Assembly: GCF_012927185.1 (NCBI RefSeq)
Contig: NZ_JABBGB010000003.1
Span: 1,426,001-1,490,000 of the forward strand
DNA from: Pseudoflavitalea sp. G-6-1-2
GTDB lineage: Bacteria; Bacteroidota; Bacteroidia; Chitinophagales; Chitinophagaceae
DNA: 64,000 bases
Direction: 5' to 3'
Each line of letters opens with the position of its first letter. Position 1 is the stretch's first letter. A program made the translations under genes and the position numbers. Below the pieces are notes generated by a model. That model was given only the letters and a program-made list of their open reading frames with translations, was not told where the DNA came from and searched no databases. Below, in pieces: positions 1 through 64,000 of this stretch.

Positions 1-959
1 TAGGCCATCATGCGACTCAGTCTCGGATCCACTGAGCTCTTCGGATTTAAAGTGGGTGTTCCGCGAACACCGCCGGTAAGCATGTTCACAATAGTTGAAG
101 TAATTCTTCCTGTGTATTGCTGTGTTGCGGTGGTTGTAATGTTCACCAGATTGGCAGGCCCGTTTGGTGAGAACACATTACCGTCAGCAGAAGAGGTTGC
201 TGCAAATGGAACAGTAGCATCTTCTGATGAATTGGCAAAAGAAAGATCTACATACTTCACCACACTGTCTGCATACTGACTTTGGAAGAGCGATTTATTT
301 CTCAGGTGGCTATATTGCTGTGCCAGCACAGCATACACAAACTTCCTCCATTTGGCACGGTCGCCTTTGTAAAGCTGATCACCTGATGGTCCTTTGAGGA
401 TATCATCGTAATTGATGGCATCCTGGCGGGTAAAGCAGGCGATAGAAGAATCACACCATTTGCGCACCTTGGCATACACTTCATTTTGCTCCTGATAATT
501 GAAGAAGAGGCGGGTGGAATCCATAGCCTGATCGAGGATAATTGGACCATGCAGATCTGTAGTGAGCTGATACGCCCACGCTTTCATCGCATAGCCGATG
601 CCGGCGTAAGTCCATTTACCTTTTGCAGTAGCATCCTGTATCATCTGCTCCATGTTAGGACCGAAGTTGATATAGGTCATTCTCCAGATGGTACCACCAT
701 TATCGTTTCCGGGTTCATAGCCATGTGCTTCCCAGAAGTTGTCCGCAGCCTGACTGCCCCAGTTCTGAATGGTTTTGAAAAGAAAACGATAGTCGTTGGC
801 TGTTCCATTGGCCATATGAAACTGCATGGGAGGCAGCATTACTTCAGCGTTTCCGTAAGAAGGTACAGTTGGGTTGAAGTTAATATCCAACCATTTCCTG
901 CAACTGGTGATGGTCGATGCCAGCCCAGCTGCCAGTATGATGAATTTAAGTTTTTTCAT
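1..959 (-). CDS. SusD/RagB-like nutrient-binding lipoprotein (partial, C-terminus outside window)
   Basis: The reading frame opens at an ATG at 957-959 and stays open to the window's left edge, giving about 319 residues. The N-terminus is a lipoprotein signal with the lipidation cysteine at residue 20 (context TITSCRKWLD), the usual start of SusD-like proteins. The body (NFGPNMEQM, YAMKAWAYQLTTDLHGPII) resembles the SusD-like_2 branch. SusD proteins sit on the outer surface as the lid of a SusC transporter and bind the oligomer before import. The gene follows the SusC gene after 30 nt, so the two are one operon. The ligand cannot be told from sequence. Truncation here is only the window boundary. 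Confidence 0.85.
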   Translation of the reverse strand, partial: MKKLKFIILAAGLASTITSCRKWLDINFNPTVPSYGNAEVMLPPMQFHMANGTANDYRFLFKTIQNWGSQAADNFWEAHGYEPGNDNGGTIWRMTYINFGPNMEQMIQDATAKGKWTYAGIGYAMKAWAYQLTTDLHGPIILDQAMDSTRLFFNYQEQNEVYAKVRKWCDSSIACFTRQDAINYDDILKGPSGDQLYKGDRAKWRKFVYAVLAQQYSHLRNKSLFQSQYADSVVKYVDLSFANSSEDATVPFAATSSADGNVFSPNGPANLVNITTTATQQYTGRITSTIVNMLTGGVRGTPTLNPKSSVDPRLSRMMA

Positions 960-989
960 AATTCAGTTCTTTTGTAATTGCTGAATAGA

Positions 990-3900
990 TTAAAGTTTCA
1001 CACGCATGCCGAAGTTGATACCAATAGGGCGACCCATATTGCCAATATCAATTCCAAATCCGCCAAGTCCGCCTGTGGCAGGTGTTGTTCCATTGCTTTC
1101 AGGATCGATGCCTGAGTAGTTGGTGATCAGCAAAACATCCGTTGCGGTAACAAAGAGACTGAGATCTTTCAGCCATTTTACACGCTCTAGTGATTTTTTG
1201 GTGAAGTAGTACGAAAGTGTGATGTCCCTTACACGAAACGCATTGATATCTTTTTCAACAAACATTTCCGGTGCAATACCGTTGGTGGTGGAGGTGTAGA
1301 ATGCACTGTTGTTGTACGGTGTAACTACAATGGTATTCTGGGTTGGGTTCTTGCTGTTTTCCAGTCCATCTTTCAGCACACCTTTTACAATACGTGGTGT
1401 TTCACGGTCGAGTGTTTTAGTGCTTAGGCCGGTGGTATACAGCGTATATTGTGTAGCGTTATAAACGTCTCCACCTTTTCTCAGATCAACCAGCATGGAC
1501 AGGCTCCAGTTCTTGTACGAGATTTTGTTTACCAGACCTATCTGAAAATCGGGTGTTCTGTCTCCGATGTAGTAGAAATCACCGCCGGTTTTCAGAATAG
1601 GGAGACCATTTGCAGGATTGATCAGTACATCGCCGTTGTTGTTGCGTTCGAGTATCCAGCCGCCCATAGCCCCTGTGCTTCTTCCGGGGAATACCGAAGC
1701 GCGAACACCATCTTGCAGCCAGGTATCGGAGCTGTAATATTCAGGAAGTTCTTCCGCCACTTTTTTAATTACTCCTTTGTTTTTAGTGAAGTTCACGGTT
1801 ACGTCCCAGGTGAAATCTTTTTTGCTGATAGGAGAACCTGTCAATTGCAGTTCAATACCATTGTTCACCAGTTCACCACCGTTGAAGATCTTAACAACAT
1901 AACCCGTTCCGTAACTCAGGCGGGGGTTGATGATCTGCTTCATCGCGTGCAGTCTGTACCATGTGAAATCGAAACCCAGCCTGTTTTTGAAGAACTGCAT
2001 TTCGAGGCCTGCTTCAATATTTCTGGAGTATTCAACTCTCAGCTTGTCGTTCCCGCCGTTTGTAATATTGTAAGCGAAACCACCACCGGTACTGTTTGCA
2101 GGTTCCAGAAAGGGAGCAGTTTTGTAAGATTGTCTGGGCTCTTTACCTGTATATGCATAAGAGGTCCGCAGCTTTCCTGATGAAAGCCATGAAATATTCT
2201 TAAACTGCTCCAGGTCTGTAAAGTTGAAAGCCAGACTGGCAGCAGGGTAGAAGAAGTATGGGTTATTGCTCATCAGCCGCGAAGCTGCATCCATACGTGC
2301 AGTCAGTGTCAGATATAAAAGCGACTGATAACCGAGCACTGACTGTGCAAAAACACCAAACTGTCTGAAACGCTCTACCGAGTGTTTATTTCTTTGAGTA
2401 GTGGTAAGTGTGTTGTTGATGTCATAGAAATTAGGATCATACATTTTTTCACCCAACTGTGCCGTAGTATTCAAATTGTAATCATTGAAGTTGGTTCCAA
2501 TGATATAAGTATTGTTGAACTTGCCGAAGTTATGTACCGCGGTAGCTGTCAATGCACCATTGATGATCTTATTCAGTGCCTGGTAAGTTTCAATGCGGCC
2601 TCCCGTTGGTGAGGCTGATGAACCTGAGCCTTTGTAAGACTGGGCATGATATACAAGCATGCCATTGGTGGTAGAGATGTCTGCACCAATAGTACCTGCA
2701 ACCGTAAGCCAGTTGGTAGGCTTTAGTGTGATGGTTCCGTTTCCAAGAAAACGGTTTACCTTGTCTTCTCCGATATTTTTGTATACATCCCAGAACGGAT
2801 TGTCCGTTTCTGTGAAAATAGTACCCGTATTCAATACGCGGTTGCCATAAATATCCTGCCAGTTATTCACATCATATCTCGAAGGGAAGGTCAACAGTCC
2901 CATCAGGTATCCTCTGTCTCCTTTATTGGCTTTCTTGTTGCTGGTGTTGATATAGTTCAGCGATGTATTTACCGAGAGTATGGGATTGATGGTGGCTGTT
3001 GCAGATAAACGCGAGGAAAACCTTGTGTAGCTTGTATTCGGGATGGTACCGGTATTGTCTGAAAACTCGTTGGACCATCTATAACTGAGACCACTGTTTC
3101 CGCCTTCTATTGCCAGGTTGTGTTTCTGGCTGAAACTGGTCTGGAAGAACTGATGGATATTATCGTAGATCTGCATCCCATCGGCATACTTAGGACCAAA
3201 ATACAACCTTGTATTTCCATTGTAAACGCCATTGCTTGTACCCTGACTGTACACTTGCTGTACTTCCGGGAAATTCAATTGCTTTTCAAAGCGGAATGAG
3301 TTGTTGTAAGTAACGGCACCCTGACCAGCTTTTGCTTTTTTGGTAGTGATAACGATGGCGCCCGAAGCTCCCATATTGCCATACAAAGCAGTGGCTTCAG
3401 GTCCTTTCAGGATAGTATATTTCTCAATGTCGGCAGGATTAATGTCGATAAAGCGGTTGGAAAAATCCTGGTCCCTGTTGTTACGGTTTCCGGCAAGTGT
3501 TCCGCCATTCATGATTGAGTTGTCGATAGGTAATCCATCGATTACTATCAGTGGCGTATTATCCTGATCGAGTGAAACGATACCACGAAGGATAACCTGT
3601 GATGATGCACCCGGATTACCTGTAGTGGAGTTCACCGTAAGACCCGGAACGCGGCCCATCAGACCATTCACGAAGCTTTCGCGCTGCGTTTGTGCTACCT
3701 CATCACCTGCAACTACCGGAGTGGAGTAACCGAGACTCTTCTTGTTACGGTTAATGCCGTGAGCCGTAACGATTACTTCTCCCAGTTGTTTGTCGGTAGA
3801 CAGGAGCTGCACATTCAGCACTTCATTTTTTACCGGAATGGATTGTGATGAAAACCCTACAAACGTAAAAGTGAGTACCTGACCGGCTTGTGCCGAGATC

Positions 3901-4082
3901 GCGTAGTACCCTTTTTCGTTTGTAAATGTTGATTTTTTGGTGCTTTCGTTGTACACCGTAACTCCCTGAAGCGGAGAGTTATCTGCGCCGGAGACGGTTC
4001 CTTTGACCGTTTTTTCCTGCGCGAATAGGGAGCCGAGCGACAATAGCATTGCTATCGCCACCAGCCGGAGCTTTTTACTCAT
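990..4082 (-). CDS. SusC/RagA-family TonB-dependent outer-membrane transporter
   Basis: A 1030-residue protein of typical SusC length. Order: signal peptide (cleavage after about SLFAQ), a carboxypeptidase-regulatory-like beta-sandwich (about 25-100, with the YNESTKKSTFTNEKGYYAI stretch), a TonB-box/plug region (GEVIVTAHG, then QVILRGIVSLDQDNTPLIVIDGLPI at about 160-190) and a 22-stranded barrel ending in an aromatic/basic strand. It should import a SusD-captured oligomer with TonB energy. It is followed by its SusD partner and preceded, 44 nt upstream, by a DeoR regulator on the same strand. No glycoside hydrolase is visible beside it inside the window, so the substrate is unknown. Confidence 0.93.
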   Translation of the reverse strand: MSKKLRLVAIAMLLSLGSLFAQEKTVKGTVSGADNSPLQGVTVYNESTKKSTFTNEKGYYAISAQAGQVLTFTFVGFSSQSIPVKNEVLNVQLLSTDKQLGEVIVTAHGINRNKKSLGYSTPVVAGDEVAQTQRESFVNGLMGRVPGLTVNSTTGNPGASSQVILRGIVSLDQDNTPLIVIDGLPIDNSIMNGGTLAGNRNNRDQDFSNRFIDINPADIEKYTILKGPEATALYGNMGASGAIVITTKKAKAGQGAVTYNNSFRFEKQLNFPEVQQVYSQGTSNGVYNGNTRLYFGPKYADGMQIYDNIHQFFQTSFSQKHNLAIEGGNSGLSYRWSNEFSDNTGTIPNTSYTRFSSRLSATATINPILSVNTSLNYINTSNKKANKGDRGYLMGLLTFPSRYDVNNWQDIYGNRVLNTGTIFTETDNPFWDVYKNIGEDKVNRFLGNGTITLKPTNWLTVAGTIGADISTTNGMLVYHAQSYKGSGSSASPTGGRIETYQALNKIINGALTATAVHNFGKFNNTYIIGTNFNDYNLNTTAQLGEKMYDPNFYDINNTLTTTQRNKHSVERFRQFGVFAQSVLGYQSLLYLTLTARMDAASRLMSNNPYFFYPAASLAFNFTDLEQFKNISWLSSGKLRTSYAYTGKEPRQSYKTAPFLEPANSTGGGFAYNITNGGNDKLRVEYSRNIEAGLEMQFFKNRLGFDFTWYRLHAMKQIINPRLSYGTGYVVKIFNGGELVNNGIELQLTGSPISKKDFTWDVTVNFTKNKGVIKKVAEELPEYYSSDTWLQDGVRASVFPGRSTGAMGGWILERNNNGDVLINPANGLPILKTGGDFYYIGDRTPDFQIGLVNKISYKNWSLSMLVDLRKGGDVYNATQYTLYTTGLSTKTLDRETPRIVKGVLKDGLENSKNPTQNTIVVTPYNNSAFYTSTTNGIAPEMFVEKDINAFRVRDITLSYYFTKKSLERVKWLKDLSLFVTATDVLLITNYSGIDPESNGTTPATGGLGGFGIDIGNMGRPIGINFGMRVKL

Positions 4083-4126
4083 AAGCGGGTGATGTTTGAC
4101 GTTAAAGTATCAGAGATGTATGCAGT

Positions 4127-4876
4127 CTATAAAACTTCTATTCCAGCGTCTTTGTATGGTTTTAGCAGAGGATCATCGGGTGGTAATTCGGTAATCAGTG
4201 TATGGATCTTACTGATGTCATCGATATGGATCGGCTGCAGCGAATTGATCTTCTCAGCAATGGTAAGGCATACCACTTTCTGCGCAGATTCTATCATCGC
4301 CTTCTTCAGTGTAACAACATCCCAGTCGTTATCTGTTATTCCGTTTTTGATATCGATGGCATTGATGCCAAGGAAACAGAGGTCGGCACGGATCCTTTTG
4401 ATCTGAGCAATCGCTTCTGCACCCACTGTGATCTTGGAGTTCTTGTTCACCTTGTCTCCAATCAGTATCACTTCGATGCTCGGATGATGCATGTACTCCA
4501 GCACTACAGGTATGCTCCCCGAAATGAACGTGGCCTTCAGCTGAGGTGGCAACGCTCTTGCCAGCTCGATGATGGTGGTTCCTCCGGTGGTAAGCACAAA
4601 CATGCCATCTTCTATCAGCGATGCCGCTTTCTGTGCTATTATTTTCTTGTTGTCGAGAGAGTAAACGTTGTTGGAAGGATAATAAACCTGGCTGAACGAA
4701 TGGGAGAGGGCCCCGCCATGCACTTTTATGATCTTGCCTTCATCCGCCAGTTCCTGCAAATCTCTGCGGATGGTGTCTTCAGATACACTGATCTCTGTAC
4801 TCAATGAAGAGGACAGCACTTTGTTGTGGAGATTAACCTGGTGTAAAATATACGCCTGTCTTTCCTTTTTAAGCAT
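4127..4876 (-). CDS. DeoR-family transcriptional regulator
   Basis: A 249-residue protein starting at MLKKERQAYIL; the open frame runs 18 codons further upstream, but the DeoR helix-turn-helix begins right after this methionine. Residues 1-57 form the DeoR-type winged helix (ISVSEDTIRRDLQELADEGK, the signature recognition helix). The rest is the sugar-phosphate-sensing domain with the FVLTTGGTTIIELARALP and DLCFLGINAID motifs. Family members repress sugar-catabolic operons and release DNA on binding a phosphorylated sugar. It lies directly upstream of the SusC/SusD pair on the same strand, which suggests local control of that pair, though the distance does not prove cotranscription. Confidence 0.9.
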   Translation of the reverse strand: MLKKERQAYILHQVNLHNKVLSSSLSTEISVSEDTIRRDLQELADEGKIIKVHGGALSHSFSQVYYPSNNVYSLDNKKIIAQKAASLIEDGMFVLTTGGTTIIELARALPPQLKATFISGSIPVVLEYMHHPSIEVILIGDKVNKNSKITVGAEAIAQIKRIRADLCFLGINAIDIKNGITDNDWDVVTLKKAMIESAQKVVCLTIAEKINSLQPIHIDDISKIHTLITELPPDDPLLKPYKDAGIEVL

Positions 4877-5055
4877 ATCGTTAGCTGGGTTACGCGGTAA
4901 AATAAAGTAAATTCCTGCATAAAACCGCACGAAATGTTAAAATTATGGATTAAACGCGCATTTATTTTTTATCTACCGCAGGTACTTGCAGGTTTCTAAA
5001 AAGTCAGGCCGTGTTTTTGCCAGTTCGGTTGCAGTTTATTGCAGAAACAAGATAC

Positions 5056-5514
5056 TTATTTCAACGTAAACCGCACAGTCAATGCAAAGGCATCCGGTAC
5101 AAAATTGATGGAAGGGATGATGTCCAGCTCAGGTTTCCAGTCTGCCGATACCGCTATCGGTGCGCTGGGAAATGTATATTCGATGCCGAGTATGCCGGTT
5201 GGACCAAAATAAGTGTTCTTATCCTGCCAGCCCACATAGGCGCCACCTCCATAGAACCATCGAAGTCCTGGTGTGGAGAAATTCTGATGAAGCTCCAGCA
5301 ATGCGCCCATTCCAAACCTCGATCCGAAACTCACCATGCCTTCCACGGAACTCCTTTCCGTTACATTGTATTTTCCGGTTACCGAACTGTTGAGTGTAGG
5401 AGTGGAGTTGCTCAGGCGAAGACCCAGCCCGAACCGATAATCCTGCGCATGGCTCTGCATGCCCGTTAGAATGATGGCTACCGTGAGAAGCAGCGCTACC
5501 GTTACCCTTTGCAT
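5056..5514 (-). CDS. Small secreted outer-membrane beta-barrel-like protein
   Basis: A 152-residue protein with a clear signal peptide (MQRVTVALLLTVAIILTG, cleavage after SHAQ). The mature part has alternating hydrophobic/polar strands and many aromatics and glycines (RWFYGGGAYVGWQDK, GILGIEYTFPSAPIAVSADW) and ends in VRFTLK, a C-terminal strand typical of small outer-membrane barrels. I do not recognise a named family beyond outer-membrane beta-barrel protein. It lies 98 nt downstream of the OstA-like gene on the same strand. A structural or porin-like envelope role is inference only. Confidence 0.6.
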   Translation of the reverse strand: MQRVTVALLLTVAIILTGMQSHAQDYRFGLGLRLSNSTPTLNSSVTGKYNVTERSSVEGMVSFGSRFGMGALLELHQNFSTPGLRWFYGGGAYVGWQDKNTYFGPTGILGIEYTFPSAPIAVSADWKPELDIIPSINFVPDAFALTVRFTLK

Positions 5515-5612
5515 ATTTTTGTTTTATCTGGGGAAACGAAAATAGTGCCAGTGTACAGATAACTGCCCTGTTAAAATTGGTGCAACGAAAAGTGAAAAAA
5601 AGGTGAATGCAA

Positions 5613-7595
5613 TCAATTGCCGAATAGCTCGAACTTGGTTTTCGGTCTGCGTGCATCGCGCCATTTGAAATTGCGCAATCTGCGTTCCTGCTCGGATGCC
5701 TGATTAACGGGGATCATGGAACCTTTGGGCTCGCTGATCACCACCACTTTATCCAGCTCCTTGTTCACAAAACGAAGATCGATGATATCGCCATACACAT
5801 TGTTGATGGCCACCAGCGCACTGTCTTCGTCCTTCACATAATAGATGCTCTCTGCATTGCCTTTTGAGCGCATGTAGTCGAGATTGCCATCCGTGAATAC
5901 GCCTGTGAGACGGTTGCCTTTGAGCTGGTTGTACATATCCGGACCCGTCTTGTTCACCGCCAGTGCATTCTCCCAAACAAAAAGCCTTTCGGGCTTTTTG
6001 TTCTTCGTGTGCATATAAATGGTATCGCCGGTGAGTTGATTATCGCCCGACCATACGATGGGATCGGTAAATAAACGGAAGATGGAATCCTTTCCGGAAT
6101 AGAAGAGGCTGTCGGAGACTGCCTGCAGCGAATCGGAGAATATGCGTACATGGTGATATGCCATGAAAAAGCGATCAGCGCTGTCGTTGGTCTTAGTGGT
6201 ATCCCTAATGATCACCGGATTTCTGCCCCGGTTATTTGCCGGAGCACCCGCCGGAGACTTTGGAGGAGCAGGCTTCGCCACAACTGGTTTTGCGGGTGCA
6301 GTTGGTACTTTTGCGAGGTCTACCGGTATGCGTGCCGTTGAATCGATTATCTGTTTTGTACTGTCTGTTAGCCGTTTGATATCACTCACCGGGGGCGCTG
6401 CCTGCCGTGCCGTATCAAGCAGCATATTCCGCAGTTTGGCATCTCCACGATCTTTCAGCGCGCTTAACTGCGAAGGAACCAGCAGGCTGTCGCGCTCTGT
6501 TCCTTTACGGTTGTTGATGGCTGTGAGCTCCGTAGAATCGGTGATTTTTTTGGCCAGCTTTGCTGCTTCAGCTACCGCCAGACTGTCCCTGCGGGCATTC
6601 ACGGCTGCAATGGAATCGAGCTGCTGCTGCAGTTTGCTCATGCGTCCGGAAAAGAGGGTGTCGGCTGCAATGTAGAGGGAATCTGCATCCTGCTTGATGA
6701 TCATCAGCGGCTGCTGCGTGGCAAAGAAAGTGCCGTCGTGACTGCGTGCTTCGATGAAGTTGGCAAGTATGCTCACTCCCTGTGCAGAATCGATGTACAC
6801 GGCATTTCCCCGAAGGGTATTGATGCCCGTTGCATCGTCGCGGTCGATCTGATTGGCCACAATGCGGGTTCTCGCTTTTGCATCGGTGATGATGGGGCGG
6901 CTTCCGAAATTGGCTTTCTTATTCTTTACATCGTAATTGCCTTCACGCGTTTGAATGGTGCGGCCCGATGTATCGGTAATTACTGTCTTTGTTATAAAGG
7001 TAGAGATCTCCGTCTCGGTATTATAGAGCAGCGAATCTGTTTTCAGCGTATAGGCAGGGTCTTTCAGAAATACATTCCGTTTGAAATATACGTCTTTCAT
7101 CTCTCCGTAATAAGTGCCTTCTTCGCTGGTGAGCACGGTCTTGCCGTTTTCAACACGGCCTCCATGGTAGTAGTCGCCGATCTTCTCATTGGCATCGTAG
7201 CGAAGCTCTTCGGTATGGAGTGTGATCTTTCCGTCGGTGAGCTTTACCTTCTTTTTGAGATTGGCAATGCGGCTGTCTACATAATACAGCAGGTACTGAC
7301 TGTAGGTATGCACACTGTCGGCATCGTTGATATGTACATTGCCGAATGCTTCTACCTGACGGGCTGTTTTATTGTATATGGCGCTATCGCAGTAAAAAGT
7401 GGTGTTGTTCTGTTTCAGGATCACTTTGCCCACCATTATCTGAAACTCGGTTACGGAATCCTTTCTTTCGAAACGGAATTTTTCCGAGTTGATCCATTGC
7501 ACAACCTTCCCGCTGGTATCGGCAGGTACATTCTGTGAAAAGCTGTTGAAGCAGATAAGCAGGCCCGCAATCAGCAGTGCTGAGATTTGCTTCAT
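5613..7595 (-). CDS. OstA-like (LptA/OstA_N domain) periplasmic protein
   Basis: A 660-residue protein taken from MKQISALLIAG, which gives a good signal peptide (cleavage near SFSQ). The open frame begins 11 codons earlier, inside the preceding gene. The N-terminal half holds OstA-like beta-jellyroll repeats (FYCDSAIYNKTARQVEAFGN, LYNTETEISTFITKT), as in LptA/LptD lipopolysaccharide-transport bridges. A long central stretch (about 320-440) is charged and then Pro/Ala-rich, a probable flexible linker. A further OstA-like section follows (SDSLFYSGKDSIFRLFTDPIVW). The start codon lies one base after the stop codon of the upstream MCE gene, so the two are translationally linked. Together with the LptD-like gene at 10741, this suggests outer-membrane lipid transport. 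Confidence 0.8.
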   Translation of the reverse strand: MKQISALLIAGLLICFNSFSQNVPADTSGKVVQWINSEKFRFERKDSVTEFQIMVGKVILKQNNTTFYCDSAIYNKTARQVEAFGNVHINDADSVHTYSQYLLYYVDSRIANLKKKVKLTDGKITLHTEELRYDANEKIGDYYHGGRVENGKTVLTSEEGTYYGEMKDVYFKRNVFLKDPAYTLKTDSLLYNTETEISTFITKTVITDTSGRTIQTREGNYDVKNKKANFGSRPIITDAKARTRIVANQIDRDDATGINTLRGNAVYIDSAQGVSILANFIEARSHDGTFFATQQPLMIIKQDADSLYIAADTLFSGRMSKLQQQLDSIAAVNARRDSLAVAEAAKLAKKITDSTELTAINNRKGTERDSLLVPSQLSALKDRGDAKLRNMLLDTARQAAPPVSDIKRLTDSTKQIIDSTARIPVDLAKVPTAPAKPVVAKPAPPKSPAGAPANNRGRNPVIIRDTTKTNDSADRFFMAYHHVRIFSDSLQAVSDSLFYSGKDSIFRLFTDPIVWSGDNQLTGDTIYMHTKNKKPERLFVWENALAVNKTGPDMYNQLKGNRLTGVFTDGNLDYMRSKGNAESIYYVKDEDSALVAINNVYGDIIDLRFVNKELDKVVVISEPKGSMIPVNQASEQERRLRNFKWRDARRPKTKFELFGN

Positions 7596-7596
7596 C

Positions 7597-8589
7597 TTAT
7601 TGCTGTGCTTTGGTAGCCGTTGAGTCATAGATTGGTGCCTTGAGCGGCCCGGATTTATCTTTTCTTCCGAACACTGAGATGTTCACGTAGCGTTTGGGGT
7701 GTACGCGAAAATCGTCCAGCAAAGTAGTTAAACTCCTGTTGGTCTGTAAAAGCTCATCGTACAATTTGCGATCATTTAACAGCAGCCCCATGGTGTTGTC
7801 TTTGGTGGTGGTTTTGGCTATTGCTGCATTCAGCTTGCTGGTTACTCCTTCGAGATTATCGATGGCTTCTTTGATCTTCGCGTTGGCGATATTGTTAGAT
7901 GTTTTCTGCAGATTGTCTACAGTGGCAGTGATCTTCTCATTGCTCTTTGCGAGATTGCCTGTTACCGATTCAACATTCACCAGAGATTTTGCCAGCATGC
8001 CGGTTTGCGCATTCAGCAATTGCTCCAGCGATTTGGTAGAGCGGGTGAGGCTGGCAATGATGCTCGCGAGATTGTTCTTTGTATTGGGATCGAGCAGACT
8101 GTTCAGATTTCTTACCAGAGAATCCACCGAGTGCAAAGTAACGGTTGCGCTGGCGAGGGCAGGGTCGAGGCTGGCCTGCAGCTTATCGGTGAGCCCTTTG
8201 GTTCTTTGCGTGGTGAGTGTTCCGCCATCCGGCACCATCTCCTTGCTGTCGCCCAGTGTGATCTTGGCGGTAGTGGAAGATCCGAGCAGATCGGTGGCCA
8301 GGCTGGCAAATGAGTTATTGGGAATATTCACATCCTTGGTAAGGGTCATGGCCACTTTGATACCGGTGAGGTTCTTGTCGGTTTCCTCGATCTCGGTAAC
8401 TTTCCCTACCTGCAGGCCATTGATCATAACCGGGTTGGAGATCATCAGTCCGTCCACAGATGGAAATACGGCATATATGGTATGCTTGGCAACAAAGTCT
8501 TTTCCCTTCAGGAAGTTATATCCCAGGATCAGTATGGCTATCGCTATTGCTGTAATCGAACCTACCTTGGTCTCATTAGAAATTTTCAT
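7597..8589 (-). CDS. MlaD/MCE-domain lipid-transport protein
   Basis: A 330-residue protein with one N-terminal membrane anchor (VGSITAIAIAILILGYNFLKG, about residues 9-29). An MCE domain follows (about 38-115: VFPSVDGLMISNPVMINGLQVGKVTEIE), then a long helical tail with many Ser/Thr/Asn that is likely a coiled coil. MCE proteins form hexameric rings that carry phospholipids between inner and outer membranes, usually with an MlaE permease and MlaF ATPase; neither is in the window. It lies between an amidase gene 103 nt upstream and the OstA-like gene downstream, in an envelope-assembly group. Confidence 0.9.
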   Translation of the reverse strand: MKISNETKVGSITAIAIAILILGYNFLKGKDFVAKHTIYAVFPSVDGLMISNPVMINGLQVGKVTEIEETDKNLTGIKVAMTLTKDVNIPNNSFASLATDLLGSSTTAKITLGDSKEMVPDGGTLTTQRTKGLTDKLQASLDPALASATVTLHSVDSLVRNLNSLLDPNTKNNLASIIASLTRSTKSLEQLLNAQTGMLAKSLVNVESVTGNLAKSNEKITATVDNLQKTSNNIANAKIKEAIDNLEGVTSKLNAAIAKTTTKDNTMGLLLNDRKLYDELLQTNRSLTTLLDDFRVHPKRYVNISVFGRKDKSGPLKAPIYDSTATKAQQ

Positions 8590-8692
8590 GAAAATGATTT
8601 TTAGCGCTATCTCCTTTCAAATCAGGAAGCAAGATGCAATATTTTATATGCCGCAGCAAAAATAAAACAATTGGGGGAAGATGCGGGCGGCA

Positions 8693-9586
8693 TCATTTCG
8701 GTTCCGTGCTTTGTTTATACCGTTTAACGGCCTGGAATATCTGCCGGGCAAGCTCTTCCTGCCCCTTTGCATTGTTGAGATAATCCTCATCTTTTCTATT
8801 GGAGATGAAGCCGGTTTCTACCAGTATGCTGGGCATGGCGGTTGCCTGCAATATCCAGATGCCTTCGTTATTGCGTTGTTTTACTCCCCGGCTGCTTCTT
8901 CCTCCTTTCGTAAATTCGTCTTCCACCAGCGTGGCCAGGCGCAGACTTTTGTCGAAAAACTTTTTGGTCCAGAGCAGACTCTTGATCTTGAACTCCGGAT
9001 CGTGGATATTGGGGGTGTATTCTCCCTTCTCCGCTTCTTCGGAAATGCGTTCTCCTACGAAATCTCCTTTTTCGTCGTCCCGGTCTGCCGCCCAGATATA
9101 AGTTTCGGTACCATGGGCCGGATTAGGGGATGTATAAATCTTGTACCGGGGTACTATGCGGGTCTTCTTCTTCCTTTTCTTTCCCTTGCCCACGTAATAC
9201 ACTTCTTTTTTAGTGCCGATCTTTTTCTTTGTAACCGAAGGAGGAGCGGAGTTGGCATGGATGGAAATATACAGGTCGCCTTTGTTGTTGTTGGCCATGG
9301 TGGCCCTGTAACGGTTATCTACATATACATCGCTGGTGCGTGTGTACACCACTCTTACTCCGGGTATCTGATCGAGCATTTTACCCAGCTTCAATGCGAT
9401 AGCCAGACAGACTTTCTTTTCTGTTGAATATTTTCCACGGGCGCCGATGGCTTTGCCGCCATGACCCGCATCCACAATAATGGTTTTGAGTGTTGGTTTC
9501 TGAGGAGGCGCGGGCGCATTTACAAATGAGGTGATAGCTGTGAGAGCAATGCAGAGGCTCAGTGTGCAAATGGCTTTTTTGATCAT
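8693..9586 (-). CDS. N-acetylmuramoyl-L-alanine amidase (Amidase_3), second copy of a tandem pair
   Basis: A 297-residue secreted zinc amidase that cuts the bond between N-acetylmuramic acid and the stem peptide. Visible motifs are IIVDAGHGGKAIGA (first zinc histidine), the glutamate in STEKKVCLAIALKLG, YISIHANSA (zinc histidine), GTETYIWAADR and SILVETGFISN (catalytic glutamate). A signal peptide is present (MIKKAICTLSLCIALTAITS). Between SIHANSA and HGTETY sits an extra segment with a run of lysines and arginines (KGKKRKKKTR). The neighbouring gene at 9610 is a close paralogue with a 23-nt gap, which points to tandem duplication. Confidence 0.92.
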   Translation of the reverse strand: MIKKAICTLSLCIALTAITSFVNAPAPPQKPTLKTIIVDAGHGGKAIGARGKYSTEKKVCLAIALKLGKMLDQIPGVRVVYTRTSDVYVDNRYRATMANNNKGDLYISIHANSAPPSVTKKKIGTKKEVYYVGKGKKRKKKTRIVPRYKIYTSPNPAHGTETYIWAADRDDEKGDFVGERISEEAEKGEYTPNIHDPEFKIKSLLWTKKFFDKSLRLATLVEDEFTKGGRSSRGVKQRNNEGIWILQATAMPSILVETGFISNRKDEDYLNNAKGQEELARQIFQAVKRYKQSTEPK

Positions 9587-9609
9587 GCTGTTTCGCTTCG
9601 GTTCAGAAT

Positions 9610-10662
9610 TTATTTTCGGTTGGCTCCCGGAATCTGCTGCCCGGTCTGCTGTGTTTCCCGGGCGCTGGACGATGAGTCTGGTTGCTGTTCTGCCGGATGA
9701 TGACTCTTTCCTTCGAGCAATGCTTTGTATCGGATGAGGGATTGCAGCACACTGTTCACAATCTCTTCCTGACCCTTTTCACTCATGATGTATTGCTCCT
9801 CTTCGGTATGCGTTACAAAACCGGTTTCTACCAGCACACTGGGCATTCCGGTTGCCTGCAGCACCCAGATCCCTTTTTCGTTGCGCTGTTTAACGCCACG
9901 GCTTACACGACCGCTCTTCACAAATTCTTCTTCGATCATCGTTGCCAGCTGGAGGCTCTTGGCGAAATATTTTTTCTCATACAACTGAGCACGGATGCGG
10001 GCTTCAGGAGAATTCAGGTCGAGTACGTTGGCGCTGTCCTCTACATTCTCGCCACCTTCTCCGCCTTCTTCCTGCTTCTGATTGATGGCATCACCTTTAT
10101 ATCCTACACGGTCGGCCGCCCAGATAAAGGTTTCGGTTCCGTGCTGCCAGTTCTTTACCCAATATGTTTCGTAGATGGGTTCTCTCACCACCTTCTTTTT
10201 CTTCTTTTTTCCTTTGCCAACCAATATGGTTTTGTTCTTATGACCCACCACACGTTTGGCATACCAGCCACCGGGTTTCAATCCGGCTGCATTGCAGTGG
10301 ATGCTCACAAACAGATCGCCTCTGGCTTCATTGGCCATCGATGCCCGGTAACGAAGGCTCTGCTGCACATTGGTGCCACCACCCGCCAGCACATCGGTGG
10401 TGCGGGTGTAGATCACTTTCACATCCGGCATCGCTTTTTCTATGGCCTTGCCCAGTTTCATCGACACTGAAAGTGCAATCGCTGCCTCGGTTGAATTCTG
10501 ACCTCTCGCTCCCGGATCAACGCCACCATGACCGGCATCGATAATAATGGTGCTCAGTGCGGGCTTCTGCGGTTCGGTATGTTCGGGGCCTTTTTTAGTA
10601 AAGGCTGCCAGGGCTATCAGCGAACAAATAAACAGACTCACTTTTAATAAGCTCTTGGTCAT
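9610..10662 (-). CDS. N-acetylmuramoyl-L-alanine amidase (Amidase_3), first copy of a tandem pair
   Basis: A 350-residue homologue of the 8693 protein with the same motif set: IIIDAGHGGVDPGARG, the STEAAIALSVSMKLG glutamate, VSIHCNAAG, HGTETFIWAADR and VLVETGFVTH. It carries a signal peptide (MTKSLLKVSLFICSLIALAA). It is longer, with a larger insert (KGKKKKKKVVREPIYETYW and an acidic GGEGGENVEDS stretch) and a polar Ser/Gln-rich tail after residue 320. The product acts in the periplasm on peptidoglycan, in daughter-cell separation or turnover. It is the first gene of the minus-strand envelope group and is divergent from the LptD-like gene across 78 nt. Confidence 0.92.
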   Translation of the reverse strand: MTKSLLKVSLFICSLIALAAFTKKGPEHTEPQKPALSTIIIDAGHGGVDPGARGQNSTEAAIALSVSMKLGKAIEKAMPDVKVIYTRTTDVLAGGGTNVQQSLRYRASMANEARGDLFVSIHCNAAGLKPGGWYAKRVVGHKNKTILVGKGKKKKKKVVREPIYETYWVKNWQHGTETFIWAADRVGYKGDAINQKQEEGGEGGENVEDSANVLDLNSPEARIRAQLYEKKYFAKSLQLATMIEEEFVKSGRVSRGVKQRNEKGIWVLQATGMPSVLVETGFVTHTEEEQYIMSEKGQEEIVNSVLQSLIRYKALLEGKSHHPAEQQPDSSSSARETQQTGQQIPGANRK

Positions 10663-10719
10663 TGCTGGTACAATTTATCAGGAAACGAAACCTTCACAAC
10701 ATCTTAATGCTTTAATAGT

Positions 10720-10727
10720 TATTTTTG
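10720..10727 (+). promoter_or_regulatory. Bacteroidota -7 element for the LptD-like gene
   Basis: TATTTTTG matches the Bacteroidota -7 consensus TAnnTTTG and lies 13 nt before the ATG at 10741, so the transcript would be nearly leaderless. A clear TTTG -33 element was not found, so the call rests on the -7 match and position alone. Confidence 0.4.
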
Positions 10728-10740
10728 CCACCACTGCATT

Positions 10741-13452
10741 ATGACTAACGGACGCAAAAATAGCTTAAAACAGGGTTCAGCGTGGATTTTATTCGTATCA
10801 CTTTTGCTAATAACGTCCAATGTACGCGCGAATTACGAAACAGATTATCTTTTTTACAATTCATTAACTGCTTTTCAGGATACGAGCAAGCTCCCCAAAA
10901 AGGATACGATCCCTGTAAAGAAGGATAGTGCAGCATTGAAAAGAGATACCTCAGTCGTAAAAACCGACACCTTCTCCATAAAGATGAGTAAGGATTCTCT
11001 GGATGCCCCCGTGCATTACCAGGCTTCCGATTCTATGGTGCTCGATGTAAAAACCAAGCGCATCATCCTCTTCAGCAAAGCCAGCGTGAAGCAGAAAGAT
11101 ATGGAGCTCACTGCCGACAGCATCGAGATGGATCAGCCATCCCATATTGTTACCGCCGTATTCCGGCGCGATACTTCCGGCAAAATGATCGGCCGCCCGA
11201 AAATGGTACAGGCCGACTCCAAAATGGAAGCCGATGTGATCCGATACAACTTCGAAACCCAGCGGGGCCTCACCCAGTCTACCATCACCACCCAGGGTGA
11301 AATGATTGTTCAGGTGGAGAAGATGAAAAAGATCAACGAAAATGAGTACTACGGTCTCCGGGCACAACTTACTACCTGTAATCTCGATACACCGCACTTT
11401 GCCTTTCGGGTAAAAAAACTAAAACTGGTTAATAAAAAACTGGCCGTGAGCGGACCCGTTCACCCCGAATTCGAAGGGGTGCCCGTGCCCATCTACCTGC
11501 CATTCGGCTTTTTTCCCATCTCTCAGGGGCGGCATTCCGGATTGCTCCCGCCAACGTTTACAGCGAGTGAACAGTTTGGTCTGGGACTCGAAGGACTGGG
11601 CTACTACCATGTAATCAACGATAAGTTCGATGTAAGAGTACTCACCAATATCTACTCCTACGGAGGATGGACCGTTAACGTGTCGCCCACCTACCGTAAG
11701 CGTTACCGTTATAATGGTGGTATGAGTTTCAGCATGACCAATACCCGCATTCTCAGCAATACGGGTAAACAGGAATTCACCACCACAAGGGCCTTCAACA
11801 TCAACTGGAACCATACCATGGACAACCGCGCAAGGCCCGGAACTTCATTCACTGCCAGTGTGAACGCAGGTTCTACCAAATACAACCAGCTGGTGACCAA
11901 CAACCCCACGCTCAACTACAACAATCAGATGAGCTCTTCGATCACGTATCAGAAGAACTGGGACAATAAATACAACCTCACGCTCAGCGCCAACCATAAC
12001 CAGAACAACGTTACACAGCTGATCAATATGAGCCTGCCGACGGCAGCATTCACGGTAAATACATTCTATCCTTTCCAGTCGAAAGATTTTGTGGGAGGAA
12101 CCAATACCAAATGGTATCAGAAACTCGGTCTTGGTCTCAATACCAACTTTGCCAACCAGATCAGTGTATACGAAAAGGACTTCAATATGTCGAAGATCCT
12201 CGATACACTGCAGTGGGGCGCACAGCACAGCATTCCCATTCAGCTGGCATTGCCGCCGCTGGGGCCTGTTACCATTGCTCCGGGTATCAGCTATCGCGAG
12301 AACTGGTACAGCCGAAAGTTGAGAAAAGGATTTGTTGCTGAACATAACAAAGTAGATACATTAACCAACTCAACTGGTTTCTTTCAGTCGCGCGAAGTAA
12401 GTTTCAGCCTTGGTTTCAATACTGCCATCTTTGGTATGTTCAATAAGTTCGGAAAGAACAGCAAGGTCACTGCCATCAGACACGTGATACGCCCGAACGT
12501 ATCATTGAGCTACAAACCCGATCTGGCCAAGAAAGATTGGTACGATGCTGTAATCGACAGCACAGGAAGAAAACAGCGCTTCTCTTATTCGGAAGGAAGC
12601 ATCTACGGAGCTTTCGGCGAAGGGGTGTTCGGTGGTTTGAGCTTTGGTATCGACAATAACCTCGAGATCAAAGTGCGCTCCAAAAAAGATACCGCCAACG
12701 GCGGCATCAAAAAAGTGCGCATCCTCGATGGTTTCGGTTTCAACAGTAACTACAACCTGGTAGCCGACTCGTTCAGACTGGGTAACTTCAACCTGTATGC
12801 GCGAAGCACCCTTTTTGAAAAGATCAATATCTCTGCCAGCGCTACCCTCGATCCGTATAAAGTAGACGAAAACGGATACCGTACCAAAGAATATATGTGG
12901 TCTGGTGGCGGCGGATTCAAACCCGGTCGCATCACCAACGGAACGGTATCGGTATCTACCTCATTCCAGAGCAAACCCAAAGACGAGAAGAAAGCAAAAG
13001 AGGCGGAAGAAGCAGCCAAAAACAGCGGACTGCCACCACTTACCATGGAAGAGCAGCAGGCGCAGTTGCAATATGCACGCCAGAACCCTGCGGAGTTTGC
13101 CGATTTCAATATTCCCTGGTCTTTGAACATCAACTTCTCCTATAGTTTCTCCCGGCATTTCCGTTCGGATTACAAAGGGTGGGAAACCACTACCAATGCG
13201 AGTCTGGGCCTCAATGGAGACTTTAACCTCACGCCACGCTGGAAACTTGGCGGCAACACATTCTACGACATCAAGGCAAAGAGCATTCAACAGCTCACCA
13301 TGTCGCTGTCGAGAGAAATGCACTGCTGGCAGTTGTCCATCAACGTTACACCAGTGGGAGTGTACCGGTCGTTCAACATCACCATCAACCCGAAAAGTGG
13401 ATTGCTGCGCGATCTGAAAATTAACAGAACAAGATTCTTCTACGGCAACTAG
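10741..13452 (+). CDS. lptD: LptD-like LPS-assembly outer-membrane protein
   Basis: A 903-residue protein of Bacteroidota LptD type. It has a signal region (SAWILFVSLLLITSNVRA, about 13-30), a Lys/Asp-rich linker and an OstA-like jellyroll (about 95-230: MVLDVKTKRIILFSKASVKQ, then LTADSIEMD). A large barrel follows, in which the VPVPIYLPFGFFPISQGRHS segment is the family hallmark. The C-terminal strand is INRTRFFYGN. LptD with the lipoprotein LptE inserts lipopolysaccharide into the outer leaflet; no LptE is visible here. An OstA-like gene and an MCE gene lie just across the divergent promoter, consistent with one envelope-lipid transport neighbourhood. The assignment to LptD rather than a related OstA barrel is family inference. 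Confidence 0.85.
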   Translation: MTNGRKNSLKQGSAWILFVSLLLITSNVRANYETDYLFYNSLTAFQDTSKLPKKDTIPVKKDSAALKRDTSVVKTDTFSIKMSKDSLDAPVHYQASDSMVLDVKTKRIILFSKASVKQKDMELTADSIEMDQPSHIVTAVFRRDTSGKMIGRPKMVQADSKMEADVIRYNFETQRGLTQSTITTQGEMIVQVEKMKKINENEYYGLRAQLTTCNLDTPHFAFRVKKLKLVNKKLAVSGPVHPEFEGVPVPIYLPFGFFPISQGRHSGLLPPTFTASEQFGLGLEGLGYYHVINDKFDVRVLTNIYSYGGWTVNVSPTYRKRYRYNGGMSFSMTNTRILSNTGKQEFTTTRAFNINWNHTMDNRARPGTSFTASVNAGSTKYNQLVTNNPTLNYNNQMSSSITYQKNWDNKYNLTLSANHNQNNVTQLINMSLPTAAFTVNTFYPFQSKDFVGGTNTKWYQKLGLGLNTNFANQISVYEKDFNMSKILDTLQWGAQHSIPIQLALPPLGPVTIAPGISYRENWYSRKLRKGFVAEHNKVDTLTNSTGFFQSREVSFSLGFNTAIFGMFNKFGKNSKVTAIRHVIRPNVSLSYKPDLAKKDWYDAVIDSTGRKQRFSYSEGSIYGAFGEGVFGGLSFGIDNNLEIKVRSKKDTANGGIKKVRILDGFGFNSNYNLVADSFRLGNFNLYARSTLFEKINISASATLDPYKVDENGYRTKEYMWSGGGGFKPGRITNGTVSVSTSFQSKPKDEKKAKEAEEAAKNSGLPPLTMEEQQAQLQYARQNPAEFADFNIPWSLNINFSYSFSRHFRSDYKGWETTTNASLGLNGDFNLTPRWKLGGNTFYDIKAKSIQQLTMSLSREMHCWQLSINVTPVGVYRSFNITINPKSGLLRDLKINRTRFFYGN

Positions 13453-13472
13453 TGGAGCAAAAAATTGCGACT

Positions 13473-13769
13473 ATGTCAGATAAGTCTTCGGTTTCTTACA
13501 GACCGGCACGTTTGCCACTCGATGAAGCAATCCTTCATGTGAGAGAAAATGCTGCAAAGCAGCATATTCCCATTGGGGATAATGATATAGCGCAGGCGCT
13601 TGGTATTTCTTCTGAAGAATTCCGGCAATATGTTGCAGACAATACTATGCCTGATGCCCTGTTTGGTAAGTTTGAAAAGCACTTCAGTGCATTCTATACT
13701 TTACTTATTGCTGTATCTGTTCAAAATGAAGAAATCCCTGATCCTTTTGATGAGGAAGAAGCAGAATAG
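13473..13769 (+). CDS. Small conserved-looking protein, possible helix-turn-helix
   Basis: A 98-residue protein starting at the ATG 20 nt after the LptD-like stop. A GTG at 13452 overlapping that stop is possible but gives seven unconvincing extra residues. There is no signal peptide. The central part (IPIGDNDIAQALGISSEEFRQ) has the spacing of a helix-turn-helix, and the tail is strongly acidic (DPFDEEEAE). I do not recognise the family. Its position directly after lptD suggests cotranscription. Confidence 0.6.
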   Translation: MSDKSSVSYRPARLPLDEAILHVRENAAKQHIPIGDNDIAQALGISSEEFRQYVADNTMPDALFGKFEKHFSAFYTLLIAVSVQNEEIPDPFDEEEAE

Positions 13770-13787
13770 CAGCCAGATGTTTTCCAT

Positions 13788-14531
13788 CTATCTGTTCTTC
13801 ACATAATATGCTTCCATGATCGCGTGAACCCTGTCTCTCAGTTCCGCTGTAGTTTCATTGGGCAATGGAGTAATGGCAGGAAGGAAATCTATCTTTAATC
13901 TGTGCGGCATCAGATAGAAGGGAATGGATGCCGGCAATACTTTTCTCGTATTGAAGATGATACCGGGAATGATAGCTTTACCCGTTTCGATGCTCAGTCT
14001 GAAAGCCCCGTCGTGAAAGGATTTCAGCGGCTGATCGGTTTGGTTTCTCGTGCCTTCGGGATAGATGCACATATGCAGTTTCAGGTTCTCCAGCACATTC
14101 CTCATCTTCACATAACTGTCTTTCCGGCTCTTCTCGCTCTTGCGATCTACCAGCACACTGCCTGTTTGATAGAGCAATCCGAATACTGGCACTTTAGCCA
14201 TCTCGCTCTTGGCAATGGTTTTATTTCCACCGGGAATCGAAGGGGAAGAGATAGGCACATCCATCAGCGAATTGTGATTGCATACCACCACATAATTCTC
14301 ACCTTTTTTGAAATGCTCTTTACCTCGCACGCGAAGCGGACAGCCAATGGACGTGAGATACACTGCCATCCATACACGGGCCATGCTGATAAAACGGGAT
14401 GTCTTCTTCGGATCGGGCTGAAAATAACCGAACAGCAGAAAGGGGATCATGAAGATCAGCAGGGTGATCACAAACATCAAAATGGCCCAGGTGGCCATTA
14501 TTCTTCCGAGTATTGCTTTTAGGATGCGCAT
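13788..14531 (-). CDS. 1-acyl-sn-glycerol-3-phosphate acyltransferase (PlsC type)
   Basis: A 247-residue protein starting at MRILKAILGR. The open frame runs 118 codons further upstream, but that part is the out-of-frame shadow of the uracil-DNA glycosylase gene. One or two N-terminal membrane helices (about 11-37) precede the catalytic motif NHNSLMD (H86, D91) and the phosphate-binding motif YPEGTRN (E159-R162), both diagnostic of PlsC-like acyltransferases. The reaction is acylation of lysophosphatidic acid to phosphatidic acid at the inner membrane. It starts 20 nt after the ung stop, on the same strand. Confidence 0.92.
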   Translation of the reverse strand: MRILKAILGRIMATWAILMFVITLLIFMIPFLLFGYFQPDPKKTSRFISMARVWMAVYLTSIGCPLRVRGKEHFKKGENYVVVCNHNSLMDVPISSPSIPGGNKTIAKSEMAKVPVFGLLYQTGSVLVDRKSEKSRKDSYVKMRNVLENLKLHMCIYPEGTRNQTDQPLKSFHDGAFRLSIETGKAIIPGIIFNTRKVLPASIPFYLMPHRLKIDFLPAITPLPNETTAELRDRVHAIMEAYYVKNR

Positions 14532-14551
14532 AGGTAAACGCAAAGATAAGG

Positions 14552-15226
14552 TCAAAGCGCCCAATCGATGGGATCGATGCCGTTCTGAACCAGAAACTGA
14601 TTGGTTTTGGAAAAATGTTTGCATCCGAAGAAGCCGGAATCTGCCGAGAAAGGAGAGGGATGCGCTGCCTTCAGTATCAGGTGATGGCGTGTTACATCTA
14701 TCAGCTCCTGCTTTTCCTGTGCAAACTTTCCCCAGAGAATAAATACCACATGCTCTTTCTCGTCGGAGATCTTTTTGATCACGGCATTGGTAAAAGTTGC
14801 CCAGCCGATCTTGGCATGGCTCATCGGTTCTCCTGCGCGCACGGTGAGCGATGCATTCAGCATCAGCACACCCTGTTCGGCCCATTTGGTGAGCGTGCCA
14901 TGATTGGGGATCGGCAATCCCAGATCACTGTGCATCTCCTTGAAAATATTCACCAGCGATGGCGGTGGTTTGATGCCCGGCGCTACCGAAAAGCAGAGCC
15001 CGTGCGCCTGTCCGGCACCGTGATAGGGATCCTGCCCGAGTATCACTACTTTAACCTTTTCAAATGGCGTAAGGTTGAATGCATTGAAGATCTGCCCACC
15101 CGGCGGATAGATGGTTTTGCCTGTCATCTTCTCGGTACGGAGAAAAGTAGCGATCTCCAGAAAATAAGTTTTCGTAAACTCATTTTTGAGCACATCCTTC
15201 CAGCTGTCGTCTATCTTAACATCCAT
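14552..15226 (-). CDS. ung: Uracil-DNA glycosylase, family 1
   Basis: A 224-residue protein starting at [13 protein letters not shown], the normal family length; an upstream in-frame ATG would add 21 atypical residues. It has the water-activating motif GQDPYHG (D66), the uracil-binding LMLNASLTV segment, and the DNA-intercalation loop AAHPSP (H189). It removes uracil from DNA as the first step of base excision repair, in the cytoplasm. It is followed by the PlsC gene on the same strand. Confidence 0.97.
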
Positions 15227-15317
15227 TGCGGATTGTTTTTTGATTGAAAATATTGGATCATGCGGCTTTTCAGCCGGCAAGGATTGCATAGATACGCATT
15301 TTATCGGAGATGATGCA

Positions 15318-17264
15318 TCAACGTCTCGTGAGCTTCGGCAGATTCACGGGTGTTACCACCACCGGATATTTTTCTACGGTTACGTTGCTGGGATCGAGTC
15401 CGAAATTCACTTCTTCCTTCACACTCAGCATACGGAGATTGAAATAACTCTTCATGATGAAATTCTTCCCGAAGGTCATATCATTCTCGAACGAGAGAAA
15501 ACTATCCATCACCAGAAAACGGAGATCGCCGATTTGACTTTCCTGATAGCTCTGCTCGTATCTTTCAGACACATCTATTTCCTTATTCTTCACCATATCT
15601 TCCACCACCTGTTTGAAGTAGTAGTCGATGCGCGGATCGATGCGGAATCCGAGATTGAATTCAACAAAATACACATCGTTGCGGGCCAGTGTGTCTACGT
15701 GATAGTTCATCGCATAGGGCTCATCGAGCACATTCACATGCACAAACCAGTAGATATCCGCACGCTTGGGAAAACCGGAGAGTATGGAATCCACCGCTGT
15801 CTTCTCGATCTTTCTCGAAGTACCCGATGCCGTGAGGTAAACCAGATTGGTAGCGTATTTCGGAATATGTTCATCCGTACTCAGCTTCTGCAGCAGGGTT
15901 ACATAATTTTCGATAGGTACCAGTTTCATCAGCGAGCGTTTGATCAGTCTACCCTTATGCCATACGAACATGATGGTAAAGAGCACTGCGCCGATCACCA
16001 GTGTTATCCATCCGCCTTCTTTGATCTTTTGCAGATTGGCCAGTAAGAAAGAGGTTTCTATTACGAGGAAGATGGTGGTAAGCAGTGCTACCCAAATGAA
16101 TGGAACACGTTTGGCATGCAGGTAGAAATTGATCAGCACCGTACTCATGATCATGGTGAGCGTTACACTCAATCCGAATGCCGCTTCCATTTTGGTGGAT
16201 TCTTTAAAGTACAGCACCATGCCGATGCATCCTGCCATCAGAAACCAGTTGATGAATGGTATGTAGAGTTGCCCCTTGATATTTCCGGGAAACAACACGC
16301 GGTGTCTTGGCCATATATCGAGACGGATGGCTTCGTTGATGAGTGTAAAACATCCGCTGATCAGTGCCTGGCTTGCAATGATGGTGGCCATCGTTGCAAT
16401 GATCAATGCCGGTATGTAAATGCTGTCTGGTACGATATGGAAAAACGGACTCAGCTCTCCGGTGGTTTCGCCCACGTGGTTGAGCAGCCAGGCTGTTTGT
16501 CCGGCATACGCGAGTATCAGCATCACTTTGATATAGATCCAGCTCACGCGGATATTGTTTCTGCCGCAGTGTCCCATATCGCTGTACAATGCTTCTGCTC
16601 CCGTGGTACAGAGGAAAATGCTGCCGAGCAGCCAGAACCCTCCGGGTACTTCGCGCAGCATAACATAGGCGTAGTAAGGGTTCAGGGCTTTCAGTACAGA
16701 TGGATACTGCGCCATCGCCATTACACCGAGCACACCGATGAAGGTGAACCACACTGTCATAACCGGACCGAAGATCTTACCGATCTTATCCGTTCCGAAC
16801 TGCTGAAATGCAAACAATCCAACCAGTATGGCAATGATGATGGGAACCGTATTGATATCGGGATTTACTTTCTGCAATCCTTCCACCGCCGAAGCCACGG
16901 AGATAGGAGGGGTGATAATGCCGTCGGCAATCAGAAAGGCGCCGCCTGCCATGGCAGGTATCAGCAGCCACTTGCCCCAGTATCTTCTGATGAGTGCATA
17001 TAAAGAAAAGATGCCGCCTTCGCCCTTGTTGTCGGCCTGCAGCGTGATGATCACATATTTGAGGGTTGTTTGAAAAGTGAGCGTCCAGAAGATGGCGCTC
17101 AGCGCGCCCAGTGCAACGTCTTCAGTAATCACTCTGCCATGAAAAACGGCATTGAGCGTGTACAGTGGCGATGTGCCGATATCTCCGAATACAATACCTG
17201 CTGCAATGAGAACGCCGGCAGCTGTTACGCGTTTATGAAACGATGCCGTGGAAGTTGAGTTCAT
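15318..17264 (-). CDS. kup: Kup-family low-affinity potassium transporter
   Basis: A 648-residue protein. The N-terminal motif [19 protein letters not shown] is the Kup signature. About twelve membrane helices follow (residues about 12-430), with [18 protein letters not shown] in the second loop. A cytoplasmic C-terminal domain of about 200 residues ([12 protein letters not shown] to the end) is typical of the family. It imports potassium, probably by proton symport. It stands alone: the gene upstream ends 81 nt away and the downstream ung gene begins 91 nt after its stop. A small inverted repeat lies just upstream. Confidence 0.96.
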
Positions 17265-17288
17265 TGAAATTCATCATTAAGTGAATCA

Positions 17289-17310
17289 TTGGTCGTAAAT
17301 GAGCGACCAA
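17289..17310. repeat. Inverted repeat upstream of kup
   Basis: Two perfect 7-nt arms (TTGGTCG at 17289-17295 and CGACCAA at 17304-17310) flank an 8-nt loop, 24 nt before the kup start codon on the minus strand. It could be an operator or a leader hairpin for kup, or a weak terminator of the preceding gene; there is no following T-run, which argues against a terminator. Confidence 0.45.
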
Positions 17311-17345
17311 GGTTACAAAATAATGATATAAAACTCAATAATTAT

Positions 17346-18494
17346 TTATTGATCGCTCAGCCTCTTTGTGGTAAACACTATGTGCGCCGGGATGTTTCCT
17401 GCAAGGGTACGCCATTTCAGTTTTCCCTGCGGACTGAAGCAAAGCACTTCGCCCGATGTAACATAATTCTTTGCATCCGTTACATAGATCTCACGTGTTT
17501 CGGGATTCACCGCAATGCCGTAAGGGATCTTGATACTCTTCTCCGTTCCATCTGTAATGAAATTGCGCGATACCACTTTTTTTGTTCTGGTGTCAACAAT
17601 GGCATAGCTGATCTCATTTTTCTGTGTTACATGGCTCCATTCTGTGCTGTACACGTATGCCGAATCTCCGCAGATGGTGATATTGCTGGCTGGCAGATCC
17701 AAAACATCCGATATCTGATCGTTGGCATCGAGGATGAAAGTATTGGAATGAACGCTTTTGTAATCGCCGCGCGATGTAACGTAGATATTGTTTTTGTTAT
17801 CCAGCTCCAGCCGGTGCAGATTGATGGCTACCGGTATCTTTTTGGTTTCTTTGAATGTGTTGAGATCGATCACGGAAACCGTGTTGTCGTAATTCGGAAA
17901 ACGATAACCACCCGAATTGGCCACGTAGAGTTTTTTATCTCTGATCACCATTTCTTCCGGCTGATAACCCACCACACAGGTATCGATCACTTTGAGGTTG
18001 GTGGTATCGAATCTTGCCACATAACCCAGGCGGGCATTGGGATCGAGCTGAACCGGACCTGCATAGGAACTCACATAGGCCATCCCTTCGCTGAACGTAA
18101 TGTACCGGCAGTTGGGAATGGAAATGGTAGCTATATGTTTGGCCGTGTTCACATCCATCACTTCCACCAGATGGCTTACGTTGATCACTGCATAGAGTTT
18201 ATTGCCGTATATCTGGATATCATTGCCTACATCTCCAAGCTCGCGCGAAACCGTAGGATTTCGGCTGGGGAAGAGATTCAGACGATAGACACCCGTTTCG
18301 TAATCGAAATAATCGATGCTCGATTTGTTGCTGCCCATATTGGCTTCGTTCAGCAAAAAGAAACCTTTGATATGGGTATTGGGACCCATACCATCCGTTA
18401 CACCCTTGGGTTTTTCCTTGAGGATGGGCTCGTCTTTCCGGCAGCCACCCAGCAACAGTAAAAAAGAACAGGCGGCAATGAATGTATATTTCAT
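17346..18494 (-). CDS. YncE-like beta-propeller surface lipoprotein, BtuG-like
   Basis: A 382-residue lipoprotein: signal MKYTFIAACSFLLLLGGC with the lipidated cysteine at 18, followed by RKDEP. The rest is a repetitive propeller of the YncE/DUF5074 kind (VGNDIQIYGNKLYAVINVSH, GYQPEEMVIRDKKLYVANSG, PYGIAVNPETREIYVTDAKN, each a blade). It follows a BtuB-like receptor by 21 nt, downstream of a cobalamin riboswitch. In Bacteroides, the surface propeller BtuG captures vitamin B12 for BtuB; fold, lipid anchor and gene order fit that role here. The cobalamin assignment rests on context, since binding residues cannot be judged by eye. Confidence 0.78.
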   Translation of the reverse strand: MKYTFIAACSFLLLLGGCRKDEPILKEKPKGVTDGMGPNTHIKGFFLLNEANMGSNKSSIDYFDYETGVYRLNLFPSRNPTVSRELGDVGNDIQIYGNKLYAVINVSHLVEVMDVNTAKHIATISIPNCRYITFSEGMAYVSSYAGPVQLDPNARLGYVARFDTTNLKVIDTCVVGYQPEEMVIRDKKLYVANSGGYRFPNYDNTVSVIDLNTFKETKKIPVAINLHRLELDNKNNIYVTSRGDYKSVHSNTFILDANDQISDVLDLPASNITICGDSAYVYSTEWSHVTQKNEISYAIVDTRTKKVVSRNFITDGTEKSIKIPYGIAVNPETREIYVTDAKNYVTSGEVLCFSPQGKLKWRTLAGNIPAHIVFTTKRLSDQ

Positions 18495-18515
18495 GATTCT
18501 GATTTCGTTTGTTGG

Positions 18516-20528
18516 TTATAGTGAAATGCTGGCAGTAAGTCTGTAGCTGATGCCGGGCATTGGATAATTCAGCACCACATCGTACTGCTGATTGAAAACA
18601 TTGTTGAGCTCCGCGCCAAGTCTGATGATTTTCTTCTTCAGCTCCAGTGTTCTGATCACTGCCACATCACTGGTGTACCAGGATCTGACGTAGTTCACAT
18701 CGTTGTTCTCACCCGGTTCCCAGCGCTCGCCCGTATAGAGGAAACTGTAATTGAAGTTCCATTGCTTGTGTACAAAACTGAGAATGGCCGATCCGCTATG
18801 CTCAGGTGCATAGGGGAGAAGATGACCATAATTGATCTCGGTTTTGTCTGTGTAATCGACGGCGCGCTGCCAGGTATAGCTGAGCCTTGCATTGAGGCCG
18901 AGCTGTTCGGCCAGCTGCCATCCTGTTTGAACGGACATATCCAGTCCGTGGATCTTTACATAACCATAGTTCATCATCATCCAACGGTACAGATTTCCGT
19001 TAGGCATGGCAACAATCTTATTGTTCACTTCATTGTAATAGCCATCAGCCTGCAGTTCGATACTGCGGAATGCGCTGGTAGACTTACGATGCGCAAACGT
19101 GAAACCGAGGTTATATTGGGTGGTATATTCAGGCAACAGTTTTGCATTGCCGATGAAAGTATAATACAGATCATTCATCGTTGGCATTCTGAATATGCGC
19201 TTGTAGAATGCACGCAGGTGGAAATCCTGCTGTTTCCAGGGCTGATAAGAAAGAATCAGTGATGGCGTGAATTCTTCTTTGTTCTTTGCAGAGCTGAGAG
19301 GCAGCTTCGTGTCTTCATTTACAAAAGTACCCAGCATGGATGCCTGAAATTTCAATCTGTTCCATTGTATGGAACTGGCCAGGGCTGCGAGTGTGGTGAG
19401 TCTGCGGGGATACACGAAATTAATGAGGTTCGCATCCAGCTTATTGTACAGCAGGTCTGCCGATGCATTCACACTCCACCAGTTTGTTAGCGTAAACAGG
19501 TTGGCTGCGGAAAAATAGCCTTCCTGCTGTTTGAATGTATTGCTGACGTACATGGTGGTTACATCTACTCTGGGATCGGATGTATAGTGCATGTAATCGT
19601 AAGCATATTTGCCGTTCAGCTGAAGGCTGTAGAATTTGCTGAAGTTTTTGCGAAAGCCGGTCTGAAAGAAAAAGTTGTTATCCAGCTGCCTGTCCTGATG
19701 ATAGAACTTGCCCGGTTCTTCTCTCACCGAAGCGCCGGGATATCCGCGTTCCGAGTTGTACCAGTACAATTTTGCTTTCCATTCTCCGTCCTTTATTTTT
19801 CCGAAGAGTCCGGTTTCGATGCGCACCGAATACAGGTCGCCGTTATATCTTCGTTGTGTGGTATCGTACCCGTCTTTCTTTGCCATCCGGAATTTGTAAT
19901 TGCCGTCTGTGCGCATGTATTCTGCATTGAAAGAAGTGCTGATCTTGTCACTGAGCTGATGTTCCCAAAGCAACGCAGGGTTGATGGTACCGAATGATCC
20001 GCCCCGAATCCTGAACGTATAATTATTTTTGCTGTCTTCTGTGAACTCCGGAATGCGGCTGGTGAGATATACCGAGCTTGCCGATGCGAAGTCTTTCGCC
20101 GGTTGAAAGATATTGCTTTTCTGACCGTTGTACAGCGATACCGATACCATATTGTCCAGTGAAAACCTGCCCAGATCTACTGTTCCGTTCTGTGCATTGC
20201 CCAGTTCGATGCCGTCGTAGAATACGCCTACATGCTGTGTGCCCAGATTGCGCACGTTCACTGTTTTCAATCCGCCGATACCACCATAATCCTTTACCTG
20301 CACGCCTGCAAAATAACGTGTGGCATCTGCCACCGACAACACACTGAGATTTTTCAGCGCAGCACCGGACAGTGTTTGTACCGGAATAATCTCTTTCCTG
20401 ATTTTTTCAGCAGTCACGATCACTGAATCAAGATTGCGCACTGCACTGGTATCCTGCTGTGCCGACACAGTTGTTGCTGCTGCAAGCAATAGCCATACAG
20501 CTGCGGCATATTGAAGAATGGTTTTCAT
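18516..20528 (-). CDS. btuB: BtuB-like TonB-dependent cobalamin receptor
   Basis: A 670-residue protein starting at MKTILQYAAAVWLLL (signal peptide to VSAQQ); 32 further in-frame codons upstream are untypical. A TonB-box-like segment (LDSVIVTAEKIRKE) precedes the plug (about 45-150, with GIGGLKTVNVRNLGTQHVGV and FYDGIELGNAQNG) and a barrel ending in ISYRLTASISL. TonB-powered receptors of this group import vitamin B12 or related corrinoids. The strongest evidence for the ligand is the cobalamin riboswitch in its leader, with a BtuG-like lipoprotein gene downstream. Expression should fall when cobalamin is plentiful. Confidence 0.88.
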   Translation of the reverse strand: MKTILQYAAAVWLLLAAATTVSAQQDTSAVRNLDSVIVTAEKIRKEIIPVQTLSGAALKNLSVLSVADATRYFAGVQVKDYGGIGGLKTVNVRNLGTQHVGVFYDGIELGNAQNGTVDLGRFSLDNMVSVSLYNGQKSNIFQPAKDFASASSVYLTSRIPEFTEDSKNNYTFRIRGGSFGTINPALLWEHQLSDKISTSFNAEYMRTDGNYKFRMAKKDGYDTTQRRYNGDLYSVRIETGLFGKIKDGEWKAKLYWYNSERGYPGASVREEPGKFYHQDRQLDNNFFFQTGFRKNFSKFYSLQLNGKYAYDYMHYTSDPRVDVTTMYVSNTFKQQEGYFSAANLFTLTNWWSVNASADLLYNKLDANLINFVYPRRLTTLAALASSIQWNRLKFQASMLGTFVNEDTKLPLSSAKNKEEFTPSLILSYQPWKQQDFHLRAFYKRIFRMPTMNDLYYTFIGNAKLLPEYTTQYNLGFTFAHRKSTSAFRSIELQADGYYNEVNNKIVAMPNGNLYRWMMMNYGYVKIHGLDMSVQTGWQLAEQLGLNARLSYTWQRAVDYTDKTEINYGHLLPYAPEHSGSAILSFVHKQWNFNYSFLYTGERWEPGENNDVNYVRSWYTSDVAVIRTLELKKKIIRLGAELNNVFNQQYDVVLNYPMPGISYRLTASISL

Positions 20529-20639
20529 TTGCGCATTTAATTGGTGCGTAGCGGAAGGGAAGAAAATATCAACGAAGAAGTTTAAACATGCAGATGCGCA
20601 TGTTTTCGTCCTTACACCTTTCACCCGAAAGCTACGACT

Positions 20640-20825
20640 AATGCAGTTGGCAGGTCTTCTGACTTATTCCGGTTTTTCCTGCCTTCCCATTTCGCGGAGA
20701 ACGAAAACAGTGGCTTTGTCTGGAAAACTTTGTGTGGAATTTACAGCTACGGGGATAGTCCCGGATTTACACCGGGTTCCCATTTTAATTCTCTTCCTGT
20801 TGGGTTGAGAAACCAAATGCGGGGC
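20640..20825 (-). promoter_or_regulatory. Cobalamin riboswitch controlling the BtuB-like gene
   Basis: Reading the minus strand from about 20825: an initial GGTTTCTCAACC helix, then the core GGGAACCCGGTG.AAATCCGGGAC, the CCCGTAGCTGTAA block that corresponds to the conserved CCCGCAACTGTAA box, and a terminal AGTCAGAAGACCTGCC (20649-20664 on plus), the standard 3' part of the B12-box aptamer. It lies about 110 nt before the BtuB-like start codon. B12-bound RNA is expected to block expression. The aptamer begins 17 nt after the LytTR regulator's stop, so its own promoter may lie inside that gene, or transcription may read through. Confidence 0.95.
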
Positions 20826-20841
20826 GAAGGTAGGCAATTAT

Positions 20842-21555
20842 TCAATGCGCTAAGGCCCTCATTACGGCTGGCTTGAATTGCCGGCCTATCGGGAGTTCCA
20901 GCGCGCCAAGTTCGATGGTGGTATGATTGAATGCAGTAATGCGATCGATGGCAATGATGTACGAACGATGAATTCTTAGGAACTTTTCGTCGGGCAGTTT
21001 CTCTTCCAGCGAAGTGATCCGCTGCCAGGTGATGATCTCCTTCTCCGTTGTTTTTACACGGATATAATCTTTGAGGCTTTCGATATAGAGTATGTCTTTC
21101 AGAAACACCTTTACCATCTTTTTCTCTGCTTTCAGATAGATGAACGGCGCGTCTGAGTGAGTAGGTACAAGCAGCGATGGCAGGGCAGCATGTACATCTG
21201 ATGTTGAATGATATTTGTTCACGGCCGCCAGAAAACGTTCAAACGAAACGGGTTTCAGCAGATAATCCAGTGCATTCAGTTCAAACCCCTCCACTGCATG
21301 GTCGCGATGCGCCGTTGTGAAAATCACTTTGGGTTTTGCAGGCAACACTTTCAGCAGATCGAGGCCGTTCAGTTTCGGCATCTGAATATCGAGGAACAAC
21401 AGATCTGCTTTGTTCTTTTGCAGAAAGGCCATTGCTTCCAGCGCATTCTCACAGCGGCCTGCCAGTTGCAGGGTTTCCACCTGTGCAATGTATCCGCTCA
21501 GCACATCGAGCGCAAGCGGTTCATCGTCCACAATCAAACACCTGATCTTACTCAT
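20842..21555 (-). CDS. LytTR-family response regulator
   Basis: A 237-residue protein. Residues 1-115 are a receiver domain with the acidic pair D10/D11, phosphoacceptor D56 (LLFLDIQMP), T80 and K101 (LLKPVSF). A short linker leads to a LytTR DNA-binding domain (about 135-235: FIYLKAEKKMVKVFLKDILY, then FLRIHRSYIIAIDRITAF). It is the output partner of the histidine kinase whose stop lies 9 nt upstream. The likely targets are its own operon or the divergent barrel gene at 22837. Confidence 0.95.
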   Translation of the reverse strand: MSKIRCLIVDDEPLALDVLSGYIAQVETLQLAGRCENALEAMAFLQKNKADLLFLDIQMPKLNGLDLLKVLPAKPKVIFTTAHRDHAVEGFELNALDYLLKPVSFERFLAAVNKYHSTSDVHAALPSLLVPTHSDAPFIYLKAEKKMVKVFLKDILYIESLKDYIRVKTTEKEIITWQRITSLEEKLPDEKFLRIHRSYIIAIDRITAFNHTTIELGALELPIGRQFKPAVMRALAH

Positions 21556-21564
21556 GTTGTGCGA

Positions 21565-22617
21565 TTAAATTATTTTTATTTTCATGTACACCGAATATCG
21601 CCCCGGTTCCTTTTTCTTTATCAGTTCGTGCTGATTGCTGTAAAGCAACGATAACCGTTTCTCTACATTCTGCAATCCTATTCCATTTCTGTACTCCTTG
21701 TTGGGCACCGGCTGCTCTTCATAACTGTTCTCTACAATCACTGTGAGCCAGTCGGACTTTACTTTTACATCGATGGTTACCCATACATTATCGGTATGAT
21801 TGCTCACGCCATGTTTGAAAGCATTTTCCACCAACGGAATCAGCAACAGCGGTGCAATGCGGCATTGTGCGGTTTCGCCCGATACATTCAGTGATACATC
21901 CAGCCTTTTACTGTACCGGATCTTCTCCAGTTCCAGATAATTGCTGATATGTTCGATCTCTTTAGTGAGTGGCACTGTGGCCTGTTGCGCATCATACAAC
22001 ATATAACTCATCAGCTCCGATAATTTCAGCACTACTTTCGGCGCTGAAGGCGAAGCCTGTAATGTAAGCGCATAGAGATTGTTCAGTGTGTTGAAGAAAA
22101 AATGCGGATGCACCTGCGCTTTCAGATAATTCAGTTCTGCATGCAGTTTCTCGCGGGAGAGCGCCTGGTGCTGCTGCTCCTGCGCATACGATCGCTGAAA
22201 AATTCTCAACGCAAGGGTGAACAATAAAACCGGACTGAGAAACCACAACATCCCCTTGAAAATATAATACCAGATAAACACCTGTTCGTAGGGTGTGGTG
22301 GTTCCTTTCTGAAACAAAGGCTCTGTAAAATATTCAATGAAAACCCTGTTCAGCAGGGAGGATGCAAACAGCAGCAATACCGCTGATACAACATATTGCC
22401 AGTATTTTTTTGTTGCGAAGAAACCCGGATAGAGCAGATACAGATTTACATACGCAACCAGCATAGCTGAGGGCAGTCGCTCCAGTTCTCCGATGAAGTA
22501 AACGCGCATGCCATCTTCTCCTTCGGCGTGCATGCCTGTGTACGTCAACAGGTAGGCAATCCAGAACAACACGTGTGTGAGCAGACGGTTATTGGCGATA
22601 TAGAAGTTCTTCATCAT
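21565..22617 (-). CDS. LytS-type sensor histidine kinase
   Basis: A 350-residue protein starting at MMKNFYIANNRLLTHVLFW; the frame is open for 88 more codons upstream, but these are not protein-like. Four membrane helices occupy about residues 13-145. A cytoplasmic His_kinase domain follows with HPHFFFNTLNNLYALT (the phosphoacceptor histidine of the LytS group), then an ATPase domain with LVENAFKHG (N box) and NGIGLQNVEKRLSLLY (G box). There is no separate periplasmic sensor domain, so the membrane part probably senses the signal. It forms a two-component pair with the LytTR regulator. Confidence 0.93.
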   Translation of the reverse strand: MMKNFYIANNRLLTHVLFWIAYLLTYTGMHAEGEDGMRVYFIGELERLPSAMLVAYVNLYLLYPGFFATKKYWQYVVSAVLLLFASSLLNRVFIEYFTEPLFQKGTTTPYEQVFIWYYIFKGMLWFLSPVLLFTLALRIFQRSYAQEQQHQALSREKLHAELNYLKAQVHPHFFFNTLNNLYALTLQASPSAPKVVLKLSELMSYMLYDAQQATVPLTKEIEHISNYLELEKIRYSKRLDVSLNVSGETAQCRIAPLLLIPLVENAFKHGVSNHTDNVWVTIDVKVKSDWLTVIVENSYEEQPVPNKEYRNGIGLQNVEKRLSLLYSNQHELIKKKEPGRYSVYMKIKII

Positions 22618-22836
22618 CAGAATAGAATAGGTGCACTGCATTAAAAGTAACCAAATATTGCAGCAGGTAAAATGGCTTTCTGCCAACGGCAGGTTTTGTT
22701 CCGTTTCCGGCAAATAGCAACCGGTTTTCGGCAGTGGACTATAAAGGGAAGTTATATGCGGAAGAAGGGGAGATGCCTGCCGAAATTCAATACAGGTGCG
22801 GACTTTTGTTTGTTGTTTGCAACAAACTTCCTGCAT

Positions 22837-25029
22837 ATGCTCCCGCCCATTTCCATAGACCATCCTGAAAAAATAATACATCCCTTATTGGTTTTCATAC
22901 TGATGCTGCTTTTGCTGTTCGGTGATGTTGCTGCGCAGGATACAGCAATGAATTCCAAAAAGAACACCCTCCAGACGGTGACTGTCACCGGCAGAAAAGC
23001 AGCCATCGAAAGAAGACCCGACAGAACCATACTGAATGTGGAAGCATTCCTCAGCAATGCCGGAAGCAACGCGCTCGAACTGCTGGAGCGCGCACCGGGC
23101 GTGCTGGTGATCAATGATATCATCAGCATCAAAGGCCGTTCGCAGGCAGCAGTGTATATAGATGACAAACCCCTGTATTTGCAAGGTTCTGCGCTGGCAG
23201 ATTACCTGAAATCTTTACCAGCTGCATCGATAGCAAGCATAGAAATACTGCCCAACCCACCTGCACAATACGATGCTGCGGGAGCAGGCGGCATTATTGT
23301 ATTCAGAATGAAACGCAGCAATGCCAGAGGTTTCAGCGGCAATATCGTTTCGGAAAATATCCGGGGAAGAAAAACCCGTTTGATGCAAACAATGAACCTC
23401 AGCTGGAGGAGCAACAAATTGTACCTCTACACCAATGCCAGCAATTACGATGGAGCAGGTTTTTCGCAAATAAGATGGCAGCGGGAGTTCATTCCCGGAA
23501 AAACAGACTGGCCGATACTTTCCTTCAATCAGAACAGTTACCGGTTAGCTGAAATTCATGAGCCCTATTTAAAACTGGGAATGGAATGGCAGGCAACTCC
23601 AAAGAATTTTTTCTCATTCGCTGCAAGCGGCTCTCTTCGCAGGAACAACAATCATACACAAACGGATGCACGGAAAAACTTTATCCGGCCCGAAGAAGAC
23701 AGCATCATTGCTGCCAGCAGCAGCAACAGGCGAAGGGTCAGCAATTTGCTGGTGCATGCAGGTTTGCGGCATCTCTTCGATACTGCCGGTCATGAGTTGA
23801 TATTGGATGTGGACTATATCAGGTTCAACACTGCATTCAATGTGTTCAACACGGCAGAGACCAGCAATGCCCGCTACGAAAAAATTTCATGGGATCAGTT
23901 GAATGGAGATCTTCCTTCAGACATCCGCATCTGGAGTTTCAGGGCAGACTACAAATATCCGCTTTCAGCAAAGAGCAGTATCGAAGCCGGCGTGAAATCG
24001 GCAGGCACCACAGTGGAAACGGCTGCTACTTACGACATAATGCTCAATGCAGATCATCAGCATCTGAACCGTACCGGATTCAATTACCGGGAATGGATAC
24101 ACGCAGCGTATGTAAACAGTAAAACAAGATTCGGGAAATTCAGTGTGCAGGCGGGTTTGCGGGCCGAATACACCAACACTTCACTCAGAAAATACACCAA
24201 TTTATTTCCTTCTGTATTCCTTGGCTGGAAACCCACTGTGTTATCGAAGCACCAGTTCCAGCTCAGCTGGAGCAACAGGATCAGCAGACCCGATTATGCA
24301 GATCTGAATCCTGCTGCTGCTCCCTACGACAGGTTTCAATACAGAATCGGCAATCCATTACTGCAACCCCGGCTGGCAGATAATATCGAGCTGGGATACA
24401 CTTTCAACAATGCATATTCCCTTTCTGTATTCTACAACCGAAGCCGCAGGGATATGGACGAACTGAGGTATATTAAAAATGATATTTACTACTCTATGCC
24501 AGTTAATGCCGGCAAAAAACAGTCAGCAGGATTTACAATCGATGCCACTACTGAATTTTGCAAATGGTACACCAGCATCAGCAATATTTTGTACACGCAT
24601 TCCAACGGCATTACAATTTTGCCGGATCAAACCCTGCATGTACGCGGAGGAACCTGGAACTTCACTACTACCCATCAGTTCAGATTTTCAAAAGGATGGA
24701 GCGGTGAGATCACAGGCAATTATGTTTCTTCCCAACCAGCGTTGCAATACATTCAGCAGCCATCCTGGTACGTTCATGCCGGTATAGGAAAAAAGATATT
24801 GCAGGATAAAGGAGCCATCAAACTGAATTTCCGTGATATATTTTATACAAGGGTAGATCAGCAGCAAATGCTGAATTATTCTTACATGCATATAAATGTA
24901 AACCGCAGGTGGGACACGAGGAGTGTTACCCTATTATTCAGTTATCGTTTCGGTAAAGAAACAAAAGCAGACAGGCGGAAGGAGCGGAGCGCTCCGGAAG
25001 AGCGAAACAGGCTGCCGGGAGAGCAGTGA
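22837..25029 (+). CDS. Outer-membrane beta-barrel / TonB-receptor-like protein
   Basis: A 730-residue protein starting at MLPPISIDHPEKIIHPLL, giving a signal-like hydrophobic stretch up to GDVAAQ. A plug-like domain follows (about 45-145: TLQTVTVTGRKAAIERRPDR, ALELLERAPGVLVI, SIKGRSQAAVYIDDKPLYL), then a barrel of the OMP_b-brl family ending in TLLFSYRFGKE. The carboxypeptidase-regulatory-like domain common in this group is missing. It is divergent from the LytS/LytTR pair with 219 nt between starts, an arrangement typical of a regulated target. The substrate is unknown. Seven in-frame stretches upstream could extend the start to 22672, but they lack signal-peptide character. Confidence 0.85.
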   Translation: MLPPISIDHPEKIIHPLLVFILMLLLLFGDVAAQDTAMNSKKNTLQTVTVTGRKAAIERRPDRTILNVEAFLSNAGSNALELLERAPGVLVINDIISIKGRSQAAVYIDDKPLYLQGSALADYLKSLPAASIASIEILPNPPAQYDAAGAGGIIVFRMKRSNARGFSGNIVSENIRGRKTRLMQTMNLSWRSNKLYLYTNASNYDGAGFSQIRWQREFIPGKTDWPILSFNQNSYRLAEIHEPYLKLGMEWQATPKNFFSFAASGSLRRNNNHTQTDARKNFIRPEEDSIIAASSSNRRRVSNLLVHAGLRHLFDTAGHELILDVDYIRFNTAFNVFNTAETSNARYEKISWDQLNGDLPSDIRIWSFRADYKYPLSAKSSIEAGVKSAGTTVETAATYDIMLNADHQHLNRTGFNYREWIHAAYVNSKTRFGKFSVQAGLRAEYTNTSLRKYTNLFPSVFLGWKPTVLSKHQFQLSWSNRISRPDYADLNPAAAPYDRFQYRIGNPLLQPRLADNIELGYTFNNAYSLSVFYNRSRRDMDELRYIKNDIYYSMPVNAGKKQSAGFTIDATTEFCKWYTSISNILYTHSNGITILPDQTLHVRGGTWNFTTTHQFRFSKGWSGEITGNYVSSQPALQYIQQPSWYVHAGIGKKILQDKGAIKLNFRDIFYTRVDQQQMLNYSYMHINVNRRWDTRSVTLLFSYRFGKETKADRRKERSAPEERNRLPGEQ

Positions 25030-25043
25030 TATTTGTGCAACGA

Positions 25044-25433
25044 TTACTTTTTGGAGATCAGCGAAACTTTATTGCCTTCAGAATCGATGAAGGTGGCGAT
25101 ATAACCTACTATCTTAGATACGAATGTTTTTGGTGTAATAATTACCCCACCTTCTTTTTCAACACGGGCAAGTTCCTGGTCAATATCCTGTTCGCGCGAA
25201 TTCAGGAACACCAGAATATCACCGGTTTTGTCTTTATCCGACTGGTGAATAAGCGCCCCACCTGAGCCGGTTTGCTCCATAGTTTCAGGGAAACAGGCCA
25301 TTTCTACATTGCCGGTAGGATATTTAATCTCCTGTCTGGCCAGCTTGATATTGAATACGCTCTCATAAAACCGGATAGCCCTTTCCATAATTTTTACAGG
25401 GATCTCAAACAGAAAATTCAGGTTCTCTTTCAT
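25044..25433 (-). CDS. VOC-family (glyoxalase/bleomycin-resistance fold) protein
   Basis: A 129-residue protein starting at MKENLNFLFEIPVKIMERAI. The two halves show the beta-alpha-beta pattern of the vicinal oxygen chelate fold: MERAIRFYESVFNIKL in the first and RVEKEGGVIITPKTFVSKIVGYIATFIDSEGNKVSLIS in shorter pieces in the second. Proteins like this are often annotated as glyoxalase-like; the metal ligands are not obvious, so the activity is unknown. It converges with the barrel gene at 22837. Confidence 0.85.
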   Translation of the reverse strand: MKENLNFLFEIPVKIMERAIRFYESVFNIKLARQEIKYPTGNVEMACFPETMEQTGSGGALIHQSDKDKTGDILVFLNSREQDIDQELARVEKEGGVIITPKTFVSKIVGYIATFIDSEGNKVSLISKK

Positions 25434-25843
25434 GCGCGTGAAACTTTTTATCAACATTGCAAATGCGGTGCCAGGGGCTGCTTTGCCGTATTTGTGCTTT
25501 AATCCGACGCATATTAAAAAACTTAATAATTTTGAACTGATACGGGTATATTTCCACTTGTATTTTAAAGTACCTTTAACATGATAGCGATAATTGTATC
25601 AACTCTCCCTGTCCTGATACGCAGTTACTTTTAGTTAATTCCCCAACCAAACAAAGCTCTGTTCCTCGGCTCTCGATTAGTGTAATGAGGTGTTATCCTT
25701 ATTACCGGTATTGCTATTTGTCTAAATCCCTCAGGTCTGATTGAATCTTTTTCTGTGAACTCATTGTTGTTCGCGTGCGACAGCAATTGTGTTTTCGGTT
25801 GTTAGTATCTGTTATTACTCATTGTTAACTAAACAACGTACAT
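25434..25843. other. 410-nt intergenic region with a leader hairpin
   Basis: There is no convincing coding frame. It is AT-rich and lies between the divergent VOC gene and the giant secreted-protein gene. A TAATTTTG sequence (25527-25534) matches the -7 consensus, but no suitably spaced -33 was found. A 9-bp stem (25682-25690 with 25697-25705, one G-T pair, 6-nt loop) would lie in the 5' leader of the gene at 25844. GTATCA/TGATAC arms at 25596 and 25615 form a further small inverted repeat. Confidence 0.5.
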
Positions 25844-28800
25844 ATGAGAATGCGAACCTTTACAAAACTTGCCATGCTCATTGTTACTGTTCTGTTTGCC
25901 GGTTATTTGCCTGCGCAATATAACGGCCCTCAGTTCAATGTGCATGCGGCTCCTGCACCTCCGGCCAAAGGCAATTCACTCCTCACTAAAGAGTTGCCCG
26001 AAGGCATTTCGCAGGATTGGTTTTCGTCCACAGTTGAGAACCTCAAAAAGATGGAGTACAACTTCAGGCCCGGCAGCCAGAAGACTGTACAGGTTGTAAA
26101 CACTGCCAACCGTGTTGGATTCGATGTTCAGCACGATGCCCTCACGGTGAACAATGTGCTTTATTCACCCAAAGATGTTAAGTGGTCTTCTACCTTCGCT
26201 ATCCAGGGTATCGGCCGCGAAAAATTTGATCTCCTCAAATCCTTGTCTTACACAAAAGAGATCAATGGAAGCGAAATGGTGTACAAGTATGCCAATTTCG
26301 ATATCCAGTACCTCAATGATGAAAAAGGATTGCGTCAGAATTTTATTGTGAAAAATGCACCTGCAGGCGAAGGCCAGCTGAAAGTGCATATGAGCATCAA
26401 AGGCGATCTGCAACCCGAATTGCAATCAGCCAACAAACTGGTGCTTCAGACGAAGAACAGGAAACAGGAAACTAAATTCATTTATGATGGACTGAAAGTA
26501 TGGGATGCCAATCAGCAATTGCTTGCAGCTCATATGGAACTCGATCAGCATTCAAACGCACTCACCATTGTTGTAGACGACAAGAATGCAGTGTATCCTG
26601 TAACCATCGATCCGCTCACCCATACTCCGGACTGGGCTACTTCTGCAGATGGCGTACTGCCTGGTATCCTCACCAGCCTGCAACTGCAGGTTGATGCTGC
26701 TTATGGATATGGTGTTGCAGGTCTCGGTGACCTCAACGGCGATGGATTCGATGATATCGCTGTTTATTCTCCTACCTGTATCGATGTTATCGGACCCACT
26801 AATTTCGCCAGTGCCGGTGCTGTATTCGTATATCTCGGATCAGCAACAGGCCTGCCATTGGTCCCTTCAAAAGTACTCCGCTCACAAACTCCCATTGCAG
26901 GCGCCCTCTTCGGATGGAGCGTTGCAGCTGGTGATGTAACCGGTGATGGCCGTCCCGATGTAATCGTAGGTGCACCACTCGATATGGTGTCTATCGATTT
27001 CGGAGGTCCTCTTGGCATCCTTTCAGGAACTGTTGGTGCAGTGCACGTGTTCAACGGGGCAACTATTACCACAGCTCCTAATCCGCTTGCCAGAATTACT
27101 TTCAACACAACTACCATCACCAACCTCGGAATCGCCAAGAATCAACTCTTCGGTTTCTCTGTAGGTTATGTGAATGATATCAATGCTGACGGTAAAGGTG
27201 AGATCATCACCGGTACACCGGTATATGAAGGTGTAAGCCTTACAACCGGTGCCAAGATCGGTGGTGCATTCATCTACCTCAGTAATCCTGGCAATACCTT
27301 CACCAATGTGGTTTCGCTGAAACCGCCAACCGGTACTCAGCTGGGATTGTCAGCTGCCGTACAGGCCATACTGGTTCCGGTTATCGGAAACGTATTATGG
27401 ACAACGGTAGTTGCACCGCTGGTTAACCCTATTCTGAATGCACAGCAAATCGATGGTGTGCTCTACGGATGGGCTGTTGATGGTACCGGCGACTATAACA
27501 ACGACGGTATTCCCGATGTGGTTGTAGGCGCTCCCGGTGGCGGCTCTGTAACAGCGCTTCTCGGTGCTGTACTCGGTAGCCTCAGTGGTGCAGTTCAGGG
27601 TGCCTTGAGCGGACAGGTACTCGGTGGACAAGCTTATATCTACAAAGGTCTTGGTACCGCTGCTGGCGCCGACCCTGATTATATTGCACGCCTGCAGGCG
27701 AGCTCTTCGGGTCTGCTCAGCAATGCAGCCAACTTCTTCGGCTTTAAAGTGCTCGGTGCACGCAATGGTGCCGGTGTAAGAACAGGTGCTGTACTTGTTG
27801 GAGCTCCGCTGGGTGGTACATTAACCAATGTGCTTTCACTCGGTCTCAAAGCCGGTAATATCCATGTGTTCAAGAAAAGTGTTGGCGCTATTCCTACACC
27901 TGTGGTGTCTGATCAGCGTCTCGAAACTCCAAGAAATACAAGTATCCTTACACTGCTTTCTTCACTCGCCATCAAACCTAGCATCCTCTATGGTACTGCT
28001 ATGGATAATATGTACGACGTGAACAAAGATGGTATCGGTGACCTCATCGTAGGTGAACCACTCTCTACCGGCGTAGACGTTGCCGCACTGAGTGCAGATG
28101 CATTAGGTGGTATGGCACACGTTTATCTCGGTAAAGCAGATGGTACTTACTATCCATATCCTGTATGGAGCGTAGGCGCCAGAAACGATGGTATACTTTC
28201 TCTGAATGCCGCATCTATGCTGGGCTTCAGCGTAGCAGGCGCAGGCCATGTACGTGGCGCACTGGCACGTCCGAGAGCACTCGTTGGTGCACCCGGCCGC
28301 GCACTCGATTTCTCTTCTCTGTTGAATATTCCCGGTTCGCTTGGCACACTGCTCGGTTTTGCAGCAGGTGGCAATGGCCTGGGTAAAGCATATACATTCG
28401 ATCTCGGTTCCGTACTCGATCACGATGATGATGGTGTAACAGACTCCGTAGATGTGGATGATGACAATGATGGTATTGCTGACCGTTATGAATTCGGTAC
28501 CAGCTTCAATGCCTTCTTTACTCCAACCAACGATCCTGCAAAGGATGATGATGGTGATGGCATTCCTAACTACATGGATCCAAACAACCCGCAAGGTGGT
28601 GGCCTCAATGCTGCCGGTATCTGCGTTAACTACGATACTGATGGCGACGGCGTTCCAAACAACTTCGATCTCGACAGCGACAACGATGGCGTTGCCGACG
28701 TAATTGAAGCAGGTGCAGTGGATGCCGATGGCAACGGACGCATCGATTGTGTCGGTGGATGTGACGCCGATGTAGATGGTCTGCTGAATTCCGTGGATGT

Positions 28801-30754
28801 TGCTCCGGCTACACCGGCCACTTATGCAGGTGCCGTTTCTAAAATGTCCAACGGAACCGTACCAGGTTCGGTGAACAACCGCATTCTCGATACCGATGGT
28901 GACGGTGTTCCGGACTTCATCGATATCGACAGCGACAACGACGCCATCTTCGATATCATCGAGCTCGGCGGCGCTGACTTCGATGGTAATGGCAGGGTAG
29001 ACTTCGTTGGCGCATTCATCAACAGCGATCCTGATGAAGATGGTTGGATCAACCTCTACGATGCTGATACTGATAACGACGGACTGCTCACAGGCCCAGG
29101 CGAAGGAACTGCCAAAGCCCTCGTGATCTCTACCGATGCCAATACCGACGGTATTGCTGATGGTTGGAGTGATGGCCCGGGTACCAATACATTCCAGGTT
29201 GATTTCGATAACGATCTCCGCATCAACAGCCGCGATCTCGACAGCGACAACGATGGCATCAACGATGTTCTCGAAGCCGGTGGCGCTGATCCCGACGGAA
29301 ACGGTCTTATCAATACTGGCACACCAACTGTTGGAGCTTCAGGTTATGTAACCGGATTAACCAATCCGCTGATCATTACCACACCTGATTCTGATGGAGA
29401 TGGTCGTCCGAATGATAATCCTGATCCAAACATTTCAGATTACCAATCCGGAAATCCTGCTCCGTTCAGCTTCCGTCCTGATCAGGATGGCGATACAAGG
29501 CCAAACTTCCTCGATCTCGACAGTGACAACGATGGCATCGACGACCTCACCGAAGGTGGTGTAGACAGAGATGGCAACGGTGTTGGCGATGCTGAAACAC
29601 AGGATGCCAATAAGGATGGAATGATCGATAACCTTGCAGACGCTGACTTCGACGGTATCGCAGATGCTGTTGATTTCAACGATGCAGCATACGGCGATGG
29701 AAAAGCTCCAACCGGAACATCAGATCCAAGAAATACAGATGGTGTTGATCCTAATCCAACATTGCCAGATTCTGACAACGTGCCGGATTACATGGATCTG
29801 GATAGCGATAACGACGGCGCATACGATGTCTATGAAGGTGGTAACCCATCTACCGATGCAGTACACGATGGTATTGTAGACTGCGCAGGCGGTAATGCAG
29901 CTTGTGATACTGACGAAGATGGTATCAGCACACCTGTAGATGCTGCACCTGCTTCCATCGGCGATGGTTCCGGACCAACACTGCCTGATACAGACGGTGA
30001 CGGTACGCCAAACTACCGCGACCTCGACAGCGATAACGATGGTATGCTCGACGAAAACGAGTACCTGCTTACAGACATCGACCTCGATAACGACGGCCGT
30101 GTTGATGGAGTAGATCTCGATGGAGACGGTCTTATCAACGTACTCAATGTAGATGCGAACACAGTATTCGGTGGTAGTCCACAACTGCTTTCGCCGCTGC
30201 CAATTACACTCACTGAGTTCAAAGGAACTGCCAACAACAAAGCTGTATTGCTGAACTGGTCAGCCAGCCTCGAATTGAACGCAGACCGTTATGAACTGCA
30301 GAGAAGCAATGATGGCAATACATTCGAGAATATTGCATCAGTGCCTGCGAAGAATTCTTCTGTTGGTAATGATTATGCTTACACAGACTGGACAGCTTCC
30401 AGCGGCAATAATTATTACAGACTGAGAATGGTAGATAAAGATGGTACTTACAAATTCTCAAACATAGTGGTGATCAAGTTTACCGGTAACCTCAGTGCCA
30501 ATATCGAAGTGGCTCCGAATCCGGTTCAGACTCAGTTCATCATCCGCTTTGCAGGACTTGAAAAAGGCATCTATCGCATGCGTCTCTTCAACCAGCTTGG
30601 TCAGGAAACATTTGCTCAGGAAATTTACCTCAACAGCAATGTACAGACACAAACGATCGCTCGTCCGTCTGCACTGCCTTCCGGTACATACTGGCTGAGC
30701 ATTACTGATAAGAACAACAATCGCGTTAAATCAATGAAACTGCAATTCAGATAA
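25844..30754 (+). CDS. Giant secreted FG-GAP / calcium-repeat protein with T9SS sorting tail
   Basis: A 1636-residue protein with a signal peptide (MRTFTKLAMLIVTVLFAGYLPAQ). A region at about 60-250 (NVLYSPKDVKWSSTFAIQGI) is followed by seven FG-GAP blades (about 285-850; for example GYGVAGLGDLNGDGFDDIAV and LFGWSVAAGDVTGDGRPDVIVG), enough for one integrin-like propeller. Blades five and seven have lost the DxDxDG calcium loop. A run of acidic thrombospondin-type-3-like repeats (about 857-1445; DTDGDGVPDFIDIDSDNDAI) should bind many calcium ions and form a stiff stalk. The last 190 residues are an Fn3-like piece and a type A C-terminal sorting domain (EVAPNPVQTQFIIRFAG), so export by the type IX system is expected. 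Likely an adhesin or surface-layer protein. Confidence 0.88.
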   Translation: MRMRTFTKLAMLIVTVLFAGYLPAQYNGPQFNVHAAPAPPAKGNSLLTKELPEGISQDWFSSTVENLKKMEYNFRPGSQKTVQVVNTANRVGFDVQHDALTVNNVLYSPKDVKWSSTFAIQGIGREKFDLLKSLSYTKEINGSEMVYKYANFDIQYLNDEKGLRQNFIVKNAPAGEGQLKVHMSIKGDLQPELQSANKLVLQTKNRKQETKFIYDGLKVWDANQQLLAAHMELDQHSNALTIVVDDKNAVYPVTIDPLTHTPDWATSADGVLPGILTSLQLQVDAAYGYGVAGLGDLNGDGFDDIAVYSPTCIDVIGPTNFASAGAVFVYLGSATGLPLVPSKVLRSQTPIAGALFGWSVAAGDVTGDGRPDVIVGAPLDMVSIDFGGPLGILSGTVGAVHVFNGATITTAPNPLARITFNTTTITNLGIAKNQLFGFSVGYVNDINADGKGEIITGTPVYEGVSLTTGAKIGGAFIYLSNPGNTFTNVVSLKPPTGTQLGLSAAVQAILVPVIGNVLWTTVVAPLVNPILNAQQIDGVLYGWAVDGTGDYNNDGIPDVVVGAPGGGSVTALLGAVLGSLSGAVQGALSGQVLGGQAYIYKGLGTAAGADPDYIARLQASSSGLLSNAANFFGFKVLGARNGAGVRTGAVLVGAPLGGTLTNVLSLGLKAGNIHVFKKSVGAIPTPVVSDQRLETPRNTSILTLLSSLAIKPSILYGTAMDNMYDVNKDGIGDLIVGEPLSTGVDVAALSADALGGMAHVYLGKADGTYYPYPVWSVGARNDGILSLNAASMLGFSVAGAGHVRGALARPRALVGAPGRALDFSSLLNIPGSLGTLLGFAAGGNGLGKAYTFDLGSVLDHDDDGVTDSVDVDDDNDGIADRYEFGTSFNAFFTPTNDPAKDDDGDGIPNYMDPNNPQGGGLNAAGICVNYDTDGDGVPNNFDLDSDNDGVADVIEAGAVDADGNGRIDCVGGCDADVDGLLNSVDVAPATPATYAGAVSKMSNGTVPGSVNNRILDTDGDGVPDFIDIDSDNDAIFDIIELGGADFDGNGRVDFVGAFINSDPDEDGWINLYDADTDNDGLLTGPGEGTAKALVISTDANTDGIADGWSDGPGTNTFQVDFDNDLRINSRDLDSDNDGINDVLEAGGADPDGNGLINTGTPTVGASGYVTGLTNPLIITTPDSDGDGRPNDNPDPNISDYQSGNPAPFSFRPDQDGDTRPNFLDLDSDNDGIDDLTEGGVDRDGNGVGDAETQDANKDGMIDNLADADFDGIADAVDFNDAAYGDGKAPTGTSDPRNTDGVDPNPTLPDSDNVPDYMDLDSDNDGAYDVYEGGNPSTDAVHDGIVDCAGGNAACDTDEDGISTPVDAAPASIGDGSGPTLPDTDGDGTPNYRDLDSDNDGMLDENEYLLTDIDLDNDGRVDGVDLDGDGLINVLNVDANTVFGGSPQLLSPLPITLTEFKGTANNKAVLLNWSASLELNADRYELQRSNDGNTFENIASVPAKNSSVGNDYAYTDWTASSGNNYYRLRMVDKDGTYKFSNIVVIKFTGNLSANIEVAPNPVQTQFIIRFAGLEKGIYRMRLFNQLGQETFAQEIYLNSNVQTQTIARPSALPSGTYWLSITDKNNNRVKSMKLQFR

Positions 30755-30785
30755 AAGAACTGCAGATCAATTAAGATGTACTAAA

Positions 30786-30822
30786 GAAGCGGCCGCCTGA
30801 AAAGGTGGCCGCTTCCTTTTTT
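30786..30822 (+). terminator. Strong intrinsic terminator after the giant secreted protein
   Basis: A 12-bp GC-rich stem (GAAGCGGCCGCC with GGTGGCCGCTTC, one G-T pair) has a 6-nt TGAAAA loop and is followed by a T7 run, 32 nt after the stop codon. Confidence 0.95.
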
Positions 30823-30838
30823 ATGCGGCAACAACTGC

Positions 30839-30871
30839 TTTGCATATTTTATTCAAATAGCATTTACTTTG
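30839..30871 (+). promoter_or_regulatory. Possible promoter of the methyltransferase gene
   Basis: TTTG (30839-30842) and TACTTTG (30865-30871) lie 22 nt apart, close to the Bacteroidota -33/-7 arrangement; the -7 is one base shorter than TAnnTTTG. The start codon is 19 nt downstream. Confidence 0.35.
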
Positions 30872-30890
30872 CAGGCTTACAATAAAGCCC

Positions 30891-31532
30891 ATGGCAGCAC
30901 CTCCCGAACTACAGCATATCGAAAGACCTGGTTACTCCATCGATCTGTTTATTCCCGATGCAGCAGAAGTTCAGCAGACTTACCTGTTGCAGAAAGAAGC
31001 AGGAGAGAAGCCTCATTTTCCATACTGGGCTAAACTATGGCCAGCTGCAATTGCAATGAGCGATTACATTCACCAGCATCCCGAAACTGTACAAAACAAA
31101 ACAGTGCTCGAACTCGCTGCCGGATTAGGCATGCCCGGCCTGCTGGCTGCACGTTATGCGAAATCTGTTTGCTGCAGCGATTACCTGCAACCCGCAGTGG
31201 ACGTTATGGCTGCATCAGCCGCTCACTCAGGGCTTTCCAATATATCCTGCGCACTGCTCGATTGGAACAATCTTCCCCCAGCTATCGAAACAGATGTACT
31301 GCTGATGAGTGATGTTAACTACGACACTGCTGAATTCGATCAGTTGTACAAAGTGTTGCTTTCTTTCCTCACTCGCGGAACAAGCATTCTTCTTACTACA
31401 CCGCAACGGCTCATGGCCAAACCTTTTATTGAAAGCCTGTTGCCATTCTGCACGCAGCAAACTGAAATGGTAGTGGACTATCAGGAACAGCAAATTGCCA
31501 TCAGCATTCTTCAATTGCAACAGTTTCGATAG
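30891..31532 (+). CDS. Class I SAM-dependent methyltransferase (Methyltransf_16 type)
   Basis: A 213-residue soluble protein. The pre-core motif PYWAKLWPAAIAMSDYI and the SAM-binding motif VLELAAGLGMPGLLAARYAK (about 74-93) are those of the METTL/nicotinamide-N-methyltransferase-like group, many of which methylate lysines of other proteins. LMSDVNYD is the post-I acidic segment. The target is unknown. It stands alone between a strong terminator and a 471-nt intergenic stretch. Confidence 0.85.
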   Translation: MAAPPELQHIERPGYSIDLFIPDAAEVQQTYLLQKEAGEKPHFPYWAKLWPAAIAMSDYIHQHPETVQNKTVLELAAGLGMPGLLAARYAKSVCCSDYLQPAVDVMAASAAHSGLSNISCALLDWNNLPPAIETDVLLMSDVNYDTAEFDQLYKVLLSFLTRGTSILLTTPQRLMAKPFIESLLPFCTQQTEMVVDYQEQQIAISILQLQQFR

Positions 31533-32003
31533 GCATAATTTGAGTATGTTGATCAACGTTATGATACTGATTTCCATTAATGGGAGATTATTCGGTTGTA
31601 TTTAACTGTGTGCGGTTACAGTTATTCCATTTCTGAATACTATCCATAACCGCAAATAAAAAACCGTGAAAAAATCCTTTTGTTATATCTCATAAATATG
31701 TAGGTTAGCATCACATCAGTGAAACACTTGCATTCAATGCAATCCCTGTAAAATGTTTTCAACTGATGCTTTCAAGTCTCCGGTAAGATTCTGATTATTG
31801 CATTCCGATTTTTTATTACGACTCTCCATCATAAACCATGTTCAGGTTTTCGAAACGGGATAACATGAACATGCGCCAACTCCTCCGTACTTACTGATTT
31901 GTCAGGTTATCTCAATAGCCTGAATGCAGAACACTGCAGCATATTGCGCACGCAATGGGCAGGGAAATGTTTTGCCAAAACATATAATCATTAAAACCTG
32001 AAT
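31533..32003. other. 471-nt regulatory region before the redox operon
   Basis: There is no supported ORF. It holds a weak stem AACTGT/ACAGTT (31604-31623) after the methyltransferase gene, the nested inverted repeat at 31837-31873 described separately, and a 7-bp palindromic element (ATGTTTT GCC AAAACAT, 31967-31983) 20 nt before the first start codon. The length and palindromes suggest dedicated control of the seven-gene operon that follows. Confidence 0.55.
31837..31873. repeat. Nested inverted repeat, candidate operator
   Basis: Perfect 8-nt arms CATGTTCA (31837-31844) and TGAACATG (31866-31873) are separated by 21 nt. The spacer contains the smaller palindrome TTTCGAAA. The spacing is too wide for a simple helix-turn-helix dimer but suits two dimers or a looped site. 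It lies 131 nt before the operon's first start codon. Confidence 0.5.
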
Positions 32004-32435
32004 ATGATAACACTAAAAAGTGGTAACAGTACTTTTTTGAGTATCTCCATTTGCCTTACCGGATTCAGTGAAATCGAGTTGCTGAGTACCGGCAAGCTGG
32101 ATACCTATTTCAATGTTATGCTCGATCAAAGCAATCTGGCAGTTGCAGAATCATTTCTTAACGAAGCTGCCGCATTGCTGAAAAAGTACAAAGATGATCC
32201 TGATACACTGCAGGATGAAATCAACACCAATCTGATGCCCGATTCGATGTATGGAGGGATCGCCAAAAACATTATCAGAATGTGGTACCTGGGCTGCTGG
32301 GGCAATACAGTGATTGCCCCTCAAACCTACACTCAGGGCCTAATCTGGGGCGTTGTGGGAACTCATCCTCCCGGTGCCAAACAACCCGGCTATGCTTCCT
32401 GGAGCCAGGCTCCCTTTGAATCCACTATCAAATAA
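32004..32435 (+). CDS. Small subunit of FAD-dependent alcohol/sugar dehydrogenase (FAD-SLDH family)
   Basis: A 143-residue protein. The start FLSISICLTGFSEIELLSTG and the tail KNIIRMWYLGCWGNTV match the small ('hitch-hiker') subunit of membrane-bound sorbitol and FAD-glucose dehydrogenases. In known systems this subunit carries a Tat signal and takes the catalytic subunit through the membrane; no twin arginine is seen here, so the complex is probably cytoplasmic. It lies 19 nt before the GMC gene, its likely partner, and is the first gene of the operon. Confidence 0.78.
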   Translation: MITLKSGNSTFLSISICLTGFSEIELLSTGKLDTYFNVMLDQSNLAVAESFLNEAAALLKKYKDDPDTLQDEINTNLMPDSMYGGIAKNIIRMWYLGCWGNTVIAPQTYTQGLIWGVVGTHPPGAKQPGYASWSQAPFESTIK

Positions 32436-32454
32436 CCAGTAAACAATATCGTAT

Positions 32455-34422
32455 ATGAAAAGCAAAGTTTACGATGTAGTGATTGTAGGATCCGGCATCG
32501 CAGGTTCCGTAATGGCTAAAACACTTTCGCAGGCAGGCAAATCTGTTTTGCTGCTCGAAGCAGGGCTTACTGCCGGACTTAACACCGACAAGAACGGCGT
32601 CTATTATAACTACATGGATTACCTGAACACATTTTACAAAGCGGGAGCCAAAACGCCCAACTCTCCGTATCCCAAAATCAAAGATGCACCCAATCCCGAT
32701 GTACTGGATGTTCAGGCGATCACCGCTACCAATAGTCCCAGTACAACTGGTTACCTGGTTCAGGCAGGCCCGCTGCCTTTTGCCAGCGATTGCCTGCGTG
32801 GCCCCGGCGGAACAACGCTTCACTGGCTGGGATCCACTCCAAGAATGCTGCCCAACGATTTTAAAATGAAAACACTCTATGGTCAGGCAGTCGACTGGCC
32901 TTTCACATACGACGATCTCAAACCATATTACGAAATGGCCGAATTCGAGATCGGCGTTTCCGGAGATGTGGATGGTCTCGAATGGCCCAATACTCCACCA
33001 GACAAACAGGCTGCTAAAACAAAACAGGCCTACGGAAAGGATTATGTTTTTCCGATGCAGAAAATCCCTCAGAGTTTTCTCGATGCACAGGTGATGAAAA
33101 TTGTTGACGTGGTAAACAAAAAGAAACCTGTTGAGATGGGAGGGAAAACCTATCAGATCGAATTCGCTGTAACACCACAGGGGCGGAATTCCATTCCCAA
33201 TCCTGCTTATCCGTTTGTAGAAGTTGTTTGGGATAAGAAGCAAAAGAAACTGCTGTTGCAAAAAGATATGTGGTGGAATGTAGAAGAAAATAAACTGGAA
33301 GTGCTGAAGGATAAAAGCAAATACGAATACCTGCCGGTTGGTGCAGTATGGGATCCGCATACCGGCCGCCGTTGCGAAGGAAATGCAAGCTGCGTACCTA
33401 TCTGTCCGGTTCAGGCAAAATACAATGCACTGAAATCGTTGTACAAATCGAACAAGAACAAGATCACCATCAAAACGCAATCTGTTGCATCGCGGGTTCT
33501 GTATGAAGATAAAACCGGAAAGGTCACCGGTATCGAATACAAGACCTACGCCATGGGCGATTCTCTCACCTATGAAACCAATATCGCCAAAGGCAAGATC
33601 TATGTGCTGGCAGCAAGTGCCATCGAGAATGCAAAGATCCTGCTTGCTTCCAACGCCGCCAATTCGAGCGATCAGTTAGGCAGAAACCTGATGGACCATA
33701 TGTGCCTGCTCACATGGGGACTGCTTCCGGTGAAAGCTTATCCGTTCAGAGGTCCGGGGTCTACTACCAATATCTCCAGTTTCAGAGACGGACCTTTCAG
33801 AAAGGAGCATGCCGCCTGCATTTGCCCGGTAGACAACTGGGGATGGGGATGGCCCACATTCGCTCCCGGTTCCGATCTCGAAAATGCACTTACACAAAAT
33901 ATCTCAGGCAAAGCATTGCGCAACAGACTGGCCGATACGGTGCCTCGTCAGATTTTGCTGCATTACGAGTGCGAACAATTGCCGGAACCTGATAACCGCG
34001 TAACCATCGATCCCAATTACAGAGATCAGTTGGGTAATTATCGTCCCGTGATCCATTACGATGCATCGGAGTACATGAAAAAAGCATTTGCCTCTTACAA
34101 GCATGTAAACGATCAGTTGTTTGCAGCAGCCAATATTCAGGATTTCACCGGCTATGGAGCAAATGTAAATCCCGACTTCGTTGGCTACAAAGGCAATCCA
34201 TACAATTTCTGGGGAGCCGGCCATATTGTTGGCACACACCGAATGGGAGCTACAAAAAAAGATTCAGTGGTGAACAAAGACTGCCGCACATGGGATCACG
34301 AGAATCTCTATCTCGCGGGTTGCGGCAATATGCCAACATTGGGTACATCCAATCCAACACTCACCACCACAGCACTCACCTTCAAAGCTGCAGAAGCTAT
34401 TCTTAAACATTTAGAAAAATAA
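32455..34422 (+). CDS. GMC-family FAD oxidoreductase with likely [3Fe-4S] site
   Basis: A 655-residue catalytic subunit. The N-terminal Rossmann motif VIVGSGIAGSVMAK (G12, G14, G17) binds FAD. GPGGTTLHWLGSTPRM is the GMC signature region. C307, C313 and C317 (RCEGNASCVPICPVQAKYN) have the spacing of the [3Fe-4S] ligands in bacterial FAD-glucose dehydrogenases. H595 (GTHRMG) and N633 (TSNPTLTT) are the catalytic pair that takes hydride from an alcohol. It probably oxidises a hydroxyl group and passes electrons through the cluster; no cytochrome subunit is encoded nearby, so the acceptor is unknown. The next gene starts 3 nt after its stop. Confidence 0.92.
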   Translation: MKSKVYDVVIVGSGIAGSVMAKTLSQAGKSVLLLEAGLTAGLNTDKNGVYYNYMDYLNTFYKAGAKTPNSPYPKIKDAPNPDVLDVQAITATNSPSTTGYLVQAGPLPFASDCLRGPGGTTLHWLGSTPRMLPNDFKMKTLYGQAVDWPFTYDDLKPYYEMAEFEIGVSGDVDGLEWPNTPPDKQAAKTKQAYGKDYVFPMQKIPQSFLDAQVMKIVDVVNKKKPVEMGGKTYQIEFAVTPQGRNSIPNPAYPFVEVVWDKKQKKLLLQKDMWWNVEENKLEVLKDKSKYEYLPVGAVWDPHTGRRCEGNASCVPICPVQAKYNALKSLYKSNKNKITIKTQSVASRVLYEDKTGKVTGIEYKTYAMGDSLTYETNIAKGKIYVLAASAIENAKILLASNAANSSDQLGRNLMDHMCLLTWGLLPVKAYPFRGPGSTTNISSFRDGPFRKEHAACICPVDNWGWGWPTFAPGSDLENALTQNISGKALRNRLADTVPRQILLHYECEQLPEPDNRVTIDPNYRDQLGNYRPVIHYDASEYMKKAFASYKHVNDQLFAAANIQDFTGYGANVNPDFVGYKGNPYNFWGAGHIVGTHRMGATKKDSVVNKDCRTWDHENLYLAGCGNMPTLGTSNPTLTTTALTFKAAEAILKHLEK

Positions 34423-34425
34423 TTT

Positions 34426-35670
34426 ATGCCTACAGGAAAACTCGAACAGAACGAAACCGATTCAAAACGTCAGTTGCTGATACCGGATAACTGGGATGCG
34501 CCACCTGAACCCGGACAAACTGAAATGGCTGCGTACTACAGTGATTCTCCAGCCATGGAGCCGATCGGCAATGATAATTTTAAAGTGAAGCTGGAAGAAT
34601 TGAAAGATCAGTTGCAGACTGCACTGGAACTGGAGCACTCTACCATTCCACCTTACCTCTGCGCACTTTATTCCATCAAAGCGGGCACTAATCTGATGGC
34701 AGTTGAAATAATCAAAAGTGTGGTGCTCGAAGAAATGCTGCACATGATTATGGTGGCCAACCTGCTGAATTCCGTTGGTGGCAGTCCGCAGATCGGGGAG
34801 AAGGAGCTCGATAAGAAGAATAAATTCATTCCCGCTTATCCTACCAGCCTTCCCGGAAATGTAGATCCCACGCTGGTTGTAGGGCTTGAACCCTTTTCGA
34901 AGCACAGCATCAAAACATTCTGGAAAATAGAACACCCTTTGGGAGGTTATCAGCTTCCTGTACAAATTGATACCGATGGAATAACCTATCCGAGTATTGG
35001 TGCATTCTATGAAGCGCTGGTTCATAACCTAAAAGAACTGGAAGCTGTTGCGCAGAAAAAAGGTAAAACCATCTTCACCGGCAAGAAAGAAAAACAGGTA
35101 GGTCCCGAACATTACTATGGTTCCGGTGGCAAATTGTTTACGGTTGAAAATCTTGAGGATGCATTGAATGTGATCAAGGAAATAGTAGGACAGGGAGAAG
35201 GAACCCTCGGTTCCATATTCACAGAACCATTCAGGGATGGAAATGAAGACTATCTCATTTTCGGATCCGATGTGGAAGACTTCGCGCATTACTTCCGCTT
35301 CAAAGAAGTTTACTACGGACGATTTTATGCCACCACCGACTCTGCCCACAAAAAGAGCAAGAACAAAGGACTTCCTACCGGCGAAGAGTTTGCTGTGGAC
35401 TGGGATGCAGTGTACAACATGAAGCCCAACATAAAAATGAAAGACGTTGCAAAGGGGCCTCTGTACGATAAGATGGTTGATTTCAACAAAACCTATTCAG
35501 CGCTGCTCGATAATATCAATGCAGCCTGCAACGGTAATCCTGCTATTCTTCAGGAAGGCATCATGCTGATGTATCAGCTGAAATACAAAGCAGTTGAATT
35601 GATGAACATTCCTATCGGCGACGGATACATGGCAGGGCCAAGCTTCGAGTACATCACCACAAAAAAATAG
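34426..35670 (+). CDS. Ferritin-fold protein related to VioB/RebD iminophenyl-pyruvate dimer synthase domain
   Basis: A 414-residue soluble protein. Residues about 55-260 form a four-helix ferritin-like core with LQTALELEHSTIPPYLCALY (E70, H71) and VVLEEMLHMIMVANLLNSVG (E102, E103, H106), a carboxylate-type metal-binding pattern. This pair of motifs is typical of the ferritin-like domain of VioB and RebD, enzymes that couple two imine molecules in violacein and rebeccamycin synthesis. The tail (about 300-414) is helical. It is packed between the GMC gene (3 nt) and an unknown gene (3 nt). The metal, substrate and reaction are inferences from family and context. Confidence 0.8.
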   Translation: MPTGKLEQNETDSKRQLLIPDNWDAPPEPGQTEMAAYYSDSPAMEPIGNDNFKVKLEELKDQLQTALELEHSTIPPYLCALYSIKAGTNLMAVEIIKSVVLEEMLHMIMVANLLNSVGGSPQIGEKELDKKNKFIPAYPTSLPGNVDPTLVVGLEPFSKHSIKTFWKIEHPLGGYQLPVQIDTDGITYPSIGAFYEALVHNLKELEAVAQKKGKTIFTGKKEKQVGPEHYYGSGGKLFTVENLEDALNVIKEIVGQGEGTLGSIFTEPFRDGNEDYLIFGSDVEDFAHYFRFKEVYYGRFYATTDSAHKKSKNKGLPTGEEFAVDWDAVYNMKPNIKMKDVAKGPLYDKMVDFNKTYSALLDNINAACNGNPAILQEGIMLMYQLKYKAVELMNIPIGDGYMAGPSFEYITTKK

Positions 35671-35673
35671 CTT

Positions 35674-36711
35674 ATGTCGAACAACGGAAAGAATCCGCTG
35701 GACCTGCTCAATATTGCAGGCCAGCGGCAACTGGAAAGTATCATCGATCTGGAAGAAAACAAAGCGCCTGGAATAACAGGCGCACAGGAAACAGTACCTA
35801 CAACAGCCACATTGGGGTTTCTGCAGAATTTACCGGGCACATGGGTAGGTACAGGTTTCAATCTGATTGAACTGCCCAATATGAATCAGATACAGCCCGG
35901 GCCTCCGCCACCTGAAAAGTTCAAGGTGATGATGAATGCCACTTCAGAAACATTGGTCATTTCAAAGATCGCGGGAGAGATCATCAACCGGGGAAATGCA
36001 CAGGGAGATATTGGGTTTATGGGGCTCCACTACCTGCAACAGATAAATGATGTGAATCTGCCACAGGGCCAGAATGGCATCCATCTCGAAACCGGCCTCT
36101 GGCTGAATGTTCCAGCCTCTACTTCTCCGAATGTGCAGGCAACCGTTGCCCGTCTCGGATCGATCCCACATGGTGATTCTTTGCTCGCAACGGGTTTGGC
36201 CCTCTTCGGCCTGGGAGGGCCTTCAATTCCCGATATAGATTCAACTCCCTTTACAGTTGATCCGAATTATAATTCCCGGGTCAACGATCCGCATCCCACC
36301 TATCTTTCCATCCTTCAAAATGCAGTTCCTCCACCAGGCATTCCCAAAGAAGCGATCATGAATCCCAACATCATCCTTAAAAATGCCATCGAGGGTCAAA
36401 CCATCATTGATACCACTACCATTTTTCTGGATGCCAATTTTATTCTTGGAGTGGGAAATGTATTCGAACCTGCCAGTCAGACCGGCAATATCGTCAACAT
36501 TCCATTTGTTGACACCAATGCAAATGCCATGAGCTTCACCGCCATCTTCTGGATCGAAACTGTGCAGGGACCCAATAACACCACCTTCCTTCAGTTGCAA
36601 TATTCACAGCAGGTGATCCTTGATTTCCCTGTGTTCGGTAGTGATGGTAAAACAGTAACAGATCTGAAATGGCCGCATATTTCCGTGGCAACACTCAGGT
36701 TACAACCATAA
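35674..36711 (+). CDS. Unknown operon protein, possible lipocalin-like fold
   Basis: A 345-residue protein without signal peptide or membrane segment. Residues about 50-70 (FLQNLPGTWVGTGFNLIELP) contain a G-x-W motif like that at the start of lipocalin/nitrobindin barrels. The sequence then alternates short strands with many Pro, Asn and Gly (NAMSFTAIFWIETVQGPN, FLQLQYSQQVILDFP near the C-terminus). I cannot place it in a named family. Its location, 3 nt after the ferritin-like gene, indicates a part in the same pathway, perhaps binding a hydrophobic substrate or haem; that is a guess. Confidence 0.7.
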   Translation: MSNNGKNPLDLLNIAGQRQLESIIDLEENKAPGITGAQETVPTTATLGFLQNLPGTWVGTGFNLIELPNMNQIQPGPPPPEKFKVMMNATSETLVISKIAGEIINRGNAQGDIGFMGLHYLQQINDVNLPQGQNGIHLETGLWLNVPASTSPNVQATVARLGSIPHGDSLLATGLALFGLGGPSIPDIDSTPFTVDPNYNSRVNDPHPTYLSILQNAVPPPGIPKEAIMNPNIILKNAIEGQTIIDTTTIFLDANFILGVGNVFEPASQTGNIVNIPFVDTNANAMSFTAIFWIETVQGPNNTTFLQLQYSQQVILDFPVFGSDGKTVTDLKWPHISVATLRLQP

Positions 36712-36749
36712 AAACATTGCAGATCACTGCTCCATTAAATCAATATTCT

Positions 36750-37481
36750 ATGTCACCACAAGCACCTATGCTGCTGCATAGCACCTACTTCAATCTGGGT
36801 ATCAACAATACGCCCGATATTCAGGAAGCCTACATGGCAGAAGCGCTCGAATATCTTTCCACTTCCAAAGGAATGATCTCTTTCTGGATCGGCATCAGAG
36901 CCAAAGACATGAACCGCTCCGAAAACGATATCAATTACGATATCGCCATGCATCAGTTGTTCATCAACGAAGCTGCTTTCAATATCTACAACAGCGACGA
37001 TACACAGCACTCGCAATTTGTTACGGATGTAAACAGATGGGCGCCCAGCACCACCAGAAGAGTGATGGACAGCTATCTCACCAATCTCATCATCGGCGGC
37101 AATGGCAGCACTGCACAATCCATCGGCGCAGATGGAAATATGCCACAGAGCATGTATCACAGTCTTTACTTTGCGCTGGTTGATAAATCTCCCGGCAACA
37201 TTCAGAAGTTTACTGACATCTGCCTGAAGTATCTTTCGCATCATCCCGGCATTCAGCAATTCAGTGTTGGTGGACTCACCGATATCAAACGCGATGTTTC
37301 CGTGCGCAACTTCGATGTGAACGTAGATATCATTTACGAAAGCAAACAGGCCTACGACGATTATCTGCAAAGTCAGGATCACCATGATTTCTTTCCTGCA
37401 ACACAAGGCATGATCAGCAATACCTACATCTTCGATTCCTACCTCAAATACCAGTCGAAAGTCTACTCCTTAACACGATAA
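36750..37481 (+). CDS. Tandem Dabb (stress-responsive alpha/beta barrel) protein
   Basis: A 243-residue protein starting at MSPQAPMLLHSTYFNLG; the frame is open 27 codons further back, but those codons lie inside the upstream gene. Two copies of a Dabb-like ferredoxin fold appear. Residues about 8-115 begin MLLHSTYFNLG and end in a segment with HSQFVTDVNRW. Residues about 135-243 include SLYFALVDKSPGNIQKFTDI, HHPGIQQFSVGG, VRNFDVNVDIIYESKQAYDD and QSQDHHDFFPAT. Dabb domains often act as small-molecule cyclases or oxygenase-like enzymes in biosynthesis (for example olivetolic acid cyclase). It fits a biosynthetic operon, but the substrate is unknown. Confidence 0.78.
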   Translation: MSPQAPMLLHSTYFNLGINNTPDIQEAYMAEALEYLSTSKGMISFWIGIRAKDMNRSENDINYDIAMHQLFINEAAFNIYNSDDTQHSQFVTDVNRWAPSTTRRVMDSYLTNLIIGGNGSTAQSIGADGNMPQSMYHSLYFALVDKSPGNIQKFTDICLKYLSHHPGIQQFSVGGLTDIKRDVSVRNFDVNVDIIYESKQAYDDYLQSQDHHDFFPATQGMISNTYIFDSYLKYQSKVYSLTR

Positions 37482-37505
37482 TCATTTCAAATAAAAATTA
37501 TTCTT

Positions 37506-38984
37506 ATGCTGTCTAACGCAATCAGAGAACTGGCCAGCCAGTTAAGCGGATATATATTGCAACCAGGTGATCCTGCTTATGAGAAAGCCATCCAGATCGA
37601 TAATGGAAGAATACAGTTCAGGCCGCGACTGATCATATTTCCGGCAGTGGTGAATGATGTGAAACTTGGACTGAAATTCGCCATCGCACATCATCTTCCG
37701 CTCTCCATAAAAGGAGGCGGACACAGTGCCGCCGGATACTGCATGAATATCGATGGGGTAGTGATTGCCATGAAAGACCTCAACAAAATCACCTTCGATA
37801 AAAAGAAACAGGCCGTTACTGCCGAGATGGGAGTGATATGGTACGATATCTACAAATTCATGCAGAATACAGGAACAGGTTTGGTGCCAATTGGTGGAGG
37901 ATGCCCTACAGTAGCGCCGCCCGGATTCATGCTCGGAGGCGGATACAGTTTTGTTTCGCGTTCCTATGGCATGAGCATCGACAACCTCATCAGTCTGAAG
38001 ATCATCACGCCCGATGGAGAGTTGCGGCATATCGGCCTGCACAGCACCCATAAAGATGATGTAGATCTTTTCTGGGCCTGCCGCGGAGGCGGTGGTGGAA
38101 ACTTTGGAATTGTGGTGGAAATGGAAATGAAAGTGCAGAAACCACATGCTTCAACCATGCTGGTAGGACAAATACATTATCCGCTCGAAAAAGCAGAAGA
38201 AGTGCTGGGAGTTTATAACGAGTGGGTGGAAAAAGTTCCCAACAGCATGGCTGTTTACGGATACATGGGCAATCAGAAAGACCTGGTAGATCAAACTACC
38301 AATGTAAAAGTACTGGGCCTCACACCTGTCTTCAATGGTGAATATGCGGAAGGCATCGATTGGCTGAGCGGATTGCTGAAACTGAAACCTATCAGCACAA
38401 GCCTTTTCAATATGACGCTGCCCAACTGGGAATTTTATAATGGCAATTTCACCAAAGTTGCAGGCAGGGCTTCTTATATCCGTTCCACTGTTCTTCCCAA
38501 AGGAGGCATGAACAACAAAGTAGCCAAAGTAATTATCGATGCCATGAACGACGCGCCATCTCCCGAAAGTTTTGCTGTATGGACACATACCGGAGGCGAA
38601 ATGGAAAAAGTAGCGCCGGATGCAACCGCATATGTGCATCGTCATTCACGGTTCGTTCCCGAAATAAAAGCAATCTGGGATCTGCAGAAACCTGAGGACA
38701 CATTGAAGAACGTTCAATGGGCGCACAGCTTCTTTGAAAGTTTTGCCGAAGCAGGCAAAGCAACAGGTGCTTACGTGAACTACATCGATCCGCTGCAACA
38801 CGACTGGCCGAAAATGTACTACGGAAGCAACTACAAAAGATTGCAGGAGATAAAGAAGAAGGTAGATCCTCATAACTACTTCAACTTTCAGCAGGGGATC
38901 GGTTCTGAGTTCAATCCTCCGAAAGGACAGGTAACCGATCTGAGCCCGTTGAACAGAACGCAATACGATCCTCCTAAAAAATAA
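37506..38984 (+). CDS. FAD-linked oxidase of the berberine-bridge (BBE) type
   Basis: A 492-residue enzyme. The PCMH-type FAD domain spans about 30-215, with IKGGGHSAAGYCMN (H73) and PIGGGCPTVAPPGFMLGGGY (C133), matching the histidine and cysteine that hold FAD by two covalent bonds in this family. The C-terminal BBE motif is YYGSNYKRLQEIKKKVDPHNYFNFQQ, read in two pieces around residue 460. Such enzymes perform two-electron oxidations of bulky substrates, often oxidative ring closures, with oxygen as acceptor. No secretion signal is seen. It lies 24 nt after the Dabb gene. Confidence 0.93.
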   Translation: MLSNAIRELASQLSGYILQPGDPAYEKAIQIDNGRIQFRPRLIIFPAVVNDVKLGLKFAIAHHLPLSIKGGGHSAAGYCMNIDGVVIAMKDLNKITFDKKKQAVTAEMGVIWYDIYKFMQNTGTGLVPIGGGCPTVAPPGFMLGGGYSFVSRSYGMSIDNLISLKIITPDGELRHIGLHSTHKDDVDLFWACRGGGGGNFGIVVEMEMKVQKPHASTMLVGQIHYPLEKAEEVLGVYNEWVEKVPNSMAVYGYMGNQKDLVDQTTNVKVLGLTPVFNGEYAEGIDWLSGLLKLKPISTSLFNMTLPNWEFYNGNFTKVAGRASYIRSTVLPKGGMNNKVAKVIIDAMNDAPSPESFAVWTHTGGEMEKVAPDATAYVHRHSRFVPEIKAIWDLQKPEDTLKNVQWAHSFFESFAEAGKATGAYVNYIDPLQHDWPKMYYGSNYKRLQEIKKKVDPHNYFNFQQGIGSEFNPPKGQVTDLSPLNRTQYDPPKK

Positions 38985-38995
38985 AACTTCAACCT

Positions 38996-39514
38996 ATGGA
39001 TGCAAAGACAATCATCGACTGGTTCGGAATGCAGCCGAATACAGCAGAAGGCGGTTACTATGCCCCGGTATACACTTCAAAATTTACCGTCAGCAATAAA
39101 GAGCTGCCTGGTTTCAAACCAGTAAAACCAGACCGTCCCATTTGCAGTGCGATCTATTACCTGATCGATGCTGAAAGTTTTTCAGCGATGCATAGAGTTA
39201 CCGGCAATATGCTTTATCATTTTTACAGTGGCGATCCGGTTCAGGTGCTGTTGCTGTATCCCGAAGGCTCTCCCAATCGCTGGGAAATATTCACTTTCAG
39301 CAATGATGTGGCAGCAGGCGGCTGTCCAATGAAAGTGATCCCCGGCGGAACCTGGATGGGATCGAGGATGATAGCAGGAGGAAATTACGCATTGATGGGC
39401 GTGTCGATGGATTCTGGTTTCAATCCGGCTGATTACACCATTGCCAAACGGAAAGAACTGATCAAAGAATATCCCGAACAAAAAGACCTGATCACTGCGC
39501 TGACGAGAAGCTAA
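38996..39514 (+). CDS. DUF985 (Cupin_5) protein
   Basis: A 172-residue protein. EGGYYAPVYTSKF near the N-terminus, SAIYYLIDAESFSAMHRV and YHFYSGDPVQVLLLYPEG are the conserved segments of the DUF985 cupin family, a single jelly-roll. The histidines in AMHR and YHFY are plausible ligands. The function of DUF985 is not established; cupins often act as isomerases, epimerases or dioxygenases. It closes the seven-gene operon, 11 nt after the BBE oxidase gene, and is followed by a terminator. Confidence 0.88.
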   Translation: MDAKTIIDWFGMQPNTAEGGYYAPVYTSKFTVSNKELPGFKPVKPDRPICSAIYYLIDAESFSAMHRVTGNMLYHFYSGDPVQVLLLYPEGSPNRWEIFTFSNDVAAGGCPMKVIPGGTWMGSRMIAGGNYALMGVSMDSGFNPADYTIAKRKELIKEYPEQKDLITALTRS

Positions 39515-39550
39515 AGGGTTTTCATGATGTGGTGTTTTTGAATAGTGTGT

Positions 39551-39598
39551 GGCCTGATGAACGGTTTCAATTTTAGCCGTCGTCAGGCCATCATTTTA
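39551..39598 (+). terminator. Terminator of the redox operon
   Basis: A 7-bp GGCCTGA/TCAGGCC stem extended by an inner ACGG/CCGT helix across a small internal loop (39551-39589), followed by ATCATTTTA. It lies 37 nt after the cupin stop codon. Confidence 0.7.
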
Positions 39599-39698
39599 TT
39601 GTTCTCACCCAACAGAAAATGAAGCTGTACAATCCGGGAAAGGGAATTGTTTTTCATTATTAGAAGTATCTTGCTGATTCAACAACAAGCTCCCTTTT

Positions 39699-40796
39699 AT
39701 GGCTGACATCAAAGACGTGTACAGCAAAGAATTCTATCAGCGATTTGCAAAAATCATATCACCGGTAGTTCCGGGTTTCGATGAAAAACAATTCATGCGG
39801 CAGGTTCTTCCCAAAAACTTCGTGAGCATGGAATGGAAAGAAAGGATGATCCACACTGCCGATACCTTGGCAACCTTTCTCCCGGAATCTTTCAGCAAAG
39901 CCGCTCCAATGCTGCTGAAAATTCAAAAAGCACTGGTGGATGCAGGGGAGGAGACGCGCAGTTTTCCGTACATATTTCTTCCGGAAATGGTGTCGAGAGC
40001 CGGACTTGAGCATTTTGACCTTTCAGTGAAAACCATGGAGTCGCTTACACAACTGATCTCAGCTGAATTTGCAGTAAGACCATTTTTGTTGAAGTATGAG
40101 GGAGCAATGATCAAAGAAATGATGGCCTGGTCTACCCATCGCAACGCCGCTGTGCGAAGACTGGCCAGTGAAGGTAGCAGGCCGAGGCTTCCGTGGGGAT
40201 TGGCCATTCCTTTTCTGAAGAAAGACCCTGCACCTATATTGCCGATTCTCGAAAACCTGAAACAGGATCCCAATGAAATTGTACGCAGAAGTGTGGCCAA
40301 TAATCTGAATGATATATCCAAAGACAATCCGGCAGTAGTGCTGAAAATAGCTGCACAATGGAAGGGGATCAGCGCGGAAACGGATGCCATCATTAAACAT
40401 GGCAGCAGAACTTTGCTGAAGCAGGGACATACAGATATTCTTTCGCACTATGGTTTAAGATCTGCACATTTTGAAGTGACCGGTCTGAAAGTAACAACGC
40501 CGGTTGTAAAGATGGGCGATCATCTTTCTTTTGTATTCGATATAACTAACAAGGATAATCGAAAACAAACCGTTAGGTTGGAATATGGAATCCATTATCT
40601 CAAAGCAAACGGTACCTTATCCCGAAAGGTATTTAAGATCAGTGAGAAGGAAATGGCTGCCAAAGCTGTGTTGCAGGTACAGCGAAAACAATCCTTTAAG
40701 CTCATTACCACCCGTGTTTTCTATCCGGGCAAACATGAGTTGAGCATTATTGTAAATGGAGTGGAAATGGCCCGCTCTTCCTTTCTGCTGAAATAA
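39699..40796 (+). CDS. AlkC-type DNA alkylation repair glycosylase with Ig-like C-terminal domain
   Basis: A 365-residue protein. Residues about 1-250 are HEAT-like helical repeats of the AlkC/AlkD superfamily: LTQLISAEFAVRPFLLKYEG, STHRNAAVRRLASEGSRPRLPWG and PNEIVRRSVANNLNDISKDNP are characteristic. Residues about 255-365 form an all-beta domain (FEVTGLKVTTPVVKMGDHLS, LEYGIHYLKANG) resembling the immunoglobulin-like domain of AlkC. AlkC enzymes remove N3-methyladenine and N3-methylcytosine from DNA in base excision repair. It converges with the rRNA methyltransferase gene, with 22 nt between the stops. Confidence 0.88.
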   Translation: MADIKDVYSKEFYQRFAKIISPVVPGFDEKQFMRQVLPKNFVSMEWKERMIHTADTLATFLPESFSKAAPMLLKIQKALVDAGEETRSFPYIFLPEMVSRAGLEHFDLSVKTMESLTQLISAEFAVRPFLLKYEGAMIKEMMAWSTHRNAAVRRLASEGSRPRLPWGLAIPFLKKDPAPILPILENLKQDPNEIVRRSVANNLNDISKDNPAVVLKIAAQWKGISAETDAIIKHGSRTLLKQGHTDILSHYGLRSAHFEVTGLKVTTPVVKMGDHLSFVFDITNKDNRKQTVRLEYGIHYLKANGTLSRKVFKISEKEMAAKAVLQVQRKQSFKLITTRVFYPGKHELSIIVNGVEMARSSFLLK

Positions 40797-40818
40797 ATGC
40801 AATTGTATGAAACACTGC

Positions 40819-41997
40819 TTACCGCGCAGCTTTTGATTCGGATCTTGTTCCGCTGTACAGTTCATATTCCAGCAACCGGCAATCGATGGTGCTGGTATAA
40901 AATTCGATGCGTCTGGTAGCTTTCAATCCTATCTTTTTTGCAAGCTCAAGGTTGCCGGTGAATACATAGCCGAAGTAGCCGCCACATTTTTGTTTCATGA
41001 AGTCTCCTATGCGCGCATATGTTTTTTCCAGTTCTGCTATTTCTCCTAATCGTTCGCCGTATTCGGGGTTCACATAAAAGATGCCGGGTACATTTTGCGG
41101 AACTTCCGTTGCTGCAAAATCACAAACATCGAAGTCGATCAGATTGGCCACACCGGCGGCGATGGCGTTCTTGCGGGCGTTCTCGATAGATCTTGCGTTG
41201 TAGTCGGTAGCGATGATGCGAAGCCCCGGAACTTCCGTGATCTGGTCCTCGAGACGTGCGTCTTCCTGCATGTACACCTGTTCGTCATAACCGAGTAAAT
41301 GCATGAAAGCATAGTTGGTTCTGAAGAGACCGGGTCTGCGGTTGGTGGCAATCATAGCAGCTTCGATGGCAACGGTTCCGGAGCCACACATGGGGTTTAC
41401 AAAGGGGCTCACTCTGTCCCATCGCGAAGCATAGATGGTAGCAGAGGCCAGTGATTCAAGCATGGGCGCCTGTCCTGGTATTTTACGGTAGCCGTGACGG
41501 GCAAGCGAATCGCCGGAAGTATCTACGAAAACTTCTGCATGTTTATCCTTCCAGTAAAGATGGATTACAGCGCCAGTGAGCGCAGATCCGGTAGAGGGGC
41601 GTGTTCCTTTTTTGTCGCGGAATCTGTCGATGATGGCATCCTTCACGCGCAGGTTTGCGAACATGCTGTTATTGATGCTGTCGTTGCTTACATTGCTGGT
41701 AATGGAAAAGTAGCCACCGTCGGGTATGATGTCTTCCCAGGGAAAATGAACCAGATTATTGTACACGTCGTCGGCATTGGCAGCTTCAAAAGATTGAAGG
41801 CTGTACAGCACCTGACTGGCACAACGAAGGTTCAGGTTGAGCCTGATGCATTCGTTCACCGAAGCTTTCAGTTTCACCCCGGTAACGAAGGTTTCAATGG
41901 GCTCAAAGCCAAGCTCTTTTACTTCCTGTTCGAGGTAGGCCATGGTACGCTTATGGCATGTAATGGTAACAGTTCCCTGGGTGGTGTAGATATTCAT
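40819..41997 (-). CDS. THUMP-domain SAM-dependent RNA methyltransferase (RlmL-N type)
   Basis: A 392-residue protein starting at MNIYTTQGTVTITCHKRTMAY. Residues about 1-160 are a ferredoxin-like plus THUMP RNA-binding module. The catalytic domain shows NPMCGSGTVAIEAAMIATN (motif I/X region), IATDYNARSIENARKNA (motif II) and FYVNPEYGERLG (motif IV). Family members methylate guanine N2 in 23S rRNA (G2445 in E. coli) or tRNA. Motif IV reads NPEY in place of the more common NPPY. The acidic residue is tolerated in some homologues; I cannot tell by eye whether the position is guanine N2. Confidence 0.92.
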   Translation of the reverse strand: MNIYTTQGTVTITCHKRTMAYLEQEVKELGFEPIETFVTGVKLKASVNECIRLNLNLRCASQVLYSLQSFEAANADDVYNNLVHFPWEDIIPDGGYFSITSNVSNDSINNSMFANLRVKDAIIDRFRDKKGTRPSTGSALTGAVIHLYWKDKHAEVFVDTSGDSLARHGYRKIPGQAPMLESLASATIYASRWDRVSPFVNPMCGSGTVAIEAAMIATNRRPGLFRTNYAFMHLLGYDEQVYMQEDARLEDQITEVPGLRIIATDYNARSIENARKNAIAAGVANLIDFDVCDFAATEVPQNVPGIFYVNPEYGERLGEIAELEKTYARIGDFMKQKCGGYFGYVFTGNLELAKKIGLKATRRIEFYTSTIDCRLLEYELYSGTRSESKAAR

Positions 41998-42101
41998 ACA
42001 GCGCGAAAGTAAAACTTCGGGATGGTTGCAGCAAAAGGGATTGTCCAAATTACCCCATTACAAAGTCTGGTTTGCACCCCTTTCATCGGGTGCCGGCATT
42101 G

Positions 42102-42109
42102 TAGTTTTG
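42102..42109 (+). promoter_or_regulatory. Candidate -7 element upstream of gene at 42160
   Basis: TAGTTTTG matches TAnnTTTG and would give a leader of about 45 nt. The nearest TTTG upstream (42071) is 27 nt away, somewhat too far for a standard -33. Confidence 0.4.
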
Positions 42110-42159
42110 TGCAGGATTTCTTCATAACACGGCTTCAACAGCCAATTCAATACAATATC

Positions 42160-42972
42160 ATGATACTACGCAAAACAATCCGGATAACAGCACTGATGGC
42201 AGGGATGCTGTTCTTTCTTACAGCAGCGGCGCAAAGCAGACAGAAAACGGCCAGCGTTCATAAAATTGAAGCTTTGCCAAGAGATGTAGAAATTAAGTTA
42301 GCGCTGAGTGCACTTCCGCCTTACCTGCGGGACAGTGCAACAGTATACGTTTTGAACCCGGATAGCGGTTTCGAAGTTGCCCGCAAAGGCACCAATGGAT
42401 TTCACACTTTCGTTTCCAGAAACGGGGATGATGCCATGAGAGGATCCTGGCAGTTGAAAGAATACAGAGATGATATTCTTTATCCGATCTCCTTCGATGA
42501 AGCAGGTGCAAAAAACATCATGCCTGTATTTTTCGATATCGCAAAAATGCAGGCCAACGGCACAAATCCGGATGAACTGAAAAAGATCATTCAGGATCGT
42601 TACAAAACAAAATATTACAGAGCGCCTGAACGTGCCGGGGTTTCGTATATGTTGTCTCCGATACTCAGAACCTATACCAATCCTGATGCCGATGACAATG
42701 TAGTTACAGCAAGTGTTCCGCATGTAATGTACTATGCGCCTAATGTTACCAATGAAGAGTTTGGTGGCGGGAAACCTGCACCGGGAGCTACTTATTCATT
42801 TGTAATACTGCCTGGACCGCATGGATACAGCATTCAATTTCTCGGAAAAACAGAAAGTGAAGCAGTAAGAAAAGAAAACAAGGAGTTGCTCGAACAGCTT
42901 TGCAAAATCAATAAAGAGTGGTGTTTGCCCGCTGTTGTGGAAGAGCAGACTTCTCACGCACATCATCATTAG
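42160..42972 (+). CDS. Secreted protein of unknown function
   Basis: A 270-residue protein starting at MILRKTIRITALMAGMLFF, giving a signal peptide with cleavage after TAAAQ. The mature part is mixed alpha/beta (EIKLALSALPPYLRDSATVY, FEVARKGTNGFHTFVSRNGD, HVMYYAPNVTNEEFGGG, YSFVILPGPHGYSIQFLG) and ends in a histidine-rich tail (SHAHHH) that could bind metal. I do not recognise the family. It is divergent from the THUMP methyltransferase gene and is followed by a strong terminator. Confidence 0.75.
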   Translation: MILRKTIRITALMAGMLFFLTAAAQSRQKTASVHKIEALPRDVEIKLALSALPPYLRDSATVYVLNPDSGFEVARKGTNGFHTFVSRNGDDAMRGSWQLKEYRDDILYPISFDEAGAKNIMPVFFDIAKMQANGTNPDELKKIIQDRYKTKYYRAPERAGVSYMLSPILRTYTNPDADDNVVTASVPHVMYYAPNVTNEEFGGGKPAPGATYSFVILPGPHGYSIQFLGKTESEAVRKENKELLEQLCKINKEWCLPAVVEEQTSHAHHH

Positions 42973-43014
42973 AAATATGCTTTAGATTATTCTTGTAAGA
43001 CTCTCAATGGGAAA

Positions 43015-43050
43015 AGTAAAACCTGCGCTTAGCGCAGGTTTTACTTTTTT
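43015..43050 (+). terminator. Strong bidirectional-looking terminator
   Basis: Perfect 15-nt arms, AGTAAAACCTGCGCT (43015-43029) and AGCGCAGGTTTTACT (43031-43045), end in TTTTTT (to 43050), with an A-rich stretch before the first arm. It lies 43 nt after the stop of the secreted-protein gene and before the convergent YceI gene. Confidence 0.93.
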
Positions 43051-43128
43051 ATGAATCAGTATGGAATGCTTCAAAATAGTTATGTGAAGTCTGTACAGGA
43101 AAAGTATATGTTGCTTAACAATCGCTTC

Positions 43129-43812
43129 TTAATGATTCTGACGAAAACGCAAAGCGAGTGATACAGGAACCATATCTTCGATCAGCTCGTCTTTCAGAAA
43201 CCCCAATACACTGCCTGAATTGTAAGTGATACCCCATTTAATGCGATCAATGGAGAGTGAGGCTGTAGCTGCAATATCTTCTCCATTCCTGATAATCGTG
43301 GCCGGAAAATGGATCTCTTGTGTAATATCCCTTAAGGTTAGTTGACCGGAAATTTCATAGGAAGAATCGCTGGTGGTTTTGAATGCTTTAATTAATCGAA
43401 ATGTACCCTTTGGATATTTCTTCACATCGAAAAAGTCCGTGTCTTTCAGATGCGATACCAGTCCATTATCGCTGCTGGTATCTTTTTTATCGGTGATGGT
43501 AATTGTATTCATGTCCAGTTCAAAATACCCTCCTGCAATAATGCCCTGGGCATCAAGAGCCAGGGTGCCTGCCAAAGGTTTGATATATCCCTGATGTCCA
43601 TTTTTCCCTATAACATTTTTGCCTTTCCAGTTGACAAAACTTTCCGGAATAACAAGAGAATAGCCCGTTACATTTGCTGCAGGAGTGTAAGGGGCCGTCG
43701 ATGTAGCAGCAATGGAAGTATCAGCGACAGCCGCTGCTGAACTATCCCGGCAGGCGATGGCGCAGGTGAGGCACAAGGATGTGCAGACTAACAATAAGAT
43801 GATTGACCGCAT
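43129..43812 (-). CDS. YceI-family lipoprotein
   Basis: A 227-residue protein with a lipoprotein signal (cysteine 21, context CAIACRDSS) and a Ser/Thr/Ala-rich linker to about residue 45. The YceI lipocalin-like barrel follows: FVNWKGKNVIGKNGHQGYI, DTDFFDVKKYPKGTFRL and YEISGQLTLRDITQEIHFPA are the standard blocks. YceI proteins bind isoprenoids or other long lipids in the periplasm. It sits between the converging terminator and the divergent membrane regulator at 43988. Confidence 0.9.
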   Translation of the reverse strand: MRSIILLLVCTSLCLTCAIACRDSSAAAVADTSIAATSTAPYTPAANVTGYSLVIPESFVNWKGKNVIGKNGHQGYIKPLAGTLALDAQGIIAGGYFELDMNTITITDKKDTSSDNGLVSHLKDTDFFDVKKYPKGTFRLIKAFKTTSDSSYEISGQLTLRDITQEIHFPATIIRNGEDIAATASLSIDRIKWGITYNSGSVLGFLKDELIEDMVPVSLALRFRQNH

Positions 43813-43987
43813 CAGATGTTGATTTATGAGATGATAAAAACGGAAATAATGAAACCCGGCCGGGCTAATGATACAAACCTAAACCGTCTGTTTGCGGCAG
43901 TGGTAAAACCGTAGTAAAATCTTTGTAAACGAATGTAAATTCTGCTCTGAGACAGCGGTGCTTACAGGGAATGCTGTACTTTTAAGT

Positions 43988-44977
43988 ATGAGTTGGAAAG
44001 CCTTGCTGGCAATGGGCGCCGCCCTGATAATTATTGTTTCCTGGACCGCCATCCGCGGCAGGGCTACGCTATCGGATACCGACAAGGAAACTGAAAAGCT
44101 GGTGATCCGGCAGATCGGTCATCAATTGCTGTTGCAAAGCGGTGATTCCTCCTCGCGCATCCTCCCGGTGGAAGAACGGGCGAATAAAGAGTACCTGATC
44201 CGGTTTTCAACACCTTTTACGTTTTATCCCGATACATTGGTGTCAACTGTGCGCAGGATAGTAGCAGAAAATGGACTGCCATCCGGTTATCTCGTGGAAA
44301 TGGTCCAATGCTCTCCATCATCCGAAGTGATATATGGATTCCAGATATTTAAAGATAGTGCGCGAAATATAGTGCCGTGCCTTGGGCGCAAGCAGGAAAA
44401 AGCATGCTACAATTTACTGATCAGGTTTACCGGGACTGAAGCCGCTGGTATAGATCCATTTTCTCGCGGCCTGATGGCAGGCGGCCTGGTGGTTCTTCTG
44501 GTGAGTTTATTATTCCGAGCATTGTATTTGAAAAGAAAGTTTGCGGGCAATAAAGCTAATTTGCCGGTGCAGAGCGTCTCCGCCGAAATAACGATGGATA
44601 GTGAGTCGCAGGAAAATATTCAACCGGATCTGCCAGAAGAAGAAGTGAAATCAGAAGTCCCGGTAGAATCAGGTATTGCAATTGGTAATCTGCTTTTCTT
44701 ACGGGAAAGTCAGCAATTGATAGCCGGGTCTTCTATCATTACGCTCACAACAAAAGAAGCCAAACTGTTGCATGTTTTTGCAAAAGCCCAACAGGAGGTG
44801 ATTGACCGGGATCAGTTGATGAAAGAAGTGTGGGAAGATGAAGGTGTTATTGTGGGGCGAAGTCTGGATATGTTCGTATCGAAATTGCGGAAAAAGTTGC
44901 AGGCGGATATGAGGATAAGCATTTTGAATGTACATGGGAAAGGGTATAAGCTGGTGATTGGTCAGATGGTGCAATGA
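43988..44977 (+). CDS. Membrane-anchored winged-helix regulator (C-terminal OmpR-type domain)
   Basis: A 329-residue protein from MSWKALLAMGAALIIIVSW. One membrane helix (about 4-19) is followed by a presumed periplasmic sensor (about 20-155), a second helix (about 160-178: GLMAGGLVVLLVSLLFRALY), an acidic linker and a C-terminal OmpR/PhoB winged helix (about 240-329: LTTKEAKLLHVFAKAQQEVI, SLDMFVSKLRKKLQ, NVHGKGYKLVI). This reverses the ToxR/CadC order, in which the DNA-binding domain comes first. There is no receiver domain, so it would be a one-component sensor that binds DNA from the membrane. It is divergent from the YceI gene, a likely target. Confidence 0.85.
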   Translation: MSWKALLAMGAALIIIVSWTAIRGRATLSDTDKETEKLVIRQIGHQLLLQSGDSSSRILPVEERANKEYLIRFSTPFTFYPDTLVSTVRRIVAENGLPSGYLVEMVQCSPSSEVIYGFQIFKDSARNIVPCLGRKQEKACYNLLIRFTGTEAAGIDPFSRGLMAGGLVVLLVSLLFRALYLKRKFAGNKANLPVQSVSAEITMDSESQENIQPDLPEEEVKSEVPVESGIAIGNLLFLRESQQLIAGSSIITLTTKEAKLLHVFAKAQQEVIDRDQLMKEVWEDEGVIVGRSLDMFVSKLRKKLQADMRISILNVHGKGYKLVIGQMVQ

Positions 44978-45021
44978 CTATTGCAATGATGTGGAAGGAC
45001 AAAAAACAAAGAATCAATTAA

Positions 45022-45055
45022 ATTTCAGGAATTTAGAAATAAATACCTATATTTG
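45022..45055 (+). promoter_or_regulatory. Promoter of tRNA-Arg
   Basis: TATATTTG (45048-45055) is a full -7 match 12 nt before the tRNA 5' end; TTTC at 45022 with a 22-nt spacer is a near match to the -33 element. Confidence 0.6.
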
Positions 45056-45067
45056 CCGCCCACTACC

Positions 45068-45141
45068 GGACCGGTAGCTCAGCTGGATAGAGCAGCTGCC
45101 TTCTAAGCAGCAGGTCATTGGTTCGAATCCAATCCGGTTCA
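45068..45141 (+). tRNA. tRNA-Arg (anticodon TCT)
   Basis: A 74-nt cloverleaf: acceptor GGACCGG/CCGGTTC with one G-T pair, D arm GCTC/GAGC, anticodon stem GCTGC/GCAGC with loop CTTCTAA (anticodon TCT), T arm ATTGG/CCAAT with TTCGAAT, discriminator A. It decodes AGA (and AGG by wobble). CCA is not encoded. A terminator-like hairpin follows. Confidence 0.97.
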
Positions 45142-45152
45142 CTCAGCAAATC

Positions 45153-45184
45153 AAACCCGTGCTAGTCGCGGGTTTTGTATTTTA
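45153..45184 (+). terminator. Terminator after tRNA-Arg
   Basis: A 9-bp stem, AAACCCGTG with CGCGGGTTT (45153-45161 and 45167-45175, one G-T pair), has a 5-nt loop and is followed by TGTATTTT. Confidence 0.75.
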
Positions 45185-45325
45185 AGGAATTGCCATCTCT
45201 TTGGTCAGCAAATTCAAACCCCATTATTTTTTTTACTTTTCAATCTCAGTACTTTGCTTCAAGAGAATTATTAAGCACAAGACTCCAGATATACTTTTTT
45301 TGTTCCTGAAATAGCACCAAGCCTT

Positions 45326-46093
45326 ATGCAAAACGAAGAACTTCACAACTGCCGGGATGTAAATGCACTTCTGAAACAGACTTCTATGAACATTGAAAAG
45401 TTCGGACTGCAGGTCATACAGGTAAAAGCGACATCATATTTGCCATCATTTGCATACAGTACGGGCTTATGGCAAAGCTACAAGCACCCGGAGGTAATTT
45501 GTTTTGGACTATCGATCGAATTGATGCATCAATTGATTAACGATCTTGCTGATCTTATCAGGCAAGGTGAGGAATTTACCATCGAGAAATCATATTCCAG
45601 TATTTTCCAGAGCTCGCAAGCAGCTTTTTTGAGAGTAGCGCCAGAAAATATTGGAGACTATTTTACGCTTTCCATGAGATATTATGGAAATGTGGAATTT
45701 CCTGCTATTCAACTTGTTTGGACAGATCGTAATAATAATTTTCCGTGGGAAAATGACTTTGAAGAGGAGTTTTTACACAGGCAACCTTTATTGGACAGGA
45801 ATAACACCTTCAAGTTCCGGGAAGCCAAAAACTTAGGAATCTTTACAACGAGGCAATGGTTAGATTTGGAGCAGCCGATACTTCGTGTTGTACATGATCA
45901 TGATGGCGATTGGCAATTCCTAACCGGAGATCAGTTGCCGGAGGATATACGATTGGTTTGTTTAGAGGAAATGGTTCAAAAAGATCAAACTCTAAATGAA
46001 TTGTTTAGTCTTGATTATGGTGAATCAGCAGAAAGATTATTTGTTGGCGACAAATGGATACGATATAAAGAAGAATCTGCGATGGACGATTAG
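45326..46093 (+). CDS. DUF4262-domain protein
   Basis: A 255-residue soluble protein. Residues about 10-150 (MNIEKFGLQVIQVKATSYLP, SFAYSTGLWQSYKHPEVICF, RYYGNVEFPAIQLVWTDRNN) fit the DUF4262 family, found alone or fused to immunity-like domains. A separate C-terminal part (ILRVVHDHDGDWQFLTGD, RLFVGDKWIRYKEE) resembles a small domain seen in putative immunity proteins. No toxin gene lies next to it. It has no signal peptide and its function is unknown. Confidence 0.75.
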   Translation: MQNEELHNCRDVNALLKQTSMNIEKFGLQVIQVKATSYLPSFAYSTGLWQSYKHPEVICFGLSIELMHQLINDLADLIRQGEEFTIEKSYSSIFQSSQAAFLRVAPENIGDYFTLSMRYYGNVEFPAIQLVWTDRNNNFPWENDFEEEFLHRQPLLDRNNTFKFREAKNLGIFTTRQWLDLEQPILRVVHDHDGDWQFLTGDQLPEDIRLVCLEEMVQKDQTLNELFSLDYGESAERLFVGDKWIRYKEESAMDD

Positions 46094-46142
46094 TCAATTT
46101 TGCTCTAATTACTTTCCAAGCCATAAAACGCAGCAATTACAA

Positions 46143-46150
46143 TAGCTTTG
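46143..46150 (+). promoter_or_regulatory. Candidate -7 element of the DEAD-box helicase gene
   Basis: TAGCTTTG matches TAnnTTTG and lies 14 nt before the start codon at 46165; no clear -33 was found. Confidence 0.4.
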
Positions 46151-46164
46151 CGTAAAAATAGAAG

Positions 46165-47307
46165 ATGGCATTTTCCGCATTGAGTTTGTCTGCTCCATTA
46201 TTAAAGGCTATAGACGAACAGTCATTTACACAGCCTACGCCTGTGCAGCAGCAGGCCATTCCTGCTATCTTACAGGGTAAGGATATACTCGGCATATCTA
46301 AAACCGGCTCCGGCAAAACTGCCGGTTATGTATTGCCAATCCTGGAACTATGTCAGCGCCGGGTAGAAAAGAAAGACAGGCATGTGCGGGTATTGGTATT
46401 AGTGCCTACTCGTGAGCTGGCTATTCAGGTAAATGATGTTTGTAAAACTTTCAGCACTTACCTGACGAACAAGATAAAAACAATGGCGGTGTATGGTGGT
46501 GTTTCCATCAACCCACAAATGATGGCCCTGCATGGCACTGAAATATTAATTGCAACTCCGGGCCGCTTGCTCGATCTGATAGACCATAATGCTGTGCACT
46601 TGTCACAAGTAGATATTCTGGTGATGGATGAAGCCGATAAAATGCTGAACCTGGGTTTTAAAGAGGAGATGGATAAAGTGATTCAGCTGCTTCCGGCTAA
46701 ACGCCAGAACCTGTTGTTCTCCGCCACTGCCAGTGATGATATTAAAGATATGCAGCGTTACCTGCTGCACCAGCCGCTAACGATTGAAGTGGTAGAGGAA
46801 GAGCAAAGCATTGAACTGATTGAACAACTTGCCTATAACGTAACCGAAGCTCGTAAGGGACCGCTCTTACGTTATCTGATCAAGAATGAGGACATGCAGC
46901 AGGTGCTGGTGTTTACCTCTGCCGTAAGAACAGCAGATAACCTTACCGGCAAGCTTATCAAAAATAATATACAGGCAGCTTCGTTGCATGGCCATTTGAG
47001 CCAAACCGCCCGCCTTGAAACACTGCAACGTTTTAAAGCAGGCAAGCTGCGGGTACTGGTAGCATCTGATCTTGCTTCGCGGGGTATCGATATTCAGCAA
47101 TTGCCTGTAGTGATTAACTACGAATTGCCGCGTTCTCCAAAAGATTATATTCATCGGATCGGACGTACCGGCAGGGCAGGAGTTTCGGGCAAAGCTATTT
47201 CGCTGATATGTCCTGACGATCAGCATCATTTTAACATCATCCAGAAGAAGATGGGGAAGAAAGTAGAAATCCGGGAAAGCGATGATATTAATCTGCAGGG
47301 CTTTTGA
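46165..47307 (+). CDS. DEAD-box RNA helicase
   Basis: A 380-residue enzyme with the full motif set: Q motif PTPVQQQAI, motif I SKTGSGKT, Ia PTRELAIQ, Ib ATPGRLLD, II DEAD, III SAT, IV VFTSAVRTA, V SDLASRGIDI and VI HRIGRTGR. It is close to the RhlE type but lacks the long basic tail, ending about 15 residues after the second RecA domain. ATP-dependent unwinding of structured RNA, in ribosome assembly or mRNA turnover, is expected. It is followed by a hairpin at 47359. Confidence 0.95.
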   Translation: MAFSALSLSAPLLKAIDEQSFTQPTPVQQQAIPAILQGKDILGISKTGSGKTAGYVLPILELCQRRVEKKDRHVRVLVLVPTRELAIQVNDVCKTFSTYLTNKIKTMAVYGGVSINPQMMALHGTEILIATPGRLLDLIDHNAVHLSQVDILVMDEADKMLNLGFKEEMDKVIQLLPAKRQNLLFSATASDDIKDMQRYLLHQPLTIEVVEEEQSIELIEQLAYNVTEARKGPLLRYLIKNEDMQQVLVFTSAVRTADNLTGKLIKNNIQAASLHGHLSQTARLETLQRFKAGKLRVLVASDLASRGIDIQQLPVVINYELPRSPKDYIHRIGRTGRAGVSGKAISLICPDDQHHFNIIQKKMGKKVEIRESDDINLQGF

Positions 47308-47358
47308 TAAATATGCTTATAAAGTTTCAAAAACTTTCCACCCTTTCATACTGCATTT

Positions 47359-47383
47359 AAAACCCGCGCCCGTCGCGGGTTTT
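47359..47383 (+). terminator. Terminator after the DEAD-box gene
   Basis: A perfect 10-bp stem AAAACCCGCG/CGCGGGTTTT with loop CCCGT lies 51 nt after the stop; the stem's own 3' end supplies the short T-run. Confidence 0.75.
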
Positions 47384-47582
47384 CCGACTTTTAAAAATAG
47401 ATGATGATACATCAGGTTGCGTCTTTTGGGAAGAACCTAACTTTTCGACCTGTGCTTCCTATCCTCTGCCCGGAGGAAAGACCTTGTTTCGGTTAAATCT
47501 GTATCAGAAATAGGAAGATCCTGTACAATACCAATTCGCTTCTAAGCGTTTTCTTTTTCTAACCCCTTATTCCTATTGCCAC

Positions 47583-48671
47583 ATGAGAGTAATTTATACT
47601 TTTATTGCCCTGCTACTCACGCAGTTTTCCGTTGGTCAGGTGAATGAACCAATTACAGTTACAAATCAATATCTCAATATTACTGGCGCTCTTGTAGTGG
47701 GATCCTGGAAGAGCGAACATCCCAATAAAGCATACCCCGATTACCCCAAAATGTATTATGGTTTTGCAGAAGGTGACGAATTAATTCTTGATTTTTCTAC
47801 AGAAAATAAAAAAGGCACACAGGCAATTGAAATAACAGAATTCGAATCCAGATCAGTTGTTTATTCCAATAGCGGATTTCAAACACTGAATGGGATCAGA
47901 ATAAAGGTTCCAAAAACTGCTGTTTACAAATTCGAATTTGCAACAAATCATATTTTCGACCGGCAGGCTAAAGTGATCATTAAGCGGATCCCTGCTTCAG
48001 ATGTTACTAAGAATTTTAATTGCAATGTTACCTGGAAAACAGTAGTTGATACAACCTTCACTTTTGTAGAGGAACAACGAAAAGTAAGCAGTTCTTATGA
48101 AACGGTGACCCTGCAAGCTCCGATTGATCAGTTTGTAAATAGTGGCTCGAATGCCGATTTCAAAGGTGGAAAATCCCGGATCCTGTGTAAGGTGACTTTA
48201 CCACCCAACACAGTGGAATGGTATTATTCTTTTGCCGCTTCCCGTAACAAGAATGATATAGCAAAAATAAGATCCGGAATGAAGCTGTTCAGTGAAATTG
48301 CCGGAATAATTGATCGGACCGGCTTTCTTTCTCTCGGCTTAAATGCACTTACCCAACCTCCCGGAGCAGACTATTGTCATGTTTATTTATTGAAACCACA
48401 ATATATTCAGGCGTTTTTGGCGAAAGATGATTCAAACTGGATGTATATGGCTGAGGGTACAAAAGAAAATCTGAAGTCAGGATTAGTGAGAGTAAAGAAC
48501 TGTTGTACCCAAAATGTTTACTATCTGGGATTCAAGAACCCCGATTACACTGTCGGAGTAAGCATCATGTATGAAATTGTTGCTGTTGTTGAAAAACCGG
48601 AATATGAAATTGTGCAGGTGAAGAAACCTGTTTCTGTCAATACGAAGAAAATACCCTTTTACGGCAACTAG
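47583..48671 (+). CDS. Secreted protein of unknown function
   Basis: A 362-residue protein with a signal peptide (MRVIYTFIALLLTQFSVGQ). Residues about 20-135 look like a beta-sandwich domain (YYGFAEGDELILDFSTENKK, IRIKVPKTAVYKFEFATNHI). The middle and C-terminal parts have NTVEWYYSFAASRNKNDIAK, a hydrophobic segment (LFSEIAGIIDRTGFLSLGLN) and VRVKNCCTQNVYYLGFKNPD. I recognise no named family. It is convergent with the peptidylarginine deiminase gene, the stops being 10 nt apart, and no shared terminator is evident between them. Confidence 0.75.
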   Translation: MRVIYTFIALLLTQFSVGQVNEPITVTNQYLNITGALVVGSWKSEHPNKAYPDYPKMYYGFAEGDELILDFSTENKKGTQAIEITEFESRSVVYSNSGFQTLNGIRIKVPKTAVYKFEFATNHIFDRQAKVIIKRIPASDVTKNFNCNVTWKTVVDTTFTFVEEQRKVSSSYETVTLQAPIDQFVNSGSNADFKGGKSRILCKVTLPPNTVEWYYSFAASRNKNDIAKIRSGMKLFSEIAGIIDRTGFLSLGLNALTQPPGADYCHVYLLKPQYIQAFLAKDDSNWMYMAEGTKENLKSGLVRVKNCCTQNVYYLGFKNPDYTVGVSIMYEIVAVVEKPEYEIVQVKKPVSVNTKKIPFYGN

Positions 48672-48681
48672 TTTTTCTTCT

Positions 48682-51450
48682 TCAAGCATACCTTGTATCT
48701 CCCGAAGGCACCACGTAATCTCCCGGACCCGTTCCCGGCTGCACATTCCACCACGCATTCGCCTGGCTCGCATCCGGCGTTCTGATCACATTGGTACCAC
48801 AATGTATTCCACCGCTCCTCACATGATAATACCATGAATCTACCCAGTGCACATTCACATGCAGCGACTCCAGCATTATCTGCGTATACAACTCAAACAG
48901 ATCCACCTTGTTTTCCGGAATCTCTAACCTATGCCATCCTGCACGCAGATTGCCATTCGGCATAAACTTCCCGGCATTCGCAGGCGCTCTTCTTATTCTT
49001 CTTTTTATTTCGTCCAGGTCTTCGGTTTCAGGAAAGAATCCATCTTTGAACTGCTCCGCCAGATAATCGAGATCAACGTGCACCGGACGATTATACGGAC
49101 CTGTAATTACATGGCTCAATTCATTGATGGTATCTACCGTCCAGTGAAAGGTTCTATTCAGTCCGCGTTGAATAATGTAACGGCGGTTGAGATACTGATG
49201 ATATCCTCTGTCCATAACATTCGTCAATACTGCAATTGCATCGGGTATCGACATCCGTGGGCCATTCGGACGTGGGATCAGTATATGATCATTCACGGTT
49301 TGAAAGTTCACCAGGTCTGGTGTAAAGGCAATTGTTTGCTCATAATCCGGATTGTATTCATCGAAGAATACCGGTAGTTCAATCATCGGCATTTCTCCAA
49401 ACTCTCTTTGCAGCCGCTCTTTGGCGGTATCTATTTTTTCCTGTACCAGTCTCGATGAATGGGCACTGAAATACAGCATCTCACGAACACTGATGCGTGC
49501 GTCGTAGTAATGATCATCGGGCCATGGAATGGGATAATATCTTCTGGTGCTTACTCCCAAATCACCATAGTAGCGGTTCATCCAGGTGTAGATCGTAGGA
49601 GGTGGGGTAGTGAAGCTGCCGGAGGTATGATAAGTCTGCAACCAGTGCTTGCCTCTCAGTAAACGTGTTACAGGATGCGGCCCACGCGCCATCGAATAAT
49701 CGCCTAAATGATAGGGGGCACCATACAGTTCACTCATTGGATCATTTGCAGATAAGTGAGCTGTATTCAGCAGAAAAATTTCTTCCAGTATGCGTTGCGC
49801 AATGGCCGGAGAGGCGAGCGTGGTGGCAAAGAATCCTGTTACACCGGGTGAAGAGATGAAGTTCACCATCTCATCTACGTGGCCTACTTTCAGCCACGCT
49901 GTATCGAGTGTGATGATGGGCTGCTCTCCCTGCACCAGCAGAAAATCCGATAACTGCGGATCGAGCAATGAGCGTGCATTTGCTCCGGTGGCATCTCCGA
50001 TTACAATTTTTCCTAACGGAGCGCCGCCATAGGAAGGTGTTACTTCGATATTGCCGCCATAATTGTGTGAGCTGTGCAATGCATCGAAGCGTTCCTGAAT
50101 CTGTTCTATGTCGTCTGGCTCCAGTGCCAGTCTGAGATTGGCCGTTCTTACCGCAAGTGCTCCGTCTGATCTGAAGTTGATTTCACGAAGCAGGGCGGGA
50201 ACGCCGGCAGTAATATCTGTGATGGTGTTTTGTATTCTTTGTCTTCGTACAGCATCCCGTTCGCGGGCTTCTGCTGCGTTCAGTAATCGAAGTACATCGT
50301 CCCTGAAATCAGGAAGATTATTGATCACCGATGTAAGATCGAATCTGAAATAAGTAGAGTAGAGGCGACTTGCCTCAGAAGGCGCTGCCTGTTGCCCTAC
50401 ACTCAATAAATAACTATTCACTTCCATCACGCGTTCGAACAGCATGGTCACTTCCACTGTTTGGGTGAAAGGAATATTCACCGTGCCTGCATCAACATCA
50501 CGAACAGGTAGGGTGCGTGTCCAGAAATCGTTGCAGGTACCCAGACCGGTAGAGGGAAAATGATCCGTAGCAATACAGAATAGACTGTTGGTGCCCGAAA
50601 GCCTTGTGTCTGTACGCAGACGTGGCAGATGGAGAATCACTTTCATGGCGCCGGCGGCAGTTTGCGCATATCCCAGCTGAAACTGATCCTGCACCCATGA
50701 GTCTCCGTTGTGAACAGCCTCAGGAATGAGGGTAAGTGCCACTCCGCGAACGGTGCGCATCACATCGCGCACATCGGTGAGCGAAGGCGTATTGTCGGAG
50801 AGCGAAGCAGTGGCGCCGGCAACTTCGCAGATGTACAATCTTTCTGCCGGCATATGATCGCCCATGAGAATGAGTGGTGAAATGGATACCAGTCCTGTGT
50901 CGGATTCAATCAGGTTTCCCTGCACTGCATCGAACACATCGATGCTAATGTTGAATCTGTTGGCAGCAGGAGGAGCCAGCAGCAGGGCCCGTAAGCTGGT
51001 GCCTCTGCCGGGCAATGCGGGTGATCCGGTGAACGTAATCACTTCCAGAAATAGATCTACCCTTGTGCCGGTAAAATTGAGAACGAATTTTGTGAACCCT
51101 CCGGCTGAAACACCCGTTAATCTCGATCTTCCCGAATCATACACTTTTACATTCACTGCATCCGCATCAGCTAATTTGAATTCAACACGATGCTGCGCAG
51201 TAACGGTTCCTGTGTTGGCAATGATGGCAACGGGCAGCAGATCATTATCACCTCCGCTTTTGGTAGGAGGCCTGTAATCCAGTGTGGGAGGGGAACCGCA
51301 GGAAACCGTGCCGGGGAGCGCCGTTCCATCAACGTCGATGTTGGGCATTATCAGCGCTCCCGGTACATAGTTTCGCGCCTGGTATTCGGATGTACTCGCA
51401 TTGAGTACTCCGTTCTGGTCGTAATCTGCATGCAGGCTGTATAAAGGCAT
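48682..51450 (-). CDS. Peptidylarginine deiminase, vertebrate PAD-type (PF03068-like)
   Basis: A 922-residue protein whose C-terminal two thirds match animal PADs. The four catalytic residues are in place: D255 (SWVQDQFQLGY), H524 and D526 (LKVGHVDEMVNF) and the nucleophile C884 (SGGIHCGTNV). PADs turn protein arginine into citrulline with calcium. The N-terminal part (1-200) contains an acidic ADYDQNGVL loop that may bind calcium and a beta-sandwich. It is longer than human PADs (about 663 residues), mainly through the segments between the catalytic motifs. No signal peptide is seen. It starts 16 nt after the stop of a 994-residue protein gene. This is a different family from the secreted Porphyromonas-type agmatine-deiminase-like PPAD. 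Confidence 0.93.
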   Translation of the reverse strand: MPLYSLHADYDQNGVLNASTSEYQARNYVPGALIMPNIDVDGTALPGTVSCGSPPTLDYRPPTKSGGDNDLLPVAIIANTGTVTAQHRVEFKLADADAVNVKVYDSGRSRLTGVSAGGFTKFVLNFTGTRVDLFLEVITFTGSPALPGRGTSLRALLLAPPAANRFNISIDVFDAVQGNLIESDTGLVSISPLILMGDHMPAERLYICEVAGATASLSDNTPSLTDVRDVMRTVRGVALTLIPEAVHNGDSWVQDQFQLGYAQTAAGAMKVILHLPRLRTDTRLSGTNSLFCIATDHFPSTGLGTCNDFWTRTLPVRDVDAGTVNIPFTQTVEVTMLFERVMEVNSYLLSVGQQAAPSEASRLYSTYFRFDLTSVINNLPDFRDDVLRLLNAAEARERDAVRRQRIQNTITDITAGVPALLREINFRSDGALAVRTANLRLALEPDDIEQIQERFDALHSSHNYGGNIEVTPSYGGAPLGKIVIGDATGANARSLLDPQLSDFLLVQGEQPIITLDTAWLKVGHVDEMVNFISSPGVTGFFATTLASPAIAQRILEEIFLLNTAHLSANDPMSELYGAPYHLGDYSMARGPHPVTRLLRGKHWLQTYHTSGSFTTPPPTIYTWMNRYYGDLGVSTRRYYPIPWPDDHYYDARISVREMLYFSAHSSRLVQEKIDTAKERLQREFGEMPMIELPVFFDEYNPDYEQTIAFTPDLVNFQTVNDHILIPRPNGPRMSIPDAIAVLTNVMDRGYHQYLNRRYIIQRGLNRTFHWTVDTINELSHVITGPYNRPVHVDLDYLAEQFKDGFFPETEDLDEIKRRIRRAPANAGKFMPNGNLRAGWHRLEIPENKVDLFELYTQIMLESLHVNVHWVDSWYYHVRSGGIHCGTNVIRTPDASQANAWWNVQPGTGPGDYVVPSGDTRYA

Positions 51451-51466
51451 ATCGGTAAGATCTGCT

Positions 51467-54451
51467 TTAAGGATTGAGATTTCTGATATCGATATTGTTG
51501 CCGGTAAGAATATCCCTGATATTGGGAATCTCTTCCAGATCCTGCACCAGTACCAGTGAAGTTGGTACTGTTACTTCCCATGGTGTTGAATCAGCCGGAT
51601 AAGGAACACCTTCGTCGAGCTTACCGAGATTTTCTGAAATCTCTTTGATGATGGGCACATACAACTCATCGCCTATCAGTGGCACATCATTTCCATCCCA
51701 GATAATTCCTGTCTGGCAGAAATAGGCAATCGCTTTCTCAAAGCCCGGTCTAACAGGTATCTGCACCCGTGCTGCGCCGGCTTTCAGGAATGCTGCGAAA
51801 TCCAGATCAGGATCTGTAAGATGCAGTGCATTCACCCATTTTGCATGACGGCCCCAGAAATATGGATAGAACACATAGAGGATGTTATGCCATTCGAATG
51901 CATTCTCGAAGAATCGGATGTAAGATCCGTTCTTGCAGATCTTGTCCAGATCCATCAAGGGTTCTGTGGAGGATGTGTAGGAATTGATGTTGAGGAAGTT
52001 CGTCTGCGTCAGCACCATTATGATGAGCTTCTTCAGCTCTTCCTTCTCGATCCTTCTGTTCTCGATAGGGTTTCTGCCTTCAATGGCGATGCCTTTCTGA
52101 ATATCTTTCTGTTCGATCTTTGCATCGTAGGTGGCTTTCTGATCGAAGTACGCCTGCATGATGGCATCATACATTTTGTGCTGCCATTTTGCAAAAGCTT
52201 CGTCGGTAAGACTGCAGAATACATCCACACTGAGCGCGAAGCTTCTGATTTTCATGTATTCGACTGCTACGGAAATTTCACCACGATACCTTCTTGAGAA
52301 CGTTTTGTATTCTGCGCCCCAGTATGGTGTTCTGTCGTAGTTGGTGCTGCCTACCATCAGTCTGATGCTGTGGCTTGCGCCTTCTTCGTACACATAGTCG
52401 CTGCTTACAGTGGCTGCATAGGCTTCATATCCGTCGGGCAATGCGATGGCGGAGGATCGGCCGATATTCTGGTTGTCGTTCCCATCCTGCTTATCGAAAT
52501 AAGTTTTTACCGTGAACTGTGATGGCGGCTCAGGCGCATTGGTTACATGGTAAACGCTTACGTAATTCTGGTAGTTGGTACGGGTAAGGTTGCCGGGTTT
52601 CAATGGAGCTCCGTAGTATTCAGGTGGCTCAGGTTTGATGAGCTCCGTATCCTGCGGAGGATTCTCGATGGTGGCATAAAGAAAGAATGCAGCCGGTTCG
52701 GGCAATACAAATTCATACATCATCCGTTGGCCATAGTTGAAGATCTGTGCGTCGTAGATCTTGTTCAGCCAGCGGTAGATGCCTCTGATATGTCCATTCG
52801 ATGCGTCGGAGTTGTTGATGCTGTGTTTGTTGATCTCTTCGATCTGTTCCAGCGTGCGCACTCTTCTTTCTTCCCTTACTTTTTCTCTGATCTTCTCTGA
52901 AGATTTTTCCGTTACCTCTCTTGAATAGGAAGTGGATTTCTTCTGTGTTTCTTCCACGGATGAAGAGAATCCTGCATTGAGAGTAGCTGTGAAACTGATG
53001 CTGGGACCGTAGCTGCCGCTCACCTGCAGGCCTGCATCTACATGCGCCTGCTGCTGCACTACTTTTTCTGCTTCGTTCTGCATTTCGTTGCGCTCCGTGC
53101 TTTGCAGGTTCCTTTCTTTTTCTGTTTCTCTTTCTGTTTCGGTAGTAGTGATCTCTTCGCGCAGATTGAGACGGCGATGTTCTCTTTCGCGGGTCTCACC
53201 GGCCAGTGCATTTTCTACGTGCGCGAACTCTGCCAGTTCGTATGCTTTGAGTTTCTGACGAACGATCAGCAGATCGCCTACGCCTGCTTTGAAGCTGCAT
53301 TTTTTGAGAAAGCCCCATGCGGTTCCTTCTCTTCCTCCGGCAGTGAGTACGGCATTCTGGAACTTGGTCTGGTCGATATATCCGCCCCGGAACGGAACCA
53401 TCTTTGTGTAGTTGATGGTGGAGTCGAGACCGGTTTGCAGGTAATTGATTTCTTTTTCGATAGTTTGCACAGTTCCTTCGATATTCATCTTAGCTGCATC
53501 GATATTCATATCCTTCAGAACGAGTTTGGTATCGTTGCTGAGGCCTGTGGCTGCTTTCTCGGAGAGAATGAATTGTGCTGATGATTTGTGCGCTCTGCCT
53601 GTTGCATTGCCTTCGATGGTGAATCGTTTGTTTTCTTTCTCATCGGGACATTTTCCACTGAGCATTTCAAGTCTTGTTTCGATGCTGCGCAGGCGGTTAT
53701 CATCGGCTGTCTGATCATCTTCGGTGGCAGCTCTGTTGTTCTCGTTCAGCACCAGCGCAGATAACTCACGATGCGCTTTCTCGAAACTGGCCAGCCTTGC
53801 TCTTTTGGCTTCCTGCTCTTTCTGACGATCATTCACAGGCGGTGTAGTGGACGGTATTGGTGTGGGAGTATCCTGCTGACCAGCTTTTGTTTTCATGAAA
53901 GGAAACACAACGGTACTGCGACCGAAATAATCATTGATGATTTCTTCATCAAGGCCGATCTGTTTGTTCTGCACAAATGCGAGCAGTGTGTAGAGTATCT
54001 TGATGCTGCTGATCTTTTCCTCTTTCTCTTCCACAGGCGTAGCGCTGAGAATATTGGCCAGCACAGAATCGCGCAGGTTATTGTAAGCTTCGGTGAAATC
54101 TTTGTCCCTTGTTGCTTCGGGCAGTTTTTTGCCGACGATGCCTTCTATTGAATCAACAAATTTTCCTTCGCCGAATGTTGCTCTGCCATTGTCTGTTATC
54201 CAGTCGAGTATTTTTTCGAGCGGAAATTTAAGCTCTCTGATGCTGGTAACGTAATCTTTCGTTTGCTGAAAACGAATGGCGATTGCTGCAAGCTGTTCTC
54301 TGGAAGCCCCCTGTGATGCTGCTTTTGACAGTTCGTTGTAAAAAGGAGTGAGCGTGTCTTTTGCGTATACATGCAGATTCAGTCTGCTTTTGGCCCTTTC
54401 TAATTTTGTTGGGCGCACCGATATGAACCGGAAAATATTTTCTGTGGCCAT
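51467..54451 (-). CDS. Large protein of unknown family, operon partner of the deiminase
   Basis: A 994-residue protein from MATENIFRFISVRPTKLERA; 61 upstream codons are open but not protein-like. Residues about 1-210 are helical, 210-280 linker-like with a Pro/Thr patch (TPTPIPSTTPP), and 430-560 a very charged probable coiled coil (REEITTTETERETEKERN, EKSSEKIREKVREERRVRTL). A conserved-looking block at about 580-620 reads YRWLNKIYDAQIFNYGQRMM and YEFVLPEPAAFFLYA. The C-terminal 250 residues contain FFENAFEWHNILYVFYPYFW and end in a mixed alpha/beta region. There is no signal peptide or membrane helix. Large size, coiled coil and strict pairing with a PAD suggest a scaffold, carrier or substrate; this is inference. 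Confidence 0.75.
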   Translation of the reverse strand: MATENIFRFISVRPTKLERAKSRLNLHVYAKDTLTPFYNELSKAASQGASREQLAAIAIRFQQTKDYVTSIRELKFPLEKILDWITDNGRATFGEGKFVDSIEGIVGKKLPEATRDKDFTEAYNNLRDSVLANILSATPVEEKEEKISSIKILYTLLAFVQNKQIGLDEEIINDYFGRSTVVFPFMKTKAGQQDTPTPIPSTTPPVNDRQKEQEAKRARLASFEKAHRELSALVLNENNRAATEDDQTADDNRLRSIETRLEMLSGKCPDEKENKRFTIEGNATGRAHKSSAQFILSEKAATGLSNDTKLVLKDMNIDAAKMNIEGTVQTIEKEINYLQTGLDSTINYTKMVPFRGGYIDQTKFQNAVLTAGGREGTAWGFLKKCSFKAGVGDLLIVRQKLKAYELAEFAHVENALAGETREREHRRLNLREEITTTETERETEKERNLQSTERNEMQNEAEKVVQQQAHVDAGLQVSGSYGPSISFTATLNAGFSSSVEETQKKSTSYSREVTEKSSEKIREKVREERRVRTLEQIEEINKHSINNSDASNGHIRGIYRWLNKIYDAQIFNYGQRMMYEFVLPEPAAFFLYATIENPPQDTELIKPEPPEYYGAPLKPGNLTRTNYQNYVSVYHVTNAPEPPSQFTVKTYFDKQDGNDNQNIGRSSAIALPDGYEAYAATVSSDYVYEEGASHSIRLMVGSTNYDRTPYWGAEYKTFSRRYRGEISVAVEYMKIRSFALSVDVFCSLTDEAFAKWQHKMYDAIMQAYFDQKATYDAKIEQKDIQKGIAIEGRNPIENRRIEKEELKKLIIMVLTQTNFLNINSYTSSTEPLMDLDKICKNGSYIRFFENAFEWHNILYVFYPYFWGRHAKWVNALHLTDPDLDFAAFLKAGAARVQIPVRPGFEKAIAYFCQTGIIWDGNDVPLIGDELYVPIIKEISENLGKLDEGVPYPADSTPWEVTVPTSLVLVQDLEEIPNIRDILTGNNIDIRNLNP

Positions 54452-54711
54452 AGATTGGTGTTTATGGTTGAAATAATGGTTGAAGAATACAATGAGTGCT
54501 GCGTTTGCAGAACTTAACCTGAAAGGAGGGACAACGGGACTAAAAAAACAGGGGGAAGGAAAATCGACAGCACAAAAGTACATGCTTTCGTATGATGAAA
54601 AAATACCACTTAACGGTAGTTTTTTGCTGGCCATACAACCATTTGCAATTGATCTATGTTATTTTGATTTCTGCTGCAACTATTTACATTGCAGCTCTTA
54701 TACAACTATCA

Positions 54712-55554
54712 ATGAAAAAAACTATCATGGCAATTGTAAGTGCAGTTTCGCTCACGGGCAGCCTGGAAGCACAACAGAAATCAGGCGGGAAAGAGAATAC
54801 TGTTCAGCTTATCCGCAGTGCAACTTTGAAACTGAATTATGCAGGCAGAACCTTTGTGGTAGATCCCATGTTTTCAGCCAAAGGCGAATTCATGTCATTT
54901 GCCGGGGTGGAGAAGAATCCTACGGTAGGGCTTCCGATGCCGGTTGAAGAGATCAAAAAGAATGTAGAGTTCGTGCTTGTTACGCATACACATATCGATC
55001 ATTTCGACCCTGCGGCATCTGCAGCATTGGATAAATCATCGCAGTTGTACATTCAGCCGACAGATGTGGCATTCTTCGAAAAGGAGAAATTCACCAAAGC
55101 AAAGCCGGTGAACGATAGCATTGTTGATGGGAATATCACTATTCACAGAACTTCCGGCCAGCATGGTAAAGGTGCAGTGGGAGCGCGGATGGGAAATGTA
55201 TCGGGTTTTGTGTTGAAGTCGCCCGGACATCCTACCATCTACATTGTGGGCGACTGCATTTTTACAGATGAGATACTGGGTAATATCAAACATTATGATC
55301 CGGATTATATCATCGTAAATTCAGGAGGTGCATTTATCACCAACTTTCAGGTAGATGGACCGATAATTATGGATGAGTCTCAGGTGGTACAGACAGCAGC
55401 ATCTTCTGCAAAAGCAAAAGTGATTGCGGTGCATATGGAGGCGTTGGATCATTGTCCGGTTACAAGAGTTTCGCTTCGCAACAAAGCGAATTTTCTGCAA
55501 ATCAGGGAAGATAAGTTGCTTATCCCAAAGGACGGAGAAGTGATCAGATTGTAG
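54712..55554 (+). CDS. Secreted MBL-fold metal-dependent hydrolase (UlaG-like)
   Basis: A 280-residue protein starting at MKKTIMAIVSAVSLTGSLEA, giving a signal peptide; the frame is open 40 codons further back without protein character. The metallo-beta-lactamase motif THTHIDHFDP (about 91-100) supplies the first metal ligands, VGDCIFTDE the acid and AVHMEALDHC a late histidine. The arrangement TLKLNYAGRTFVVDPMFS at the start is that of UlaG-like lactonases. The substrate is unknown. It is divergent from the PAD-partner gene and convergent with the RNA ligase gene. Confidence 0.87.
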   Translation: MKKTIMAIVSAVSLTGSLEAQQKSGGKENTVQLIRSATLKLNYAGRTFVVDPMFSAKGEFMSFAGVEKNPTVGLPMPVEEIKKNVEFVLVTHTHIDHFDPAASAALDKSSQLYIQPTDVAFFEKEKFTKAKPVNDSIVDGNITIHRTSGQHGKGAVGARMGNVSGFVLKSPGHPTIYIVGDCIFTDEILGNIKHYDPDYIIVNSGGAFITNFQVDGPIIMDESQVVQTAASSAKAKVIAVHMEALDHCPVTRVSLRNKANFLQIREDKLLIPKDGEVIRL

Positions 55555-55586
55555 AATAAAAGTGCTGCCAAAAATATTTAATGAAA

Positions 55587-55634
55587 GCTAAGAGGCTTGA
55601 GTATGGCAATGCCAGATAACTCAAGCCTTTTAGC
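55587..55634. terminator. Long hairpin between convergent genes
   Basis: A 16-bp stem (arms 55587-55602 and 55619-55634, one G-T pair) encloses a loop with its own TGGCA/TGCCA helix. There is no T-run, so termination would be by structure; it lies between the convergent MBL and RNA ligase genes. Confidence 0.6.
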
Positions 55635-55656
55635 ATTCTGAATAGTGAGAAGGCAG

Positions 55657-56211
55657 TCACCATTTAAAGCCAAAATCCTTTTTCCTGATTTTGACTCTTC
55701 TGCCATCGGGATGATACCAAACAAAGCCTTCGATATTGGCTTCTGCAAAGTATTTTTTCAGATCTTCGAAATTGCGGGGAGGGTTCTCTATCACTTCATT
55801 TCCATGTGGAATCAGAAAGTGTTTTTCAAAACCATCCTTATTGCCATTGATGCGTGGCACTACCAGTTCAAAAGTTCCGAAGGCAACAAACTTGTCACCA
55901 ATACTGTTTGCGTAGCCTTCCCGAAACCATTTATCTTCCGGGCCTTCACCTACTTTCAGCCAGCCGGGCCAGTGACCTGTAATTGGGTCTGGGTCTTGTG
56001 CAGGCACAAATTCTTCAGGCGGTGTTTTGCCATGCTTTGCGTCGAAGCGTTTGTAAAAAATACCGTCTTCGATTTTGCAACAGGTGCCATCCCATTTTCG
56101 TGTAGCGAAACCTTCTCCGTTGATTACCCATTTTGCGCCTGGTACAACTTCGTCCCTTACCAGTTTGTCGCCATCATAATTACGCTTGAAAAGCGAAATG
56201 ATCTTCTTCAT
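55657..56211 (-). CDS. RLIG1-like (DUF5565/C12orf29 family) ATP-dependent RNA ligase
   Basis: A 184-residue protein from MKKIISLFKRNYDGDKLVRD, a compact nucleotidyltransferase. The adenylation motif is RKWDGTCC with K39 as predicted AMP-accepting lysine. FGTFELVVPRINGN (about 111-124) and LIPHGNEVIENPP (133-145) match motifs shared with human RLIG1. EGFVWYHPDGRRVKI (161-175) holds motif IV and motif V, with K174 binding the phosphate. RLIG1 joins a 5'-phosphate to a 3'-hydroxyl RNA end. The protein is about half the human length and lacks the N- and C-terminal extensions. It starts 34 nt after the 3' end of tRNA-Ile(TAT) on the same strand, with a T8 run just before the start, and may be cotranscribed with it. 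Confidence 0.9.
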   Translation of the reverse strand: MKKIISLFKRNYDGDKLVRDEVVPGAKWVINGEGFATRKWDGTCCKIEDGIFYKRFDAKHGKTPPEEFVPAQDPDPITGHWPGWLKVGEGPEDKWFREGYANSIGDKFVAFGTFELVVPRINGNKDGFEKHFLIPHGNEVIENPPRNFEDLKKYFAEANIEGFVWYHPDGRRVKIRKKDFGFKW

Positions 56212-56228
56212 AAAAAAAATTTGTTGAT

Positions 56229-56244
56229 AATGGCATATGCCATT
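56229..56244. repeat. Perfect 16-bp palindrome between tRNA-Ile and the RNA ligase gene
   Basis: AATGGCATATGCCATT is fully self-complementary and lies 1 nt beyond the tRNA 3' end and 17 nt before the ligase start codon. On the minus strand it is followed by ATCAACAAA and a T8 run. It may be an operator, a processing hairpin for the tRNA trailer, or a weak terminator that limits ligase expression. Confidence 0.6.
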
Positions 56245-56245
56245 G

Positions 56246-56319
56246 TTGATGCTACCGGACTTGAACCGGTAACCTTGTGCGTATAAGGCACCTGCTCTGA
56301 CCAATTGAGCTAAGCATCA
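56246..56319 (-). tRNA. tRNA-Ile (anticodon TAT)
   Basis: A 74-nt cloverleaf on the minus strand: acceptor TGATGCT/AGCATCA, D arm GCTC/GAGC with GG in the loop, anticodon stem GGTGC/GCACA with loop CTTATAC (anticodon TAT), variable loop AGGTT, T arm ACCGG/CCGGT with TTCAAGT, discriminator A. The first anticodon-stem pair (G27-A43) is mismatched. It would read AUA. Most bacteria read AUA with a lysidine-modified CAT tRNA instead, so a TAT tRNA is unusual. CCA is not encoded. Confidence 0.9.
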
Positions 56320-56374
56320 TTTTCTGATCAGTAGGGAAAACGCTGGAATTGAGTGCAGATAAGCATTACAGGAA

Positions 56375-56518
56375 AGAACAAACCCTCGTGCTTATTTGCT
56401 CCGAGGGTTTGTTCCTTGTATCAAGCTATTTGGTTCATAGCAACAATAACCGACCTCCCGAAAGCTGTTTGCTTCCTATCTGGTATATGTTTGCTATGAG
56501 TTGAAGTCGTTTCATTGT
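56375..56518 (-). ncRNA. Candidate structured small RNA or attenuator leader upstream of tRNA-Ile(TAT)
   Basis: On the minus strand, just after a consensus promoter (56524-56554), the transcript would begin near 56518. A 9-bp helix pairs TCATAGCAA (near 56499-56491) with TTGCTATGA (56443-56435). Inside it is a smaller GGAAGC/GCTTTC hairpin. A 13-bp GC-rich hairpin follows: GAACAAACCCTCG/CGAGGGTTTGTTC (56414-56402 and 56388-56376), then TTTCC. The region could be a free-standing RNA of about 140 nt, or a leader with terminator for the tRNA 57 nt further on. No known RNA family was recognised. Confidence 0.5.
56435..56515 (-). CDS. Possible 26-residue leader peptide
   Basis: A 27-codon frame with ATG at 56513-56515 and TGA at 56435-56437. 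The peptide begins MKRLQLIANIYQIGSKQ and ends in four leucines (GGRLLLL). It contains three ATA isoleucine codons (residues 7, 10 and 13), the codon read by the tRNA-Ile(TAT) that lies downstream. The start is only a few nt after the predicted transcription start. It overlaps the RNA helix described above, so coding and structure may be alternatives. No similarity to a known peptide is claimed. Confidence 0.35.
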   Translation of the reverse strand: MKRLQLIANIYQIGSKQLSGGRLLLL

Positions 56519-56523
56519 GATGG

Positions 56524-56554
56524 CAAAATTAGAATCTTTTTTGTGTAATCAAAA
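56524..56554 (-). promoter_or_regulatory. Consensus Bacteroidota promoter for the small RNA / tRNA-Ile unit
   Basis: On the minus strand TTTTG (56554-56550) and TAATTTTG (56531-56524) are separated by 18 nt, a close match to the TTTG...TAnnTTTG promoter of Bacteroidota. Confidence 0.75.
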
Positions 56555-56620
56555 TTTCCGGCAATAATTTTCTTTGAAAGAACTGCTCCAAAAAAACAAA
56601 ACAGCCAAGCCTGTTTTTAA

Positions 56621-56647
56621 CTAAATTCGGCATCTAAACCGATTTAG
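56621..56647 (+). repeat. Inverted repeat abutting the fucosidase start codon
   Basis: CTAAATTCGG (56621-56630) and CCGATTTAG (56639-56647) pair with one bulged T across CATCTAAA, ending 2 nt before the ATG. It may be a repressor site or an RNA hairpin that masks the start. An AAAACAG/CTGTTTT stem (56600-56616) lies just before it. Confidence 0.5.
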
Positions 56648-56649
56648 CT

Positions 56650-58458
56650 ATGAGATTGATCCGGCTCCTTGTGGTTCTGATGCTGCTTTCCTCTGCACTA
56701 AATTCCACAGCACAACCAGTAACAACATCGAATAATGATCGCGTGCAATGGTTTACCGATGCACGTTTCGGCATGTTCATTCACTGGGGGCTTTACAGCG
56801 CAGCTGAAGGCATCTGGCATGGCGAACGTCTTCGCAACGGCAACAACTATGCAGAATGGATCCGCTACCGAAACCGCATTTCGCGCGAAGAATATGGCGC
56901 ACTTGCCAAACGGTTCGACTGGAGTAAGATCAATCCCGAAGAATGGGTGCTGGCTGCAAAGAAAGCCGGTATGAAATATATAGTGATCACTGCCAAACAC
57001 CACGATGGTGTTGCCATCTGGAACTCCAAAGTAAGCGACTACAATCTCAGCAAGCTCTGCAATACCAACAGAGATGTGATCAAAGAATTGTCTGTTGCCT
57101 GCCGCAAGCATGGTATCAAACTCGCATTTTATTACTCTCACTGGCTCGATTGGGAACATCCTTTCGGTTGGGATCATAATCAGGAAATTACAGGCAGGGT
57201 CACCGATGAGCAATACAATCAATACTGGCAGCAAAAAGTATTGCCGCAACTGAGGGAGCTGCTCACCAACTACGGCGATATCGCTATGCTCTGGTTCGAT
57301 ATGTGGGTAGATCACAAAACCACTATCGTGAAGAAAGAGCAATTGCAGCAGGTGATTCAACTGATCCATGAGCTGCAACCCAAATGCCTTATCAATTCCA
57401 GACTGGGATTGAGTATCGACAATCCCGGCATCGATTTCGAAACTATGGGCGACAATGAATTCGGTGCCATCTACCAGAAACATCCCTGGGAAACGGCCGG
57501 CACCATTGCACATAGTTGGGGATACAATGCGCTGGAAAACCAATGGAAATCTACCAGTCAGCTGTTGCAATCCCTCATCGATAATGTAAGCTTAAACGGA
57601 AATTTTACGCTGAATATCGGACCACGTGCCGACGGTTCTATTCCATATGAAGGTATCAGAAGGCTCGAAGACATTGGTGTGTGGCTCGCTAAAAGCGGAG
57701 AATCGATTTACAAAAGCATTGGCGTATCGCTCAGACCTTCGCAGCATGATTGGGGGCGCATCACTACTCATAATACCGGCACCGGCAATCAGAAAATTTA
57801 CCTGCAGGTATACAACTGGCCGCTCGACCATATACTTCGTGTAACCGGCATCACCACTGCACCGCAGCGGGTTGAACTGATCCGGAAATCCGGAAGGCAA
57901 TCGTTGCCGTTCACACTGAATGGCCCCTTGCTGCATATCAGGTTGCCGCAGGAAGCTGGTGATCCGTTTGTGTCCACTATCGAACTGAGCTACGATGCTG
58001 CTCCGGCAATCGAAGCAAAAGTTATTGCAGAATCCAGCTTCGGTGGATTTGCATTAACAGGTGAAAACATCACCGGCGATCCATCAGAATTTGAATTGGT
58101 GAAGTATGATGGATTACGCCCTGCCCATATGGTGATGAATAAGCCCGGTACAATCAGCTGGAGATTTTATGCGCCAGAAGCAGGAAAATATTCAATCGAT
58201 GTATCGTATCATAATGGGGCCAAAGAAAAAATATTGTGCTCAGTTGAAATGGATGGAAAACAGATCCAGCAAGCACTTTCACCCACAAGCAGGGTAGTGG
58301 TGGAACCCAACGGACAATACACGGATGAATTCGTGAATGTAACCATGGGTGCCATCGAAGTAAGCAAAGCAGGATATTATCAGGTCACTGCGAAGTTTGA
58401 TCCACGAACAGGAGATAAGTTTCTGTTCAACAGAATCTGGCTGAATAAACTGCCTTAA
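56650..58458 (+). CDS. Alpha-L-fucosidase, glycoside hydrolase family 29
   Basis: A 602-residue secreted enzyme with a signal peptide (MRLIRLLVVLMLLSSALNSTAQ). The GH29 barrel spans about 30-370: RFGMFIHWGLYSAAEG, YIVITAKHHDGVAIWNS, and IAMLWFDMWVD with the nucleophile D217. NFTLNIGPRADGSIPYEGI marks the end of the catalytic domain. A short beta domain follows, then a C-terminal galactose-binding-like domain (about 450-602: RPAHMVMNKPGTISWRFYAP, YHNGAKEKILCSVEMDGKQI). It removes alpha-linked L-fucose from glycans. It faces a SusC/SusD operon on the opposite strand across a shared terminator, which suggests use of fucosylated glycan. The acid/base residue was not assigned by eye. Confidence 0.95.
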   Translation: MRLIRLLVVLMLLSSALNSTAQPVTTSNNDRVQWFTDARFGMFIHWGLYSAAEGIWHGERLRNGNNYAEWIRYRNRISREEYGALAKRFDWSKINPEEWVLAAKKAGMKYIVITAKHHDGVAIWNSKVSDYNLSKLCNTNRDVIKELSVACRKHGIKLAFYYSHWLDWEHPFGWDHNQEITGRVTDEQYNQYWQQKVLPQLRELLTNYGDIAMLWFDMWVDHKTTIVKKEQLQQVIQLIHELQPKCLINSRLGLSIDNPGIDFETMGDNEFGAIYQKHPWETAGTIAHSWGYNALENQWKSTSQLLQSLIDNVSLNGNFTLNIGPRADGSIPYEGIRRLEDIGVWLAKSGESIYKSIGVSLRPSQHDWGRITTHNTGTGNQKIYLQVYNWPLDHILRVTGITTAPQRVELIRKSGRQSLPFTLNGPLLHIRLPQEAGDPFVSTIELSYDAAPAIEAKVIAESSFGGFALTGENITGDPSEFELVKYDGLRPAHMVMNKPGTISWRFYAPEAGKYSIDVSYHNGAKEKILCSVEMDGKQIQQALSPTSRVVVEPNGQYTDEFVNVTMGAIEVSKAGYYQVTAKFDPRTGDKFLFNRIWLNKLP

Positions 58459-58490
58459 AAAAAACAGCCTCCCGGAAAGGAGGCTGTTAT
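58457..58490. terminator. Bidirectional terminator of the fucosidase and SusCD operons
   Basis: A 10-bp stem AACAGCCTCC/GGAGGCTGTT (58463-58472, 58479-58488) has a CGGAAA loop. The A8 run on its left acts as a T-run for the minus-strand operon ending at 58515; on the plus strand only a short TTAT follows. Confidence 0.85.
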
Positions 58491-58514
58491 CATCATATCT
58501 AAAATACATGAGAA

Positions 58515-59597
58515 CTATTTCAGTATCTGTCCATCATCGTTGATGTACACACTCTTCATAATCAGAATTGTTCCATCCTTGTTGGCTTCTTTAGCCGGGA
58601 AACCTACTCTGAATTCTCTGGGCATCGGATCCTGGAAGTTAGGATAAGCAGCTTTCGCCTGTGCCAGCCAGTCTTTGATCCCATTGCTGGTGAACCACAG
58701 ATTGCCGTCTACATAAGCATGGAATACGTTGTCGGCATCGATAGAAAAACTCAATGCTTTCAGTTGTCCATCTGCAGATTGCAATGCCGGGTATCTTCCT
58801 TTTACAGGATCAGCCAGTGCACCCGGATCGGGGAATACCGCATTTTTAACACTGAATTTGCTCACGTTGGTTGAAGGAATATAAGTCTCGAAACGCAACT
58901 GGAAGTTATCAGTTGTGCCGGGATTTACACCTGGCCAGAACTCCCATCTGATCTCACGAATATAAGGAACGGTGGTCGCAGCTGGTGCACTGAACAGCAG
59001 GTTGATGGTAAATGCCTGATTGTTTCTGATATAAGTTTTCCATCCCAGTACTGTTTTGATGGAGAACGGAATTTTAAGCGGTGCGAGATTGAGGTTCCTG
59101 TTGATACGTGGAGCGCTGGTGCTCGTTGCTTCCAGCTCCAGCCTTGAATCTGCAGGATTGGGCAAAGAGATCAGTGCCTGACCGGTATCATGTATATTGG
59201 TGAAACTCCAGCCTGTACCGCTCTTGGTATACGGACTCTGAAAATCGTCGAAGAAGTAACGTGTTACTTTCATCACAGTAGACTTCGATGAGTTGCTGCC
59301 TGTATTTTTCGCTTTGGCAGTTACCGTATATTCTCCTGGTTTGGTGGGAGCGATCCATAAATTTTCGAAGAGGTTCTGCGTGCGCCATCCGTCAAAAGTT
59401 CCGCCGGTGGCCGACCATTCGTAAGAAATGCCTTCCTTTTCTCCATTGGTAGAAGCCCATACAGGAACTTTTTCTCCGTAATAGAATTCTTCTCCGGGTT
59501 TGTTCAGGCTCACAATGTCAACATCCAGTTTTTTCTTGCAGCTGAGTGCTACCAGTGCAAGGGATGCTACAGCAGTATTTATAAAAAGATTTCTCAT
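58515..59597 (-). CDS. PKD-like surface glycan-binding lipoprotein
   Basis: A 360-residue lipoprotein (cysteine 20, context LVALSCKKKLDVDI). Residues about 25-110 form an Ig/PKD-like domain (ISYEWSATGGTFDGWRTQNL, PTKPGEYTVTAKAKNTG). The remaining 240 residues make a concanavalin-like beta-sandwich (YIREIRWEFWPGVNPG, LKALSFSIDADNVFHAYVDG). This is the usual build of an accessory surface glycan-binding protein in a Sus-like locus. It is the last gene of the operon, 18 nt after the fasciclin gene. The ligand is unknown. Confidence 0.8.
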   Translation of the reverse strand: MRNLFINTAVASLALVALSCKKKLDVDIVSLNKPGEEFYYGEKVPVWASTNGEKEGISYEWSATGGTFDGWRTQNLFENLWIAPTKPGEYTVTAKAKNTGSNSSKSTVMKVTRYFFDDFQSPYTKSGTGWSFTNIHDTGQALISLPNPADSRLELEATSTSAPRINRNLNLAPLKIPFSIKTVLGWKTYIRNNQAFTINLLFSAPAATTVPYIREIRWEFWPGVNPGTTDNFQLRFETYIPSTNVSKFSVKNAVFPDPGALADPVKGRYPALQSADGQLKALSFSIDADNVFHAYVDGNLWFTSNGIKDWLAQAKAAYPNFQDPMPREFRVGFPAKEANKDGTILIMKSVYINDDGQILK

Positions 59598-59615
59598 AAA
59601 GCAAATTGATTAGAA

Positions 59616-60347
59616 TTAATTATTCCTGATAGCCTCTCTGGTGGGTTGAAGAAACCAGCGGTTCACAACATGCACAATGCCATTGGTGGCATGCAGATCC
59701 GGTGTACGTGGTGCAATATTATCCCATTTCACTGGCAGCCCCCCATATTCTACCGGAGGTCCTGGATTTGTGTATGCGTTGATCCGAAGGTTTGCTTCAC
59801 GCACGTTTTCGAGGAATAAGAAAATCTTTGCAGAGTCGTTTTCTTTGGATGTTTCAAATGTCTCCACCCATCTGCCTGTTGAGTTCAGTGTTTTGTAGGT
59901 TTGTTCTCCTTTAAGTACATGATACCGCAGCAGGGATGCTACGGAATCTGTTGTGTATTGCGACCAGTCAGTGCCTTTCTGTTTTACTTTGGGGCCGCCG
60001 GGGTTGAGGGGATCATCTCCCCACACTCTGTTGAGCGTCCACCATGATGCCGCATCATCCAGATTCGTCAGTGCATTGTTGTGCATCAACAGAAAAGTAT
60101 TGCCCTGGGTGCTGTACATTGCCTTTACGTCTTTGTGTTTCGGATCCTTGTCTACATATTCGATGGCAGCCAGCATGCCGGAAAACATATCCTTGCGTGA
60201 ATTCATGAAATCCATCACGCTCATATTGAGTTCTGTTTCGTAGAACGATTTTTTATAGTTGTACCCATCCTGCAGCTTGCTGCAACCGGTAGCGAATATG
60301 ATCGCTGCCAGTATTAGAGGGATAAAAAGCCGGAGATTCTTCATCAT
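59616..60347 (-). CDS. Fasciclin-domain lipoprotein
   Basis: A 243-residue lipoprotein (cysteine 22, context IFATGCSKLQDG). One fasciclin (FAS1) domain covers about 40-240: ELNMSVMDFMNSRKDMFSGM, NTFLLMHNNALTNL, LLRYHVLKGEQTY and the closing TNGIVHVVNRWFLQP, all family hallmarks. Fasciclin domains serve in adhesion and carbohydrate contact, and single-domain lipoproteins of this kind recur in Bacteroidota Sus loci. It lies 28 nt after the SusD gene and before the PKD-like gene. Confidence 0.88.
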   Translation of the reverse strand: MMKNLRLFIPLILAAIIFATGCSKLQDGYNYKKSFYETELNMSVMDFMNSRKDMFSGMLAAIEYVDKDPKHKDVKAMYSTQGNTFLLMHNNALTNLDDAASWWTLNRVWGDDPLNPGGPKVKQKGTDWSQYTTDSVASLLRYHVLKGEQTYKTLNSTGRWVETFETSKENDSAKIFLFLENVREANLRINAYTNPGPPVEYGGLPVKWDNIAPRTPDLHATNGIVHVVNRWFLQPTREAIRNN

Positions 60348-60375
60348 AAAAATAATTTGATGTGTTCAGCAATCA

Positions 60376-61938
60376 TTATTCGTCATAAGGCAGGTTCTGA
60401 TCTTTCAGCAGCTCTGGGTTTGCATCGAATGCATCCGAGTTGATGGGATAGAGAATTCTGTTGATGTTGATGCCTGTGAAAGGAATACCGCCAATTCTTT
60501 TGATAATGAGCGGGTTCATGATGGTGCGCATATAAAGGTATCCGGCATCTGAGTAATCGTAGATCTTACCGATGCGGCACATATCGAACCATCTTTTTCC
60601 TTCTCCCAGAAACTCAACCTGACGCTCTTTGAGAATGGTGATTTCAATCTGATCTTTCAGCTGTGCAGGATCATAGTCTGCAAGTGTTGCAGGAATGGTG
60701 TAACCAACTCTCGCTCTCACCTGGTTTACGATGTCCAGCGCTTCCTGATGTCTGTCCAGTTTGTTGAGTGCTTCCGCTTTCAGCAGCTGCACATCAGCAT
60801 AACGATAGATGGGGATTTTTGCAGAACACTCACCCGCGCCTTCGAATGTGAATTTGCCGCCTGGCTTATCAGCCCATGGATAGAACTTGCCCATTTGCGG
60901 TCCGCCTTCGTCATACAACTCAGGGAGGTTGTAGGTAACAGTATCCCACTGAGCCCAGAAGCGTCCGTCGATGCGTTTGCCGCTTACAGGATCTGTATGG
61001 TCTCTCAGTGCAGAGAAGATAGATGTTGAAATCGCATATTGATTGGTGTTGGAGCTGGAACCCAGCTTGCCGCAGATGCCTACGCCTTCACCGCGTTCGA
61101 TGCTCGACCAGTACAAATTGAAGATGGTTTCTTTGGATCTGGAAGGATCGATGAACATATCTTTCCATTCTGTAGCATTAGCCACCCAGGTACAACCGCT
61201 TGCTGCAATGCAGTCGTTGGCTGCTTTCAGTGCCTCCGGATATTCCTGAAACCACATATGCACATCAGTTTTCAAGGCCAGCACTGCTGATTTCTGCATG
61301 TAGTATTTCTGTCCTGTTGCTGATCCGATATTGGCCAGCGCAAGATCGATATCATCCAGTATGCGTTGCTTAACTGCTGCAATATCCGAACGTTTGAAGT
61401 TCTTCGGTTGATCGATGGATTCTACCGGTACTGTATGCAGTGGCATTCTGCCCCAGACACGCATACCATAGAAGTACATCAGCGCTCTCAGTCCATAACA
61501 CTGGCCGAGGTAGTTCTTGTATTTGGTTACACCGCCTTTGAAGTTTGTTTTGATCAGATCGGGATAATACTTGATACCATAATTGCAAAGCGATATGGTA
61601 CTGTAAAGATCCGTCCAGCGGGTGATGCCGTTGATGTCGTTATCATTTGCGGAGAGTGTATTGCTCACCATGGTGAGCTGTGCATTGCCGGTACCGGCTG
61701 CCCGCACATTGTCTGAGCGAACTTCGCCCCAGTCGAACCAGTTGTTGCGGAGTGTGCTTTGCAGCTGATGATACACACCAGCCATCCAGGTGGTGGCATC
61801 TGCACTGTCTTTCCAGAAATCACCGGGTACGATGGTGGAGATAGGTTCTTCATCGAGGAACTTGTCACATCCTACACCCATGGCGAATGTGCCGGCGATG
61901 AGAATTGCAATCGTGAATTTTATGATGCTTCGTTTCAT
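60376..61938 (-). CDS. SusD/RagB-family outer-membrane lipoprotein
   Basis: A 520-residue protein with cysteine 24 as lipid anchor (context AMGVGCDKFLDEEP). The SusD helical TPR-like core is visible: LTMVSNTLSANDNDINGITR, YGLRALMYFYGMRVWGRMP, and the C-terminal blocks IPIYRYADVQLLKAEALNKL, VNQVRARVGYTIP and ILKERQVEFLGEGKRWFDM. It forms the surface lid of the SusC transporter encoded 12 nt upstream. A neighbouring secreted alpha-fucosidase suggests a fucosylated glycan as ligand, but this is inference. Confidence 0.95.
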   Translation of the reverse strand: MKRSIIKFTIAILIAGTFAMGVGCDKFLDEEPISTIVPGDFWKDSADATTWMAGVYHQLQSTLRNNWFDWGEVRSDNVRAAGTGNAQLTMVSNTLSANDNDINGITRWTDLYSTISLCNYGIKYYPDLIKTNFKGGVTKYKNYLGQCYGLRALMYFYGMRVWGRMPLHTVPVESIDQPKNFKRSDIAAVKQRILDDIDLALANIGSATGQKYYMQKSAVLALKTDVHMWFQEYPEALKAANDCIAASGCTWVANATEWKDMFIDPSRSKETIFNLYWSSIERGEGVGICGKLGSSSNTNQYAISTSIFSALRDHTDPVSGKRIDGRFWAQWDTVTYNLPELYDEGGPQMGKFYPWADKPGGKFTFEGAGECSAKIPIYRYADVQLLKAEALNKLDRHQEALDIVNQVRARVGYTIPATLADYDPAQLKDQIEITILKERQVEFLGEGKRWFDMCRIGKIYDYSDAGYLYMRTIMNPLIIKRIGGIPFTGININRILYPINSDAFDANPELLKDQNLPYDE

Positions 61939-61950
61939 GGTCTGTAATAA

Positions 61951-64000
61951 TTAGAATGATACATTTAATCCCATACCTACTTCTCTTCTGCGCGGGTATC
62001 TTCCTGCGTCGTTGCCTGGTGTGGTTACACTGCGTTGAGACACTTCAGGGTCGAAGCCTGTGTAGTCTGTCCAGGTAAGCAGGTTGGTTCCATAGATATA
62101 CACGTTCACCAGTTTCATGGCTGCTTTGGCGCTGATGCGCTGAGGCAGCTGATAGGCCAGTCGAACTGCCTGAAGACGAACGAAGTTGCCGTTCTCCAGC
62201 CACTGACTTCCGCCGCGGCGCATATTGTCTGCATCTTTGTTGCCACCTCTGTACGAGTCGGTGATCTGTCCGGGATACTTCCACATATTCTCGATGAAGT
62301 ATGCATCAGGGGTAGTGTTGCTGTTGGAGAACGAAGCAAGGTTTCTTCTGTTCTCGTTGTAGATCATACCTCCGAAGTTGCCATAAAGGTTGAACGACAA
62401 TTGAAATCCTTTGTAGTTGAAATTGTTGATCAGACTGAGGCTCCAGCGTGGTTGTCCATGGCCGAGGAACTGCCTGTCTTCATTACCGATGTTCTCGTTG
62501 TACACGCCTTTTGCATCGGGCAGGTTCTCCCAGATCACATCGCCGCCTTTCAGAGTTACACCTGATGCTTTCAGCTGTTTTACATCGCCGGTATATTTAG
62601 ATCCGTCGGGGAGGGTATAGCCTTCCACAATGGGTCTGTTGTCTTTGCCGAGCAAAACATTTCCCTGCGCGTCTTTTCTGAGTTGCAGATTCAGTCTGGT
62701 GCTGTAATCCGATGTATAGGCATTCGATTCGTCGTACTCATAAATGCCCTGGAATTTATAACCGTAAAAATTGCCTGCTTCTTTTCCCTGATTTACTGTC
62801 CAGATATCATCAATATAATCAAGTGGCAGTTTGGTGATCTTGTTTCTTACCTGAGAATAGTTGGCGGTTACCTGCCAGCTGAATTTTGCTGTTCGGATAG
62901 GGAAGCCCGATACCATCAGTTCGATACCCTTGTTTTCGAGACCGCCTGCATTCACACGAACCCTGTCCGGGAATCCGCTTTCGAGTGAGAGCGGGAGCTC
63001 ATACAAAAGGTCGGTGGTTTTCTTGATGTAGTAATCTCCGGCGAAAGTGATTCGTCCGTTGAGGAAAGTAAGATCGATTCCGAAGTTGGTCTGAGCGGTA
63101 GATTCCCATTTGATATTTTCGTTACCCATCTTCTGATTGGTACGAACACCGCTGGTTCCCATGTACACATACGGACCAAACACAAATTGCTGGTAACGGT
63201 CGTACTCGCCGATCTCCTGATTACCGGTGATACCCCAGGTTACCCTCAGTTTACCATCAGTAAGGAAGCCATCGAATTTTCTCATGAACTTCTCATCGCT
63301 GAAGCGCCAGCCTGCAGATACTGATGGGAAATAACCCCAGCGGTTGGTTCTGCTGAATACAGACGATCCATCACGACGGATAGTACCATTGATAAGATAT
63401 CTTCCCTGATAATCGTAGCCCAGTTTTCCGAAGAAGCCGAGCAGTGAAGAGGATTTTGCTCTGCCGTAGAGGTCAGAAAGGTTATAACGACCGGCAGCAT
63501 TGAGCGTTTGTACCAGCTCAGTTACGAAGAACGAACCGGAGAGATTCGTTTCATCCGTTCTGTTCTTTTCGGCATTCATACCAATCAGAGCAGTAATTCT
63601 GTGCTTTGTTGCAATTGTTCTGTCGTAGCTGGCATAGGCGTTACCCTGCAATCTCCATGGAATGGACATGGATTCATATCCCGTATTTACAGGTGGGTTG
63701 CCACTGTTGAGCAGTTTGGAACTGAAAAATGAAGTTTTTCTGAACTCCAGGTCTGCAGAGGCATCTACGTGCAATACCAGATTATCCAAAAGTTTGTATT
63801 CGAAACCCTGGTAGAAAATGCCTTTATAATTCTTTTGAACATTCGAGCGGAGATAGGCTTCAGCAATCGGGTTTCTTCTTCCTCCATTGAAGTATAACAA
63901 TTCTCCGTTGGGAAGATAGAGCGCCATGCCCGGAGGGCGTTGCAGTGATTGCCTGATTACGTTGCCTTCATCGATCAGACTGCGGTTCTGAAAAGTGAAG
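61951..64000 (-). CDS. SusC/RagA-family TonB-dependent transporter (partial, N-terminus outside window)
   Basis: About 683 residues of the C-terminal barrel are in the window; the frame stays open to position 64000. It has the dense SusC barrel sequence (NGTIRRDGSSVFSRTNRWGY, FPSVSAGWRFSDEKF, NPTFLNGRITFAGDYYIKKT-like strands) and the terminal AGRYPRRREVGMGLNVSF. The methionine at about 63927 lies inside the barrel and is not the true start. It pairs with the SusD gene 12 nt downstream. The N-terminal plug cannot be inspected. Confidence 0.92.
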   Translation of the reverse strand, partial: FTFQNRSLIDEGNVIRQSLQRPPGMALYLPNGELLYFNGGRRNPIAEAYLRSNVQKNYKGIFYQGFEYKLLDNLVLHVDASADLEFRKTSFFSSKLLNSGNPPVNTGYESMSIPWRLQGNAYASYDRTIATKHRITALIGMNAEKNRTDETNLSGSFFVTELVQTLNAAGRYNLSDLYGRAKSSSLLGFFGKLGYDYQGRYLINGTIRRDGSSVFSRTNRWGYFPSVSAGWRFSDEKFMRKFDGFLTDGKLRVTWGITGNQEIGEYDRYQQFVFGPYVYMGTSGVRTNQKMGNENIKWESTAQTNFGIDLTFLNGRITFAGDYYIKKTTDLLYELPLSLESGFPDRVRVNAGGLENKGIELMVSGFPIRTAKFSWQVTANYSQVRNKITKLPLDYIDDIWTVNQGKEAGNFYGYKFQGIYEYDESNAYTSDYSTRLNLQLRKDAQGNVLLGKDNRPIVEGYTLPDGSKYTGDVKQLKASGVTLKGGDVIWENLPDAKGVYNENIGNEDRQFLGHGQPRWSLSLINNFNYKGFQLSFNLYGNFGGMIYNENRRNLASFSNSNTTPDAYFIENMWKYPGQITDSYRGGNKDADNMRRGGSQWLENGNFVRLQAVRLAYQLPQRISAKAAMKLVNVYIYGTNLLTWTDYTGFDPEVSQRSVTTPGNDAGRYPRRREVGMGLNVSF

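Follow-up and report, generated by a model that had tools for sequence, protein, structure and literature searches.

Ligases of the RLIG1 (C12orf29) family (PF17720, DUF5565), which includes Yasminevirus RLIG1 (PDB 9c6l, 9c6m), are the closest described relatives of the protein reported here. The family, its bacterial and phage members and its sealing of tRNA are already in print (PMC11494293); several bacterial and viral homologues are reported there to seal tRNA halves with 5'-phosphate and 3'-hydroxyl ends in vitro. The ProFaNA paper, as it concerns DUF5565 neighborhoods, reported that tRNA genes are over-represented, occurring in more than 20% of the neighborhoods of 390 bacterial homologues (PMC10364804). 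Arrays of tRNAs with RNase H and exonuclease genes have been noted (PMC10910872), as have RNA-repair operons of the rtcBA type, in which an RNA ligase operon responds to damaged tRNA (PMC7790460). Phage tRNAs and ligases have been discussed as counter-defense (PMC7824862; PMC10264068), and chromosomal clusters of spare tRNAs are suspected anti-defense devices, with a role that the source calls unknown (PMC12803027). Against PrrC, phage T4 is described as mending the cut tRNA with Pnk in addition to Rnl1, which is also a nucleotidyltransferase-type RNA ligase.

Unlike those tRNA arrays and rtcBA-type operons, the locus described here (Table 1) consists of one tRNA gene and one ligase gene, with none of their other genes. 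It lies in a 64-kb stretch of DNA that is called the window below. The nearness to a tRNA agrees with the enrichment reported for DUF5565 neighborhoods (PMC10364804); gene order, strand, tRNA identity and the anatomy of larger modules come from the present analysis, and that anatomy extends the published enrichment and in vitro sealing. No description of the same-strand order of tRNA and ligase, or of an alternation between RLIG1 and RtcB, was found in the literature searched, with many journals and supplements lying outside that search.

Table 1. Features of the tRNA-ligase locus, in positions of the window
Feature	Position	Strand	Source
tRNA-Ile(TAT), intact, intron-less, CCA not encoded, anticodon for AUA	56245..56319	-	ARAGORN
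Spacer of 34 nt from tRNA to ligase start, last eight nt all T	56212..56245	-	
Perfect palindrome of 16 nt, AATGGCATATGCCATT, in the spacer directly behind the tRNA	56229..56244	-	
Hairpin upstream of the tRNA, loop pattern GGAGC...GCACG	56374..56414	-	
RLIG1-family ATP-dependent 5'-to-3' RNA ligase (predicted), 184 aa	55657..56211	-	ORF, profile and model

The window ligase is a member of the RLIG1 family by profile, fold and predicted active site, which bears out what a sequence-only reading of the locus had proposed from its motifs. All of those motifs (KWDG with K39, LIPHG, EGFVW and VKIRKK) were present, and the Pfam RLIG1 profile (PF17720) matched with 39.9 bits against a curated cut-off of 25, the best stretch being residues 113-184. 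A comparison with NCBIfam gave no family, and PHROG 14301 ("RNA ligase") matched across the full length with an E value of 2.5e-73. Full-length homologues reached 67% identity on viral contigs, so the frame is no chance ORF, and those in named phages, mycobacteriophages Collard and Gengar among them, reached 56%. The ligase ORF opens with an ATG at 56211 and reaches its stop at 55657. An ORF called mechanically begins further upstream, at a TTG (56304), and runs into the tRNA; the TTG is not the likely start, since methionine occupied the column of the ATG in 30 of 32 aligned rows, the window's included.

A profile built from these 32 rows gave only two strong matches in the PDB, both to Yasminevirus RLIG1 sequences (E values of 2.2e-22 and 4e-21). 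The AlphaFold model of the ligase (pLDDT 93.2, pTM 0.85) was also closest in Foldseek to Yasminevirus RLIG1 (E 2e-12, TM 0.82 by query length, 21% identity), and all 12 PDB matches at E ≤ 0.001 were chains of that protein. The next structural matches were distant ones, the Naegleria ligase and T4 Rnl1, with E values of about 0.03 (0.036 for T4 Rnl1). Alignment to the residues named for Yasminevirus RLIG1 in PMC11494293 yielded a predicted active site of K39, D41, R55, E115, H136, E161 and K174, invariant in the 32 rows, and RLIG1 motifs I, Ia, III, IIIa, IV and V were all present with their catalytic K, R, E, H, E and K. The same 5'-phosphate to 3'-hydroxyl sealing is predicted for the window ligase as for the family. 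It is shorter than human RLIG1 (184 vs 325 aa), and it differs from the described family members in being nearest to phage proteins and in lying behind a tRNA gene.

The window protein is roughly as large as a nucleotidyltransferase domain alone, and Yasminevirus RLIG1 is described as being without the RNA-binding domain of T4 Rnl1 (PMC11494293). Both points would suit an enzyme of general RNA repair that does not favor tRNA and mends breaks in rRNA or mRNA, as has been proposed for human RLIG1, which was tied to the integrity of 28S rRNA under oxidative stress. The reported sealing of tRNA halves by several homologues (PMC11494293) and the over-representation of tRNA genes around bacterial homologues (PMC10364804) argue against this explanation, and we regard it as improbable.

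As the sequence-only reading had also stated, neither a kinase nor a phosphatase adjoins the ligase; the next gene, at 54592-55554 (+) and convergent to it, encodes a metallo-beta-lactamase-fold protein. The locus thus differs from T4 Pnk and Rnl1 both in lacking such a neighbor and in the weakness of the structural match to Rnl1, and the likeness to phage repair of the T4/PrrC type that was suggested earlier proved a poor fit, since T4 repair uses an end-healing kinase.

The tRNA-Ile(TAT) and its same-strand distance of 34 nt to the ligase, both called beforehand, were confirmed by ARAGORN and Rfam (66.8 bits at 56246-56319, minus strand). A ligase serving tRNA splicing or RNA circularization instead of repair seems very improbable: other RNA ligases, such as archaeal Rnl3, circularize RNAs (PMC12153264), which speaks for it, and the neighboring tRNA is intron-less, which speaks against it. 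A pattern scan for terminators listed no site within the spacer and did not list the hairpin upstream of the tRNA. Hairpins similar to the latter, with stems altered yet still pairable, were recognized by eye upstream of the tRNA in genomes G002, G175, G268 and G185; the one in the window is perhaps the leftover terminator of a transporter-like gene seen upstream in genus mates. A sigma-70 promoter scan found no site and scored below its shuffles. One Bacteroidota-type promoter motif lay ahead of the hairpin, some 200 nt upstream from the tRNA; it was given no evidential weight.

The genome that holds the window had 41 tRNA matches and a single PF01171 match, in a 449-aa frame that we take to be TilS. 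The usual lysidine route for AUA should therefore exist, which would make tRNA-Ile(UAU) a spare. In 16 window genes, AUA accounted for 83 of 642 Ile codons. The window's second tRNA lies 11 kb from tRNA-Ile(TAT), and the two do not make up a multi-tRNA cluster. Elsewhere in the window, a G+C-rich hairpin ending in TTTT occurred in two 39-nt copies that are 77% alike (45138-45176 and 47345-47383), one of them directly behind a tRNA-Arg(TCT); these are probably terminators. A cobalamin riboswitch was matched at 20632-20832 (-) with 105.7 bits. Positions 48682-51450 (-) encode a protein of 922 aa that holds a protein-arginine deiminase domain (PF03068, 135.6 bits). Its neighbor, of 1055 aa, has no Pfam match, and the regions of G002 and G175 that were compared held a match to neither protein.

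The tRNA is shared within the genus. Genus mates G002, G175 and G268 hold matches to it at 90-93%, and alignment of the tRNAs showed a paired change from C-G to T-A in the T stem between the window and these relatives. DNA upstream of the tRNA was common to the window, G175 and G268, with the tRNA and a similar hairpin in G002, and the sequence behind the tRNA differed among G002, G175 and the window. In G002 and G175 the tRNA stands without a ligase, and a profile search for the ligase in the genus found it in 1 of 6 genomes, the window's own. Joint arrival of tRNA and ligase is not favored because these genus mates hold the tRNA alone; probably the tRNA was there first and the phage-type ligase came in behind it by lateral transfer. 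The contig of G268 stops after ATGCAAAAGATC (MQKI), with a spacing almost equal to that in the window and behind a palindrome at the same spot of the spacer but of different sequence, and this end hints that the pair may exist in a second species. On a larger scale, the window was collinear (inverted) with G175 to about 21 kb and with G002 to about 15 kb with gaps; from 26 to 56 kb it was patchy against both.

In the family of the window's genome, Chitinophagaceae, the ligase was found in 8 of 394 genomes, and in a sample of the phylum in 8 of 395. The family has 7 further match loci (three of them repeat places from an earlier search, and one, in G185, a fragment), all without a tRNA within 1.5 kb. 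Likewise, no tRNA lay within 6 kb of homologues L005, L009, L012 and L013, and a search for hidden tRNAs at E values up to 1 found none near the Chitinophaga, Niastella and Sporocytophaga homologues L016, L005, L009, L013 and L006.

Since genus mates are without the ligase and the 7 other family loci are without a nearby tRNA, the window pair could be an accident of insertion, in which an older tRNA gene received a phage-derived ligase at its 3' end and the two have no common function. Mobile DNA often inserts at the 3' ends of tRNA genes. This explanation agrees with the grouping of the ligase with phage contigs described below, with a tRNA common to genus mates ahead of differing downstream content, with the patchiness of the window from 26 to 56 kb, and with viral neighborhoods, where even the most frequent neighbor family, portal-like by eye, was limited to 9 of 84 loci. 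Against it, no 16-nt piece of the tRNA occurred a second time in the window, no direct repeat of 16 nt or more involved the tRNA end, and no integrase was found among nine scanned proteins at 40.8-55.6 kb, although these searches could miss a small or decayed trace; the G268 contig end and the recurrence of the same order and strand elsewhere also speak against it. We consider an insertion accident a real possibility, at somewhat less than even chances.

Recurrence was assessed on a tree of 119 rows made with a quick search (18 starred and 51 open among 116 inner branches), from which 19 near-duplicates by ligase core had been left out of 138 rows. Of 311 viral relatives found in one search, 80 were kept. 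The tree and the counts exclude L016-L018 and L110-L112 (repeat places, a fragment and distant ones), L235 (a fragment with no match) and L260-L266 (fetched later, with no tRNA within 1.5 kb); the tRNA counts cover cellular and viral-contig rows, with 20 named phage and 13 plasmid records outside. The window ligase is of phage type: its nearest rows were phage contigs, and it stood apart from the ligases of Niastella and Chitinophaga. A place for it in the tRNA-cluster branch formed by one Bacteroidota genus (g108) and G550 was not supported, that branch being starred without it. The ligase of a Phormidium array, L004, fell with the window ligase in one weak 21-row set, and these two cases are possibly not independent.

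A same-strand tRNA lay upstream of the ligase within 150 nt in 10 of 35 distinct cellular rows and within 1.1 kb in 17 of 35, the window included; in all 17 cellular rows with a tRNA within 1.5 kb, it was upstream on the strand of the ligase. Genus g108 contributed 14 of these 17 cases. Viral-contig ligases differ from the window in this respect, with such a tRNA in 1 of 84 distinct rows within 150 nt and in only 2 of 84 within 1.1 kb. A tRNA lay within 1.5 kb of the ligase in 6 of the 84 (four upstream on the same strand), and 14 of the 84 had any tRNA in the fetched stretch. The order of tRNA, then ligase was carried by the window, the Phormidium array, genus g108 with G550, and phage contigs L041 and L192. 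On the tree, the tRNA label required 7 changes against a mean of 17.8 for shuffled labels, with none of 500 shuffles as low; near-copies add to this clustering. Within g108, 16 of 199 genomes had a ligase match. These 16 and two loci from the phylum sample made up the 18 examined, of which 14 had upstream tRNAs, three had none and one was a fragment.

The proposed link between ligase and tRNA therefore held in part. The link recurs in 17 of 35 cellular rows and is in print, but the tie to this particular tRNA is unproven, given the genus mates with a tRNA alone and the other family loci with no tRNA nearby. On the 166-kb viral contig L041, which had 20 tRNAs in the fetched 9.8 kb, a tRNA-Ile(TAT) preceded an RLIG1-type ligase by 12 nt (3141-3785). 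Alignment of the tRNAs ruled it out as a close relative of the window tRNA, so the common identity appears to be convergence or chance. Separately, L002 and L003, from records titled Rhodococcus and Dietzia, hold ligase homologues at 61-64% identity, which the tree joined in a starred pair with mainly viral rows around it. The figure 48.6 in the title of the Rhodococcus contig may be its G+C content; such a value would be low for Rhodococcus, so contamination of the record is possible.

Larger modules were seen in other Bacteroidota. In G550, 15 tRNAs are followed by an RNase-H-like gene (PF04308), a cREC_REC gene (PF20274) and the ligase, and then by further genes for a metallo-beta-lactamase-fold protein, a phosphoesterase and RNase_T exonucleases. 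Published predictions have cREC clearing cyclic phosphates and link it to RNA ligases (PMC7824862). Marker genes near the ligase in 17 g108 loci, detected by tblastn with marker pieces and bearing Pfam names taken from representatives and from similarity to the genes of L203, were a 261-aa protein with no Pfam match (13 loci), Band_7 (11), phosphoesterase (13) and exonuclease (15). A bpX4 protein of MoxR ternary systems was near the ligase in 7 of the 17 by tblastn, and L233 was the sole locus with no marker gene. Between the ligase and the Band_7 gene of two g108 loci we also observed sub-threshold Y RNA-like matches (L119 3133-3196 and L211 76-139; 37.5 and 39 bits, gathering threshold 69), perhaps a tRNA-like partner RNA. 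Burroughs and Aravind are said to have treated RNA repair and Band-7 with tRNA-like RNA in 2016.

When the window tRNA was used as a query against 294 family genomes, 30 loci were found, 17 of them with a TAT tRNA. It was lone or nearly so at 6 (the window, G002, G175, G268, G185 and G114) and stood inside clusters of 2 to 18 tRNAs at 11. All 11 clusters had at least one module-type gene nearby on the same strand, downstream except for some pieces of the AAA match of G029, which is split into several; with G114, which has two TAT tRNAs, one Cys tRNA and none of the module genes and was classed as an orphan, counted as a cluster, this becomes 11 of 12. The genes were RtcB (6 clusters), RNase-H-like (6), Band_7 (6), AAA (6) and RLIG1 (0). 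The module queries came from G253, L203 (G550) and L205 (g108), and matches in G253 and L203 are in part self-hits. Within 1.5 kb, a module-type gene accompanied 10 of the 11 clusters, and the same queries found none at 29 other tRNA loci of the window's genome, at 13 non-TAT tRNA loci of the family or at 5 orphan tRNA-Ile(TAT) loci of other genomes. Among the 30 tRNA loci fetched from the window's genome (from 41 matches, some overlapping), RLIG1, RtcB or another module-type gene lay within 1.5 kb at the window pair only, which makes its position unusual for this genome. Like the modules, the window pair has its ligase behind a same-strand tRNA; it has no cluster of two or more tRNAs and no accompanying processing genes. 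No module query other than the ligase, those for the RNase-H-like, Band-7, cREC, phosphoesterase and exonuclease genes included, had a match in the 64-kb window. RtcB-family genes and an RNase-H-like gene occur at other places of the genome, and the fetched 14-17 kb around each held no tRNAs or other tested module genes.

Our preferred reading, to which we give even chances, is that the tRNA and the ligase form a minimal unit, a stripped-down counterpart of these larger modules, that seals tRNA with 5'-phosphate/3'-hydroxyl nicks. As shown for relatives, the ligase would adenylate itself on K39, pass the AMP to the 5'-phosphate at an RNA nick and then join this end to the 3'-hydroxyl. Its main substrate would probably be tRNA whose anticodon loop has been cut by a metal-dependent nuclease; such a nuclease would leave 5'-phosphate/3'-hydroxyl ends, so no kinase or phosphatase would be needed. 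AriB is reported to leave a confirmed 3'-hydroxyl and an expected 5'-phosphate (PMC12409363), and a lone ligase could therefore undo a cut of this type. By this analogy, the window ligase would fit nucleases that leave such ends. The spare tRNA-Ile(UAU) may serve as an extra reader of AUA, and if the two genes are co-transcribed, 3'-end processing of the tRNA would free the ligase message. The modules of which the unit would be the counterpart have same-strand tRNAs, then an RNA ligase (RLIG1 or RtcB) and processing genes of the RNase-H-like, Band-7, phosphoesterase or exonuclease kind.

A broader reading is put forward only tentatively, and we think it rather unlikely. It supposes that Bacteroidota have a family of tRNA-cluster repair modules, the window pair being the smallest form, and that transcription passes through spare tRNAs before it reaches an exchangeable RNA ligase and processing partners; that RtcB or RLIG1 is matched to the chemistry of the nuclease that is answered; that the cell gains both replacement tRNAs and a mending enzyme against a tRNA-cutting attack; and that tRNA processing at the window releases the ligase message. 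Since a ligase repeatedly follows tRNA, and some modules have RtcB where others have RLIG1, tRNA replacement and tRNA repair may be one system. If this is true, the role of chromosomal spare tRNA clusters would become testable, and the two-gene unit of the window is small enough to be transferred to a laboratory strain and tested there.
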